From Burkholderiales bacterium (GTDB taxonomy: Bacteria; Pseudomonadota; Gammaproteobacteria; Burkholderiales; SG8-41): 44,114 nucleotides of DNA. The notes under the pieces are model-generated. The model saw only the letters and a list, made by a program, of their open reading frames with translations, was not told where the DNA came from and did no database searches. Within the stretch, counting starts at the first letter, position 1; every line of letters starts with the position of its first letter. Positions 1 to 44,114 of this stretch are shown here, piece after piece. The stretch is taken from assembly GCA_019744975.1 (NCBI GenBank), contig JAIETP010000008.1, forward strand, positions 137,144 through 181,257. Direction: 5' to 3'. The position numbers were made by a program, and so were the translations under genes.

Positions 1-803
1 GCCTGAGTGGACGAGCAACGGACCGTTTCATTGCCCTCAACTGCGCGGCATTGCCCAAAGACCTGGCTGAAAGCATCCTGTTTGGCCACAAACGCGGTGC
101 CTTCTCGGGTGCAGTTAACGACCAACTCGGAAAATTTGAGCTAGCGGATGGCGGCACCTTGTTTCTGGACGAGTTGGGCGAGTTGCCGCAGGAGTCGCAA
201 GCAAAACTCCTCCGGGTAATTGAGGATGGCATTGTCGAGCCGATTGGTGTCAAGAAGGGGCGTCGGGTCAACGTGCGTATTGTCGCGGCAACCAATGTGG
301 ACCTGCGCAAGGCTGTGAAGCAGAAAAAGTTCAGGGACGATCTCTATTTCCGGTTGAATGTCGGTCAGGTTATTTTGCCGCCGCTTAGAGCGCGGGTGAG
401 TGATATACCAAAACTGGCACTGTCGATTCTCGGTCGGTTGAACGAAACCATCCGACAGCCCAAGCGTCTTTCGATCAGTGCGCTGAAAGCATTGGAGCGG
501 CACCCATGGCCCGGCAACGTGCGTGAGTTGGGCAATGTCATCGAGCGGGCGGTTTTGCTCACCAAACGGGAATCCATCGAAGAGAGCGATCTCGACTTTG
601 CGAGGGACGGTGACGACACGTCCGGAGAGTTTCCGGTCCCTGATTTTGCGGATGGTTTTTCCATGGAAAGCTATCTCGCCGGAACTCGAAAGCAACTCGT
701 CGCGCGTGCACTTGAGCTGTCCGACGGAAACAAGAGTCGGGCCGCCCGCCTGCTGGGCGTTACGCCGCAGGCTATTCATAAGTTCCTGGGCAAGCCGGGT
801 TGA
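1..803 (+). CDS. sigma-54-dependent transcriptional activator (bEBP), 3' part only
   Basis: The gene enters from the left edge; its reading frame is open from base 3. The visible part is the second half of an AAA+ sigma-54 activator domain followed by a DNA-binding domain. The sigma-54 contact loop reads GAFSGA (usual GAFTGA). Walker B follows as GGTLFLDELGEL, then DDLYFRLN in the arginine-finger region and the WPGNVREL motif. The C-terminus is a Fis-type helix-turn-helix (GNKSRAARLLGVTPQAIHKF). Walker A and any N-terminal sensor domain lie outside the window, so the signal is unknown. A palindrome and a sigma-54 promoter lie just behind the stop codon. I infer that the protein activates the nuclease/restriction operon downstream. 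The family assignment is secure; the target is inference. Confidence 0.93.
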   Translation, partial: LSGRATDRFIALNCAALPKDLAESILFGHKRGAFSGAVNDQLGKFELADGGTLFLDELGELPQESQAKLLRVIEDGIVEPIGVKKGRRVNVRIVAATNVDLRKAVKQKKFRDDLYFRLNVGQVILPPLRARVSDIPKLALSILGRLNETIRQPKRLSISALKALERHPWPGNVRELGNVIERAVLLTKRESIEESDLDFARDGDDTSGEFPVPDFADGFSMESYLAGTRKQLVARALELSDGNKSRAARLLGVTPQAIHKFLGKPG

Positions 804-814
804 TCTTCAACTGA

Positions 815-834
815 TGTTGAGTAGGGACTCAACA
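815..834. promoter_or_regulatory. perfect palindrome, candidate upstream activating sequence (UAS)
   Basis: TGTTGAGT-AGGG-ACTCAACA has two perfect 8-bp arms with a 4-bp spacer. A further half-site, TTCAAC at 806-811, pairs with GTTGA at 816-820, giving three related half-sites in a row. The -24 element lies about 82 bp downstream, a normal distance for an enhancer bound by a Fis-type bEBP. A transcription terminator is less likely because no T-run follows on either side. Confidence 0.65.
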
Positions 835-873
835 AAGGTTTAAATTCGCTGTGTGTGCGCGAAAAAGAATTTA

Positions 874-891
874 TATAAGTATTTGTTTTTA
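874..891 (-). promoter_or_regulatory. IHF-like AT-rich site; left copy of an 18-bp inverted repeat
   Basis: The minus strand reads TAAAAACAAATACTTATA. Its core at 876-888 (AAACAAATACTTA) matches the IHF consensus WATCAANNNNTTR with one mismatch and has an A-tract beside it. It sits between the palindrome and the -24 box, where IHF bends DNA in many sigma-54 promoters. The same 18 bases occur in the opposite orientation at 9157-9174, beyond the end of the operon. Confidence 0.5.
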
Positions 892-916
892 AACGACATT
901 TTATTTTTCGCTGAGC

Positions 917-932
917 TGGCATCCCTGTTGCT
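917..932 (+). promoter_or_regulatory. sigma-54 (-24/-12) promoter of the nuclease/restriction operon
   Basis: TGGCATCCCTGTTGCT matches the TGGCACG-N4-TTGCW consensus. The GG (918-919) and GC (930-931) dinucleotides are separated by exactly 10 bp. Transcription would start near 943, leaving a leader of about 27 bases before the ATG at 971. The upstream gene encodes a sigma-54 activator and a palindrome lies at UAS distance, so three independent signals agree. Not shown experimentally. Confidence 0.75.
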
Positions 933-970
933 AAGTAAGAGGCAGGCACTTAACTTACAGGAGCACAGTG

Positions 971-1264
971 ATGAATACGTTCCAGGTGGTTCGTGTGGTG
1001 GATGGTGATACGTTTGATGTCAGCCCGGGTTGGACATGGGGGGGTAGCAATGGCAACCGCGTTCGGCCAGCCGGTTATGACGCAGCAGAGATTAGCGCGG
1101 CCGGAGGGGCAACCGCTACGGCCAAGTTGTCTAGCCTTATCCTCGGGCGATCGGTTCAACTCGGTAATGCACATACGATCGATCGCGGGCGGTTGGTTTG
1201 CGAAGTCTTTTTTGATGGCAGGAATCTGGCTGAATATTTCAAGAGACGAACGCCTCATTACTGA
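971..1264 (+). CDS. small SNase-like (thermonuclease-fold) protein
   Basis: A 97-residue protein with a compact staphylococcal-nuclease fold. VVRVVDGDTFDV (6-17) is the typical opening strand pair. R32 and E40 in RPAGYDAAE keep the R-x7-E spacing of the catalytic Arg35/Glu43 of S. aureus nuclease, and R74 in IDRGR matches Arg87. There is no signal peptide, so it should stay in the cytoplasm, unlike classical secreted nucleases. The ATG at 971 is chosen because AGGAG (959-963) lies 7 bases before it; a GTG at 968 is too close. It is the first gene behind the sigma-54 promoter and ends 17 bases before hsdR. A DNA- or RNA-degrading accessory role in defence is inference. Confidence 0.75.
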   Translation: MNTFQVVRVVDGDTFDVSPGWTWGGSNGNRVRPAGYDAAEISAAGGATATAKLSSLILGRSVQLGNAHTIDRGRLVCEVFFDGRNLAEYFKRRTPHY

Positions 1265-1281
1265 GGCTGAAATGGCGACCG

Positions 1282-3531
1282 TTGGCGAATAACGCAAAAG
1301 AGACAGACGCGCGCATCCTGATCGACGACCAGCTTCGTCAGGTCGGCTGGGATCCTGCGGACAAGTCTCAGGTGGGAACCGAAATCTGGATATCTCATGA
1401 CTCGTTCAAGGCACAAGCGCCGTCCGGCGAGACCACTGTTTTGTCCACGGGTTCTGCTGGTGGAGCTGCCGACTATGTGTTGTATGACCAGCGTGGACGC
1501 CCGCTGGCAGTCATCGAAGCCAAAAAGCAGGCGATTCAGCCTTACGTTGCCAAGCATCAGGCGCTGCCTTATGCGAAAGGGCTCAATGCGCCGTTCATTT
1601 TTCTGACCAACGGCGAACTGATCTATTTCTGGGATTACCAGAACGACGACGCGCGTATCGTCAATTCATTCTATTCGCGCCGCGATCTGGAGCGCCTGGT
1701 GGAAATGCGGGCCAATCGCAAGGCCATGGCCACCATTCCGATTCCCGACACTTATCAGCGCCAGGGTGAAACCCGCTCGGTGCGACCGTATCAGCAGGAA
1801 GCCATGCAGGCGCTCGACCGGACTGTCGAGCTGGGCAAGCGGCGCTTCCTGATCGAACTGCCGACAGGCTGCGGCAAGACCGATCTGATTTGCCTCTATC
1901 TGAAGCGGCTGCTGCAGTCGGGGCACGCCGAGCGCATCCTCTTTCTGGTTGACCGCGATCAACTGGCCAAGCAGGCCATCGAGGCCATTCAGGATCTGCT
2001 GCCCGGTCATCCGAGCTACTGGCTCAAGTCTGGCATGGCACAGCAGCAGAAGCAGATCACGGTTTGTCTGTTGCAGACGATGCTCGGGCGCCATCAGGAA
2101 TTTAGTAGTGGTTATTTTGATGTGGTGGTGGCGGACGAATGTCATCGATCCATCTACGGCGCGTGGCAGACTTCACTAACCCATTTTGACGCGCTGCATA
2201 TTGGCTTGACGGCAACGCCGGCGATCTACATGGAGCGCAACACTTTCCAGTTCTACCACTGCAAAGACAATGCGCCGGACTTTTCCTACACCATCCAGGA
2301 AGCGTTTCGGGGCGAGTACCTCACACCCTACAAGTTTGCAACCGGGATTACCGAGGTCATCGCGGCCGGTGCCGACAAGGACGACGAGCACTACGACCCG
2401 GCCGAGTTCGAACGCAAGTGGACCAACGAGAAAACCAACCGCCTGATGATGCAGGAGTTTGACCGGTTGGCGTGGCGTGATTACAAGAGTCTCGCGTCTA
2501 AGCAGAAAATCGGTCCGGGCAAGGCGGTCGTGTTCGCCATAAGCAAACACCACGCGGCGCGCCTCGCGCAATACCTGAACGAACTGCATCCCGAACACAA
2601 AGGGCGCTACGCCGAGGTCATTACCAGCGATGTGCCCAATGCAGATGAACTGATCCGCAAGTTCAAGCAGGATGATTACCCGCAGGTGGCCGTCAGTGTC
2701 GGCATGCTCGATACGGGCTTCGACTGTCGCGAAATCCTGCACCTGGTGATGTGCCGCCGCATCCGCAGCCCGATTTTGTATCAGCAGATGCGGGGCCGGG
2801 GCACGCGCACCGCACCTCACATCGGCAAGGAAAAGTTTGTCATTTACGACTTTTTCCGCAATCACGAGTATTTCAACGATTCCGACACTGATGTGTTCTC
2901 GGGCGCCGGCGGCGGCTATCGCACTGGCGGCACCGGCCCGCGTCCGCCCACACCGCGCGAACTGATCGAACTTGGCCTGGAAGACGAGTGGCTGGAAGCG
3001 GTCAATTACATAGAAGTCGGCCCTTCGGGCGAACGCATCGACAAGCGCGACTACGTGACGGATTGGGAAACCCATGTCCGCACGCAGGCGACCGGCGATG
3101 ATTTGCTGGACAAGGTGCAGTCTGATAAGCCGCTGACCGAGGAGGAGGAAACCGAACTGGCGCAGCGCCTCAACCGGCCCGACCACTACTTCAATGAAGA
3201 AAACCTGCGCCGCGCCTATCGCAACCCGGGCGGTAATCTGATCGACTTCATCCGTGCAGCGCTGGGGAAGCTGCATATCAAGTCCAAGCCTGAACGCATC
3301 GAGGAGAACTTCCGTGCTTGGCTGGTGGCGCGCAACCTGACGCCAGAACAGGCGCAGTACCTAGCGCTGCTCAAAAACCGTGGCGTGGTCAAGGGCAAGG
3401 TCACCATCGATGACCTGTTTTCGCCGCCGCTTTCAATCCTCAATGCTGCAGGCGTGGGTATGGAATTGTTCGGTGAGCAGGGTTTGAAAGACATGGTCAA
3501 CGAACTTAACCAGTCAGTGCTCGCCGCCTGA
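1282..3531 (+). CDS. hsdR: type I restriction enzyme, R (endonuclease/translocase) subunit
   Basis: 749 residues, EcoEI-like size. The N-terminal PD-(D/E)xK nuclease core shows D64 in ADYVLYD and E79/K81 in VIEAKK. A superfamily 2 motor follows: Walker A PTGCGKT at 194-200, DECH at 285-288, TATP at 310-313, and helicase motif VI-like QQMRGRGTR further on. The last third resembles the EcoEI R C-terminal domain, which contacts the methylase. It cuts unmethylated DNA after ATP-driven translocation, in complex with HsdM and HsdS. The start is TTG; an ATG at 1272 lies in another frame and stops after seven codons. All nuclease and motor motifs are intact. It lies 24 bases ahead of hsdM in the same operon. 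Confidence 0.95.
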   Translation: MANNAKETDARILIDDQLRQVGWDPADKSQVGTEIWISHDSFKAQAPSGETTVLSTGSAGGAADYVLYDQRGRPLAVIEAKKQAIQPYVAKHQALPYAKGLNAPFIFLTNGELIYFWDYQNDDARIVNSFYSRRDLERLVEMRANRKAMATIPIPDTYQRQGETRSVRPYQQEAMQALDRTVELGKRRFLIELPTGCGKTDLICLYLKRLLQSGHAERILFLVDRDQLAKQAIEAIQDLLPGHPSYWLKSGMAQQQKQITVCLLQTMLGRHQEFSSGYFDVVVADECHRSIYGAWQTSLTHFDALHIGLTATPAIYMERNTFQFYHCKDNAPDFSYTIQEAFRGEYLTPYKFATGITEVIAAGADKDDEHYDPAEFERKWTNEKTNRLMMQEFDRLAWRDYKSLASKQKIGPGKAVVFAISKHHAARLAQYLNELHPEHKGRYAEVITSDVPNADELIRKFKQDDYPQVAVSVGMLDTGFDCREILHLVMCRRIRSPILYQQMRGRGTRTAPHIGKEKFVIYDFFRNHEYFNDSDTDVFSGAGGGYRTGGTGPRPPTPRELIELGLEDEWLEAVNYIEVGPSGERIDKRDYVTDWETHVRTQATGDDLLDKVQSDKPLTEEEETELAQRLNRPDHYFNEENLRRAYRNPGGNLIDFIRAALGKLHIKSKPERIEENFRAWLVARNLTPEQAQYLALLKNRGVVKGKVTIDDLFSPPLSILNAAGVGMELFGEQGLKDMVNELNQSVLAA

Positions 3532-3555
3532 CTTTAGTGAAACAGGAAAATTGTT

Positions 3556-5208
3556 TTGAATCAACAGCTTAGAAATAAACTCAATAAAATCACCAATGTG
3601 CTCTGGGCAGGTGGGGTCACCAATCCTGTCACTTACATTGAGCAGATTTCCTATCTGATTTTTCTCAAGTTGCTGGATGAGGAAGAAAACGACCGCGAAC
3701 TGCGGTCGCGGTTGGAGTCAGGAAAAAACGGCCACGGCAATGCAAAGCTGTTGTTTCCGGCGCAGGCTGAGCGCTATCGTTGGAGTAAGTGGCGCTTCAA
3801 GAGCGGCAACGATCTGCGCGACTTCATCCGCGATGAAGTGTTTCCGTACATGGCCTCGCTCGCCAAGGACGAGCCGGAAGTCGCGGAATACTTCCGTGAT
3901 GCTGTTCTGGAGATCGTCGATCCCAACGTGCTCAAGGAGGTTATCGACGAAATCGACGGTTTCGAATTCCGCAAACTCGGCCCCGACGTCAAAGGCGATA
4001 TTTTCGAATACCTGCTGACGCACCTGGGCTCCAGCGCGCTCAATGGTCAGTTCCGTACGCCGCGCCAGATTCGTGCCTTCATGGTCGAGATGACCGATCC
4101 CGACGTCGGCGACTCAATGTTTGACCCGGCCTGCGGCACGGCGGGTTTCCTGATCGACGCGGTAGACTACCTGCTCGCCAAGTATTCCGACCACGTCAGT
4201 GAATACCCGATCTACGGTGAGGACTGGCTGGAGAAAAAAGGTAAATCGCTGGAAGAGCTGCGGAAGGAAATGCCGCGCCTGCAGACCTACCGCAAGGGCG
4301 CCGGTGAGAAAATTCCCGACTGGAGTCTGCTGGAGGCTTCGGTGTTTGGCACCGATGTATCGCGCCAGATGATCCGTATCAGCATGATGAACCTGGTGTT
4401 GCACGGCATTCGTCACGCCCAGCTCAAACGTGCCAATTCACTGTCCGACATGGGCGGCTTGTCCGAGGATGATCTGCGCCGGCGCTACAAGGTCATCCTG
4501 GCCAATCCGCCGTTTGCCGGGCAGCTACCCAAAGACTCCATTCGTGCTGACCTGCCGACCAACAGCAAGAAAAGCGAGTTGCTGTTTTTGTCATTGATGA
4601 TGCAGCATCTTGCACCCGGTGGGCGCTGTGCGGTGGTAGTGCCGGAAGGACTCCTGTTTGGCTCCACTGGAGCGCACGTGGAATTGCGCAAGAAGCTGGT
4701 TACCGAATTTGATCTGCTCGCGGTTGTCAGCCTGCCTGCCGGCGTGTTCAAGCCCTACGCTGGCGTGAAGACCGCCGTGCTGGTGTTCCGCAGGCCGGCG
4801 ACCGAATCGGCGAAGCGGTTGGACAAAGTCTGGTTCTACGAGGTGCGAAACGACGGCTATGACCCGGACAAGATTACTGGCGGCGGGCGCGTCGAAACCC
4901 CGGAGAAGAACGATATTCCTGGGCTGCTCGCGCAGTGGAAGGCGTGGAAGGCGAGCGGTTTTTCCGCGCCGCCGGGACTGGAGGCCAACGCGCTGCAGCC
5001 GCATGGAAGTGCCGCGCCGACCTGCTGGTGGACCACGCGCGAAAGACTTGGTGAGGCGGATTACAACCTTGGCGCTGGGCAGTGGAAGCCGCGCGTAGCT
5101 GAAAATGCCAGCAACGAAGACCCAAGTAAGCTCGTGGAGGACGTGCTGAAGGACTACCGGTCGGTAGTGGCAGGACTAGAAAAACTACATTCCGAGTTTG
5201 CCAAATGA
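3556..5208 (+). CDS. hsdM: type I restriction-modification system, M (adenine methyltransferase) subunit
   Basis: 550 residues. The N-terminal HsdM helical domain (about 5-150) begins with NKLNKITNVLW. The N6-adenine methyltransferase domain follows, with SAM-binding motif I FDPACGTAGF (189-198) and catalytic motif IV NPPF (317-320). It transfers methyl groups to adenine in the bipartite site read by HsdS and is also needed for restriction. The start is TTG at 3556, 8 bases behind AGGA (3544-3547). Its stop codon overlaps the hsdS start (ATGA), which suggests translational coupling and fixed stoichiometry. No disrupted motif is visible, so the methylase should be active whenever the operon is expressed. 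Confidence 0.97.
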   Translation: MNQQLRNKLNKITNVLWAGGVTNPVTYIEQISYLIFLKLLDEEENDRELRSRLESGKNGHGNAKLLFPAQAERYRWSKWRFKSGNDLRDFIRDEVFPYMASLAKDEPEVAEYFRDAVLEIVDPNVLKEVIDEIDGFEFRKLGPDVKGDIFEYLLTHLGSSALNGQFRTPRQIRAFMVEMTDPDVGDSMFDPACGTAGFLIDAVDYLLAKYSDHVSEYPIYGEDWLEKKGKSLEELRKEMPRLQTYRKGAGEKIPDWSLLEASVFGTDVSRQMIRISMMNLVLHGIRHAQLKRANSLSDMGGLSEDDLRRRYKVILANPPFAGQLPKDSIRADLPTNSKKSELLFLSLMMQHLAPGGRCAVVVPEGLLFGSTGAHVELRKKLVTEFDLLAVVSLPAGVFKPYAGVKTAVLVFRRPATESAKRLDKVWFYEVRNDGYDPDKITGGGRVETPEKNDIPGLLAQWKAWKASGFSAPPGLEANALQPHGSAAPTCWWTTRERLGEADYNLGAGQWKPRVAENASNEDPSKLVEDVLKDYRSVVAGLEKLHSEFAK

Positions 5209-6479
5209 TGTGGCCGGAGGTTTCGATTGCTAATTTTTGCCAAACCGGTAGCGGAGGCACACCAAGTCGTAGCAATACGAATTATTACGGGGGCACGATT
5301 CCTTGGATTAAATCAGGTGAGTTACGTGATGAACCTCTTCGTGCAACGGAGGAATTCATCACTGAACAGGCGTTGAAAGATAGCAGTGCAAAGATTGTTC
5401 CGGCTGGTGCAATCTTAATTGCCATGTATGGCGCGACGGTTGGACGAACTGCATTGCTTGAGTTTGAGGCAACAACGAACCAAGCAGTTTGCTTTGTAAT
5501 ACCTGACAGTCGAATTGCCATAGGGCGATATGTTTGGTATGCGATGCGTGCCAATTATGAAAGTTTGCTATCTAAGCGTGTTGGTGGTGCGCAGCCGAAC
5601 ATTAGTCAGCAGATCATTAAAAACGTAAGGCTTCCAATCCCTTCGCTCTCTGAGCAATCCCGTATTGTCGAGCTTCTCGACGAAGCGGATCGTCTGCGCA
5701 AGCTGAGTTGCGAACTAGACGACAAGGTCTCCCGAATCCTGCCTGCGCTATTTCTCAAAATGTTTGGCGACCCGGCGACGAATCCGATGGGGTGGGCGCC
5801 GAAGCGGCTTGGGGAACTCGCTGACGACAAGCCCGAATACGGAGCAAATGCTAGTGCTTGTGCTGCATCTGAGGGAAAGCCCCGCTATGTCCGTATCACC
5901 GATATCCGCGAGAACGGGGTCTTATCTGACAAGGGTGTAGTTTCGCTAGATTTGGAAGACTATGGCCGCTATATGCTTGCTGAGGGTGATGTTTTGTTTG
6001 CTCGTAGTGGTAACACCGTTGGCAAGACATATATCTATCGTCTTGATGACGGAGCATGCGCCTACGCGGGCTATCTGATCCGTTTTCGATTCCGGTTAGG
6101 TGGCACCGATCCTTGGTTCATTTTTGGTCTCACACGCACCGCGTATTATCGTGGATGGGTTGAGTCGCATAAGCGGGTAGCTGGGCAGCCGAATATAAAC
6201 GGTCAGGAGTATGCAGGCCTACTGGTCCCTGAACCACCCCTCGCTCTTCAACAGCGTTTTGGGGCGTTAGCTCGATCAATGGAGTCCATCGTTTCGCAAG
6301 CCAGTCGTGCCAATGAAAATCTGGAAGCATTATTCGATACGTTGCTTCAGCGTGCTTTCTCAGGTCAACTCACCGCCAAATGGCGCGAAGCGCACATGAA
6401 GGAACTGCTGACCGAGATGGAAGATCAAGCGCGAGTTTTGAACATTCCATTGCCGAAAGAGCTGGAGGCGACGGCATGA
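5205..6479 (+). CDS. hsdS: type I restriction-modification system, S (specificity) subunit
   Basis: 424 residues with the two-target-recognition-domain layout: TRD1 about 1-150, a coiled-coil conserved region about 150-190 (EQSRIVELLDEADRLRKL), TRD2 about 190-355, and a distal conserved helix about 355-400 ending LLQRAFSGQL. Each TRD should read one half of a bipartite DNA site; the site cannot be predicted from sequence alone. The beginning is more AT-rich than hsdM, as usual for exchanged TRDs. Two ATGs occur in a row (5205, 5208); the first overlaps the hsdM stop. The last four bases overlap the next gene's ATG. There is one hsdS only, with no inverted partial copies, so no sign of phase-variable shuffling. 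Confidence 0.95.
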   Translation: MMWPEVSIANFCQTGSGGTPSRSNTNYYGGTIPWIKSGELRDEPLRATEEFITEQALKDSSAKIVPAGAILIAMYGATVGRTALLEFEATTNQAVCFVIPDSRIAIGRYVWYAMRANYESLLSKRVGGAQPNISQQIIKNVRLPIPSLSEQSRIVELLDEADRLRKLSCELDDKVSRILPALFLKMFGDPATNPMGWAPKRLGELADDKPEYGANASACAASEGKPRYVRITDIRENGVLSDKGVVSLDLEDYGRYMLAEGDVLFARSGNTVGKTYIYRLDDGACAYAGYLIRFRFRLGGTDPWFIFGLTRTAYYRGWVESHKRVAGQPNINGQEYAGLLVPEPPLALQQRFGALARSMESIVSQASRANENLEALFDTLLQRAFSGQLTAKWREAHMKELLTEMEDQARVLNIPLPKELEATA

Positions 6480-8170
6480 CTCGCCGCCTCGCAGCGCTGC
6501 GTGTGGGCAATTTCAAGGCCTTTGCCGAAACCCAGCGCATTCCCCTCAAGCCCATTACGCTGATCTTCGGCCCGAACAGCGCGGGCAAGTCCAGCTTTAT
6601 CCACAGCTTGGCGCTCGCGCATGAGGCGCATCGGAAAGGTCTGCTCGACGTTTTCCGTACGGAACTAGGCGGCACGTCCATTGATCTCGGTGGGTTCCGG
6701 CAGTACGTGCACAAAACCGATCGCGGTAACCGGGTGGAGTGGGCTGCCGAACTGGATGTGGCACAAATGCCGCCTGCACTTGCTGGCCGAATGGCCAACA
6801 CAAAGCGCGTGACCGTCTCCTTACTGTTTGGTCTTGAGGGTGAGCTGGATTTGGACGAACTGATGGGCGAAACCAGCGTTTATTCCGACAAGCTTGACAA
6901 AGAGTCTGATTCGAAAGTCGTAGTGATGTATTACGAGCTACTGGCCGACGGCCAAAGCCTGGCAAAGATGAGCCGGCGGCGTGACGGTACCTTGCGACTG
7001 GACAGTCTGGATCGGGATCATCCTGTGTTCCGACAAGTTATTGACGCCATCATCGAAGTGTCCACGGCGCAAAATCCGGATTCCGCCAGAGCCATCTTGG
7101 TTGAGGCGGTAGATGCTTTGGTTCCTGAGATTTCGGCGCAAGTCATAAATTTCTTACCCAAGATAAATCTCCCTGAGCGTGATGGAGGTTTAATAGCCGA
7201 TGCGATGCTTCAGCCAATAAGCCGCGACAATCGGGCAGACGATCTGGCGAATGCTGCACAGCTTTTTTTCCCAAGGGCGCTCAGTGACATTGTCAACGGT
7301 TTAAACGATCTGGTGCGCGAGGAGCTGGATACGTTGGTTTACCTCGGACCGCTACGTTCGTTTCCGCCGCGTCATATGGCGTTCGCTGAACACGATGACA
7401 AAAACTGGAAGGCTGGCGGTGGTTATGCTTGGGATGTGGTACGTGCTGATAAGGCCGTGCGTGATGCAGTGAACACGTGGCTGGGTTCACCCATCATGAA
7501 AACGCCTTATCGGCTGGCGGTCAGAACCTTGTTTGCTCTGGATCAGATGGCATCGCCGCTAGCGACGGAACTGGACGAGCTTGCTGAACGCATGAATGTC
7601 ATGCCGAATCCTGACGCCGACATCGGCTATTCCGCCGAAATTGATAATTCAGACAAGGAGGCGCGGCAGATACTTCAGGCGATGCGCAAGTCGAATGTCG
7701 ATCGTGTGACTGAGTTGGCATTGGTTGACGAGCGGACCAAAACGGTGGTGTCGCACCGTGATGTGGGTATTGGCATATCGCAGGTGCTACCGGTTCTCGT
7801 GACCGCTTTCGCCTCGCGTAACCGTATTGTGGCTATGGAGCAGCCGGAGATTCATCTTCATCCCGCGTTGCAGGCCGAGTTAGCAGATGTGTTTCTGGAG
7901 TCAGCGCTGGGCGAGCGCCAGAATACTTTTGTGCTGGAAACGCATAGCGAACATTTGGTACTTCGGCTTCTGCGGCGCATCCGGGAAACTGCTGATGGTG
8001 AACTGCCTGAAGGTATGCAATCCATCCGGCCAGAAGATATTTGTATTGTCTATGTGCAGCCAGGCCAAAAGGGTTCGTCTGTAGTCGAAATTCCGGTCAC
8101 TTCGGACGGCGATTTCTCTGGTTCTTGGCCGGAGGGGTTTTTTGCAGAACGGGCAAAAGAGCTTTTCTAA
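6476..8170 (+). CDS. AAA/ABC-type ATPase with DUF3696-like C-terminus
   Basis: 564 residues of the SMC/ABC-like ATPase group found in many defence loci. Walker A is GPNSAGKSS (32-40). After a long insert comes the signature-like GIGISQVLPVL, then Walker B RIVAMEQPEIHLHP with E455/E458, and an H-loop region ETHSEHL (488-494). The tail (WPEGFF near the end) resembles the DUF3696 module. The ATG overlaps the hsdS stop by four bases and the stop overlaps the next start, so it is co-translated with both neighbours. Such ATPases often act as sensors or regulators of a partner effector; here the next gene is the natural partner. No TOPRIM domain is seen, so it is not a full OLD nuclease. The exact role is unknown. 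Confidence 0.85.
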   Translation: MTRRLAALRVGNFKAFAETQRIPLKPITLIFGPNSAGKSSFIHSLALAHEAHRKGLLDVFRTELGGTSIDLGGFRQYVHKTDRGNRVEWAAELDVAQMPPALAGRMANTKRVTVSLLFGLEGELDLDELMGETSVYSDKLDKESDSKVVVMYYELLADGQSLAKMSRRRDGTLRLDSLDRDHPVFRQVIDAIIEVSTAQNPDSARAILVEAVDALVPEISAQVINFLPKINLPERDGGLIADAMLQPISRDNRADDLANAAQLFFPRALSDIVNGLNDLVREELDTLVYLGPLRSFPPRHMAFAEHDDKNWKAGGGYAWDVVRADKAVRDAVNTWLGSPIMKTPYRLAVRTLFALDQMASPLATELDELAERMNVMPNPDADIGYSAEIDNSDKEARQILQAMRKSNVDRVTELALVDERTKTVVSHRDVGIGISQVLPVLVTAFASRNRIVAMEQPEIHLHPALQAELADVFLESALGERQNTFVLETHSEHLVLRLLRRIRETADGELPEGMQSIRPEDICIVYVQPGQKGSSVVEIPVTSDGDFSGSWPEGFFAERAKELF

Positions 8171-9069
8171 TGCTCAAGGAATTCGCCGTAGAGCCTGCGC
8201 TGCTGTCGACTTGGGAGCAGTTTCGCTATCTCATTGAAAAATTTGGGGTTTCAGAGGGGCGATTGATTTCTCGCTATCCCAAGCGTTGGAAGCAGATGGT
8301 CTATGACGCATTGGGAGGCTGTTCCGAGATGGATCGAAAGCGGATTGAGGTTCGGCTCCAGAATCTTGATGAAAAAATGATGGCTCGTTCGCATGAGTGG
8401 GATGCTGCGCGGGACTGGTTGACGAATGCCGAAAAGGAGCATGGGACCAGACCATTCGATGGAATTGTGGCTGCGCAAAATCCTCGCGCGCATCCGGCAG
8501 TGATACCGGTTGCTGAGCTTGATGATGGCGTTGGTATATGGCGAGTAAGCCGTGAGGTTGTGGTGCCGCGTGAGGCTAGAGCGATTGCCGGTGCCATGAG
8601 ACCGCTTCTGCAGCTCTCGCGAAGAATCGTTTTTGTGGATCCGCATTTCAGTCCGTATAACCCGCGCGCTAGAGCCGCACTCGCGGCTTGTATGGCGCAA
8701 ATCTGTTCACGTGCCAACCAGGTTCCAATTGAATCGATTGAGTTTCATACAAGCTTTCGTCCGGGTATTGCCCGATTTGCAGAAGAATGCCTTTCCCGTT
8801 TACCTAATCAAGTTCCGCGAGACCGTGTGCTTCGCATTGTTTGCCTTTCAGCGCGAGCGGGCGGAGATGGACTTCATAATCGCTACGTGTTGACGGAACG
8901 CGGTGGGGTGAGTTTGAGGTGGGGGCTCGATGAAGGTGCCCAAGGTGAGACTGATGACCTGAGCCTTCTGGACCGCGATGTATATTCGACCCGATGGGGA
9001 CAGTATTGTGGGCCAAACCCAGCTTTCGATCTCGTTACCGAAACGATAGTGATTGGAACGGCGAGATAA
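8170..9069 (+). CDS. protein of unknown function with PLD-like C-terminal motif, putative effector
   Basis: 299 residues. I do not recognise a close family. The N-terminal half (about 1-140) is largely helical-looking with no clear motif. The second half begins with IVFVDPHF (D157-F160) and contains LHNRYVLTERGGVSLRWGL, with H236 and R238. This H-x-R...GG...GLD pattern resembles the PLD-like domain seen at the C-terminus of MIT-domain proteins, but I rate this match low. The ATG overlaps the ATPase stop (TAATG), so the two are coupled and probably work as a pair. It is the last gene of the unit. Nuclease, lipase or pure binding roles are all possible. Confidence 0.7.
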   Translation: MLKEFAVEPALLSTWEQFRYLIEKFGVSEGRLISRYPKRWKQMVYDALGGCSEMDRKRIEVRLQNLDEKMMARSHEWDAARDWLTNAEKEHGTRPFDGIVAAQNPRAHPAVIPVAELDDGVGIWRVSREVVVPREARAIAGAMRPLLQLSRRIVFVDPHFSPYNPRARAALAACMAQICSRANQVPIESIEFHTSFRPGIARFAEECLSRLPNQVPRDRVLRIVCLSARAGGDGLHNRYVLTERGGVSLRWGLDEGAQGETDDLSLLDRDVYSTRWGQYCGPNPAFDLVTETIVIGTAR

Positions 9070-9123
9070 CGTTTATTGCTGGAAGATGAGATAAGGATCT
9101 GGTGATTTTCGGCGGGATTGTGA

Positions 9124-9140
9124 GTGACAGTGATAGTCAC
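9124..9140. repeat. short inverted repeat after the operon
   Basis: GTGAC and GTCAC flank a 7-base spacer, 55 bases behind the last island gene. There is no T-run, so a terminator function is weakly supported; it could also be a protein site. Confidence 0.25.
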
Positions 9141-9156
9141 CCTTCAGAAAAACCAA

Positions 9157-9174
9157 TAAAAACAAATACTTATA
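9157..9174 (+). repeat. right copy of the 18-bp inverted repeat, IHF-like
   Basis: TAAAAACAAATACTTATA is the exact reverse complement of 874-891. The two copies bracket the sigma-54 promoter and all six operon genes. The core 9160-9172 fits the IHF consensus with one mismatch. It overlaps a TATAAT (9171-9176) that may serve the MFS gene. Confidence 0.6.
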
Positions 9175-9195
9175 ATCATGCCGGTGCGGCATGAT
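9175..9195. promoter_or_regulatory. perfect 9-3-9 palindrome in front of the MFS gene
   Basis: ATCATGCCG-GTG-CGGCATGAT sits directly behind a TATAAT at 9171-9176 and ends 7 bases before the GTG start at 9203. It would cover the expected transcription start, as an operator would, or form a hairpin at the mRNA 5' end. No good -35 box was found. Confidence 0.45.
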
Positions 9196-9202
9196 GTAAC
9201 CC

Positions 9203-10345
9203 GTGCCCAAGCCGATCTACCTCAATCTCTCCGCGTTTTACTTTTTTTATTTCGCCTATCTCGGCGCCTTCGCGCCGTTTTTTGCGCTGTACCTGAATTC
9301 GGTTGGCATGACTGCGGTCGAGATCGGCATGTTGATGGCATTGCCGCAACTGACGCGCATCCTCGCGCCGCATCTCTGGGGCTGGCTGGCGGATCGCAGC
9401 GGGCGGCGCATGCAGGTCGTGCGCTGGTCGGGGCTGGCCGGCACGCTGGTGTTCATGGGTGTTTTCACCGGTGAAAGTTTTGCGCTGCTCTGCGTGGTGC
9501 TGTTTGTGATGATGTTTTTCTGGAGCGCGGCGCTGCCGCTGGTCGAGGCCACCACGCTGTCGCATCTTGGCGATGAAACCGCGCGTTACGGCCGCATCCG
9601 GGTCTGGGGGTCGGTGGGTTTTATCGCGGCGGTGGTGGCGGTCGGTTACCTGCTGGATTTTTTCAATCCGCGCGCGGTGTTGTGGGTCATCGCCGGTTTG
9701 ATGAGTTGCATGCTGCTGTTGTCCTGCGTGGTGGCGGAGGCGCCCGCCGTTCCGCATCCAGGGGATGACCGCACGGTGTGGCATGTTGTGCGCCAGCCGG
9801 CAGTCATTGCCATCATTGCGGCTTCGGCGCTGATGGCCGCGGCGCATGGCCCGTACTACACTTTTTATACGATCCATCTCGTCGATCACGGCTACAGCAA
9901 ATCACTGGCCGGCTGGTTGTGGGCGCTGGGGGTAGTCTGCGAAATCGGCATTTTTGTCTGGATGTCCCATCTGTATCGCGCGTTCACGCTGCGCCAGATC
10001 CTGATCGTCAGCACGCTGCTCGCGGCTTTGCGTTTTGTCGTCATTGGCTGGGGCGCGGACAGTGTGTGGCTGCTGCTGGCGGCGCAGACCCTCCATGCAG
10101 CAAGTTTTGGTTCTTTCCACGCCGCAGCCATCGGCGTGGTGCACAAGCTGTTCCGTGGCCGCCACCAGGCGCGCGGCCAGGCGATTTACGGCAGTCTGGC
10201 ATACGGACTCGGCGGGGCGGTGGGCGGACTAGCCAGCGGTTATGCCTGGGGCGGGCTGGGCGCCGGACCGACATTCACTCTGGCGGCGGGCTCTGCGCTG
10301 CTGGCGGCGGTCGTACTGTGGCGCGGGCTGAAAGCGGGAGCCTGA
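9203..10345 (+). CDS. MFS transporter (HcaT/LacY-like group)
   Basis: 380 residues with about a dozen hydrophobic segments along the whole length, so an inner-membrane permease. The opening (LSAFYFFYFAYLGAFAPFFALYL) and the loop LWGWLADRSGRRM after helix 2, the MFS signature position, match the 3-phenylpropionate/sugar-symporter-like branch. The substrate is unknown. The start is GTG; an in-frame stop at 9197 excludes anything further upstream, and no Shine-Dalgarno is visible because a palindrome fills the space. It is the first gene after the island and reads towards leuC, 93 bases away. It has the GC-rich composition of the core genes, so I count it as chromosomal backbone. Confidence 0.85.
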   Translation: MPKPIYLNLSAFYFFYFAYLGAFAPFFALYLNSVGMTAVEIGMLMALPQLTRILAPHLWGWLADRSGRRMQVVRWSGLAGTLVFMGVFTGESFALLCVVLFVMMFFWSAALPLVEATTLSHLGDETARYGRIRVWGSVGFIAAVVAVGYLLDFFNPRAVLWVIAGLMSCMLLLSCVVAEAPAVPHPGDDRTVWHVVRQPAVIAIIAASALMAAAHGPYYTFYTIHLVDHGYSKSLAGWLWALGVVCEIGIFVWMSHLYRAFTLRQILIVSTLLAALRFVVIGWGADSVWLLLAAQTLHAASFGSFHAAAIGVVHKLFRGRHQARGQAIYGSLAYGLGGAVGGLASGYAWGGLGAGPTFTLAAGSALLAAVVLWRGLKAGA

Positions 10346-10438
10346 GCTGATGCCGCAGCCTGCTGCCCTATGACATAATCCATGGTTCATTGGTTATTAC
10401 GTTAGTACATTACCAAAACATCACCAAACGGTAACACC

Positions 10439-11857
10439 ATGGCAGGCAAAACGCTTTACGACAAACTCTGGGACAGCCATCTTGTGCGCGAAGAAGCGGA
10501 CGGAACGGCGATGATCTACATCGATCGCCATCTGGTGCATGAAGTCACCAGCCCGCAGGCTTATGAAGGTCTGAAACTTGCCGGCCGTAAGGTGTGGCGC
10601 TCCGATTCCGTGGTGGCGACGGCTGATCACAATACGCCGACGCGTAATTGGGACAAGGGCATGGCCGGCATCACCGACCAGGTGTCGCGGCTGCAGATCG
10701 AGACCCTGGACAAGAACATCAAGGAGTTCAAGGCCAAGGTTTATTTCCCCTTCCTCGACAAGCGTCAGGGCATCGTGCACGTGATCGGGCCGGAGAATGG
10801 CGCGACGCTGCCGGGCATGACGGTGGTCTGCGGTGACTCGCATACCAGCACCCATGGCGCATTTGGCGCGCTCGCTTTCGGCATCGGCACCAGCGAAGTC
10901 GAGCACGTACTCGCCACGCAGTGCATGGTGATGAAAAAATACAAAAACATGAACATCGCCGTCGAGGGCAAGCTCGGCACCGGCGTCACGGCCAAGGATA
11001 TTGCGCTCGCGGTCATCGGCAAGATCGGTACCGCCGGCGGTACGGGCCACGCCATCGAATTCACCGGCAGCGCGATCCGCGGTCTGAGCATGGAAGGGCG
11101 CATGACCCTGTGCAATATGGCCATCGAGGCGGGCGCGCGCACCGGCATGGTCGCGGTCGATGACAAGACCATTGAATACTGCAAGGGCCGCATGTTTTCA
11201 CCGACCGGCGCCTTGTGGGACAAGGCGGCAGCCTACTGGCGCACGCTGACCAGCGATCCGGATGCGAAGTTCGATACCGTTGTGACCCTGCGCGCCGGGG
11301 ACATCGTGCCGCAGGTGACATGGGGCACGTCGCCGGAAATGGTGACCACGGTGAGCGGCAGGGTGCCGGATCCGGCCAAGGAAACCAACCCGGTGAAACG
11401 CGAGGGTTATGCGCGGGCGCTGCAATACATGGACCTCAAGCCGAACACCTTGATTACCGAAATCAGCATCGACAAGGTGTTCATCGGTGCCTGCACCAAT
11501 TCGCGTATCGAGGATCTGCGTGCGGCGGCGGCTGTGGCCAAGGGTCGCAAGGTTGCCGGCAATGTGAAACTGGCGATGGTGGTCCCCGGTTCCGGTCTGG
11601 TGAAAGCGCAGGCCGAGCAGGAAGGGCTGGACCGCATATTCAGGGAAGCGGGTTTTGAGTGGCGTGAACCGGGCTGCTCGATGTGCCTGGGCATGAACGA
11701 GGACCAGTTGAGCCCGGGTGAACGCTGCGCGTCAACATCGAACCGCAATTTCGAGGGTCGGCAGGGGCCCGGCGGCAGAACGCATTTGGTGAGTCCGGCG
11801 ATGGCCGCGGCAGCGGCTGTGGCCGGGCATTTTGTTGATGTTCGTAATTTGGAATAA
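10439..11857 (+). CDS. leuC: 3-isopropylmalate dehydratase, large subunit
   Basis: 472 residues, usual length. With LeuD it isomerises 2-isopropylmalate to 3-isopropylmalate in leucine synthesis. The aconitase-type 4Fe-4S ligands are visible: C352 in GACTNSR, then C413 and C416 in CSMCLGMN. The early part [12 protein letters not shown] is typical of the family. The start ATG at 10439 gives the canonical [11 protein letters not shown]; the Shine-Dalgarno is weak. It heads the leu cluster, followed by a small lipoprotein gene and leuD. Bases 10346-10438 in front hold no gene; I found no convincing promoter boxes there. Confidence 0.98.
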
Positions 11858-11889
11858 TGAGTTTGACTGATGATATCAAGGAGACAAAT

Positions 11890-12012
11890 ATGAAACGTGT
11901 CGCATTTGTTTTTGTGTTGTTGAGCGTGGTGCTTGCCGGTTGCAATACCGTGGCCGGTGTGGGCAAGGATGTTGAAAAAGCCGGCGAGGCGATCCAGAAA
12001 TCCACGAAGTGA
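11890..12012 (+). CDS. entericidin A/B-family small lipoprotein
   Basis: Forty residues. Basic start MKRV, a hydrophobic stretch, then lipobox LAGC with the cysteine at position 18, followed by a short charged tail ([18 protein letters not shown]), the entericidin pattern. After cleavage only about 23 residues remain on the lipid anchor. A strong AAGGAG (11878-11883) lies 6 bases before the ATG, better than that of either neighbour. It lies between leuC and leuD with one base between its stop and leuD, so it must be transcribed with them. I have seen this insertion in other betaproteobacterial leu clusters. In E. coli entericidins are linked to stress and cell lysis; the role here is unknown. 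Confidence 0.85.
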
Positions 12013-12013
12013 C

Positions 12014-12649
12014 ATGGAAAAGTTCGTCCGCAAAGAGGGATTGGTCGCGCCGCTCGATCGCGCCAACGTCGATACCGACGCGATCATTCCCAAACAATTC
12101 CTGAAGTCGATCAAGCGCACGGGCTTCGGTCCGAACCTGTTCGACGAATGGCGTTATCTCGACCGCGGCGAGCCCGATTCGGACAACACCGGGCGTCCGC
12201 TGAATGCCGACTTTGTGCTGAACCGCAAACGTTTCGAGGGTGCCACGGTGTTGCTGGCGCGGGAAAATTTCGGCTGCGGTTCGTCGCGCGAACACGCGCC
12301 CTGGGCTCTGCAGCAGTTCGGCATCCAGACCATCATCGCGCCGAGTTTTGCCGACATTTTTTACAACAACAGCCTGAAGAACGGTCTGTTGCTGATCACG
12401 CTGGATCCGAAAATCGTCGACAAGCTGTTCCGCGACACCGAGGCCAACGAGGGTTACCGGCTGGCGGTTGACCTCGAGCAGCAGACAGTGAGTACGCCGG
12501 CGGGCGACAGTTATAAATTCGACATCGACCCGCATCGCAAACATTGCATGCTGAACGGTCTGGACGACATCGGCCTGACGCTGGCGCATGCCGATGACAT
12601 TCGCGCCTTCGAGGCAAAACACAGGACGGCGCAGCCCTGGCTGTTTTAA
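12014..12649 (+). CDS. leuD: 3-isopropylmalate dehydratase, small subunit
   Basis: 211 residues, normal length. It is the swivel domain partner of LeuC in leucine synthesis. It begins [30 protein letters not shown], a textbook LeuD start, and contains the [13 protein letters not shown] loop that binds substrate. The ATG at 12014 overlaps nothing and lies one base after the lipoprotein stop. The following gap to leuB is filled by a repeat element (12657-12747). Confidence 0.98.
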
Positions 12650-12656
12650 TAAATCT

Positions 12657-12747
12657 GTGAACGAGTGAACGAGTGAACGAGTGAACGAGTGACCCCGCAC
12701 TGCCGGGGTTTTCCGTCTTCACCCGTTCACCCGTTCACCCGTTCACC
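12657..12747. repeat. octanucleotide inverted-array element, copy A (leuD-leuB)
   Basis: Left array: GTGAACGA four times (12657-12688) plus GTGA. Right array: TTCACCCG three times (12718-12741) plus TTCACC. The arms are nearly complementary (one A/C mismatch per unit) and could fold into a stem of about 35 bp. The loop contains CCCCG-CACTGC-CGGGG followed by TTTT. The right array ends 15 bases before leuB. Copies B and C lie at 29008-29095 and 41779-41931. Confidence 0.9.
12693..12712 (+). terminator. possible small intrinsic terminator inside repeat copy A
   Basis: The CCCCG/CGGGG stem (12693-12697, 12704-12708) has a 6-base loop and is followed by TTTT. Short stem and short U-run, so at best a weak terminator or attenuator between leuD and leuB. 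Confidence 0.3.
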
Positions 12748-12762
12748 TTTCACGGGGTGAAG

Positions 12763-13827
12763 ATGAAAATCGCAGTCCTCGCCGGTGACGGCATCGGTCC
12801 CGAAATCGTCGGCCAGGCGCTGAAGGTATTGCGCCGGCTGGCGGCGGACGGCTTGAAGCTCGAATTCGAAGAGGCGCCGTTTGGCGGCGCCGGATTCGAC
12901 GCACATGGTGATCCGCTGCCGCCGTCGACGCTGAAACTGGCGAAAGAAGCCGATGCCGTGTTGTGCGGTGCTGTCGGCGGTCCCAAGTACGACGCGCTGC
13001 CGCGGGCACAACGTCCGGAGCAGGGCATCCTGCGCATCCGCAAGGAGCTCGGTCTGTTCGCCAATCTGCGCCCGGCGGTGCTGTATCCGGAACTGGTGAG
13101 TGCTTCGACTTTGAAACCGGAAGTGGTGTCGGGGCTCGACCTGATGATCATCCGTGAACTGACCGGTGATATTTATTTCGGCGAACCGCGCGGCCGGCGC
13201 GACAATGCGCGCGGCGAACGCGAAGGTTACGACACGATGCTCTATTCGGAGCCGGAGATCCGCCGCATCGCTGAAGTCGGTTTCCAGACCGCGATGAAAC
13301 GCGGCAAGAAGCTGTGCTCGGTGGACAAGGAAAACGTGCTGGAAACCAGCCGCTTCTGGCGCGAGATCGTCACCGATGTCGCGAAACAATATCCTGAGGT
13401 CGCTTTGTCACATATGTACGTGGACAACGCGGCGATGCAGCTGGTGAGGAATCCCAAGCAGTTTGACGTCATCGTCACCGGCAACATTTTTGGCGACATC
13501 CTGTCCGACGAGGCGTCGATGCTGACCGGCTCGATTGGCATGCTGCCCTCGGCCTCGCTGAATTCCGGCGGTGGCGGGTTGTATGAGCCGATCCACGGTT
13601 CCGCTCCCGACATCGCCGGCAGGAACATCGCCAACCCGCTGGCCACCATCCTCTCGACAGCGATGATGCTCCGGTATACGTTTAACAAGGACGAGTGGGC
13701 CTATCGCATTGAGGCGGCGGTCAAAAACGTGCTGGCGGCGGGTTATCGCACCCCGGATATCGACGAGCCCGGTGCGCGCAAGGTCGGTACTGTTGAAATG
13801 GGTGATGCAGTGGTTGCAGCGCTTTAG
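12763..13827 (+). CDS. leuB: 3-isopropylmalate dehydrogenase
   Basis: 354 residues. It oxidises and decarboxylates 3-isopropylmalate with NAD+, the third leucine step. It begins [15 protein letters not shown]; the middle holds [13 protein letters not shown]-type substrate loop (here [15 protein letters not shown]), and the NAD site [14 protein letters not shown] is intact. The ATG at 12763 is preceded by GGGGTG, which lies in the last bases of the repeat element, so the repeat supplies or has replaced the ribosome binding site. A paralogue of the same superfamily lies at 37733-38821. Confidence 0.98.
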
Positions 13828-13857
13828 TGTAGACTATTGTTTTAAATAGGTATTTTT

Positions 13858-15018
13858 ATGAATAAGGTCGGTATCATCGGTTGGCGCGGCATGGTCGGCT
13901 CAGTGCTCGTGGAGCGGATGCGGGCAGAGCGGGATTTTGATTTGATCGCCCCGACGTTTTTTTCAACATCGCAGGCTGGCGGCCGCGGGCCCGACATCGG
14001 GCGCGACGCCGGCAAGGTTGCCGACGCCAACAGCATCGACGCGCTGGCGGCAATGGACATCCTGATTTCCTGCCAGGGCAGTGATTACACCAACGCGATA
14101 TTCCCCAAGCTGCGCGCTGCCGGCTGGGATGGATACTGGATCGACGCCGCTTCGGCGCTGCGCATGCAGCCGGATGCGGTGATCATCCTCGACCCGGTGA
14201 ACCGCGACGTGATTGACGCGGCACTGGCCAAGGGGGTCAAAAATTATATTGGCGGCAATTGCACTGTCAGCCTGATGCTGATGGCGATGGCGGGCCTGTT
14301 CAAGGCCGGGTTGGTCGAGTGGATGACGGCGATGACCTACCAGGCGGCTTCAGGCGCCGGTGCGGCCAACATGCGTGAACTGGTGGCGCAGATGGGCGCG
14401 GTGCATGCCGCGGCGAAACCGCTGCTCGACAATCCCGCGTCGGCGATTCTCGAACTCGACCGCAAGGTGGCGGATACGCTGCGCAGCGGTGCCGTGCCGA
14501 CGGAGCAGTTCGGCCATCCGCTGGCGGGCAGCCTGCTGCCGTGGATCGACAAGGATCTCGGCAACGGCCAGAGCAAGGAAGAATGGAAGGGTATGGCCGA
14601 GACCAACAAGATCCTCGGCCGCGAGGCGAAGCCGCTGCCGATCGATGGCGTCTGCGTACGCATTGGTGCGATGCGATGCCACAGCCAGGCGCTGACGGTC
14701 AAACTGACCCGCGATGTGCCGCTGGCCGAAATCGAACAGTTGCTGGCCCGCCACAATGAATGGGTCAAGGTCATTCCCAATCAGCGCGAGGTCTCGCTGC
14801 GCGAACTGACGCCGACAGCGGTCACCGGCACCCTGTCGGTGCCGGTGGGGCGCCTGCGCAAGCTGCCGATGGGCGGCGAATATCTCGCGGCCTTCACGGT
14901 GGGTGACCAGTTATTGTGGGGGGCGGCTGAACCGTTGCGCCGCATGCTGCGCATCGTTCTCGAAGCCGATGCTGCAACGCAGGCAAAGGCAGCCACCCGG
15001 ACACCGGTAAGTGCCTGA
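13858..15018 (+). CDS. asd: aspartate-semialdehyde dehydrogenase
   Basis: 386 residues, similar in size to the gammaproteobacterial type. It reduces aspartyl phosphate to the semialdehyde for lysine, threonine, methionine and diaminopimelate synthesis. NADP-binding [10 protein letters not shown] opens the protein; the active-site cysteine is C135 in [26 protein letters not shown] is the substrate region. The start is ATG with only a weak AGG 7 bases before it. It lies 30 bases after leuB in the conserved leuB-asd-fimV order. The last dozen residues are Ala/Thr-rich and variable. Confidence 0.97.
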
Positions 15019-15029
15019 TCGTGCAGGGT

Positions 15030-15051
15030 GCGCCGGCCATGCGGCCGGTGC
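15030..15051 (+). terminator. GC-rich hairpin after asd
   Basis: A 9-pair stem with one G-U pair around an ATGC loop (arms CCGGCC/GGCCGG at 15033-15038 and 15043-15048). No U-run follows, so it may slow RNase or polymerase but is not a clear intrinsic terminator. Confidence 0.3.
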
Positions 15052-15191
15052 CGACCGGACAGGCTGGAATACGGAATTTCCTTTAAGAAATATGTGGTTG
15101 GGCAGCAACATTCGAGGTTTTGTTAGCTTGCATGCCTAACTGATTGATGCTAACTTTCTTGTCCCACAAAAAAATGATACGGGAGCGGTTC

Positions 15192-17645
15192 GTGCGCACA
15201 TTTACTCATGGCAAAGCACTGGCTGTCGCACTGCTGCTGCTCGCGCCTTTGTTCGCGCATGCGGCCGGCCTGGGGCGGCTTAATGTGCAATCGAGCCTCG
15301 GGCAGCCCCTGAGCGCAGAAATCGACCTGGTCGCCATCAGGGGTGATGAGGCATCCACGCTGGCCGTCCGACTCGCATCACCGGATGATTATCAGCGGGC
15401 CAATCTCCAGTACAACGCCGGCCTGACCGGGCTCAAACTCAGTATTGAAAAACGTGCGAACGGTCAGTCGTACATCAAGGTGGTGGGCGGTCGTCCGGTA
15501 AATGAGCCGTTTGTCGACCTGTTGATTGAATTGACCACCGGAACCGGCGGTAAACTGGTACGCGAATACACCGTGCTGCTGGATCCGCCGGGTTATGGCC
15601 AGCAGGCTGCGCAAGTGGCGCCGGCTGCACCCGTGGCGGTACCGGAATCACGGCCGATCGTGGCAGCGCCTGCGTCCCCGGCGCCGAAAACGGCCCCCGC
15701 GCCCGCAGCACCCCGCGCCGGTGCACAGGAGTATGGCCCGATCGCCAAAGGCGAGACGCTGGGCAAGATCGCCGCCAGCCTGAAACCCCAGGGTGTGTCG
15801 CTGGAGCAGATGCTGGTCGGTTTGTATCGCAGCAATCCCGATGCATTCATCAAAAAGAACATGAATCTGGTGAAGTCGGGCAGGATCCTGCGCATCCCCG
15901 ATGCACAGGAACTTGCCGCCATTTCGCAGGGCGAAGCGATGAAGGAATACCGTGCGCAAGTCGCCGACTGGCGCGCGTACAGCGGCCGCGTGGCCGATGC
16001 CGCAGGCCAGGCGCCCGAAGGCGCCGCCACGGCGCGCGGACGCATTACCGCGAAGGTTGAAGATCCTGCCGCAGCCGAGGGCAAGGATGTGGTCAAGTTG
16101 TCCAAGGGTGAGCCGGGCAAGGGCGGCAAACCGTTGACCGGTGCGGCGCGCGAGGCGGCCGTTGCGGAAGAAAAAGTGGCGCGCAAGCAGGAGCTGGCGG
16201 AGGCCAAGGATCGCATCGCGCAACTCGAGAAAACCGTCAAGAACGGGCAGAAGCTGGCCGAGCTGAAGAGCCCGGGCATGGCCGCTGCACAGCAGCAGGC
16301 CGAAGCCGCGAAAGCTGACGCAGCCAAAGCCGACGCCGCCAAAACCGAACCGGCCAAGCCGGCGGATCCCGCGAAACAGGCTGAGCCGGTCAAGCCGGAT
16401 GCCGCTCCCGCAGCCAAACCGGATGCGGCTCCGGCTCCGACGGACGAAACCAAGAAGGATGTGGCTGCCGTACCGACCGACAAAGCCGCCGAGGAAGCGA
16501 AGCCGGCAGCGAAACCGAAGCCTAAGTTTGTTGCGCCGCCTCCGCCGCCGCCCGAGCCGAGCATGATGGACATGGCGATGGAGAATCTGCCGCTGATCGG
16601 CGGGGGAGCGCTGGCCGTGGTACTCGGTGGTGTGGGTTTTGCCGCCTTGCGCCGTCGTCGTGCGCGCGCACAGGATGACGACGAACCGATGCCGGTGGCA
16701 CCGACCATGGGGGCCGCCGCCGGTGCAGCTGCTGACATGCCCGTGTCTGATGCCGCGGCGACGGCTGCTGCGCCGACCTCCGACGATGTCGATCCGGTGG
16801 CTGAAGCCGAGGTTTATATCGCCTACGGTCGTGACGGACAGGCCGAGGAAATCCTGAAAGAGGCGATGAGCCGCGACCCGGCGCGTGAAGACGTGCAGGT
16901 GAAACTGGCTGAAGTGTATGCAGCGCGCAAGGATGCAACGGCCTTCGCCGCGGTGGCTGATTCGATGTACGGGCTGACTGGCGGGGCCGGTGGCAACTGG
17001 TTGAAAGTTGCCACACTGGGTTACGTGCTGGATCCGGCCAATCCGCTGTATGAGGCCGGCAGGGATGCCGCGCCGGCCCCCATGGCCGACGACAGCCCCA
17101 CGGGTACTGATCTTGATTTTGATCTGGGCGGCGATACCGCCGGCACCCCGGATATTGCGCTGGATGCAGATCCGGCGGGCCAGGCCACGGAGATGGGTGG
17201 GATTCAGGAACTCGCGGCAGCCGCTGATGCCGGCGCCGCTCCTGCTGAGCCGGATTTCAATCTGGATGCCGGAACACCCGCCGATGTCGCGACGCAGGCG
17301 CCGCCTGCTGAAGCCAGCAGCATTGATTTCAACTTTGAGTTGCCGCCGGTGGATGCCCCTGCGGTACCGGCCGCGCCGGCTGCCCCGGCAGCGGATGCCG
17401 GGCTTGATTTCAAAATCGATGTCGGCGATCTGAACATCAATCTGGATGATCCCGCCACCACGGCTGCGGTTGCCGAAGGCAAGGACGGCCACTGGTACGA
17501 CGTTCAGCAGAAATTTGATCTGGCCAAGGCATACCAGGAAATGGGCGACAACGACGGCGCCCGGGAAATCCTGCAGGAAGTGCTGAAGGAAGGCGACAGC
17601 GGGCAAAAGGATCAGGCGCAGAAACTGCTCAGTACGCTCGGCTAG
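15192..17645 (+). CDS. fimV: FimV/HubP-family polar hub protein
   Basis: About 817 residues. Signal peptide 1-24 (ALAVALLLLAPLFAHA), FimV N-terminal domain about 25-135 (GLGRLNVQSSLGQPL), a LysM-like peptidoglycan-binding module about 181-235, a long Ala/Pro/Lys low-complexity part, one membrane helix about 466-488 (GGGALAVVLGGVGFAAL) and an acidic cytoplasmic tail that ends in the TPR-like FimV C domain (FDLAKAYQEMGDNDGAREI). Known homologues organise the cell pole, type IV pili and chemosensory proteins. I prefer GTG 15192, which has GGGAG 7 bases upstream and yields a normal signal peptide; ATG 15174 and ATG 15147 are in frame but lack a ribosome site. It lies in the standard asd-fimV-truA order. 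Confidence 0.93.
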   Translation: MRTFTHGKALAVALLLLAPLFAHAAGLGRLNVQSSLGQPLSAEIDLVAIRGDEASTLAVRLASPDDYQRANLQYNAGLTGLKLSIEKRANGQSYIKVVGGRPVNEPFVDLLIELTTGTGGKLVREYTVLLDPPGYGQQAAQVAPAAPVAVPESRPIVAAPASPAPKTAPAPAAPRAGAQEYGPIAKGETLGKIAASLKPQGVSLEQMLVGLYRSNPDAFIKKNMNLVKSGRILRIPDAQELAAISQGEAMKEYRAQVADWRAYSGRVADAAGQAPEGAATARGRITAKVEDPAAAEGKDVVKLSKGEPGKGGKPLTGAAREAAVAEEKVARKQELAEAKDRIAQLEKTVKNGQKLAELKSPGMAAAQQQAEAAKADAAKADAAKTEPAKPADPAKQAEPVKPDAAPAAKPDAAPAPTDETKKDVAAVPTDKAAEEAKPAAKPKPKFVAPPPPPPEPSMMDMAMENLPLIGGGALAVVLGGVGFAALRRRRARAQDDDEPMPVAPTMGAAAGAAADMPVSDAAATAAAPTSDDVDPVAEAEVYIAYGRDGQAEEILKEAMSRDPAREDVQVKLAEVYAARKDATAFAAVADSMYGLTGGAGGNWLKVATLGYVLDPANPLYEAGRDAAPAPMADDSPTGTDLDFDLGGDTAGTPDIALDADPAGQATEMGGIQELAAAADAGAAPAEPDFNLDAGTPADVATQAPPAEASSIDFNFELPPVDAPAVPAAPAAPAADAGLDFKIDVGDLNINLDDPATTAAVAEGKDGHWYDVQQKFDLAKAYQEMGDNDGAREILQEVLKEGDSGQKDQAQKLLSTLG

Positions 17646-17668
17646 CCGCATTGCCCGGCGTGATCACG

Positions 17669-17703
17669 AACCGCGGCAGCGCTCCTGCCGCGGTTTGTTT
17701 TTC
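17669..17703 (+). terminator. intrinsic terminator after fimV
   Basis: Perfect 11-bp stem (17669-17679 with 17685-17695), 5-base loop, followed by TGTTTTT. It should end fimV transcripts, so truA and the trp genes need their own promoter or readthrough. Confidence 0.85.
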
Positions 17704-17741
17704 TGCGCTGGGTTGATTGAAAGAACCGGAGGGGCAGGCCC

Positions 17742-18539
17742 GTGAGAATGGCGCTCGGCATCGAATATGACGGCAACGGCTTCTGCGGCTGGCAGACCCA
17801 GCCGTCGGGCTGTGCCGTCCAGGATCGTCTTGAAGCGGCATTGGCGACGATCGCCGGTGTTCCGGTCGCGACCATCTGCGCCGGCCGCACCGATGCCGGC
17901 GTGCATGCGCTGGGCCAGGTCGTGCATTTTGATTGCGCGGTCGAGCGGCCGCTGAGCGCCTGGGTGCGAGGTGTCAATGCGTTGCTGCCGCCGGCGATGG
18001 CGGTGACCTGGGCGCAACCGGTGGCGGAAGATTTTCATGCGCGGTTTTCGGCGCGTGCGCGTGTTTACCGTTATGTGTTGCTTAATACCGCCGTGAGACC
18101 TGCTGCGGATCATGGCCGGGTTGGCTGGTTTCACCTGCCGCTGGACATTGCGCAGATGCGCGCAGCCGCGGCCTGCCTGGTCGGAGAGCATGATTTCACT
18201 GCGTTTCGTGCTGCCGAATGCCAGGCGCAGTCGCCGGTAAGGACTTTGCACGAAGCCAGCGTCGAGCAGGCGGGGCCGTACGTGATTTTCGGATTCCGCG
18301 CCAATGCCTTTCTGCACCACATGGTGCGCAACCTCGTCGGCAGCCTGGTCTATGTCGGCAAGGGCAAACATCCGCCGCAGTGGATGGCGGAGGTGTTGCG
18401 TGGGCGCGACCGGGCCCGGGCCGCGCCGACTTTTGATGCGTCCGGGCTGTACCTGATGCGGGTTGATTATGAAAACCAATGGGCATTGCCGGCGCCGCGG
18501 CTGCGCGCGCCGCAACTGGCGCATGCCGTGATCGAGTGA
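17742..18539 (+). CDS. truA: tRNA pseudouridine(38-40) synthase
   Basis: 265 residues. It isomerises uridines 38-40 in the anticodon arm of tRNAs. The catalytic aspartate is D51 in [18 protein letters not shown]; the early motif [18 protein letters not shown] is typical. The start is GTG at 17742 because GGAGGGG (17728-17734) lies 7 bases before it; the ATG at 17748 would be 13 bases away and would remove the conserved first residues. It is followed 5 bases later by trpF. Confidence 0.97.
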
Positions 18540-18544
18540 GGAAC

Positions 18545-19168
18545 ATGAATACACGCGTCAAAATTTGCGGCATCACCCGCGTCGAGGACGCACTGGCCGC
18601 GGCGCGACTGGGTGCGCACGCCATTGGCCTGGTGTTTTATGCCGGCAGCCCGCGCGCGGTGACGCCGGCGCAGGCGCGCGTCATCATCGATGCACTGCCG
18701 CCGTTTGTAGTGCCGGTGGGGCTGTTCGTGAATGCGGATGCCGCTGAAGTTCGTGCTGTCCTGGACGAGGTGCCGGTGCAGTTGCTGCAGTTCCACGGTG
18801 ACGAAACAGCGGAATTCTGTGGCGGATTCGCGCTGCCGTACCTGCGCGCGGTGCGGGTCAGAGCTGGGACCGATTTGTTACAATACGCACGCGAATTTCG
18901 TGCGGCCAAGGGCCTGTTGCTGGATGCCTGGGTCGAGGGCGCGCGTGGCGGCACCGGCACCGTGTTTGACTGGTCGCTGATTCCCCGCGATTTGCCGGCG
19001 CCCGTGGTTCTGTCGGGCGGACTCAACCCTGACAACGTGGAACAGGCGGTGCGGCATGTGCGGCCCTGGGCCGTGGATGTGTCGAGCGGCGTGGAATCGG
19101 CGAAGGGCATCAAGGATGCCGTGAAAATGGAAGCATTCATGACTGGAGTGCGTAATGCGGGTATATGA
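18545..19168 (+). CDS. trpF: phosphoribosylanthranilate isomerase
   Basis: 207 residues, a single-domain TIM barrel that converts phosphoribosylanthranilate to CdRP in tryptophan synthesis. The catalytic cysteine is C8 in VKICGITR, and the later aspartate sits in LLLDAWVEG. The phosphate loops GGLNPDNV and DVSSGVES are intact. ATG 18545 follows AGGA at the truA stop. Its end overlaps trpB by 14 bases, so the two are coupled. Confidence 0.98.
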
Positions 19169-20354
19169 CTTGCCGGATGCCAAGGGCCATTTCGGGCCTT
19201 ACGGCGGTGTGTTCGTTTCAGAAACGCTGATATCCGCGCTGGATGAACTGAAGGCGGCCTATGCCCGCTACAAGGATGATCCGGCGTTTGTCGCGGAATA
19301 CGAATACGAACTGAAACATTATGTCGGCCGGCCGAGCCCGGTTTACCACGCGCGGCGCTGGTCCGAACATTTCGGCGGCGCGCAGGTGTATCTGAAACGC
19401 GAAGACCTGAACCATACCGGCGCACACAAGATCAACAACGTGATCGGCCAGGCACTGCTGGCGCGGCACCTCGGCAAGCCGCGGGTGATTGCCGAAACGG
19501 GTGCCGGCCAGCACGGCGTCGCCACGGCGACCATCGCTGCGCGGTACGGCATGGAATGTGTCGTCTACATGGGCTCGGAAGACGTCAAGCGCCAGGCGCA
19601 GAACGTCTATCGCATGAAACTGCTGGGTGCGACCGTGGTGCCGGTGGAATCCGGCTCGAAGACGCTGAAGGATGCGCTGAACGAGGCGATGCGCGACTGG
19701 GTGACCAATGTCGAGAATACTTTCTACATCATCGGCACCGTGGCCGGACCGCATCCCTACCCGATGATGGTGCGCGATTTCCAGTCGGTGATTGGCCGCG
19801 AAGCGCGCGAACAGGTACCGGAAATGACGGGGAAACAACCAGATGCGGTACTGGCCTGTGTCGGTGGCGGTTCCAACGCGATCGGCATTTTCCACGCCTT
19901 CATTCCCGACGAGAAAGTGCGCCTGATCGGCGTGGAAGCCGCGGGGCATGGCCTGGAAACCGGCAAACACTCGGCGACGCTGTGCGCCGGCCGCGCCGGT
20001 GTGCTGCACGGCAACCGCACCTACCTGCTGCAGGATGACAACGGCCAGATCATTGAAACCCATTCGATTTCGGCGGGTCTGGATTATCCCGGCGTTGGTC
20101 CCGAACACGCCTGGCTGAAGGACAGCGGTCGCGCCGAATACGTGGCGGTGACCGATGACGAGGCGCTGGAGGCCTTCCACAAGCTGTGCCGGCTCGAGGG
20201 CATCATTCCCGCGCTGGAATCCAGTCATGCACTGGCCTACGCCGCGAAAATTGCACCGCGCATGCGCAAGGATCAGATTCTGCTGGTCAATCTTTCCGGG
20301 CGTGGCGACAAGGACATGCATACCGTCGCTGAAAAGTCCGGACTCAAATTCTGA
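19155..20354 (+). CDS. trpB: tryptophan synthase, beta subunit
   Basis: 399 residues. It condenses indole with serine using PLP. The PLP lysine is K92 in HTGAHKINN, the phosphate-binding loop is GGGSNAIG, and the whole chain follows the bacterial TrpB1 pattern from YGPYGGVF-like (here FGPYGGVF) to [11 protein letters not shown]. It starts inside the end of trpF. Indole arrives through the tunnel from TrpA, encoded 32 bases downstream. Confidence 0.98.
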
Positions 20355-20386
20355 CGCTGACGCGCATTCCAAAAGAAAACCCACTG

Positions 20387-21202
20387 ATGTCACGCATCGC
20401 CGCCACTTTCGCCCGTCTGAGCAAACAAGGGCGCAAAGCCCTGATCCCTTTCATCACTGCCGGTGATCCCGACCCGGCGAGCTGTGTGCCGCTGATGCAT
20501 GCGCTGGTGGCCGGTGGCGCCGACATCATCGAGCTGGGTGTGCCGTTTTCGGATCCCATGGCCGACGGCCCGGTGATCCAGCGCGCCAGTGAACGCGCGT
20601 TGAAACATGGTGTGTCTCTGCGCGATGTGATCGGCTGGGTGGCCGAGTTCCGCAAGACCAACGGCGAGACGCCGGTGGTGCTGATGGGTTATGCCAACCC
20701 GATTGAAGCCATGGGCACTGACAAGTTTGTGAAGGCCGCCAAAGCCGCAGGCGCAGATGGTGTCGTGGTGGTCGATTACCCGCCCGAAGAAGCCGGGCAG
20801 CTGGTGGCCATTCTCGATGCGGCTGGTCTGGACACAATATTCCTGCTGTCGCCGACCACCTCCGATGTGCGCCTGAAGCAGGTTGCTGAACTTGGGCGTG
20901 GTTATTTGTACTACGTATCGCTGAAGGGTGTGACTGGTGCTGCGAATATCGACGTTGCCGATGTGGCGCAGCGCCTGGCACGCATCCGCAGCCATACCAA
21001 ACTGCCGGTGGGTGTCGGTTTCGGCATCCGCGACGGCGAAACCGCGCGCAATATCGCCGAGGTGGCCGATGCCGTGGTGATCGGCAGCCGGCTGGTGCAG
21101 GAAATCGAGGCTGCACCGCAGGATGCCGTCGCCCGCGCCCGTGCTTTCATGGCCGGTATCCGCAGTGCGATGGACAGAGACGTCAAAGGCCGCGCCGCAT
21201 GA
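20387..21202 (+). CDS. trpA: tryptophan synthase, alpha subunit
   Basis: 271 residues, TIM barrel that cleaves indole-3-glycerol phosphate to indole. The catalytic residues fall at the E. coli numbers: E49 in IIELGVPF and D60 in DPMADGP. The phosphate site [10 protein letters not shown] is present. The stop overlaps the accD start by four bases (ATGA), so accD is translated with the trp genes, a usual betaproteobacterial arrangement. Confidence 0.98.
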
Positions 21203-22071
21203 GTTGGCTGCAAAAACTGCTGCCGCCGCGCATCAAGCGCGATGCCGGCAGCGTCAAAAAAGCAGTCCCGGAAGGGCTGTGGAGCAAGTGCGACTCCTGC
21301 GAAGCAGTGCTGTATCGCACGGATCTCGAGAAAAACCTGTTCGTCTGCCCGAAGTGCAACCACCACAACCGCATTTCCGCCCGCGAACGCCTGGACTGGC
21401 TGCTCGACATGGAGGGGCGCTACGAGATCGGTGTTGAGGTGACGCCGGTCGACAGCCTGAAATTCCGCGACAGCAAACGTTACGTCGACCGCCTCGCTGA
21501 TGCGCGTACCGAAACCGGTGAAGAGGACGCGCTGGTGGTGATGCAGGGGTCGATCCGCGAAATCCCGGTGGTCACTGCCGCATTTGAATTCGGTTTTCTC
21601 GGCGGCTCCATGGGCTCGGTCGTTGGTGAGCGTTTTGTCCGTGGTGTGCAGGTTTGTGTCGAGCAGCGGCTGCCGTTCATCTGTTTTACCGCGACCGGCG
21701 GCGCGCGGATGCAGGAAGGATTGCTGTCACTGATGCAGATGGCGAAAACCTGTGCTGCGCTGACGCGCCTCGCCGACGACCGCCTGCCGTTCATCTCGGT
21801 GCTGACCGATCCGACCATGGGCGGGGTGTCGGCAAGTTTCGCCATGATCGGTGATGCCGTGATTGCCGAACCCAATGCGCTGATCGGTTTCGCCGGGCCA
21901 CGGGTGATCGAGCAGACCGTGCGCGAGACGCTGCCCGAGGGTTTTCAGCGGGCCGAGTTTCTGATGCAGAAGGGCGCGCTGGACATGATCGTCGACCGCC
22001 GTCAGATGCGCGACACGCTGGCGCGGCTGCTGGCGCTGATGTTGAAGTCACCGGCGCCTTCGTCTTCCTGA
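21199..22071 (+). CDS. accD: acetyl-CoA carboxylase, carboxyltransferase beta subunit
   Basis: 290 residues. With AccA it moves the carboxyl group from biotin to acetyl-CoA, giving malonyl-CoA for fatty acids. The N-terminal zinc ribbon has C31, C34, C50 and C53 (CDSC...CPKC). The crotonase-like core shows [18 protein letters not shown] and [12 protein letters not shown]. The start overlaps the trpA stop. No truncation or substitution of note. Confidence 0.98.
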
Positions 22072-22123
22072 CCGTTCCGGATTTGCAGACAGGGTACCGG
22101 GTTACCCGGTTTCCGCGCCTCAC

Positions 22124-23410
22124 GTGACAACCTTACCCGCAACACTGGCCGGCTGGCTGGAATACATTGAAGGCCAGCATCCGCAGTCCATCGCCCTCGG
22201 TCTCGATCGCGTCAACGTGGTGCGCGATGCGTTGTCATTAAAGCCAGAGTTCCCGCTGATCACCGTCGGCGGCACCAACGGCAAGGGATCGGCCTGCATG
22301 ATGCTGGATGCCGTGCTCGGCTGCGCCGGTTATCGCGTCGGAACTTATACCTCGCCGCACTTGCTGCGGTACAACGAACGGGTCCGCATCGGCGGCCGCG
22401 AAGCCGGCGATGCCGATCTGGTACGTGCCTTTGCCGCGGTTGAGCAGGCGCGGACTGTCTGCAACGTGCCGCTGACTTATTTTGAATTCGGCACACTCGC
22501 GGCGATGTGGCTGTTTTGCGAAAGCAGGGTTGACGCTGCCATCCTTGAGGTCGGGCTGGGCGGGCGTCTGGATGCAGTCAATGCCTTCGATGACGACGCG
22601 GCCCTGTTGATGAGTGTTGGTCTCGATCACATGGATTATCTGGGGGACACACGCGAGGCCATCGGTTTTGAAAAGGCGCATATTTTTCGCGCCGCCCGGC
22701 CGGCGATCTGCGCCGATGCCGAACCGCCGGCCACGGTTACTGACTACGCGGCCGGCATCGGCGCCGACCTGCTGCTGATCGGGCGCGATTTCAGTTATCA
22801 GGCGCAGCCGCAGCAGTGGAGCTATAGAGGACCGGGCGGTGATCGTCATGGCTTGCCACCACCCGCATTGCGCGGTTCCTTCCAACTGGCGAATGCCAGT
22901 GCATGTATTGCGGCGCTCGATACCCTGCGCGGGCGTTTGCCGGTGACCACCGGCAACATCCGTGACGGCTTGGTGCGGGTCGAAAACCCCGGACGCTTCC
23001 AGGCCTTGCCCGGGCGGCCGACGATGATCCTGGATGTCGCGCATAACCCGCATGCCGCTGCGGCGCTGGCCGCCAACCTCGCGCAGATGACGGGTTATCG
23101 CAATACGCTGGCGGTGTTTTCAATGCTGAAGGACAAGGATGTCGCTGGTGTGGCGCGTGTTTTGCGTGGTCATGTTGACCACTGGATGGTGGCGCCGCTC
23201 GAAGGAGCGCGCGCGTTGTCGGCCGTGGCGCTTGAGCAGTATTTGCGCGAGGCCGGCGTGACAACAGGCATTACCGCGTGCGCAAATATCGTAGAAGCCT
23301 GTGACCGTGCGTATCAGATGGCGGGAGATGGTGATAGAATTTTGGCCTTCGGATCGTTTCTTACCGTGGCCGCCGCGATGACTGCAGTTCGTGCTCGCCG
23401 GGATCGGTGA
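22124..23410 (+). CDS. folC: bifunctional folylpolyglutamate/dihydrofolate synthase
   Basis: 428 residues. It joins glutamate to dihydropteroate and extends folate polyglutamates with ATP. The P-loop GGTNGKGS lies at 49-56; LEVGLGGRLDAVNAFD and the C-terminal DVAHNPHAA motif of Mur-type ligases are present. The start is GTG at 22124 with no strong Shine-Dalgarno. It lies 52 bases after accD, in the conserved accD-folC-dedD-cvpA-purF run. Confidence 0.97.
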   Translation: MTTLPATLAGWLEYIEGQHPQSIALGLDRVNVVRDALSLKPEFPLITVGGTNGKGSACMMLDAVLGCAGYRVGTYTSPHLLRYNERVRIGGREAGDADLVRAFAAVEQARTVCNVPLTYFEFGTLAAMWLFCESRVDAAILEVGLGGRLDAVNAFDDDAALLMSVGLDHMDYLGDTREAIGFEKAHIFRAARPAICADAEPPATVTDYAAGIGADLLLIGRDFSYQAQPQQWSYRGPGGDRHGLPPPALRGSFQLANASACIAALDTLRGRLPVTTGNIRDGLVRVENPGRFQALPGRPTMILDVAHNPHAAAALAANLAQMTGYRNTLAVFSMLKDKDVAGVARVLRGHVDHWMVAPLEGARALSAVALEQYLREAGVTTGITACANIVEACDRAYQMAGDGDRILAFGSFLTVAAAMTAVRARRDR

Positions 23411-23430
23411 AAATCGGTAAAATCGTTTAA

Positions 23431-23443
23431 AATCAATACTTTA
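23431..23443 (+). promoter_or_regulatory. IHF-consensus site upstream of dedD
   Basis: AATCAATACTTTA fits WATCAANNNNTTR completely, within an AT-rich patch (23410-23450). The short consensus occurs by chance fairly often. Confidence 0.3.
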
Positions 23444-23465
23444 ATTCGCTTACGGCATATCAGGA

Positions 23466-24146
23466 ATGGCGAGAAACGTTAGCGACGAAGAACTCCAGCT
23501 GAAGAAGCGCGCACGCCGCCGTCTGGTCGGCGCGATTGTGCTGGTGACTGCGGTGGCGGTCGTGCTGCCGATGATCCTCGATTCCGAGCCCAAACCGGCC
23601 ACACAAAGCATCAATATCCAGATTCCGTCACCGGAAGCCGGTGTGTTGTCGGCGAAACCTGCACCGCTGAAGTCGGCGGAAAAACCGGCGATTGCCGCGC
23701 CTGCTGTTGCAGAACCTGCGCCGCCGAAAGCGGAAACCAAAACCGAACCCAAGCCCGAAATCAAGCCGGAGGCTGCGGTCATCACCAAGGCCGAACCTAA
23801 AGTCGAAACCAAGGCTGAACCCAGGGTTGCGCCAAAGCCGCAGGCAGCGCCCGAACCCGCACCGGCAAAACCAGTGACCAAGGCGGAAAGTGTTGCAAAA
23901 ACCAAGGCCCCGGCCAGCGGCGCTTTCGTGATCCAGGTCGCTGCGCTGTCGGATGCCGCCAGGGCAAAGGAACTGCAGGCGAAAATCGCCGGCGGCGGGC
24001 TCAAGGCCTATACCGAAGTCGTGCAGACGGCGACCGGGCCGGTGACGCGCGTGCGTGTCGGCCCGTATGCCAGCCGCGAAGCTGCAGAGAAGGCGCGCCC
24101 GGCCTTGCAACGCCTGCAGCTGGACGGCAAGGTGATTCCCAAATAA
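23466..24146 (+). CDS. dedD: SPOR-domain cell division protein DedD
   Basis: 226 residues. Short cytoplasmic start, one membrane helix about 21-39 (RLVGAIVLVTAVAVVLPMIL), a long periplasmic linker rich in Lys-Pro-Glu repeats, and a C-terminal SPOR domain about 152-226 (GAFVIQVAALSDAARAKEL). SPOR domains bind denuded glycan at the division septum. The folC-dedD-cvpA-purF order is the same as in E. coli, which supports the name. ATG 23466 has AGGA directly upstream. Confidence 0.92.
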   Translation: MARNVSDEELQLKKRARRRLVGAIVLVTAVAVVLPMILDSEPKPATQSINIQIPSPEAGVLSAKPAPLKSAEKPAIAAPAVAEPAPPKAETKTEPKPEIKPEAAVITKAEPKVETKAEPRVAPKPQAAPEPAPAKPVTKAESVAKTKAPASGAFVIQVAALSDAARAKELQAKIAGGGLKAYTEVVQTATGPVTRVRVGPYASREAAEKARPALQRLQLDGKVIPK

Positions 24147-24149
24147 GCG

Positions 24150-24641
24150 ATGACCCTGCTTGATTATGCGGTGCTCACCATTATCGGTTTCTCGGTTCTC
24201 CTCGGCGTCATGCGCGGTCTGGTGCGGGAGGTTCTCGCACTGGCGGCATGGGCGGTCGCGTTCATCGCGGCCTGGCTGTTCGGCGGCGAGCTGGCCGCAA
24301 TCATGCCGACGGAAATCCCCAGTGAGGAACTCCGCCGGATCGCCGGTTTTGCAGTGCTGTTTTTCGTTGTATTGCTCGCGATGAGTCTGATTGCGATGGC
24401 GGTGTCACAGATGGTCAAGAGTGCCGGACTGAGTGTTGAAGACCGTCTGCTGGGCAGCGTATTCGGCCTCGTGCGCGGCGTTGCTGTAGTGATGATTCTG
24501 GTATTGCTGGCCGGTGCGACAGCGTTGCCGAGCCAGCCGGTCTGGCGCGAGGCGGCATTGCGGCCGCTGCTGGAACGTGTAGCGATTGTGGTCAAGAGCT
24601 GGCTGCCGCTTGCGGTGAGCCAGCACATCCGGTATCGCTGA
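24150..24641 (+). CDS. cvpA: CvpA family membrane protein
   Basis: 163 residues with about four membrane segments (LDYAVLTIIGFSVLLGVMRG at the start; further ones near 30-50, 65-85 and 100-120). CvpA homologues are needed for colicin V production in E. coli and for envelope stress resistance in some bacteria; the mechanism is not settled. It starts 3 bases after dedD and ends 22 bases before purF, with which it is regularly cotranscribed. Confidence 0.95.
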   Translation: MTLLDYAVLTIIGFSVLLGVMRGLVREVLALAAWAVAFIAAWLFGGELAAIMPTEIPSEELRRIAGFAVLFFVVLLAMSLIAMAVSQMVKSAGLSVEDRLLGSVFGLVRGVAVVMILVLLAGATALPSQPVWREAALRPLLERVAIVVKSWLPLAVSQHIRYR

Positions 24642-24663
24642 GACTAGGGCCTAAGGAAACGCC

Positions 24664-26184
24664 ATGTGCGGAATCGTCGGAGTAGTCGCCCGCAGTCCCG
24701 TCAACCAGGTGCTGTATGACGGACTGCTGGTGCTGCAGCACCGCGGCCAGGACGCCGCCGGCATCGTTACCGCGGACGGTGCGAGTTTCCACATGCACAA
24801 GGGCGGCGGCATGGTGCGCGACGTGTTCCGGACCCGCAACATGCGCAGCCTCGCCGGTTTCGCCGGCATCGGCCACACGCGTTACCCGACGGCCGGATCG
24901 GCATTTTCGGCGGCCGAGTCGCAGCCTTTTTACGTGAACTCGCCTTTCGGCATCGTGCTCGGCCACAACGGCAACCTGACCAATTCCGAGCAATTGAAAA
25001 ACGACCTGTTCCGTCTCGACCTGCGCCACGTCAATACCGAGTCCGACTCGGAGGTGCTGTTGAACGTGCTGGCGCATGAGCTGGCTGCTAACGCGACCAA
25101 TTACAAGCTCGATCCGGCGACGATATTCGCCGCGGTGTCTGGTGTGCACCGGCGCTGCCGCGGTGCTTATGCGGTGGTCGCGATGATCGCGGGATACGGC
25201 TTGCTCGCATTCCGTGATCCCTTCGGCATCCGTCCGCTGGTGTTCGGCAAAATGGATACAGCGCAAGGGGCCGAATATATGGTGGCGTCAGAAAGCGTTG
25301 CGCTTGACGGCCTCGGTTTCAAGCTGATCCGCGACGTGGCGCCGGGCGAGGCGATATTCATCGATCTCGACGGCAATTTCTACAGCCAGCAGTGCGCGGA
25401 CAATCCATCGCTGAATCCCTGCCTGTTCGAGTTTGTGTACCTGGCGCGCCCGGACTCGGTGATCGACGGCATCTCGGTGTACGAGACCCGTTTGCGCATG
25501 GGCGAGAGCCTGGGCCGCAAGATCGAGAAGGACTTCGCCAACCTCGATATCGATGTGGTGATCCCGATCCCGGATTCAAGCCAGCCCTCCGCGATGCAGC
25601 TGTCCAATCATCTCAACCTCGGCTATCGCGAAGGCTTCATCAAGAACCGTTACATCGGCCGCACCTTCATCATGCCGGGCCATGCGATACGCAAAAAATC
25701 AGTGCGGCAGAAACTGAACGCCATCGGCATGGAGTTCCGCGGCAAAAACGTGCTGCTGGTCGACGATTCGATCGTACGCGGCACCACCAGCCGCGAGATT
25801 GTGCAGATGGCCCGTGACGCAGGGGCACGCAAGGTCTATTTCGCTTCGGCGGCGCCGCCGGTGCGTTATGCCAACGTCTACGGCATCGACATGCCGACGC
25901 GTGAAGAGTTGATCGCCAGCGGCCGTTCCGACGAGGAAATCGCCCGCGAGATCGGCTGTGATGCGCTGATTTACCAGGAACTCGACGCGCTGATCGGCGA
26001 CGTGCGCAGCGTCAATCCTGCGGTGACCAATTTCGAGGCTTCGTGCTTCAGCGGCCACTACATCACGGGTGATGTGACCCAGGCCTATCTCGACGGCGTC
26101 GAGACGCAGCGTCGTGACAGCGCCAAAGCCGCAGCCGCGACTGCAGCGACGCAACTCGACCTTGGCCTGGAACTGGTCGATTAG
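24664..26184 (+). CDS. purF: amidophosphoribosyltransferase
   Basis: 506 residues. First committed step of purine synthesis: PRPP plus glutamine to phosphoribosylamine. The N-terminal glutaminase nucleophile is C2 after Met removal (MCGIVGVV). The PRPP-binding loop [13 protein letters not shown] begins at residue 363. No propeptide precedes the cysteine, as in the E. coli type. AAGGA before the start is clear. The last about 25 residues are Ala/Thr-rich and variable. Confidence 0.98.
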
Positions 26185-26214
26185 GCGGCGCGACCGGGCC
26201 GTTATTCCTCCGCC

Positions 26215-26847
26215 ATGTATCAGGTTGCCGCGTTTCGCGAGGAACGCATCGAGGTGATGCATGCGCTGATCCGCGCGCATCCGCTGGCCGTGCTGGTCAC
26301 CAGTGTCGGCGGCATCCTCGAAGCCAATCATCTGCCCTTGCTGATCGACCCCCTGCCATCGCCGCAGGGTACCTTGCGCGGTCATGTCGCCCGCGCCAAT
26401 CCGCTGTGGCGCCAGTTGCACGAAAATGAGGTGTTGGCGGTTTTCCAGGGACCGCAGGTGTATGTCACACCGTCCTGGTACCCGGAAAAACGCGCGAGCG
26501 GCAAAGTGGTGCCGACCTGGAATTACGCGGTGGTGCACACCAGCGGACCGCTGGTCATTCATGATGACCGCGACTGGTTGCGCGATCTGGTATCACGCCT
26601 GACGGACCAGCAGGAAGCCGGCAGGGCGCAGCCCTGGGGGATCGCTGACGCCCCGGCGGATTACATCGAGCGCATGCTGGGCGCCGTTGTCGGCATCGAG
26701 ATCCCGATCAGCCGCATTGAGGGCAAATGGAAAGTCAGCCAGAACCGGGCGGATGCCGATCGTTCGGGAGTGGCCGACGGCCTGGCGCAATCGGCCGACC
26801 CGCAGGCACAGGCCATGGCCGCGCTGGTGGCCGAGTCTGGCAAATAA
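26215..26847 (+). CDS. PaiB-family FMN-binding protein (putative transcriptional regulator)
   Basis: 210 residues of the FMN_bind_2/PaiB family. MYQVAAFREERIEVMHALIR opens, EANHLPLLID and VYVTPSWYPEK...VPTWNYAVVH are the signature stretches of the split-barrel flavin-binding fold. Bacillus PaiB is described as a negative regulator of sporulation and protease genes; in proteobacteria the role is not clear and a flavin reductase-like function is possible. It starts 30 bases after purF and could be cotranscribed. No DNA-binding domain other than the family fold is visible. Confidence 0.88.
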   Translation: MYQVAAFREERIEVMHALIRAHPLAVLVTSVGGILEANHLPLLIDPLPSPQGTLRGHVARANPLWRQLHENEVLAVFQGPQVYVTPSWYPEKRASGKVVPTWNYAVVHTSGPLVIHDDRDWLRDLVSRLTDQQEAGRAQPWGIADAPADYIERMLGAVVGIEIPISRIEGKWKVSQNRADADRSGVADGLAQSADPQAQAMAALVAESGK

Positions 26848-26851
26848 GGTC

Positions 26852-26890
26852 TGGCCAAAGGGGGTGGCCAAAGAGGGTGGCCAATAAGCC
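26852..26890 (+). repeat. three tandem 13-bp units after the PaiB-like gene
   Basis: Three units starting TGGCCAA (26852-26864, 26865-26877, 26878-26890); the first two differ by one base, the third is diverged. They lie just ahead of the riboswitch promoter. No known function. Confidence 0.6.
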
Positions 26891-26893
26891 CGG

Positions 26894-26922
26894 TTTGACG
26901 CCGGCTGCGGGCCTGCGGTAAT
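26894..26922 (+). promoter_or_regulatory. sigma-70-type promoter for the riboswitch transcript
   Basis: TTGACG (26894-26899), 17-bp spacer, GGTAAT (26917-26922). The predicted start at about 26929 falls at the first base of the aptamer, which supports it. Confidence 0.55.
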
Positions 26923-26929
26923 CTCCCTG

Positions 26930-26983
26930 TTGCGCCGATTTGAAGAACAGCTTGCGGGCGCGTTAAAAATGCAGCTAAAGCGA
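26930..26983 (+). ncRNA. SAM-II riboswitch aptamer
   Basis: The order of conserved blocks matches the SAM-II (metA/SAM-alpha) aptamer: GCGCC, then GATTTGA, TTGCGG, GCGCG, an A-rich TTAAAAATG and GCAGCTAAAG. GCGCC (26932-26936) pairs with GGCGC (26957-26961) as P1, and the GCTAAA block forms the pseudoknot side. SAM-II binds S-adenosylmethionine and shuts off methionine genes. A terminator and a methionine-pathway enzyme follow directly. Confidence 0.88.
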
Positions 26984-26989
26984 CGGAAG

Positions 26990-27021
26990 AACCCGGTCCG
27001 CGCTAGCTGGCCGGGTTTTTT
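26990..27021 (+). terminator. intrinsic terminator of the SAM-II riboswitch
   Basis: AACCCGG (26990-26996) pairs with CCGGGTT (27011-27017), and six T follow (27016-27021). It lies between the aptamer and the GGAG ribosome site (27029-27032), so control by early termination is likely. Confidence 0.8.
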
Positions 27022-27039
27022 ATTTGATGGAGCGAGAAC

Positions 27040-28269
27040 ATGAAAAACGGTTTTACGACCACCATTCTCCATTCCGATCTGGAATCACCGATCGAGCATC
27101 ATTCGGTGCTTAAACCGATGCATACCGCGGTGGCCTTCGGTTATCCGGATTCGCGCGACCTGGTCAAGGTGTTCAAGGGGGAAATGCCCGGTTACGCCTA
27201 CGGCCGGCAGGGTAATCCCACCACAGCGGCGCTGGAATCAAAAATCAGCAAAATGGAAGACGGCATTGCGACAGCCTGTTTTGCCACGGGCATGGCGGCG
27301 ATTGCCTCGGCCTTCATCGCGCTGCTGCGCGGCGGCGACCATGTGGTGTCGAGCGCCTTCCTGTTCGGCAACACCAACAGTCTGTTCGGCACCCTCGGGC
27401 AATTCGACTGCGACATCAGTTATGTCGATGCCACCCGTGTCGAGAACGTGGAAAAGGCGCTGAAGCCCAATACCAAAATGGTATTTGTCGAAACCATCGC
27501 CAATCCGCGGACCCAGGTTGCCGATCTGGCACGCATCGGCGAGTTGTGCGCACGCCGCGGACTGATTTATTTTGTCGACAATACGATGACTTCACCGTAT
27601 CTGTTCCGGCCGAAACAGGTGCAGGCCAGCCTGGTGATCAATTCCCTGACCAAATACATCGGCGGCCATGGCAATGCGCTGGGCGGCGCGGTGACCGATA
27701 CCGGGCTGTTCGACTGGAAGTCATATCCGAACATCTACGACAATTACAAGTCGGCCAATCCCGCCAACTGGGGCATTCTGCAAATCCGCAAAAAGGGCCT
27801 GCGCGATGTCGGGGCCACGCTGGCCGCGGAAGCGGCGCACCGGCTGGCGATGGGCGCCGAGACGCTGGCGCTGCGCATGGAGCGGGCGTCCGCCAATTGC
27901 CTGCAACTGGCGCGCTTTCTCGCCAAACATCCCAAGGTCACCAGGGTCTACTACCCCGGGCTCGAAAACCATCCGCAGCACAAGCTTGCCGGTGAGTTGT
28001 TCAAGACCCATGGCGCACTGATGAGCATCGAGCTGGCCGACAACATTGACTGCCTCGATTTTCTCAACCGTCTGCAGCTGGTGATCTCCTCCAGTCATCT
28101 CGGTGACAACCGGACGCTGGCGATCCCGGTCGCGCAAACGATCTACTGGGAGATGGGCGCGGCGCGACGCGCCGAGATGGGCATTGCGGATTCGCTGATC
28201 CGGCTGTCGATCGGCATCGAGGATGCCGAGGATCTGATCGCGGATTTCACGCAGGCGCTGGCCGGCTAG
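27040..28269 (+). CDS. PLP-dependent Cys/Met-metabolism enzyme (cystathionine gamma-synthase/homoserine sulfhydrylase family)
   Basis: 409 residues of the Cys/Met metabolism PLP family. The PLP lysine is K205 in SLTKYIGGHGNA; YGRQGNPTTAALE and FATGMAAIASA are the cofactor loops. The family includes cystathionine gamma-synthase, O-succinyl/O-acetylhomoserine sulfhydrylases and methionine gamma-lyase; motifs do not decide which. The SAM-II riboswitch in front argues for methionine synthesis, and betaproteobacteria often carry metZ near purF, but the sequence is not the standard MetZ type. GGAG lies 7 bases before the ATG. The stop codon overlaps that of lpxH on the other strand. Confidence 0.88.
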   Translation: MKNGFTTTILHSDLESPIEHHSVLKPMHTAVAFGYPDSRDLVKVFKGEMPGYAYGRQGNPTTAALESKISKMEDGIATACFATGMAAIASAFIALLRGGDHVVSSAFLFGNTNSLFGTLGQFDCDISYVDATRVENVEKALKPNTKMVFVETIANPRTQVADLARIGELCARRGLIYFVDNTMTSPYLFRPKQVQASLVINSLTKYIGGHGNALGGAVTDTGLFDWKSYPNIYDNYKSANPANWGILQIRKKGLRDVGATLAAEAAHRLAMGAETLALRMERASANCLQLARFLAKHPKVTRVYYPGLENHPQHKLAGELFKTHGALMSIELADNIDCLDFLNRLQLVISSSHLGDNRTLAIPVAQTIYWEMGAARRAEMGIADSLIRLSIGIEDAEDLIADFTQALAG

Positions 28270-28988
28270 GTTCGAACCACGGAGCAGCCGGCAGCATCGC
28301 AGCGCAGGCAGCCGCCTGTTTCGTACCAGTCGTTGAGCACCCAGCGTTCGCAGGCGTGGCCATCCACTGTGTGCAGATGGCGCGCCGGACGGTGGGTGTG
28401 GCCGTGGATCAGCCGCGGATAGCCGTGTTTGCGCAGCAGTTCTTCCACGGCAGCCGGAGCGACATCCATGATCGCTTCGGTTTTCTGCTGCTTGCTGGCC
28501 TCACTTTGCGCGCGCAGGCCCAGCATCTGTTCGCGCCGCGCCGCCAGCGGCTGGGCGAGAAATTTAGCCTGGTTATCCGGATCGCGGGCGTAGCTGCGGA
28601 AACGCTGGTAATCTACGTCATCGGTGCATAAGGCATCGCCGTGGGTCAGCAGCGTCGGTGTGCCGTGCAGATCCACCAGTACCGGATCATCGAGCAGCGT
28701 GGCGCGGCAGCGCATGGCGAAGTCCGCACCCAGCAACACATCGCGGTTGCCCCGCATCAGAAACACCGGGGTGCCGCCATCGGCCAGTGCCGCAAGCGCC
28801 GAGGAAGCCGCGCCGTTCAGTGGATCCTTGATGTCGTCATCGCCGACCCAGTATTCGAACAGGTCGCCAAGGATATAGAGCGCGGCTGCGCGGGGTGCGG
28901 TGTTGCTGACGAAACGCAGGAACTGATCGGTGATCTGCGGCCGCTCGGGGGCGAGATGCAGGTCGGAGACGAGTAGGGTATGGGTCAA
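28266..28988 (-). CDS. lpxH: UDP-2,3-diacylglucosamine diphosphatase
   Basis: 240 residues with a TTG start at 28988, giving MTHTLLVSDLHLAP, which fits the family. Lipid A synthesis: hydrolyses UDP-diacylglucosamine to lipid X at the inner membrane. Metallophosphatase motifs DLHL (9-12), GDLFEYWVG, RGNRD, THGD and HGHTHRP are all present. The frame stays open upstream into repeat copy B, where a GTG at 29054 could start, but those extra residues come from repeat DNA and are not conserved. No Shine-Dalgarno is visible; the repeat occupies that position. The last four bases are shared with the convergent PLP-enzyme gene (CTAG). Confidence 0.93.
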   Translation of the reverse strand: MTHTLLVSDLHLAPERPQITDQFLRFVSNTAPRAAALYILGDLFEYWVGDDDIKDPLNGAASSALAALADGGTPVFLMRGNRDVLLGADFAMRCRATLLDDPVLVDLHGTPTLLTHGDALCTDDVDYQRFRSYARDPDNQAKFLAQPLAARREQMLGLRAQSEASKQQKTEAIMDVAPAAVEELLRKHGYPRLIHGHTHRPARHLHTVDGHACERWVLNDWYETGGCLRCDAAGCSVVRT

Positions 28989-29007
28989 GGCGCGAGGGTG
29001 TAAAAGC

Positions 29008-29095
29008 GTGAACGGGTGAAAAGTGAACGAGTAACCCCTGCTCTCACCCGTCACCGGGGGAGAAGGCTGGGGAGAGGGGGTTCACCCGTTCACCG
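29008..29095. repeat. octanucleotide inverted-array element, copy B (ppiB-lpxH)
   Basis: Units GTGAACGG, GTGAAAA (worn) and GTGAACGA at 29008-29030; TTCACCCG and TTCACCG at 29081-29095. The middle is rich in CCC/GGG and ends GGCTGGGGAGAGGGGG, nearly the same as in copy C. The array ends about 20 bases before the lpxH start. More decayed than copies A and C. Confidence 0.85.
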
Positions 29096-29100
29096 TTTTC

Positions 29101-29592
29101 CTAAATCACTTCAGCTTTTTCGATGACTACGTCTTCGACCGGCACGTCCTGATGCCCACCCTTGCTGCCGGTCTTGACCTTGCGGATCTTGTCGACGACA
29201 TCAGTGCCGTCGACCACCTTGCCGAACACGCAATAACCCCAGCCCTGGGCGGTCGGAGCGGTGTGGTTCAGGAAGTCGTTGTCACCGACATTGATGAAAA
29301 ACTGCGCGCTGGCCGAATGCGGCGCCGAGGTGCGTGCCATGGCGACGGTATAGATGTCGTTTTTCAGGCCATTGTTGGCTTCGTTCTGCACCGGCTCACG
29401 CGTCGGTTTCTGTTTCATGCCGGGTTCAAAGCCGCCGCCCTGGATCATGAAGCCGTCGATCACGCGATGGAAAATGGTGTTGCTGTAGTGGCCGTCCTTC
29501 ACGTACTGGATGAAGTTGGCGACGGTGTCCGGGGCTTTGGCGGCGTCGAGTTCGATGCTGATGACGCCGTGTTTGGTATGCAGCTTGATCAT
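29101..29592 (-). CDS. ppiB: peptidyl-prolyl cis-trans isomerase B (cytoplasmic cyclophilin)
   Basis: 163 residues, one cyclophilin domain without signal peptide. The catalytic arginine region [14 protein letters not shown] and [19 protein letters not shown] are intact. The ATG at 29592 is chosen since AAGGA lies 6 bases upstream; five more residues could be read from a start at 29607. It helps proline isomerisation in the cytoplasm. It lies 21 bases behind a second, exported cyclophilin gene, a likely old duplication. Confidence 0.96.
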
Positions 29593-29613
29593 GACATGTC
29601 CTTGCAATGCGGA

Positions 29614-30255
29614 TTATTGGGCTTTTGCGGCGGGTTTGGATTTTGCAGCAGGGGCTTCTGCCAGCAAGCGCGCGCGTTCAATGACGATGGGCTGGCGCGG
29701 TACGTTCTGGTGCGGCCCGACGGTCGCGGTCGGGATCTGCAGCATTTTCTGCACCACGTCCATGCCGGAAGTCACCCGGGCGAATACCGTGTAACCGTAA
29801 CCCTTGTCGTCGGGCGATTTGAAGTCGAGGAAATCGTTTTCGGCGACGTTGATGAAGAATTGCGCGGTGGCCGAATGCGGATCTGCGGTGCGGGCCATGG
29901 CTACCGTGCCGGTTGCATTGCGGAGACCGTTGCCGGCTTCGTTGCGGATCGCCGCGCGCGTGGTTTTTTGCTGGAGGTTCGGTGTAAAACCGCCGCCCTG
30001 TGCCATGAAGCCGGGAATCACGCGATGGAAAATCGTGCCGTCGTAAAAACCGTCTTTGACGTATTGCAGGAAGTTCTCGACGGTTTTCGGCGCGTTCTCC
30101 GGATACAGTTCGATGACCACGGCACCCAGCGTGGTCTTCAGTTCAACCTTGGGATTGGCGGCGAGGGCGGCCGGGGCAAACCATAAAGCGATTAAAAGCG
30201 GGAGCAGGCCGGGCAACCGGCGGGCAAAGGAAATGGGGGTAAAAAAGCGAATCAT
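29614..30255 (-). CDS. ppiA: periplasmic peptidyl-prolyl cis-trans isomerase
   Basis: 213 residues. A signal peptide with AALA cleavage region ends near residue 33 (LLPLLIALWFAPAALA). One cyclophilin domain follows (IFHRVIPGFMAQGG; ARTADPHSATAQFFINV), then an Ala/Lys-rich tail. It should act on proteins folding in the periplasm. Closely similar to the next gene, ppiB, in the domain core. The ribosome site is weak. Confidence 0.94.
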   Translation of the reverse strand: MIRFFTPISFARRLPGLLPLLIALWFAPAALAANPKVELKTTLGAVVIELYPENAPKTVENFLQYVKDGFYDGTIFHRVIPGFMAQGGGFTPNLQQKTTRAAIRNEAGNGLRNATGTVAMARTADPHSATAQFFINVAENDFLDFKSPDDKGYGYTVFARVTSGMDVVQKMLQIPTATVGPHQNVPRQPIVIERARLLAEAPAAKSKPAAKAQ

Positions 30256-30269
30256 TATTTTCTCAATAA

Positions 30270-30282
30270 AATCAAATACTTA
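30270..30282 (+). promoter_or_regulatory. IHF-consensus site between ppiA and the L,D-transpeptidase gene
   Basis: AATCAAATACTTA fits WATCAANNNNTTR fully. The 20 bases 30264-30283 equal 9154-9173 with one mismatch, so the site belongs to the same AT-rich motif as the one flanking the defence island. Confidence 0.45.
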
Positions 30283-30298
30283 TTAAACCTAAAGGGGT

Positions 30299-31564
30299 TC
30301 AGGCGGCGCCTTCGTGGACAATGCGCCAGCCGCCTTTTTCGAGTTGCCAGTATTGGCGTTTGCGCATTTTGTTGCTGATGTTGCTGCTGGCGTAATCCTG
30401 CTCGAAGGTCACCACGGCAAGATTTTCATCGCCCGGATACAGGAACATGCTGACCTTGTCGACTTTGATCTTGATCCACGATTTACCGGCGTTGACGCTG
30501 CGTTTCTGTGCCGCCCAGGCCGCGAGGTCCTGCTTGCCCGAGGCGAAATTGGTCGAGTAATGCTGCAGGTACTGTTCGGTGTTGCGGCTTTCCCAGTCCT
30601 GGCGCCACATTTCAATCGACTGCTGCAGGGCGTTGCGCGTGGTTTTTGCGCTGCCGGCTTCGACCCACTCGACCTCCTGCGCGATGATCACAGGCGTCAG
30701 GCCGACCTGCACGTGTTTCGAAATCGCCTGCAGGTCTTCATTGGTCAGCGCGACGCAGCCGTCGCTGGCGCGCGGCGGCCGGCTGTAGGTGTCGAAGGGC
30801 ACGCCGTGCAGCCAGATGCCGTGGCCGTTGCGGCCGCGGCGACGGTCCCATTCGTTGGGATAGTTGATCGGGAATGCGCCGTCACCATAAAGCGCGCTTT
30901 GCGTGCCGTAAGTCCTGGTGAGCTGGTCGCGCGGCAAATTGCCTGTGACGTGGTAGACGCCCAGCGGCGTTTTTTTGTCGCCCTCGCGCAGCTTTTCAAT
31001 GCCGTTGCGGCCGATGGTGGTGTAGTAATCGGCGATGTAACGCGGCGTACCCTTGTCATTTTCGAATACATACAGCGTGTATTTCGAGGTGTCGACAACA
31101 AACGCATATTTCTGCGCGGGATCAAGCTGAAGCAGTGCACGCGGCACCCTGTTGCCCGGGCGTTCCTGTTTGTGGCGAATCAGTCGCGCCCGCGCCTCAT
31201 CGCGCAGGTCGGCGATACGTTCCATCGGCGCATCGGATGCGCTGCCAATGCTGCTGATCGGGCGTGCCCGCGCCATCAGCAGGTCGCCCTTGATCAGGTG
31301 CGCCAGGCGAAAATTCGGATTCTGCTGCAGCACCTTGTCGATTTCCGTCAGCGCGATGTCGAACTGGGAACTCGCGATTGCGAGCAGCGTCTGCGCCAGC
31401 AGGGCTTCCGGCGCACCAAGGGCGCTGCCGCCGCCGGGGCCAAGCAGGCTCCCCGTGCCGGATGACAAGGGGCGGTTGCCGAGGGCGAGGGTCGTGGAGG
31501 ACGGCGTCAGCGCAGCGGCGGTAATGGCCGCGGTCAGCGCGCAGACGAGCAGCGGGCGTTTCAT
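30299..31564 (-). CDS. L,D-transpeptidase (YkuD) with NTF2-like C-terminal domain
   Basis: 421 residues from ATG 31564. An N-terminal export signal (LLVCALTAAITAAALTPSS) is followed by a TPR-like helical part about 50-110, the YkuD catalytic domain about 150-290 and an NTF2-like (Cds6-type) tail about 310-421. The active-site segment reads GIWLHGVP...SDGCVAL: the catalytic cysteine is kept, with SDGC in place of the common SHGC. The enzyme should make 3-3 cross-links or attach proteins to peptidoglycan. The start overlaps the stop of the upstream TPR gene (ATGA), and the two proteins share the C-terminal domain. Confidence 0.9.
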   Translation of the reverse strand: MKRPLLVCALTAAITAAALTPSSTTLALGNRPLSSGTGSLLGPGGGSALGAPEALLAQTLLAIASSQFDIALTEIDKVLQQNPNFRLAHLIKGDLLMARARPISSIGSASDAPMERIADLRDEARARLIRHKQERPGNRVPRALLQLDPAQKYAFVVDTSKYTLYVFENDKGTPRYIADYYTTIGRNGIEKLREGDKKTPLGVYHVTGNLPRDQLTRTYGTQSALYGDGAFPINYPNEWDRRRGRNGHGIWLHGVPFDTYSRPPRASDGCVALTNEDLQAISKHVQVGLTPVIIAQEVEWVEAGSAKTTRNALQQSIEMWRQDWESRNTEQYLQHYSTNFASGKQDLAAWAAQKRSVNAGKSWIKIKVDKVSMFLYPGDENLAVVTFEQDYASSNISNKMRKRQYWQLEKGGWRIVHEGAA

Positions 31565-32649
31565 CCGCCGACGATTTCTTCCTGGATCAGCCATTGGTTG
31601 CCCGACCTGACCAGAACCAGCGTTTTGTTGGCGGAGGCCTTGAATGTGTTGGAGCGGTAATGCTGGCGGAAGGTGACGGTGGCGCGATTCGCTTCGTTAA
31701 AAGTGACTTTTGGCGCTTCGACACGGACTTCAATTTTGCGTGGTTTGGCGATTCTAGTCCTGCGTTCCGCCTCCCATTCCTTGCGTGGTTCGCCATCGGG
31801 TGTTTTGAAACCCGGCGCGTAACGTGCGAGGTAGCCATCGACATCATTATTGGCCCAGGCAGTGGCCCAGCCGTCGACCGCTTTGAGCACGGCGTCCGGA
31901 TTATTGGCCGGAGGAGCGGTCTTGAGCGGCGCGGGTTCTTTTGCAGCTTCTTTGGCCGGTTCTTTGTTGTTGGCGACCGGCGCGGCTGCGGTTTTAGGCG
32001 CAACCGCTTGTGGCGCCGCCGGTGCGGCGGGTGCCGGAGTGATCGGTCGGGCGGCCGGTGCCGGTGTCGGGGCGGTTGCCGCAGCTTTCGGCGCGTTTTG
32101 CGTCAGCGCGGCGACCTTGGGCGGGCGAGGGCCGCCGGTGAACAGATCTTTGATCAGGTTGAGCTTGGTCTGTGCGGCCTGGTTGCCCTTGTCGAGCTGC
32201 AGCGCCTTGTCATAGGCTTGACTTGCCATCTTGGCGTAGATGTCGCCGAGGTTTTCGTGCGCGGTGGCGTAGCTCGGGTGGGTGCGGATGGCCATTTCCA
32301 GCGAGCCGCGCGCCTTGTCGTACTGGCCCTGCGAGGCATACAACACCGCGAGGTTGTTGTACGGCTCGGGCAGCTCCGGGTAATCCTGCGTCAGCTCGGT
32401 GAATACGCGGATCGCATCGGCCGGTTTGTTCTGCTCGGTGAGCAGGATGCCGCGCAGGAAACGGCCGCGCGCATCCTTGGGTCTGGTTTTCAGATACTGA
32501 TCGACGCGCTCCATCGCGCGGTCGGTCTGCCCCTGTTTCAGCAACTGCTGGGCTTCCTGCAGATCGTCGTTCTGCGCCAGCACCGGAGCGGTAAGCCCCA
32601 TGCAGAAGAGGATGGTGGCGAGGTGGGCAGCGGCCGGTTTGAAGGTCAT
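31561..32649 (-). CDS. exported TPR protein with NTF2-like C-terminal domain
   Basis: 362 residues. Signal peptide ending near AQN (residue 26), about three to four tetratricopeptide repeats about 27-165 (GRFLRGILLTEQNKPADAI; YNNLAVLYASQGQYDKARG), an Ala/Pro-rich linker about 175-250 and a C-terminal NTF2-like domain about 255-362. The tail aligns by eye with that of the downstream L,D-transpeptidase (W...W...YL..Y...F; VTF.Q.Y.S; W.I..E). TPR plus the shared tail suggest a scaffold for cell-wall enzymes; this is inference. The operon order is TPR then transpeptidase. Confidence 0.85.
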   Translation of the reverse strand: MTFKPAAAHLATILFCMGLTAPVLAQNDDLQEAQQLLKQGQTDRAMERVDQYLKTRPKDARGRFLRGILLTEQNKPADAIRVFTELTQDYPELPEPYNNLAVLYASQGQYDKARGSLEMAIRTHPSYATAHENLGDIYAKMASQAYDKALQLDKGNQAAQTKLNLIKDLFTGGPRPPKVAALTQNAPKAAATAPTPAPAARPITPAPAAPAAPQAVAPKTAAAPVANNKEPAKEAAKEPAPLKTAPPANNPDAVLKAVDGWATAWANNDVDGYLARYAPGFKTPDGEPRKEWEAERRTRIAKPRKIEVRVEAPKVTFNEANRATVTFRQHYRSNTFKASANKTLVLVRSGNQWLIQEEIVGG

Positions 32650-33023
32650 CGTGCTATGATTCCGTGGTCGTTATAAAAACCGTAGTCATGTTTAAGACGA
32701 CGACATTAGTCCTTGAATTTTCGGGATTTTACCAAGAACAACCACTAATTCAAATTTCTCTTTTTGCGGGATTCCCAGCCCCGCGATTCCACTCCGGATT
32801 CCGGTGTCCGGCAGGCCGCAACCATGCGGATCTCTGGACGCCCGACAGCCTGAAAACTCGCTAAAAAACCCAAACCACGGTCATTGTCAACGGATCAAGA
32901 TTTGCCGACACTCATTAAATCAGGCTCTTGTAAGCGTGTGCGCTTGGTCGCTATGCGCCCCGAAGGAAGTCCCCTTGGGGGGGCTCCCCACGCGCCCGCT
33001 CCCCGCTTTTTCCTCGACTGAAA
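32650..33023. other. 374-bp region between the TPR gene and cysS, no gene seen
   Basis: Divergent region that should carry promoters for both genes. I see a TATAAC on the minus strand (32670-32675 area) without a convincing -35, a GCGGG...CCCGC hairpin near 32766-32785 and a GC-rich CCCC/GGGG hairpin near 32970-32985. No open frame with coding character and no T-box features were found. Confidence 0.5.
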
Positions 33024-34394
33024 ATGCTCAAAATCTACAACACTCTGGCACGGGACAAGCAGGTTTTCACCCCCCTGGTCCCCGGTAAGGTCCGCATGTA
33101 CGTCTGCGGCATGACGGTTTACGACTACTGCCACCTCGGCCACGCCCGGGTGATGGTGATTTTCGACGTGGTGCAGCGCTGGCTGCGGGCCTCGGGCTAC
33201 GATGTCACCTATGTGCGCAACATCACCGACATCGACGACAAGATCATCAAACGTGCCCAGGAAAACGGCGAAACCATGGGGGCGCTGACCGAACGTTTCA
33301 TCCGTGCCATGGACGAGGATGCCGCGGCCCTCGGCGTGCAGAAGCCGGACGCCGAGCCGCGTGCCACCGAATACGTGCCGGGCATGCTCGACATGATCAA
33401 GCTGCTGCAGGGCCGTGGTTATGCCTACCAGGCCGCCGATGGTGATGTGAATTACGCGGTGCGCAAATTCGACGGTTACGGCAAATTGTCCGGCAAATCG
33501 CTGGAAGACCTGCGCGCCGGCGAACGTGTCGCAGTGGACGCGGCCAAGCAGGATCCGCTGGATTTTGTGTTGTGGAAACGCGCCAAACCCGGCGAACCGG
33601 CCTGGGAATCGCCCTGGGGCGCCGGTCGTCCCGGCTGGCATATCGAATGTTCGGTGATGTCCGGCGCGCTGCTCGGCAAACACTTCGACATCCACGGCGG
33701 CGGTCAGGACCTGCAGTTTCCGCATCACGAAAACGAAATCGCGCAATCCGAGGGCGCGCATGGCGGCACCTTTGTCAATTATTGGATGCACAACGGTTTT
33801 GTGCGGGTCGACAACGAGAAGATGTCGAAGTCGCTGGGTAATTTTTTTACCGTGCGCGAGATACTGAAAAAATACGATCCCGAGGTGGTGCGATTTTTCA
33901 TCATTCGCGCGCACTACCGCAGCCCGCTGAATTATTCCGATGCGCACCTGGATGATGCGAAGCAGGCGTTGACGCGGCTTTACACGGCGCTGAAGGGTGT
34001 GGCGGCGGTTGCTGCGCCGGTCGATTGGAGCAATACCCATGCGGCGCGTTTCAAGGCGGCGCTGGATGATGATTTCAATACGCCGGAGGCGGTGGCGGTG
34101 TTGTTTGAGCTGGCGAATGAGGTCAACAAGTCGCGGTCGGCGGGGGATGCCGGATTGCTGAAAGCGCTCGCTGCCTTGTTGGGGCTGCTGCAGCGTGAAC
34201 CGGAGGCGTTTTTGCAGGCCGGGGTGACTGAGGGGGATTGGACGCCGGAGCGGATTGAGGCGGCGATTGTAGCGCGGGCTGCGGCGAAGAAGGCCAAGCA
34301 GTTTTCCGAGGCTGATCGGATTCGGGATGAGTTGAAGGCGGCGGGGGTTGTTTTAGAAGACAGTGCTGCTGGGACTACTTGGCGGCGTAGTTGA
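33024..34394 (+). CDS. cysS: cysteinyl-tRNA synthetase
   Basis: 456 residues. Charges tRNA-Cys. Class I signatures HLGH (37-40) and KMSKS (266-270) are present, as are zinc ligands C28 (YVCGMTVYD), the cysteine of HIECSVMS and the HHENE motif. Full length with the C-terminal anticodon-binding helical part. The start ATG 33024 has no good Shine-Dalgarno. The two neighbouring gaps both contain GC-rich hairpin DNA. Confidence 0.97.
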
Positions 34395-34693
34395 TTGTTG
34401 ATTTAGATTTTTAAGGTCAAGTTCGCCGGGGGTAGCCCGGCGGCTAGTCACTTTCTTTTGTGCGGCCAAAAGAAAGTAACCAAAGAAAACGCCGCCCTGG
34501 TTCGTCGCCCCTTCGGGGTGCCCTGCGTTTCTCGCCGGCCCGGGCGGCTGCGCAACTCGCGCTGCGCGCTCAGACAGTGCTCGCCGACGGCCCCCGGACC
34601 GGCTGCGATACTCGGCGACTCACAAGGGAGTTAGTGGGCATCGTGCTTGCGTTGTGTGGTGATTCGTAATTTTTTTGATAAAGGAATTTTCCT
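34395..34693. repeat. gene-free gap with two perfect hairpins of dispersed-repeat type
   Basis: After cysS: hairpin 1 has CGCCGGG (34424-34430) and CCCGGCG (34436-34442); hairpin 2 has ACTTTCTTTTG (34450-34460) and CAAAAGAAAGT (34467-34477), followed by AACCAAAGAAAA. The CTTTCTTTTG...CAAAAGAAAG pattern, followed by GC-rich DNA, recurs between genes in many beta- and gammaproteobacteria as far as I remember. The rest (34480-34660) is GC-rich and has no convincing ORF. Confidence 0.55.
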
Positions 34694-35845
34694 GTGACCC
34701 GTATTGCTTCTGTCAAAGCCCATGCCATTTCCGCCAAGCTCAAACATACCCTGTGGACTGCGCATGAGGAGTTGCACAGTTCGAGCGTGATTCTGGTGGA
34801 GATCAAGACCGATGATGGGCTGACGGGGATTGGTCAGATCCATGGTTCACCGATGAAGGACATCTGCTCGTATGTCGAGAAATTCGGTGAAGTGATCAAG
34901 GGCATGAATGCGACGGAGCAGGTTGCGGTGTGGGACAAAATGCTGTCGCTGACTTCGCCGCGGGCGACCGGCATGGGCGGGCGGGATGGTTTGCCGCAGC
35001 CGATGTCGCGTGGTGACCGGCCGCAGATCATGGCGGCCATTGGTGGTATTGATCTGGCCTTGTGGGATATCAAGGGCAAGGCTTTCAACGTCCCGGTGTG
35101 GAAGCTGCTGGGCGGTGAGGGCAAGCCGCTGTTTACTTACGCCACCGGCGGATACTATGAACTAGACGCGCCGCTTTCGGTTTGTGCTGATGAGCTGGCG
35201 GGTTTCGTCAAACGCGGTTACCAGGCGGTGAAGCTGAAAACTGCGGGCCTGTCGATCGAGAAGGAAGTGGAGCGCATTCGCCTGACGCGCGCCGCGATCG
35301 GGCCCGATGTGCGGCTGATGCTGGACATGAACGCGGCGTACGATCTCGAGGATTGCATCCGTTTTGCGCATGCGGTCGAGCCGTACGACATTTACTGGCT
35401 GGAAGAACCATTGCACTGGTACCTGCAGCCCGCTGACTTCGTGGTGCTGGCGAAAAACACGCCGATCCCGCTGGCACACGGCGAGCGTGAGATGACGCGT
35501 TTCACCGCGCGCGATTTCATCAACAGCGGTGCGCTGGGTTTCATGCAGTTCGATGCCACGCGTTTTGCCGGCTTTACCGAGTCATTGCGCGTAAGCCATC
35601 TCGCCGAGCAGCAGGGCGTGCGTATCGCGCCGCATCTGGTGCCGGAAGTGCATTGCCATCTGGTGTCGGCCTTCCCGCGCCTGGGCTTCGGCGTGGAATC
35701 GCATGGCAATGCCGACCGTGATCCGCTGTGGTTCGAGATGTTCACCGAGCGCGCGCAGGTCAAGGATGGCCGTGTGCACATGAACGATCTGCCGGGCTTT
35801 GGTTTTGAGATCGACTGGAAGGCGATCGAGAAATACCGGGTTTGA
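34694..35845 (+). CDS. enolase-superfamily (mandelate racemase/sugar-acid dehydratase) enzyme
   Basis: 383 residues. N-terminal capping domain, then TIM barrel. Catalytic K180 and K182 (KLK), metal ligands D211 (DMNAAYD), E238 (LEEPL) and E264 (HGERE), and H314 (APHLVPEVH) give the mandelate-racemase subgroup layout. The substrate is not decidable from this; a sugar acid is suggested by uronate dehydrogenase next door. GTG start, with AAGGA 8 bases upstream. It converges on the uronate dehydrogenase gene with a 17-bp gap. Confidence 0.88.
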   Translation: MTRIASVKAHAISAKLKHTLWTAHEELHSSSVILVEIKTDDGLTGIGQIHGSPMKDICSYVEKFGEVIKGMNATEQVAVWDKMLSLTSPRATGMGGRDGLPQPMSRGDRPQIMAAIGGIDLALWDIKGKAFNVPVWKLLGGEGKPLFTYATGGYYELDAPLSVCADELAGFVKRGYQAVKLKTAGLSIEKEVERIRLTRAAIGPDVRLMLDMNAAYDLEDCIRFAHAVEPYDIYWLEEPLHWYLQPADFVVLAKNTPIPLAHGEREMTRFTARDFINSGALGFMQFDATRFAGFTESLRVSHLAEQQGVRIAPHLVPEVHCHLVSAFPRLGFGVESHGNADRDPLWFEMFTERAQVKDGRVHMNDLPGFGFEIDWKAIEKYRV

Positions 35846-35862
35846 CGATGCGGCGTGGGGAA

Positions 35863-36660
35863 TTATTCTATGTTATTGATTTTATTGGTTAATTCAAGAT
35901 TGCAAAAATCACCGCCATGAAATTCCGCGGCCGCCCCTGTGGCGGTCCTGCCGGCGATTTCTGCAGCGTAATCCTCGGCATTGTCCTGCGGCGCATAAGC
36001 GACGCGCGCTGCATGCGGATTTTTCCAGCGCGCACGGGTGTTGTTGGATACGCCGTACAACAGCAGATAGCGGTAATCCGCCGCATCGATGCAACAGCGC
36101 ACCAGCTGCACCATGTCGCGCGGGCTGATCCAGGTCGCCAGTTGCCGCGCATCCACCGGCCGTTCGCGAAATGAACCGATGCGCAGGCAGGCGACGCTGA
36201 TGCCGTGTTTGTCGGCATACAGCCGGCCCAGTGCTTCGCCGTAGACCTTGGATACGCCGTAACGGCTGTCCGGACGCGGCTCGACATCAATGCCGATGCT
36301 GCGGCTGCTGCGGTGGAAGCCCACCACGTGGTTGGAGCTGGCAAAGATCACACGTTTCACGCCGCACTCGCGGGCGGCCTCGAACAGGTTGTAAGTACCG
36401 ATGATGTTGGCCTCGAGTATCGACGGCCACGGTGCTTCCTTTGGAATGCCGCCCAGATGCACCGCGCAGTCGATTCCGCTCATCGCGGTTTTGACGGCGG
36501 CGTAATCGCCGAGATCGGCCGTATTCAGTTCTTCCCCGGTCGCGGCGGATTCCATGCCGCGCGCATCGCTCAGGCGCAGCAAGGGGTACTGCCCACGCAA
36601 CCCGGCGCGCAGCGTGCTGCCGATGGCGCCTGCAGCGCCGGTAATCAATATTCGCTTCAT
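35863..36660 (-). CDS. udh: NAD-dependent epimerase/dehydratase family, probable uronate dehydrogenase
   Basis: 265 residues, Rossmann fold: GAAGAIG (8-14), Y134 and K138 as YxxxK (YGVSK). HLGGIPKE, NIIGTYNLFEAAR and FASSNHVVGFH closely resemble known bacterial uronate dehydrogenases, which oxidise galacturonate or glucuronate to the aldaro-lactone. ATG 36660 is the natural start; the frame stays open further upstream through the regulator gene but that is a shadow. It starts 7 bases after the GntR gene, so the two form an operon. Confidence 0.85.
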   Translation of the reverse strand: MKRILITGAAGAIGSTLRAGLRGQYPLLRLSDARGMESAATGEELNTADLGDYAAVKTAMSGIDCAVHLGGIPKEAPWPSILEANIIGTYNLFEAARECGVKRVIFASSNHVVGFHRSSRSIGIDVEPRPDSRYGVSKVYGEALGRLYADKHGISVACLRIGSFRERPVDARQLATWISPRDMVQLVRCCIDAADYRYLLLYGVSNNTRARWKNPHAARVAYAPQDNAEDYAAEIAGRTATGAAAEFHGGDFCNLELTNKINNIE

Positions 36661-36667
36661 TCCGGAA

Positions 36668-37585
36668 TTATCTGCGGGCCGCGCTGAAATACGATGGCTG
36701 CACTTTCTGCCGCCGCGCGCCTTCAAGATGTTCGCGCAGCAGGGCCGCCGCCTGTTCGCGGTTGCCGCGCTCGATGGCTTCAAGAATGTGCAGGTGTTCG
36801 GCGGCCTGGCGCGCGCGGGCCCTGGGGTTGCCGGCGACAGCGCGGTATTCCACCAGTTTGCGCAACTGGTTGATGCGCCGGATGGTTTGCAGCATGAAGC
36901 GGTTGCCCGACCAGCGGGCGAGGGTTTCGTGAAAACGCGCATTGATGTCGGCCCATTCCACCGGCGTCATCGCGCCATAACCGCCATCGGCCATGAAGGC
37001 CTGCTGCCGTTTCAGCGCCTGCAATTCGTCGGCGACAGCCATGAATTTTCCGCTGAGCAGGCAGGCCGGTTCGATGACGCGGCGGATTTCGAAGTTTTCC
37101 TCGTAAGCCTCCACCGAATCGATCAGCGGCAGGAAGGTCCAGCCATGTCCCGCCCGCCGCTCGATCCAGCCTTCCTGCTGGATGCGTGCCAGCGCCTTGC
37201 GTATGGCGCTGCGGGTCGCGCCGAACTTACGGATCAGGCCGGCTTCAGTGACGGTTGCGGGCAGCCGGTGCGTCAGCTTGGCGTCAGCGATGCGCCGGTA
37301 CAGCGGATCTTCGTAAGCCGGGGAAAGTTTTTTCGCCGAGGCGCCCAGCTGCTGTGCGTCATGGGCCAGAAAATAGCCGCGGTCTTTTTCGTGGCGCACG
37401 ATGCCGATGCGGGCAAGATGGACCAGGGCCGCTTCAACCGGGTTGTGTGAAGTGCCGATTTCGCGTGCCAGCGCCAGTTTGGGCATATGGTGGCCGGCGG
37501 GACGGTTGTCGCGTCTCGCCAGCGCCACGATTTCGCGCGCCACACGCTGTTGCAGCGGGGTCAGCCGGGGAGTGGCGGCGCGCAT
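36668..37585 (-). CDS. GntR/FCD regulator with two winged-helix domains
   Basis: 305 residues from ATG 37585. It carries two GntR-like winged helices: one about 8-75 (LTPLQQRVAREIVALARR; SHNPVEAALVHLARIGIV) and one about 90-155 (LYRRIADAKL; ATRSAIRKALARIQQEGWI). An FCD effector domain follows (about 160-290, with RRVIEPAC, NARFHETLARWSGN and EHLHILEAIERG). FCD domains bind small acids through a metal site. A longer start at 37633 is possible but would lie inside a palindrome. It probably represses the divergent dehydrogenase/transport genes and its own operon. Confidence 0.88.
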   Translation of the reverse strand: MRAATPRLTPLQQRVAREIVALARRDNRPAGHHMPKLALAREIGTSHNPVEAALVHLARIGIVRHEKDRGYFLAHDAQQLGASAKKLSPAYEDPLYRRIADAKLTHRLPATVTEAGLIRKFGATRSAIRKALARIQQEGWIERRAGHGWTFLPLIDSVEAYEENFEIRRVIEPACLLSGKFMAVADELQALKRQQAFMADGGYGAMTPVEWADINARFHETLARWSGNRFMLQTIRRINQLRKLVEYRAVAGNPRARARQAAEHLHILEAIERGNREQAAALLREHLEGARRQKVQPSYFSAARR

Positions 37586-37626
37586 GTTGATGACGATATT
37601 GCGAAAGATTCCAGCATGGGTGCAAG

Positions 37627-37654
37627 ATTGCATATTTTACCGAAATTATGCAAT
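37627..37654. promoter_or_regulatory. palindrome, candidate GntR operator
   Basis: Perfect outer arms ATTGCATA and TATGCAAT with an AT-rich, partly symmetric middle. It lies between the regulator gene and the divergent dehydrogenase gene, where an autoregulatory operator would be expected. Confidence 0.55.
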
Positions 37655-37670
37655 ACTGAACCATAAAATT

Positions 37671-37721
37671 TGTGATTAAAAATGTGATTAACGGATGTTA
37701 TTAACGGATGTCATTAACGAC
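37671..37721 (+). repeat. 13-bp iterons upstream of the dehydrogenase gene
   Basis: Units TGTGATTAACGGA (37683-37695), TGTTATTAACGGA (37696-37708) and TGTCATTAACGAC (37709-37721), preceded by a worn unit TGTGATTAAAAA (37671-37682). The spacing is strictly 13 bp. The array ends 11 bases before the ATG and includes the ribosome-site region. Confidence 0.8.
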
Positions 37722-37732
37722 AGGGAATCATC

Positions 37733-38821
37733 ATGAATCTGGTAGTGATGGCCGGCGACGATATCGGCCCGGAAATCATCGCGGCGGCGATGGCGGTGGT
37801 GAAAGCGGCGGACGCGGAGTTTTCGCTGGGCCTGCGTTTTACCGATGTTGAAGTCGGCATGACCAGTCACCGCAAAAACGGCACCACGCTGACCGATGCA
37901 GCACTTCAGGCCGCGATGGATGCCGACGGCGTGATCGTCGGTCCCTGCGGCATGACCGACTACCCGCCGCTGGCAGAGGGTGGACTCAACATCCCCGGCA
38001 CCATCCGCAAACGCCTCGACCTTTATGCCAACCTGCGCCCGGCGCGCAGCCGCGCCGGCATGCCTGATGCGCGCCGCGGGCTCGATGCGCTGATCGTGCG
38101 TGAGAACACCGAAGGTTTTTACTCCGACCGCACCATGTTCCAGGGCCAGGGTGAATTCATGCCCACCGAAGACGTCGCCTTGTCGGTACGCAAGATCACG
38201 CGCCAGGGTTCGGAGCGCATCGCCAAGGTTGCTTTTGAATACGCGCAGCGGCGCAGCAAACGCGTCACCGTGGTCGGCAAGCGTCATGTGCTGCAGATGA
38301 CCGACGGCTTGTTCATGGCGCCGGCCTATGATCTGGTGAAGACGCACAAGGACATCACCCTGCGCGAAATGGACATCGACGCGATGGCGGCAGACATCTA
38401 TACCCGCCCCGAACGCCATGACGTGATCCTGATCAGCAATATGTTCGGCGACATCCTGTCGAACCTCGCGGTGGCGCTGTCGGGCGGTCTCGGGCTCGCG
38501 GCGGCGATCAACGCCGGCGACAAACATGCCATTGCCAATGCCGGCCACGGTTCGGCGCCGGACATTGCGGGCAAGGGGATCGCCAATCCGACCGGCATGA
38601 TCCTGTCGGCCGGCATGTTGCTCGAATGGCTGGGCATCCGCCACGGCAAACCAGCGTTCCAGCAGGCCTATCTCGCAATCCAGGCCGCTGTGGATGCCGC
38701 ATTGGCCGATGCCAACGTGCGCACAGGTGATCTTGGCGGCAAAGGCAATACGAAGTCGTTCGCAGATACGGTGGTGCGTCATTTGCGTAATCCCAAGTTG
38801 CAGGTGGTGGCCGCCGGTTGA
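37733..38821 (+). CDS. isocitrate/isopropylmalate dehydrogenase family protein
   Basis: 362 residues of the beta-decarboxylating dehydrogenase family. VVMAGDDIGPEI opens; the substrate loop is RPARSRAGMPDARRG and VRENTEGFYSDR; metal aspartates are in SNMFGDILSNLA; the cofactor site is [15 protein letters not shown]. It is clearly apart from LeuB in the same window. The neighbourhood (uronate dehydrogenase, dehydratase, TctC) suggests a hydroxy-acid such as tartrate, malate or a sugar-derived diacid. The start follows CAGGGA by about 7 bases. Divergent from the GntR gene. Confidence 0.9.
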   Translation: MNLVVMAGDDIGPEIIAAAMAVVKAADAEFSLGLRFTDVEVGMTSHRKNGTTLTDAALQAAMDADGVIVGPCGMTDYPPLAEGGLNIPGTIRKRLDLYANLRPARSRAGMPDARRGLDALIVRENTEGFYSDRTMFQGQGEFMPTEDVALSVRKITRQGSERIAKVAFEYAQRRSKRVTVVGKRHVLQMTDGLFMAPAYDLVKTHKDITLREMDIDAMAADIYTRPERHDVILISNMFGDILSNLAVALSGGLGLAAAINAGDKHAIANAGHGSAPDIAGKGIANPTGMILSAGMLLEWLGIRHGKPAFQQAYLAIQAAVDAALADANVRTGDLGGKGNTKSFADTVVRHLRNPKLQVVAAG

Positions 38822-38865
38822 GCGTTTGCTGTTTTGTACATCCAAATTAAAACAGGAGGAGCAAC

Positions 38866-39837
38866 ATGAAACGAATCTTTGCCTGCATGGCGGCGCTGGC
38901 CATGGTCGCGGGCGGGGCTGCCGTTGCGCAGAACGCTGTCGCACAAAATTATCCGAGCAAGTCGATCCGCTTCCTGGTCGGTTATGCGCCGGGCGGCGGC
39001 ACTGACATCATGGCGCGCACGGTTGCGGCCAAATTGACCGAAAGCCTCGGTCAGCAGGTGATCGTCGACAACCGGCCTGGCGCCAATGCCAACGTGGCTG
39101 CAGAAATTGCGTCCAAAGCCACGCCCGACGGTTACACGGTGATGTTCATTTCGGTATCGCATGCCATCAGCAGGCCGCTGTACAAAAAGCTCGGTTATGA
39201 TCTGGTGCGCGACTTCACGCCGCTGATCAATGTGGCCTCGGTGCCGATGTTTGTCGTGGTGCCGCCGTCGTCTTCGCCGAAGACCGTTGCTGACCTTATT
39301 ACGCTGGCGAAGTCGAAATCGATCAATTACGCCTCCTCCGGTGACGGCAGTCCCGAACACATTGCGGCCGAACTGCTGAAGGGCATGGCGAAAATTCCCA
39401 TGACGCATGTTGCCTACAAGGGGGGTGCGCCGGGCGCGCTCGCGTTGATATCCGGAGAAGTGCAGGCCGGGTTCAACACCGCGCCGGTGGCCGTGCCGCA
39501 CATCAAGTCCGGGCGCATGCGTGCGCTGGCGGTGACCAGTGCCAAGCGTAACCCCGCGCTGCCGGAAGTGCCGACAGTGGCGGAATCCGGTGTCCCGGGT
39601 TATGACATGATTGTCTGGTACGGTGCGATACTGCCGGCCGGCACACCGGCGGTTGCCGTCAATCGCCTCAATACCGATATCAACAAGGCACTGAAGCTGC
39701 CGGATGTGCAGCAGCGCCTGGCCAGCCTGGGCGCCGATCCGCTGGGCGGCAGTGCGGCTGAGTTTGGTACTTACATCAAGGCCGAGATCACCAAGTACAC
39801 AAAAGTGGTGGTGGACAGCAAGTTGCAGCAGCAGTAA
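38866..39837 (+). CDS. TctC/Bug-family tripartite tricarboxylate transporter binding protein
   Basis: 323 residues. Signal peptide to about residue 26 (CMAALAMVAGGAAVAQ), then the Bug fold: PSKSIRFLVGYAPGGGTDIMAR, VDNRPGANANVAAE, TPDGYT and GEVQAGFNTAPVAVPHIKSGRMRALAVTS. Such periplasmic proteins bind small organic acids for TctAB permeases; no permease gene is nearby, as is common for the many orphan Bug proteins of Burkholderiales. GGAGGAG lies before the ATG. It is 44 bases after the dehydrogenase gene and ends at a strong terminator. Confidence 0.95.
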   Translation: MKRIFACMAALAMVAGGAAVAQNAVAQNYPSKSIRFLVGYAPGGGTDIMARTVAAKLTESLGQQVIVDNRPGANANVAAEIASKATPDGYTVMFISVSHAISRPLYKKLGYDLVRDFTPLINVASVPMFVVVPPSSSPKTVADLITLAKSKSINYASSGDGSPEHIAAELLKGMAKIPMTHVAYKGGAPGALALISGEVQAGFNTAPVAVPHIKSGRMRALAVTSAKRNPALPEVPTVAESGVPGYDMIVWYGAILPAGTPAVAVNRLNTDINKALKLPDVQQRLASLGADPLGGSAAEFGTYIKAEITKYTKVVVDSKLQQQ

Positions 39838-39850
39838 CTTTAAGCGGCAT

Positions 39851-39880
39851 AAAAAAGCCGGCGCATGCGCCGGCTTTTTT
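39851..39880. terminator. bidirectional intrinsic terminator
   Basis: A perfect 30-bp palindrome: six A, a GC-rich stem GCCGGCGC around ATGC, and six T. It can stop transcription from both sides: the TctC gene on + and the small-protein gene on -. Confidence 0.92.
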
Positions 39881-39901
39881 ATGCATTCTCGGGAAAATTA
39901 C

Positions 39902-40087
39902 TCACTTGCCAGCAGGCGCTGCGCGCATTTGCGCGAACCGCTCGGAGATTTCGCGCATGTCTTCCTGGGCGCGGATTATTTCTTCCAGTGACAATTCGGC
40001 CCAGCGCCGGAGTTGCTCACGGCGCGAGCCTTCCCAAGTGGTCAGACTCCAATCGAAATTATCGAGGTCAGGTTTATCGCCGGGCAT
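39902..40087 (-). CDS. small protein paired with a nucleotidyltransferase
   Basis: 61 residues, no signal or membrane segment. It reads DNFDWSLTTWEGSRREQLRRW and then a charged helical part (LSLEEIIRAQEDMREISERF). I do not recognise the function, but the layout, starting 14 bases inside the end of the nucleotidyltransferase gene, shows translational coupling. It could be the partner in a toxin-antitoxin-like pair or a cofactor protein. Confidence 0.6.
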   Translation of the reverse strand: MPGDKPDLDNFDWSLTTWEGSRREQLRRWAELSLEEIIRAQEDMREISERFAQMRAAPAGK

Positions 40088-40580
40088 CGTCTGGGTAGAG
40101 CATGCGTAACTCGTGGATATCGAGTTTATCCTGTGTGCGGCCCGCGATTTCCTTCATACGAATCAGTGTCGGGATCGATACAAAATGAACTGCGGTATCA
40201 CCCAGTATCTTGGAGAGTGATTTGTCGAATTCTTCATTAAAATCAAATAGTTCTATAACAAAGACATCGACAGGTGTTTCGCGGTGCGCGGCGCTCCAGA
40301 ATTGCAGGACTTTCATGCCCTTGTCGTGTATCCAGCGCTCACGCTGCGTGTTATCAGAGAATTGGGCTGCGGTAATCGGTACCAAAGGGCGATAGCCGAG
40401 GCTGTTCAATGCGGCGAATGCGCGTTCAATATTTTCGGGCACCAGATGGACAACGACATCAACATCTTTGGTAAACCGGAGATAACCGTAGGCATTGACG
40501 GCCAGTCCGCCCGCGATCAGATAGCGAACGCCAGCGATGTCCAGTGCTTTGACTAAAGTTTCGAAACTGGAGAATTTCAT
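40074..40580 (-). CDS. nucleotidyltransferase-fold protein (DUF6036/AbiEii-like)
   Basis: 168 residues. VRYLIAGGLAVNAYGYLRFTKDVDVVV has the G-G plus D-x-D signature of small nucleotidyltransferases (metal aspartates in KDVDV). The C-terminal part PTLIRMKEIAGRTQDKLDIHEL is common to this family. Members occur as toxins, antitoxins and stand-alone transferases, so the role is open. ATG 40580 lacks a clear ribosome site. The pair sits alone between a terminator and dnaJ. Confidence 0.8.
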   Translation of the reverse strand: MKFSSFETLVKALDIAGVRYLIAGGLAVNAYGYLRFTKDVDVVVHLVPENIERAFAALNSLGYRPLVPITAAQFSDNTQRERWIHDKGMKVLQFWSAAHRETPVDVFVIELFDFNEEFDKSLSKILGDTAVHFVSIPTLIRMKEIAGRTQDKLDIHELRMLYPDDARR

Positions 40581-40637
40581 GCTGCAGACATCCCCGATAA
40601 CACCATGCCGCTAGCTTAGCACCACAGCGGCGGGGCA

Positions 40638-41762
40638 TTACTCCGCGAAAAACGCCTTGACCCGGTCCATCCAGGAGTTGGCGCGCGGGTTGTGGCGCGC
40701 AGTATCCTTGTTGCTGATGGCTTCGAATTCCTGCAGCAATTCCTTCTGCCGCGAAGTCAGGCTCACGGGGGTCTCGACCACGACATGGCATTGCAGGTCG
40801 CCGTGGGTGCTTGAACGCACACCCTTGATGCCTTTGCCGCGCAGGCGGAAGATTTTGCCGGTCTGGGTTTCCGCCGGGATCTTGATCTTGGCGTAACCAT
40901 CAAGCGTCGGGATTTCGATTTCGCCGCCGAGCGCCGCGGTGGTGAAACTCACCGGCATTTCGCAATGCAGGTCGTTGTGGTCGCGGGTGAATACGTTGTG
41001 CGGCTTGATCTGCATCACCACGTAGAGGTCGCCCGGCGGGCCGCCGTTGACGCCGGCTTCGCCTTCGCCCGACAGGCGGATGCGGTCACCCTCGTCGACA
41101 CCGGCGGGAATTTTCACCGCCAGCGTCTTGTGTTTCTTGATGCGGCCGCTGCCGGAGCAAGTGCCGCAGGGATTGGCCACCATCTTGCCGGTGCCGTGGC
41201 AGCGCGGGCAGGTCTGCTGAATCGAGAAAAAGCCCTGTTGCATGCGCACCTGGCCGTGACCGCCGCAGGTGGTGCAGCTGGTCGGCTGGGTGCCGGGTTT
41301 GGCGCCGCTGCCGTGGCAGGTTTCGCATTCTTCCAGCGCCGGGATGCGAATGCGCGTTTCGGTGCCGCGCGCCGCATCCTCCAGTGAAATTTCCAGGTTG
41401 TAGCGCAGATCGGCGCCGCGATAGACCGTTGAGCGCTGCCGTCCGCCGCCGCCACCGCCGAAGATGTCGCCAAAAATGTCGCCGAAGGCGTCGCCGAAAC
41501 CGCCGAATCCCGCGCCTGCCCCGGCGCCCGCGGAAGGGTCGACGCCGGCATGGCCGAACTGGTCATAGGCCGCGCGTTTTTGCGCATCGGTCAGGACTTC
41601 GTAGGCTTCCTTCGCTTCCTTGAAGTGTTCCTCGGCCTTGGGGTTGTCCGGGTTGCGGTCCGGATGCCATTTCATCGCGAGTTTGCGGTACGACTTTTTC
41701 AGGTCGTCCTCGGAGGCGTCGCGGTTGACGCCCAGCACTTCGTAATAGTCTTTTTTTGCCAT
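40638..41762 (-). CDS. dnaJ: chaperone DnaJ
   Basis: 374 residues. J domain 1-70 with HPD at 33-35, a Gly/Phe-rich linker about 75-108, and a zinc domain with four CxxCxGxG motifs ([32 protein letters not shown]). Stimulates DnaK ATPase and delivers unfolded proteins. The upstream 176-bp gap to dnaK is repeat copy C, which ends 17 bases before the ATG; no Shine-Dalgarno is visible there. Confidence 0.98.
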
Positions 41763-41778
41763 GTTTTTATGGAAGGAC

Positions 41779-41931
41779 GTGAACGAGTGAACGGGTGAAC
41801 GAGTGAACGGGCAAAAACTGCGGTGTGGGCACAGTGTCGCAGCCTATCCCAATAAAAAACTCCCTCTCCCCCGGCAGGGGGAGAGGGCCGGGGAGAGGGG
41901 GATTCACTCGTTCACCCGTTCACTCGTTCAC
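41779..41931. repeat. octanucleotide inverted-array element, copy C (dnaK-dnaJ)
   Basis: Left array alternates GTGAACGA and GTGAACGG, four units (41779-41810). Right array TTCACTCG, TTCACCCG, TTCACTCG, TTCAC (41903-41931) is the perfect reverse complement of 41779-41807 over 29 bp. The middle holds a perfect 11-bp hairpin (41862-41872 with 41877-41887, loop GGCA) and a GGCCGGGGAGAGGGGG stretch shared with copy B. Confidence 0.93.
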
Positions 41932-41938
41932 GAAGTAA

Positions 41939-43876
<1,938 letters not shown>

Positions 43877-43921
43877 GTCTGTAACCTCGTTCTGAAAAGT
43901 GGTTGTGCTGACGATATCTTA

Positions 43922-43934
43922 TAAGTAATTGATT
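43922..43934 (-). promoter_or_regulatory. IHF-consensus site in the dnaK leader
   Basis: The minus strand reads AATCAATTACTTA, a full WATCAANNNNTTR match within an AT-rich stretch (43915-43955). It lies downstream of the predicted sigma-32 start, inside the leader. Confidence 0.3.
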
Positions 43935-43978
43935 ATATTCAATAATTTATAAGGTATCGCCAGTGATCTTGTGTAGGT

Positions 43979-44006
43979 AATTGGGGTCGCTGATGTGGTT
44001 TTCAAG
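43979..44006 (-). promoter_or_regulatory. sigma-32 heat-shock promoter of dnaK
   Basis: On the minus strand CTTGAAA (44000-44006), a 13-base spacer and CCCCAATT (43979-43986) match the CTTGAAA / CCCCATNT consensus with one mismatch in the -10. The expected start is near 43972, about 95 bases before dnaK. Confidence 0.75.
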
Positions 44007-44034
44007 CGGTGGTTTTCAAGCGGTGGTTATCAAG
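43996..44034. repeat. 14-bp tandem repeat duplicating the sigma-32 -35 box
   Basis: TGGTTTTCAAGCGG at 43996-44009 and 44010-44023, then a partial third TGGTTATCAAG (44024-44034) that runs into the grpE stop codon. Each full unit contains CTTGAAA on the minus strand; only the inner one has correct spacing to the -10. Confidence 0.85.
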
Positions 44035-44114
44035 TGTCGCGGGCCTTGGCCACGGTCACCAGCGCCGGGCGCACCACGCGGTCGTGCAGCACATAACCCT
44101 TCTGCAGCACCTGC
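44030..44114 (-). CDS. grpE: GrpE nucleotide exchange factor, C-terminal end only
   Basis: Twenty-seven codons and the stop are visible; the gene continues beyond the right edge. QVLQKGYVLHDRVVRPALVTVAK is the C-terminal beta-domain signature of GrpE. It stands upstream of dnaK and dnaJ in the usual grpE-dnaK-dnaJ order. The stop codon falls in the third unit of a tandem repeat. Confidence 0.92.
   Translation of the reverse strand, partial: QVLQKGYVLHDRVVRPALVTVAKARDT

Follow-up and report, generated by a model that had tools for sequence, protein, structure and literature searches.

The window analysed here is a stretch of 44,114 nt from a Burkholderiales bacterium (SG8-41; assembly GCA_019744975.1, contig JAIETP010000008.1, positions 137,144-181,257, forward strand). 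It opens with the end of an activator gene, behind which a SNase-like gene, hsdR, hsdM, hsdS, an AAA ATPase gene and an orphan gene follow one another, all on the plus strand. The features are:

3-803, plus strand: activator gene, C-terminal 266 codons (AAA+ sigma-54 domain, Fis-type HTH)
806-821, no strand assigned: dyad 1, proposed upstream activating sequence, TTCAACTGATGTTGAG, 11/12 to TTYAAC-N4-GTTRAA
815-834, no strand assigned: perfect 8-4-8 palindrome, TGTTGAGT-AGGG-ACTCAACA, formed by the inner halves of dyads 1 and 2
828-843, no strand assigned: dyad 2, proposed upstream activating sequence, CTCAACAAAGGTTTAA, 10/12, weak
876-888, minus strand: IHF-like site, 8/9 to WATCAANNNNTTR; homologous loci show two recurring positions, of which this is one
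917-932, plus strand: sigma-54 -24/-12 site TGGCATCCCTGTTGCT, with a predicted start of transcription near 942-943
971-1264, plus strand: SNase-like gene, first of the operon, 97 aa; weak Pfam SNase support in homologs
1282-3531, plus strand: hsdR, type I restriction subunit (EcoEI/EcoAI type)
3556-5208, plus strand: hsdM, adenine methyltransferase subunit, 24 bp 3' of hsdR
5205-6479, plus strand: hsdS, specificity subunit with two target-recognition regions
6476-8170, plus strand: AAA_15/DUF3696-type ATPase; frame open from 6380, start deduced from homologs
8170-9069, plus strand: 299-aa orphan protein, start deduced; found behind the ATPase in homologous loci

The first ATG of the operon is at 971, with AGGAG 5' of it at 959-963. 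Since hsdR, hsdM and hsdS lie side by side on one strand, the row contains a type I restriction-modification (R-M) system; no McrBC-like gene is found among the operon's family matches. Provided that the homolog-based starts hold, reading frames overlap at the hsdM-hsdS, hsdS-ATPase and ATPase-orphan junctions, with the ATPase start at 6476 falling inside the end of hsdS. Pfam gives the SNase-like family weak support, with 12 of 15 members matched and a best E of 0.00094: the window copy of the 97-aa protein alone has no Pfam SNase match, and the SNase-like profile matched just two chains of a repeat-rich protein, with no individually significant stretch. The window copy of the orphan protein matches neither Pfam nor PADLOC; when seven members were searched, Pfam gave single-member matches only (E 0.017 or worse) and PADLOC none. 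DPH and HxR positions are invariant in seven aligned homologs of the orphan protein, which we take to be possibly a divergent PLD-like fold.

On its 3' side the operon adjoins an MFS gene that 18 other genomes of the same genus also carry. Because aroC is followed within about 80 bp by the MFS region at nine of the eleven same-genus loci examined, the operon and its activator gene together are, as judged by genome comparison, an insertion of about 10.5 kb. One of the remaining two loci (L090) has no upstream match, while the other (L096) has, between aroC and the MFS gene, sequence that matches the region preceding the activator. The gene that occupies this region in the window's genome (L001:8780-9361, between aroC and the activator) is presumably PRiA4-like, and may be older than the insertion, given that L096 has a counterpart of the region although it lacks the operon.

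The activator gene begins outside the window. In full (L001:9454-10947) it encodes 497 aa, of which residues 1 to about 155, outside the window, form a CARF domain, and its stop codon is at 801-803. The domains of a bacterial enhancer-binding protein (bEBP) are present, with PF00158 (E 8e-64) and HTH_8 (E 1.5e-6) both over their cut-offs; the sigma-54 contact loop reads GAFSGA, and 28 of 29 aligned homologs have GAFTGA or GSFTGA, with threonine. The CARF assignment comes from profiles: PF06956 (RtcR) is over its cut-off for the window protein, the RtcR and Cas_Csm6_CARF models match all 33 of 33 members (E up to 0.01), and PADLOC CARF models also match the domain. A search for solved CARF relatives with the single sequence gave no CARF match, and the profile search found the cA6-sensing Csm6 6tug as the closest one (E 2.5e-5), with the motif SGTPQM in common. 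The AAA+ domain takes up the 50 matches that VIA-align and Foldseek each list for the full-length predicted model, so that no CARF entry appears among them.

The best PADLOC match of the activator is PDLC01995, RtcR_PspF2 (CARF_AAA_HTH), at E 6.1e-132 and aligning residues 1-494 to positions 1-476 of the 481-position model. With 439 bits, compared with 660-662 for the homologs in genome G134 and Rhodoferax, the window protein is by its score a side branch of this model. It does not reach the equivalog cut-off of 650 for RtcR proper (NCBIfam NF038308; 318 bits), and its neighbour is the R-M operon, with no adjacent rtcBA. Given the N-terminal CARF domain and the best match to the RtcR_PspF2 model, the protein is most likely an RtcR-type, ligand-gated enhancer-binding protein that controls the R-M operon. 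Its CARF domain was found in the organism's own genome only among 100 relatives searched (E 1e-5) and in three of 369 genomes of the class (E 1e-7). Plasmid records gave one match (Rhodoferax, E 1e-4) and phage records none (E 0.001). Viral contigs were considered as carriers and dismissed, since none of 41 pattern matches was confirmed as a relative.

Directly downstream of the activator gene, TGGCATCCCTGTTGCT carries GG and GC 10 bp apart and matches 11 of 12 positions of TGGCAYGNNNNTTGCW, which we take to be the -24/-12 consensus; the preliminary description had read the site and its spacing correctly. Nine places on both strands of the 44-kb window score 10 or more, and this box is the sole 11. 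Of 20,000 dinucleotide shuffles of the 170-bp region, however, 45 reach 11 (and 332 reach 10), so that the box in the window alone is modest and not overwhelming evidence. By sequence, a -24/-12 box and an upstream activator site stand beside an operon, which is the layout of a bEBP-dependent promoter.

We collected 59 homologous loci from species-representative genomes by searching with two short CARF peptide patterns, and the loci therefore sample the window's own branch. They come from Betaproteobacteria, Gammaproteobacteria, Deltaproteobacteria, Desulfobacterales, Oligoflexia, Nitrospirae, Planctomycetota, Verrucomicrobia, Cloacimonadota, Poribacteria, Hydrogenedens, Abyssobacteria, Caldisericales and others. 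The box was scored in 45 of the 59, after exclusion of five loci that ran off the contig, seven with broken or partial activator frames and two without an activator match; we searched from 20 bp before to 150 bp behind the activator stop for GG-N10-GC at 10/12 or better. Such a box is present in 34 of the 45 loci, compared with 3 of 517 regions behind other ORFs of the same loci and about 1% of 9,000 shuffles. Four of the 11 loci without one have HsdR downstream, and in one of these four (L030) the activator frame ends in N. The preliminary description had named a lack of GG/GC conservation in homologous loci as grounds for abandoning its reading, and the dinucleotides prove to be conserved.

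The conservation of both position and sequence weighs heavily against the idea that the -24/-12 match is due to chance and that the operon is always expressed, either from a promoter of the sigma-70 type or through transcripts that run on from the activator gene. A single 11/12 match does arise in shuffled sequence, as the 45 cases in 20,000 show, and read-through is conceivable because between activator and operon only one stretch resembles a terminator, a weak stem of 5 pairs (785-799) that still belongs to the final codons of the activator gene. In 700-4000, however, there is one sigma-70-like match, compared with a mean of 1.6 in shuffled sequence, and it lies inside hsdM; we regard constitutive expression of the whole operon as highly improbable.

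Upstream of the box, the preliminary description had proposed the palindrome at 815-834 as the activator's binding site. Its perfect 8-4-8 symmetry is confirmed (the window holds five such palindromes, so they are not rare), but as an activator unit it is out of register with the dyads that recur in homologous loci: it joins the right half of dyad 1 to the left half of dyad 2. These dyads, defined as TTYAAC-N4-GTTRAA with a gap of 3 to 5 permitted, were counted in 38 upstreams selected for a box of at least 9/12, with G134 and Rhodoferax excluded for their different layout, and the dyad and IHF frequencies are thus conditional on the box. At least one dyad occurs in 34 of the 38 and at least two in 30, compared with two dyads in 37 of 3,800 shuffled upstreams. 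In 29 of the 30 the pair is 20.5-22 bp apart, exactly 21 bp in 20 of them; the window's dyad centres are 22 bp apart, compared with the usual 21 bp. The exceptions are four upstreams with no dyad, four with a single one and one pair at another spacing. When the 38 upstreams are grouped at 55% identity, 16 of the 25 clusters have twin dyads.

In the 29 loci the dyad centres stand at -105 and -84 from the box (SD 2.6 and 2.8), whereas relative to the activator stop they scatter with an SD of 13.7-13.8. Because their position is fixed to the box and variable with respect to the stop, the dyads behave, by this positional evidence, as a protein site tied to the promoter and not as a terminator tied to the gene. 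The pair of dyads at 806-821 and 828-843, rather than 815-834, is thus the likely activator site. One might instead see in 815-834 a hairpin or terminator of the activator gene, since the palindrome begins 12 bases behind the activator stop codon and folds as an 8-bp stem in RNA. We give this account only a slim chance: the fold is unexceptional (z -1.45), and the recurring unit is two dyads fixed to the box, of which the first has its centre within the activator's coding frame in 10 of the 29 loci and the second in 2. Terminator prediction called nothing at 815-834, the nearest call being the weak stem already mentioned, and an RNA element at the locus was likewise dismissed, with no Rfam match in 600-1300. 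Autoregulation through the dyads was also considered and rejected: the 200 bp ahead of the activator gene contain no dyad scoring 11/12 or more in any of 45 loci, and for the window's activator even the 10/12 level is not reached within 250 bp upstream.

Between dyads and box, the IHF-like site that had been placed at 874-891 gains support from an 8/9 minus-strand match inside that stretch, at 876-888, to WATCAANNNNTTR, which we take to be the IHF consensus. Matches of at least 8/9 are present in 22 of the 38 box-selected upstreams, as against 10.6% of shuffles, and many of them lie at two recurring positions, -30 (plus strand) or about -42 (minus strand).

The genome has one rpoN match, and rpoN is found in 45 of 47 genomes with homologous loci and in none of the other two. 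Strict TGGCAYN5TTGCW sites are enriched in the genome, with 21 compared with 2 for a reversed-pattern control. A regulon of the activator beyond the operon was looked for and discarded: twin dyads within 160 bp accompany one of the 21 strict sites, namely the window's own, and one other has a single weak dyad match nearby.

The gene row recurs along with the control region. Where 3 kb or more of downstream sequence is available (34 loci), HsdR is found in 27, and among the 26 loci with at least 8.5 kb downstream, R, M and S are present in 20, the ATPase in 12 and the orphan gene in 5. The preliminary description had suggested looking for the same activator and promoter beside hsdR in other genomes; among loci found via the activator, the box is present in 23 of 27 with HsdR, compared with 2 of 7 without it (two tallies combined). 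Starting from HsdR instead, a search of the 369 class genomes at E 1e-100 gave four matches, three of which, in the organism's own genome, G122 and G134, are accompanied by the activator; the fourth (G174) is a fragment whose start lies within the gene. The divergence of the cassette proteins parallels that of the activator, with Mantel r of 0.65 for the SNase-like protein, 0.53 for HsdR, 0.46 for HsdM, 0.37 for HsdS and 0.70 for the ATPase; no more than 11 in 2,000 permutations gave values as high as the observed r, to which shared species history may contribute. Plasmids gave one HsdR match with more than 60% identity, a truncated gene beside which no activator is annotated: on the cyanobacterial plasmid CP150887.1 (L105:8001-10079), an hsdR with 72% identity over 52% of the query ends beside an IS630 transposase gene.

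Several loci deviate in what the control region precedes. At L017:2008-10895 and L026:5603-14167, activators of the window's branch with good boxes are followed by what appear from sequence to be VWA, phosphatase and kinase genes in place of R-M, and because box and activator are retained there, the control module seems to drive different cargos. In G134 (L007, reverse strand) the same hsdR-hsdM-hsdS-ATPase cassette lies behind a distant CARF activator that scores 662 bits with RtcR_PspF2; no SNase-like ORF lies between activator and hsdR, and the -24/-12 box is directly behind the activator stop. As read from this locus, the control module may have been exchanged. On the Rhodoferax antarcticus plasmid NZ_CP019242.1 (L008, 13995-27489), genes annotated as VWA, PP2C, kinase, AAA and DUF2357 follow a CARF activator, and an 11/12 -24/-12 box lies within the last codons of the activator gene. 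At L046:5726-8468 the ATPase and orphan genes, reversed in direction, lie behind an activator without a -24/-12 box.

Sequence elements, their conservation and spacing, protein domains, a recurring gene order and rpoN are what is observed. Together, the box (34 of 45 loci), the twin dyads (29 of 38 upstreams), the IHF-like site (22 of 38), rpoN and a full-length activator support, at the level of sequence, the enhancer-dependent sigma-54 control of an R-M operon that the preliminary description had proposed. Very probably the segment controls a defence operon that depends on sigma-54 and is gated by a ligand through an RtcR-like activator; the restriction operon appears to stay off until the neighbouring CARF protein turns it on. 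We envisage that the HTHs of activator dimers would bind the two dyads (806-821, 828-843), two helical turns apart, and that without ligand the CARF domain would keep the ATPase inactive, by analogy with RtcR (PMC9650030). A ligand derived from nucleic acid, produced upon infection or RNA damage, would release the ATPase; IHF would bend the DNA at 876-888, and the ATPase would remodel the complex of RNA polymerase and sigma-54 at 917-932. Transcription would then run from near 943 through the SNase-like gene, hsdR, hsdM, hsdS, the AAA ATPase gene and the orphan gene as one unit, with a putative role in defence.

The host depends on the methyltransferase for protection, which is why R-M systems are generally regarded as permanently active. 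It is possible, if rather doubtful, that hsdM is also expressed constitutively from an internal promoter, in which case the host would be methylated throughout and HsdR alone induced. Such an arrangement would be physiologically safe, and the lone sigma-70-like match (3561-3590) is at the start of hsdM; yet that match lies within the hsdM frame and is at chance level. The gap between hsdR and hsdM, 24 bp in the window, is at most 22 bp in 21 of 26 homologous loci and 93-422 bp in the other five, and a gap this short leaves little room for a promoter outside hsdR in most loci. A bolder reading, which we hold only tentatively, is that the whole type I system, methyltransferase included, stays silent until an oligonucleotide-type alarm arrives via the CARF activator, and then mounts a conditional, possibly suicidal attack on DNA in response to a new class of ligand. 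With hsdR ahead of hsdM in the row, induction would meet a host genome that carries no modification. R-M would in that event be a conditional DNA-attack programme and not a standing barrier.

CARF domains recognise small nucleic-acid signals in CRISPR immunity, and the one in the activator points to an oligonucleotide-like ligand as the probable trigger. Single-model searches of the window's genome, which is 99% complete, gave no match for Cas10 (PF22335), for the SMODS cyclase model or for the RtcB model. PF22335 matches are found in 34 of the 47 genomes with the system at E 0.001, in 24 above the family cut-off and in 18 below 1e-9; these are raw counts from system-bearing genomes only, and the weak matches may be other cyclase-like domains. 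The counts, together with the kinship of the CARF profile to the cA6-sensing Csm6 and the shared SGTPQM, speak for a cyclic oligoadenylate made by type III CRISPR, of which the operon would be a transcriptional arm. We consider this unlikely. No PF22335 match below 1e-9 is present in 29 of the 47 genomes, the window's included. Residues N10 and T11, named for cA6 cleavage by Csm6 in the accessible part of PMC10702470, are replaced in the window-type CARF by F10 and H/Q11, and E. coli RtcR is described as not activated by oligoadenylates (PMC9650030, in part accessible). Salmonella rtc expression, for its part, is described as responding to tRNA fragments (PMC7790460, accessible portion). With Cas10 and SMODS matches lacking in the genome, an RtcR that ignores oligoadenylates and an rtc operon that responds to tRNA fragments, we lean, with low confidence, towards a ligand derived from RNA, rather than a cyclic oligoadenylate of CRISPR origin, for this strain.

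Among known systems, the closest parallel is RtcR of the rtcBA RNA-repair operon of E. coli and Salmonella, likewise a CARF-AAA+-HTH enhancer-binding protein, and the rtcBA promoter, as described in the accessible text of PMC9650030, likewise has an upstream activating sequence, an IHF site and a -24/-12 element. In contrast to RtcR, the window activator, far below the RtcR cut-off, would control R-M genes instead of rtcBA and points in the direction of its operon, whereas RtcR is opposite to rtcBA (PMC7790460, accessible portion). RtcR is described as repressed by its own CARF domain and as needing RtcAB for activation in E. coli (PMC9650030, accessible text), whereas the window's genome has no match to the RtcB model. 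Csm6/Csx1, the CARF ribonucleases of type III CRISPR, share the CARF sensor with SGTPQM, but the effector here is sigma-54 activation and not a HEPN nuclease, and the Csm6 cleavage residues are replaced. Makarova et al. 2014 (PMC4012209, as far as accessible) noted RtcR-like CARF-NtrC-HTH proteins, unlinked to Rtc and often associated with R-M systems, and predicted sigma-54 activation of the genes downstream, so that the idea of sigma-54/CARF control is, on the accessible text, already known. Such proteins, the PADLOC RtcR_PspF1/RtcR_PspF2 types, have the architecture and the kind of neighbourhood of the window activator, but the accessible text describes no promoter or operator and does not define the window's cassette. 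In CoCoNuT superoperons, RtcR homologs stand at the 5' end of same-direction defence genes, among which type I R-M is possible (PMC11090510, accessible part); by annotation the Rhodoferax locus resembles this kind, whereas the window operon has no McrBC-like gene and has R-M, a SNase-like first gene, an ATPase and an orphan gene. An in silico list for Xylella places a sigma-54 candidate ahead of a type I R-M system (PMC3224663, accessible part), and the words restriction and CRISPR are absent from the main text of a 2025 sigma-54 regulon survey (PMC12316311). The claim that no well-described sigma-54-controlled R-M system is known thus holds only in part: the literature searched, mostly openly accessible text, contains no experiment on the control of R-M operons by sigma-54, but the association and the predicted control are in print (PMC4012209, PMC11090510; accessible parts). 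Within that same literature, the module of twin dyads, IHF site and -24/-12 box and the window's cassette are not described.

The locus would turn the 2014 prediction into a concrete promoter with named operator, IHF and -24/-12 sites. It also raises the questions of what signal an orphan CARF receives in a genome without a match to the Cas10, SMODS cyclase or RtcB models, and of how self-DNA is spared. If our interpretation is correct, a group of R-M systems across distant phyla would be induced by a signal of infection or damage.
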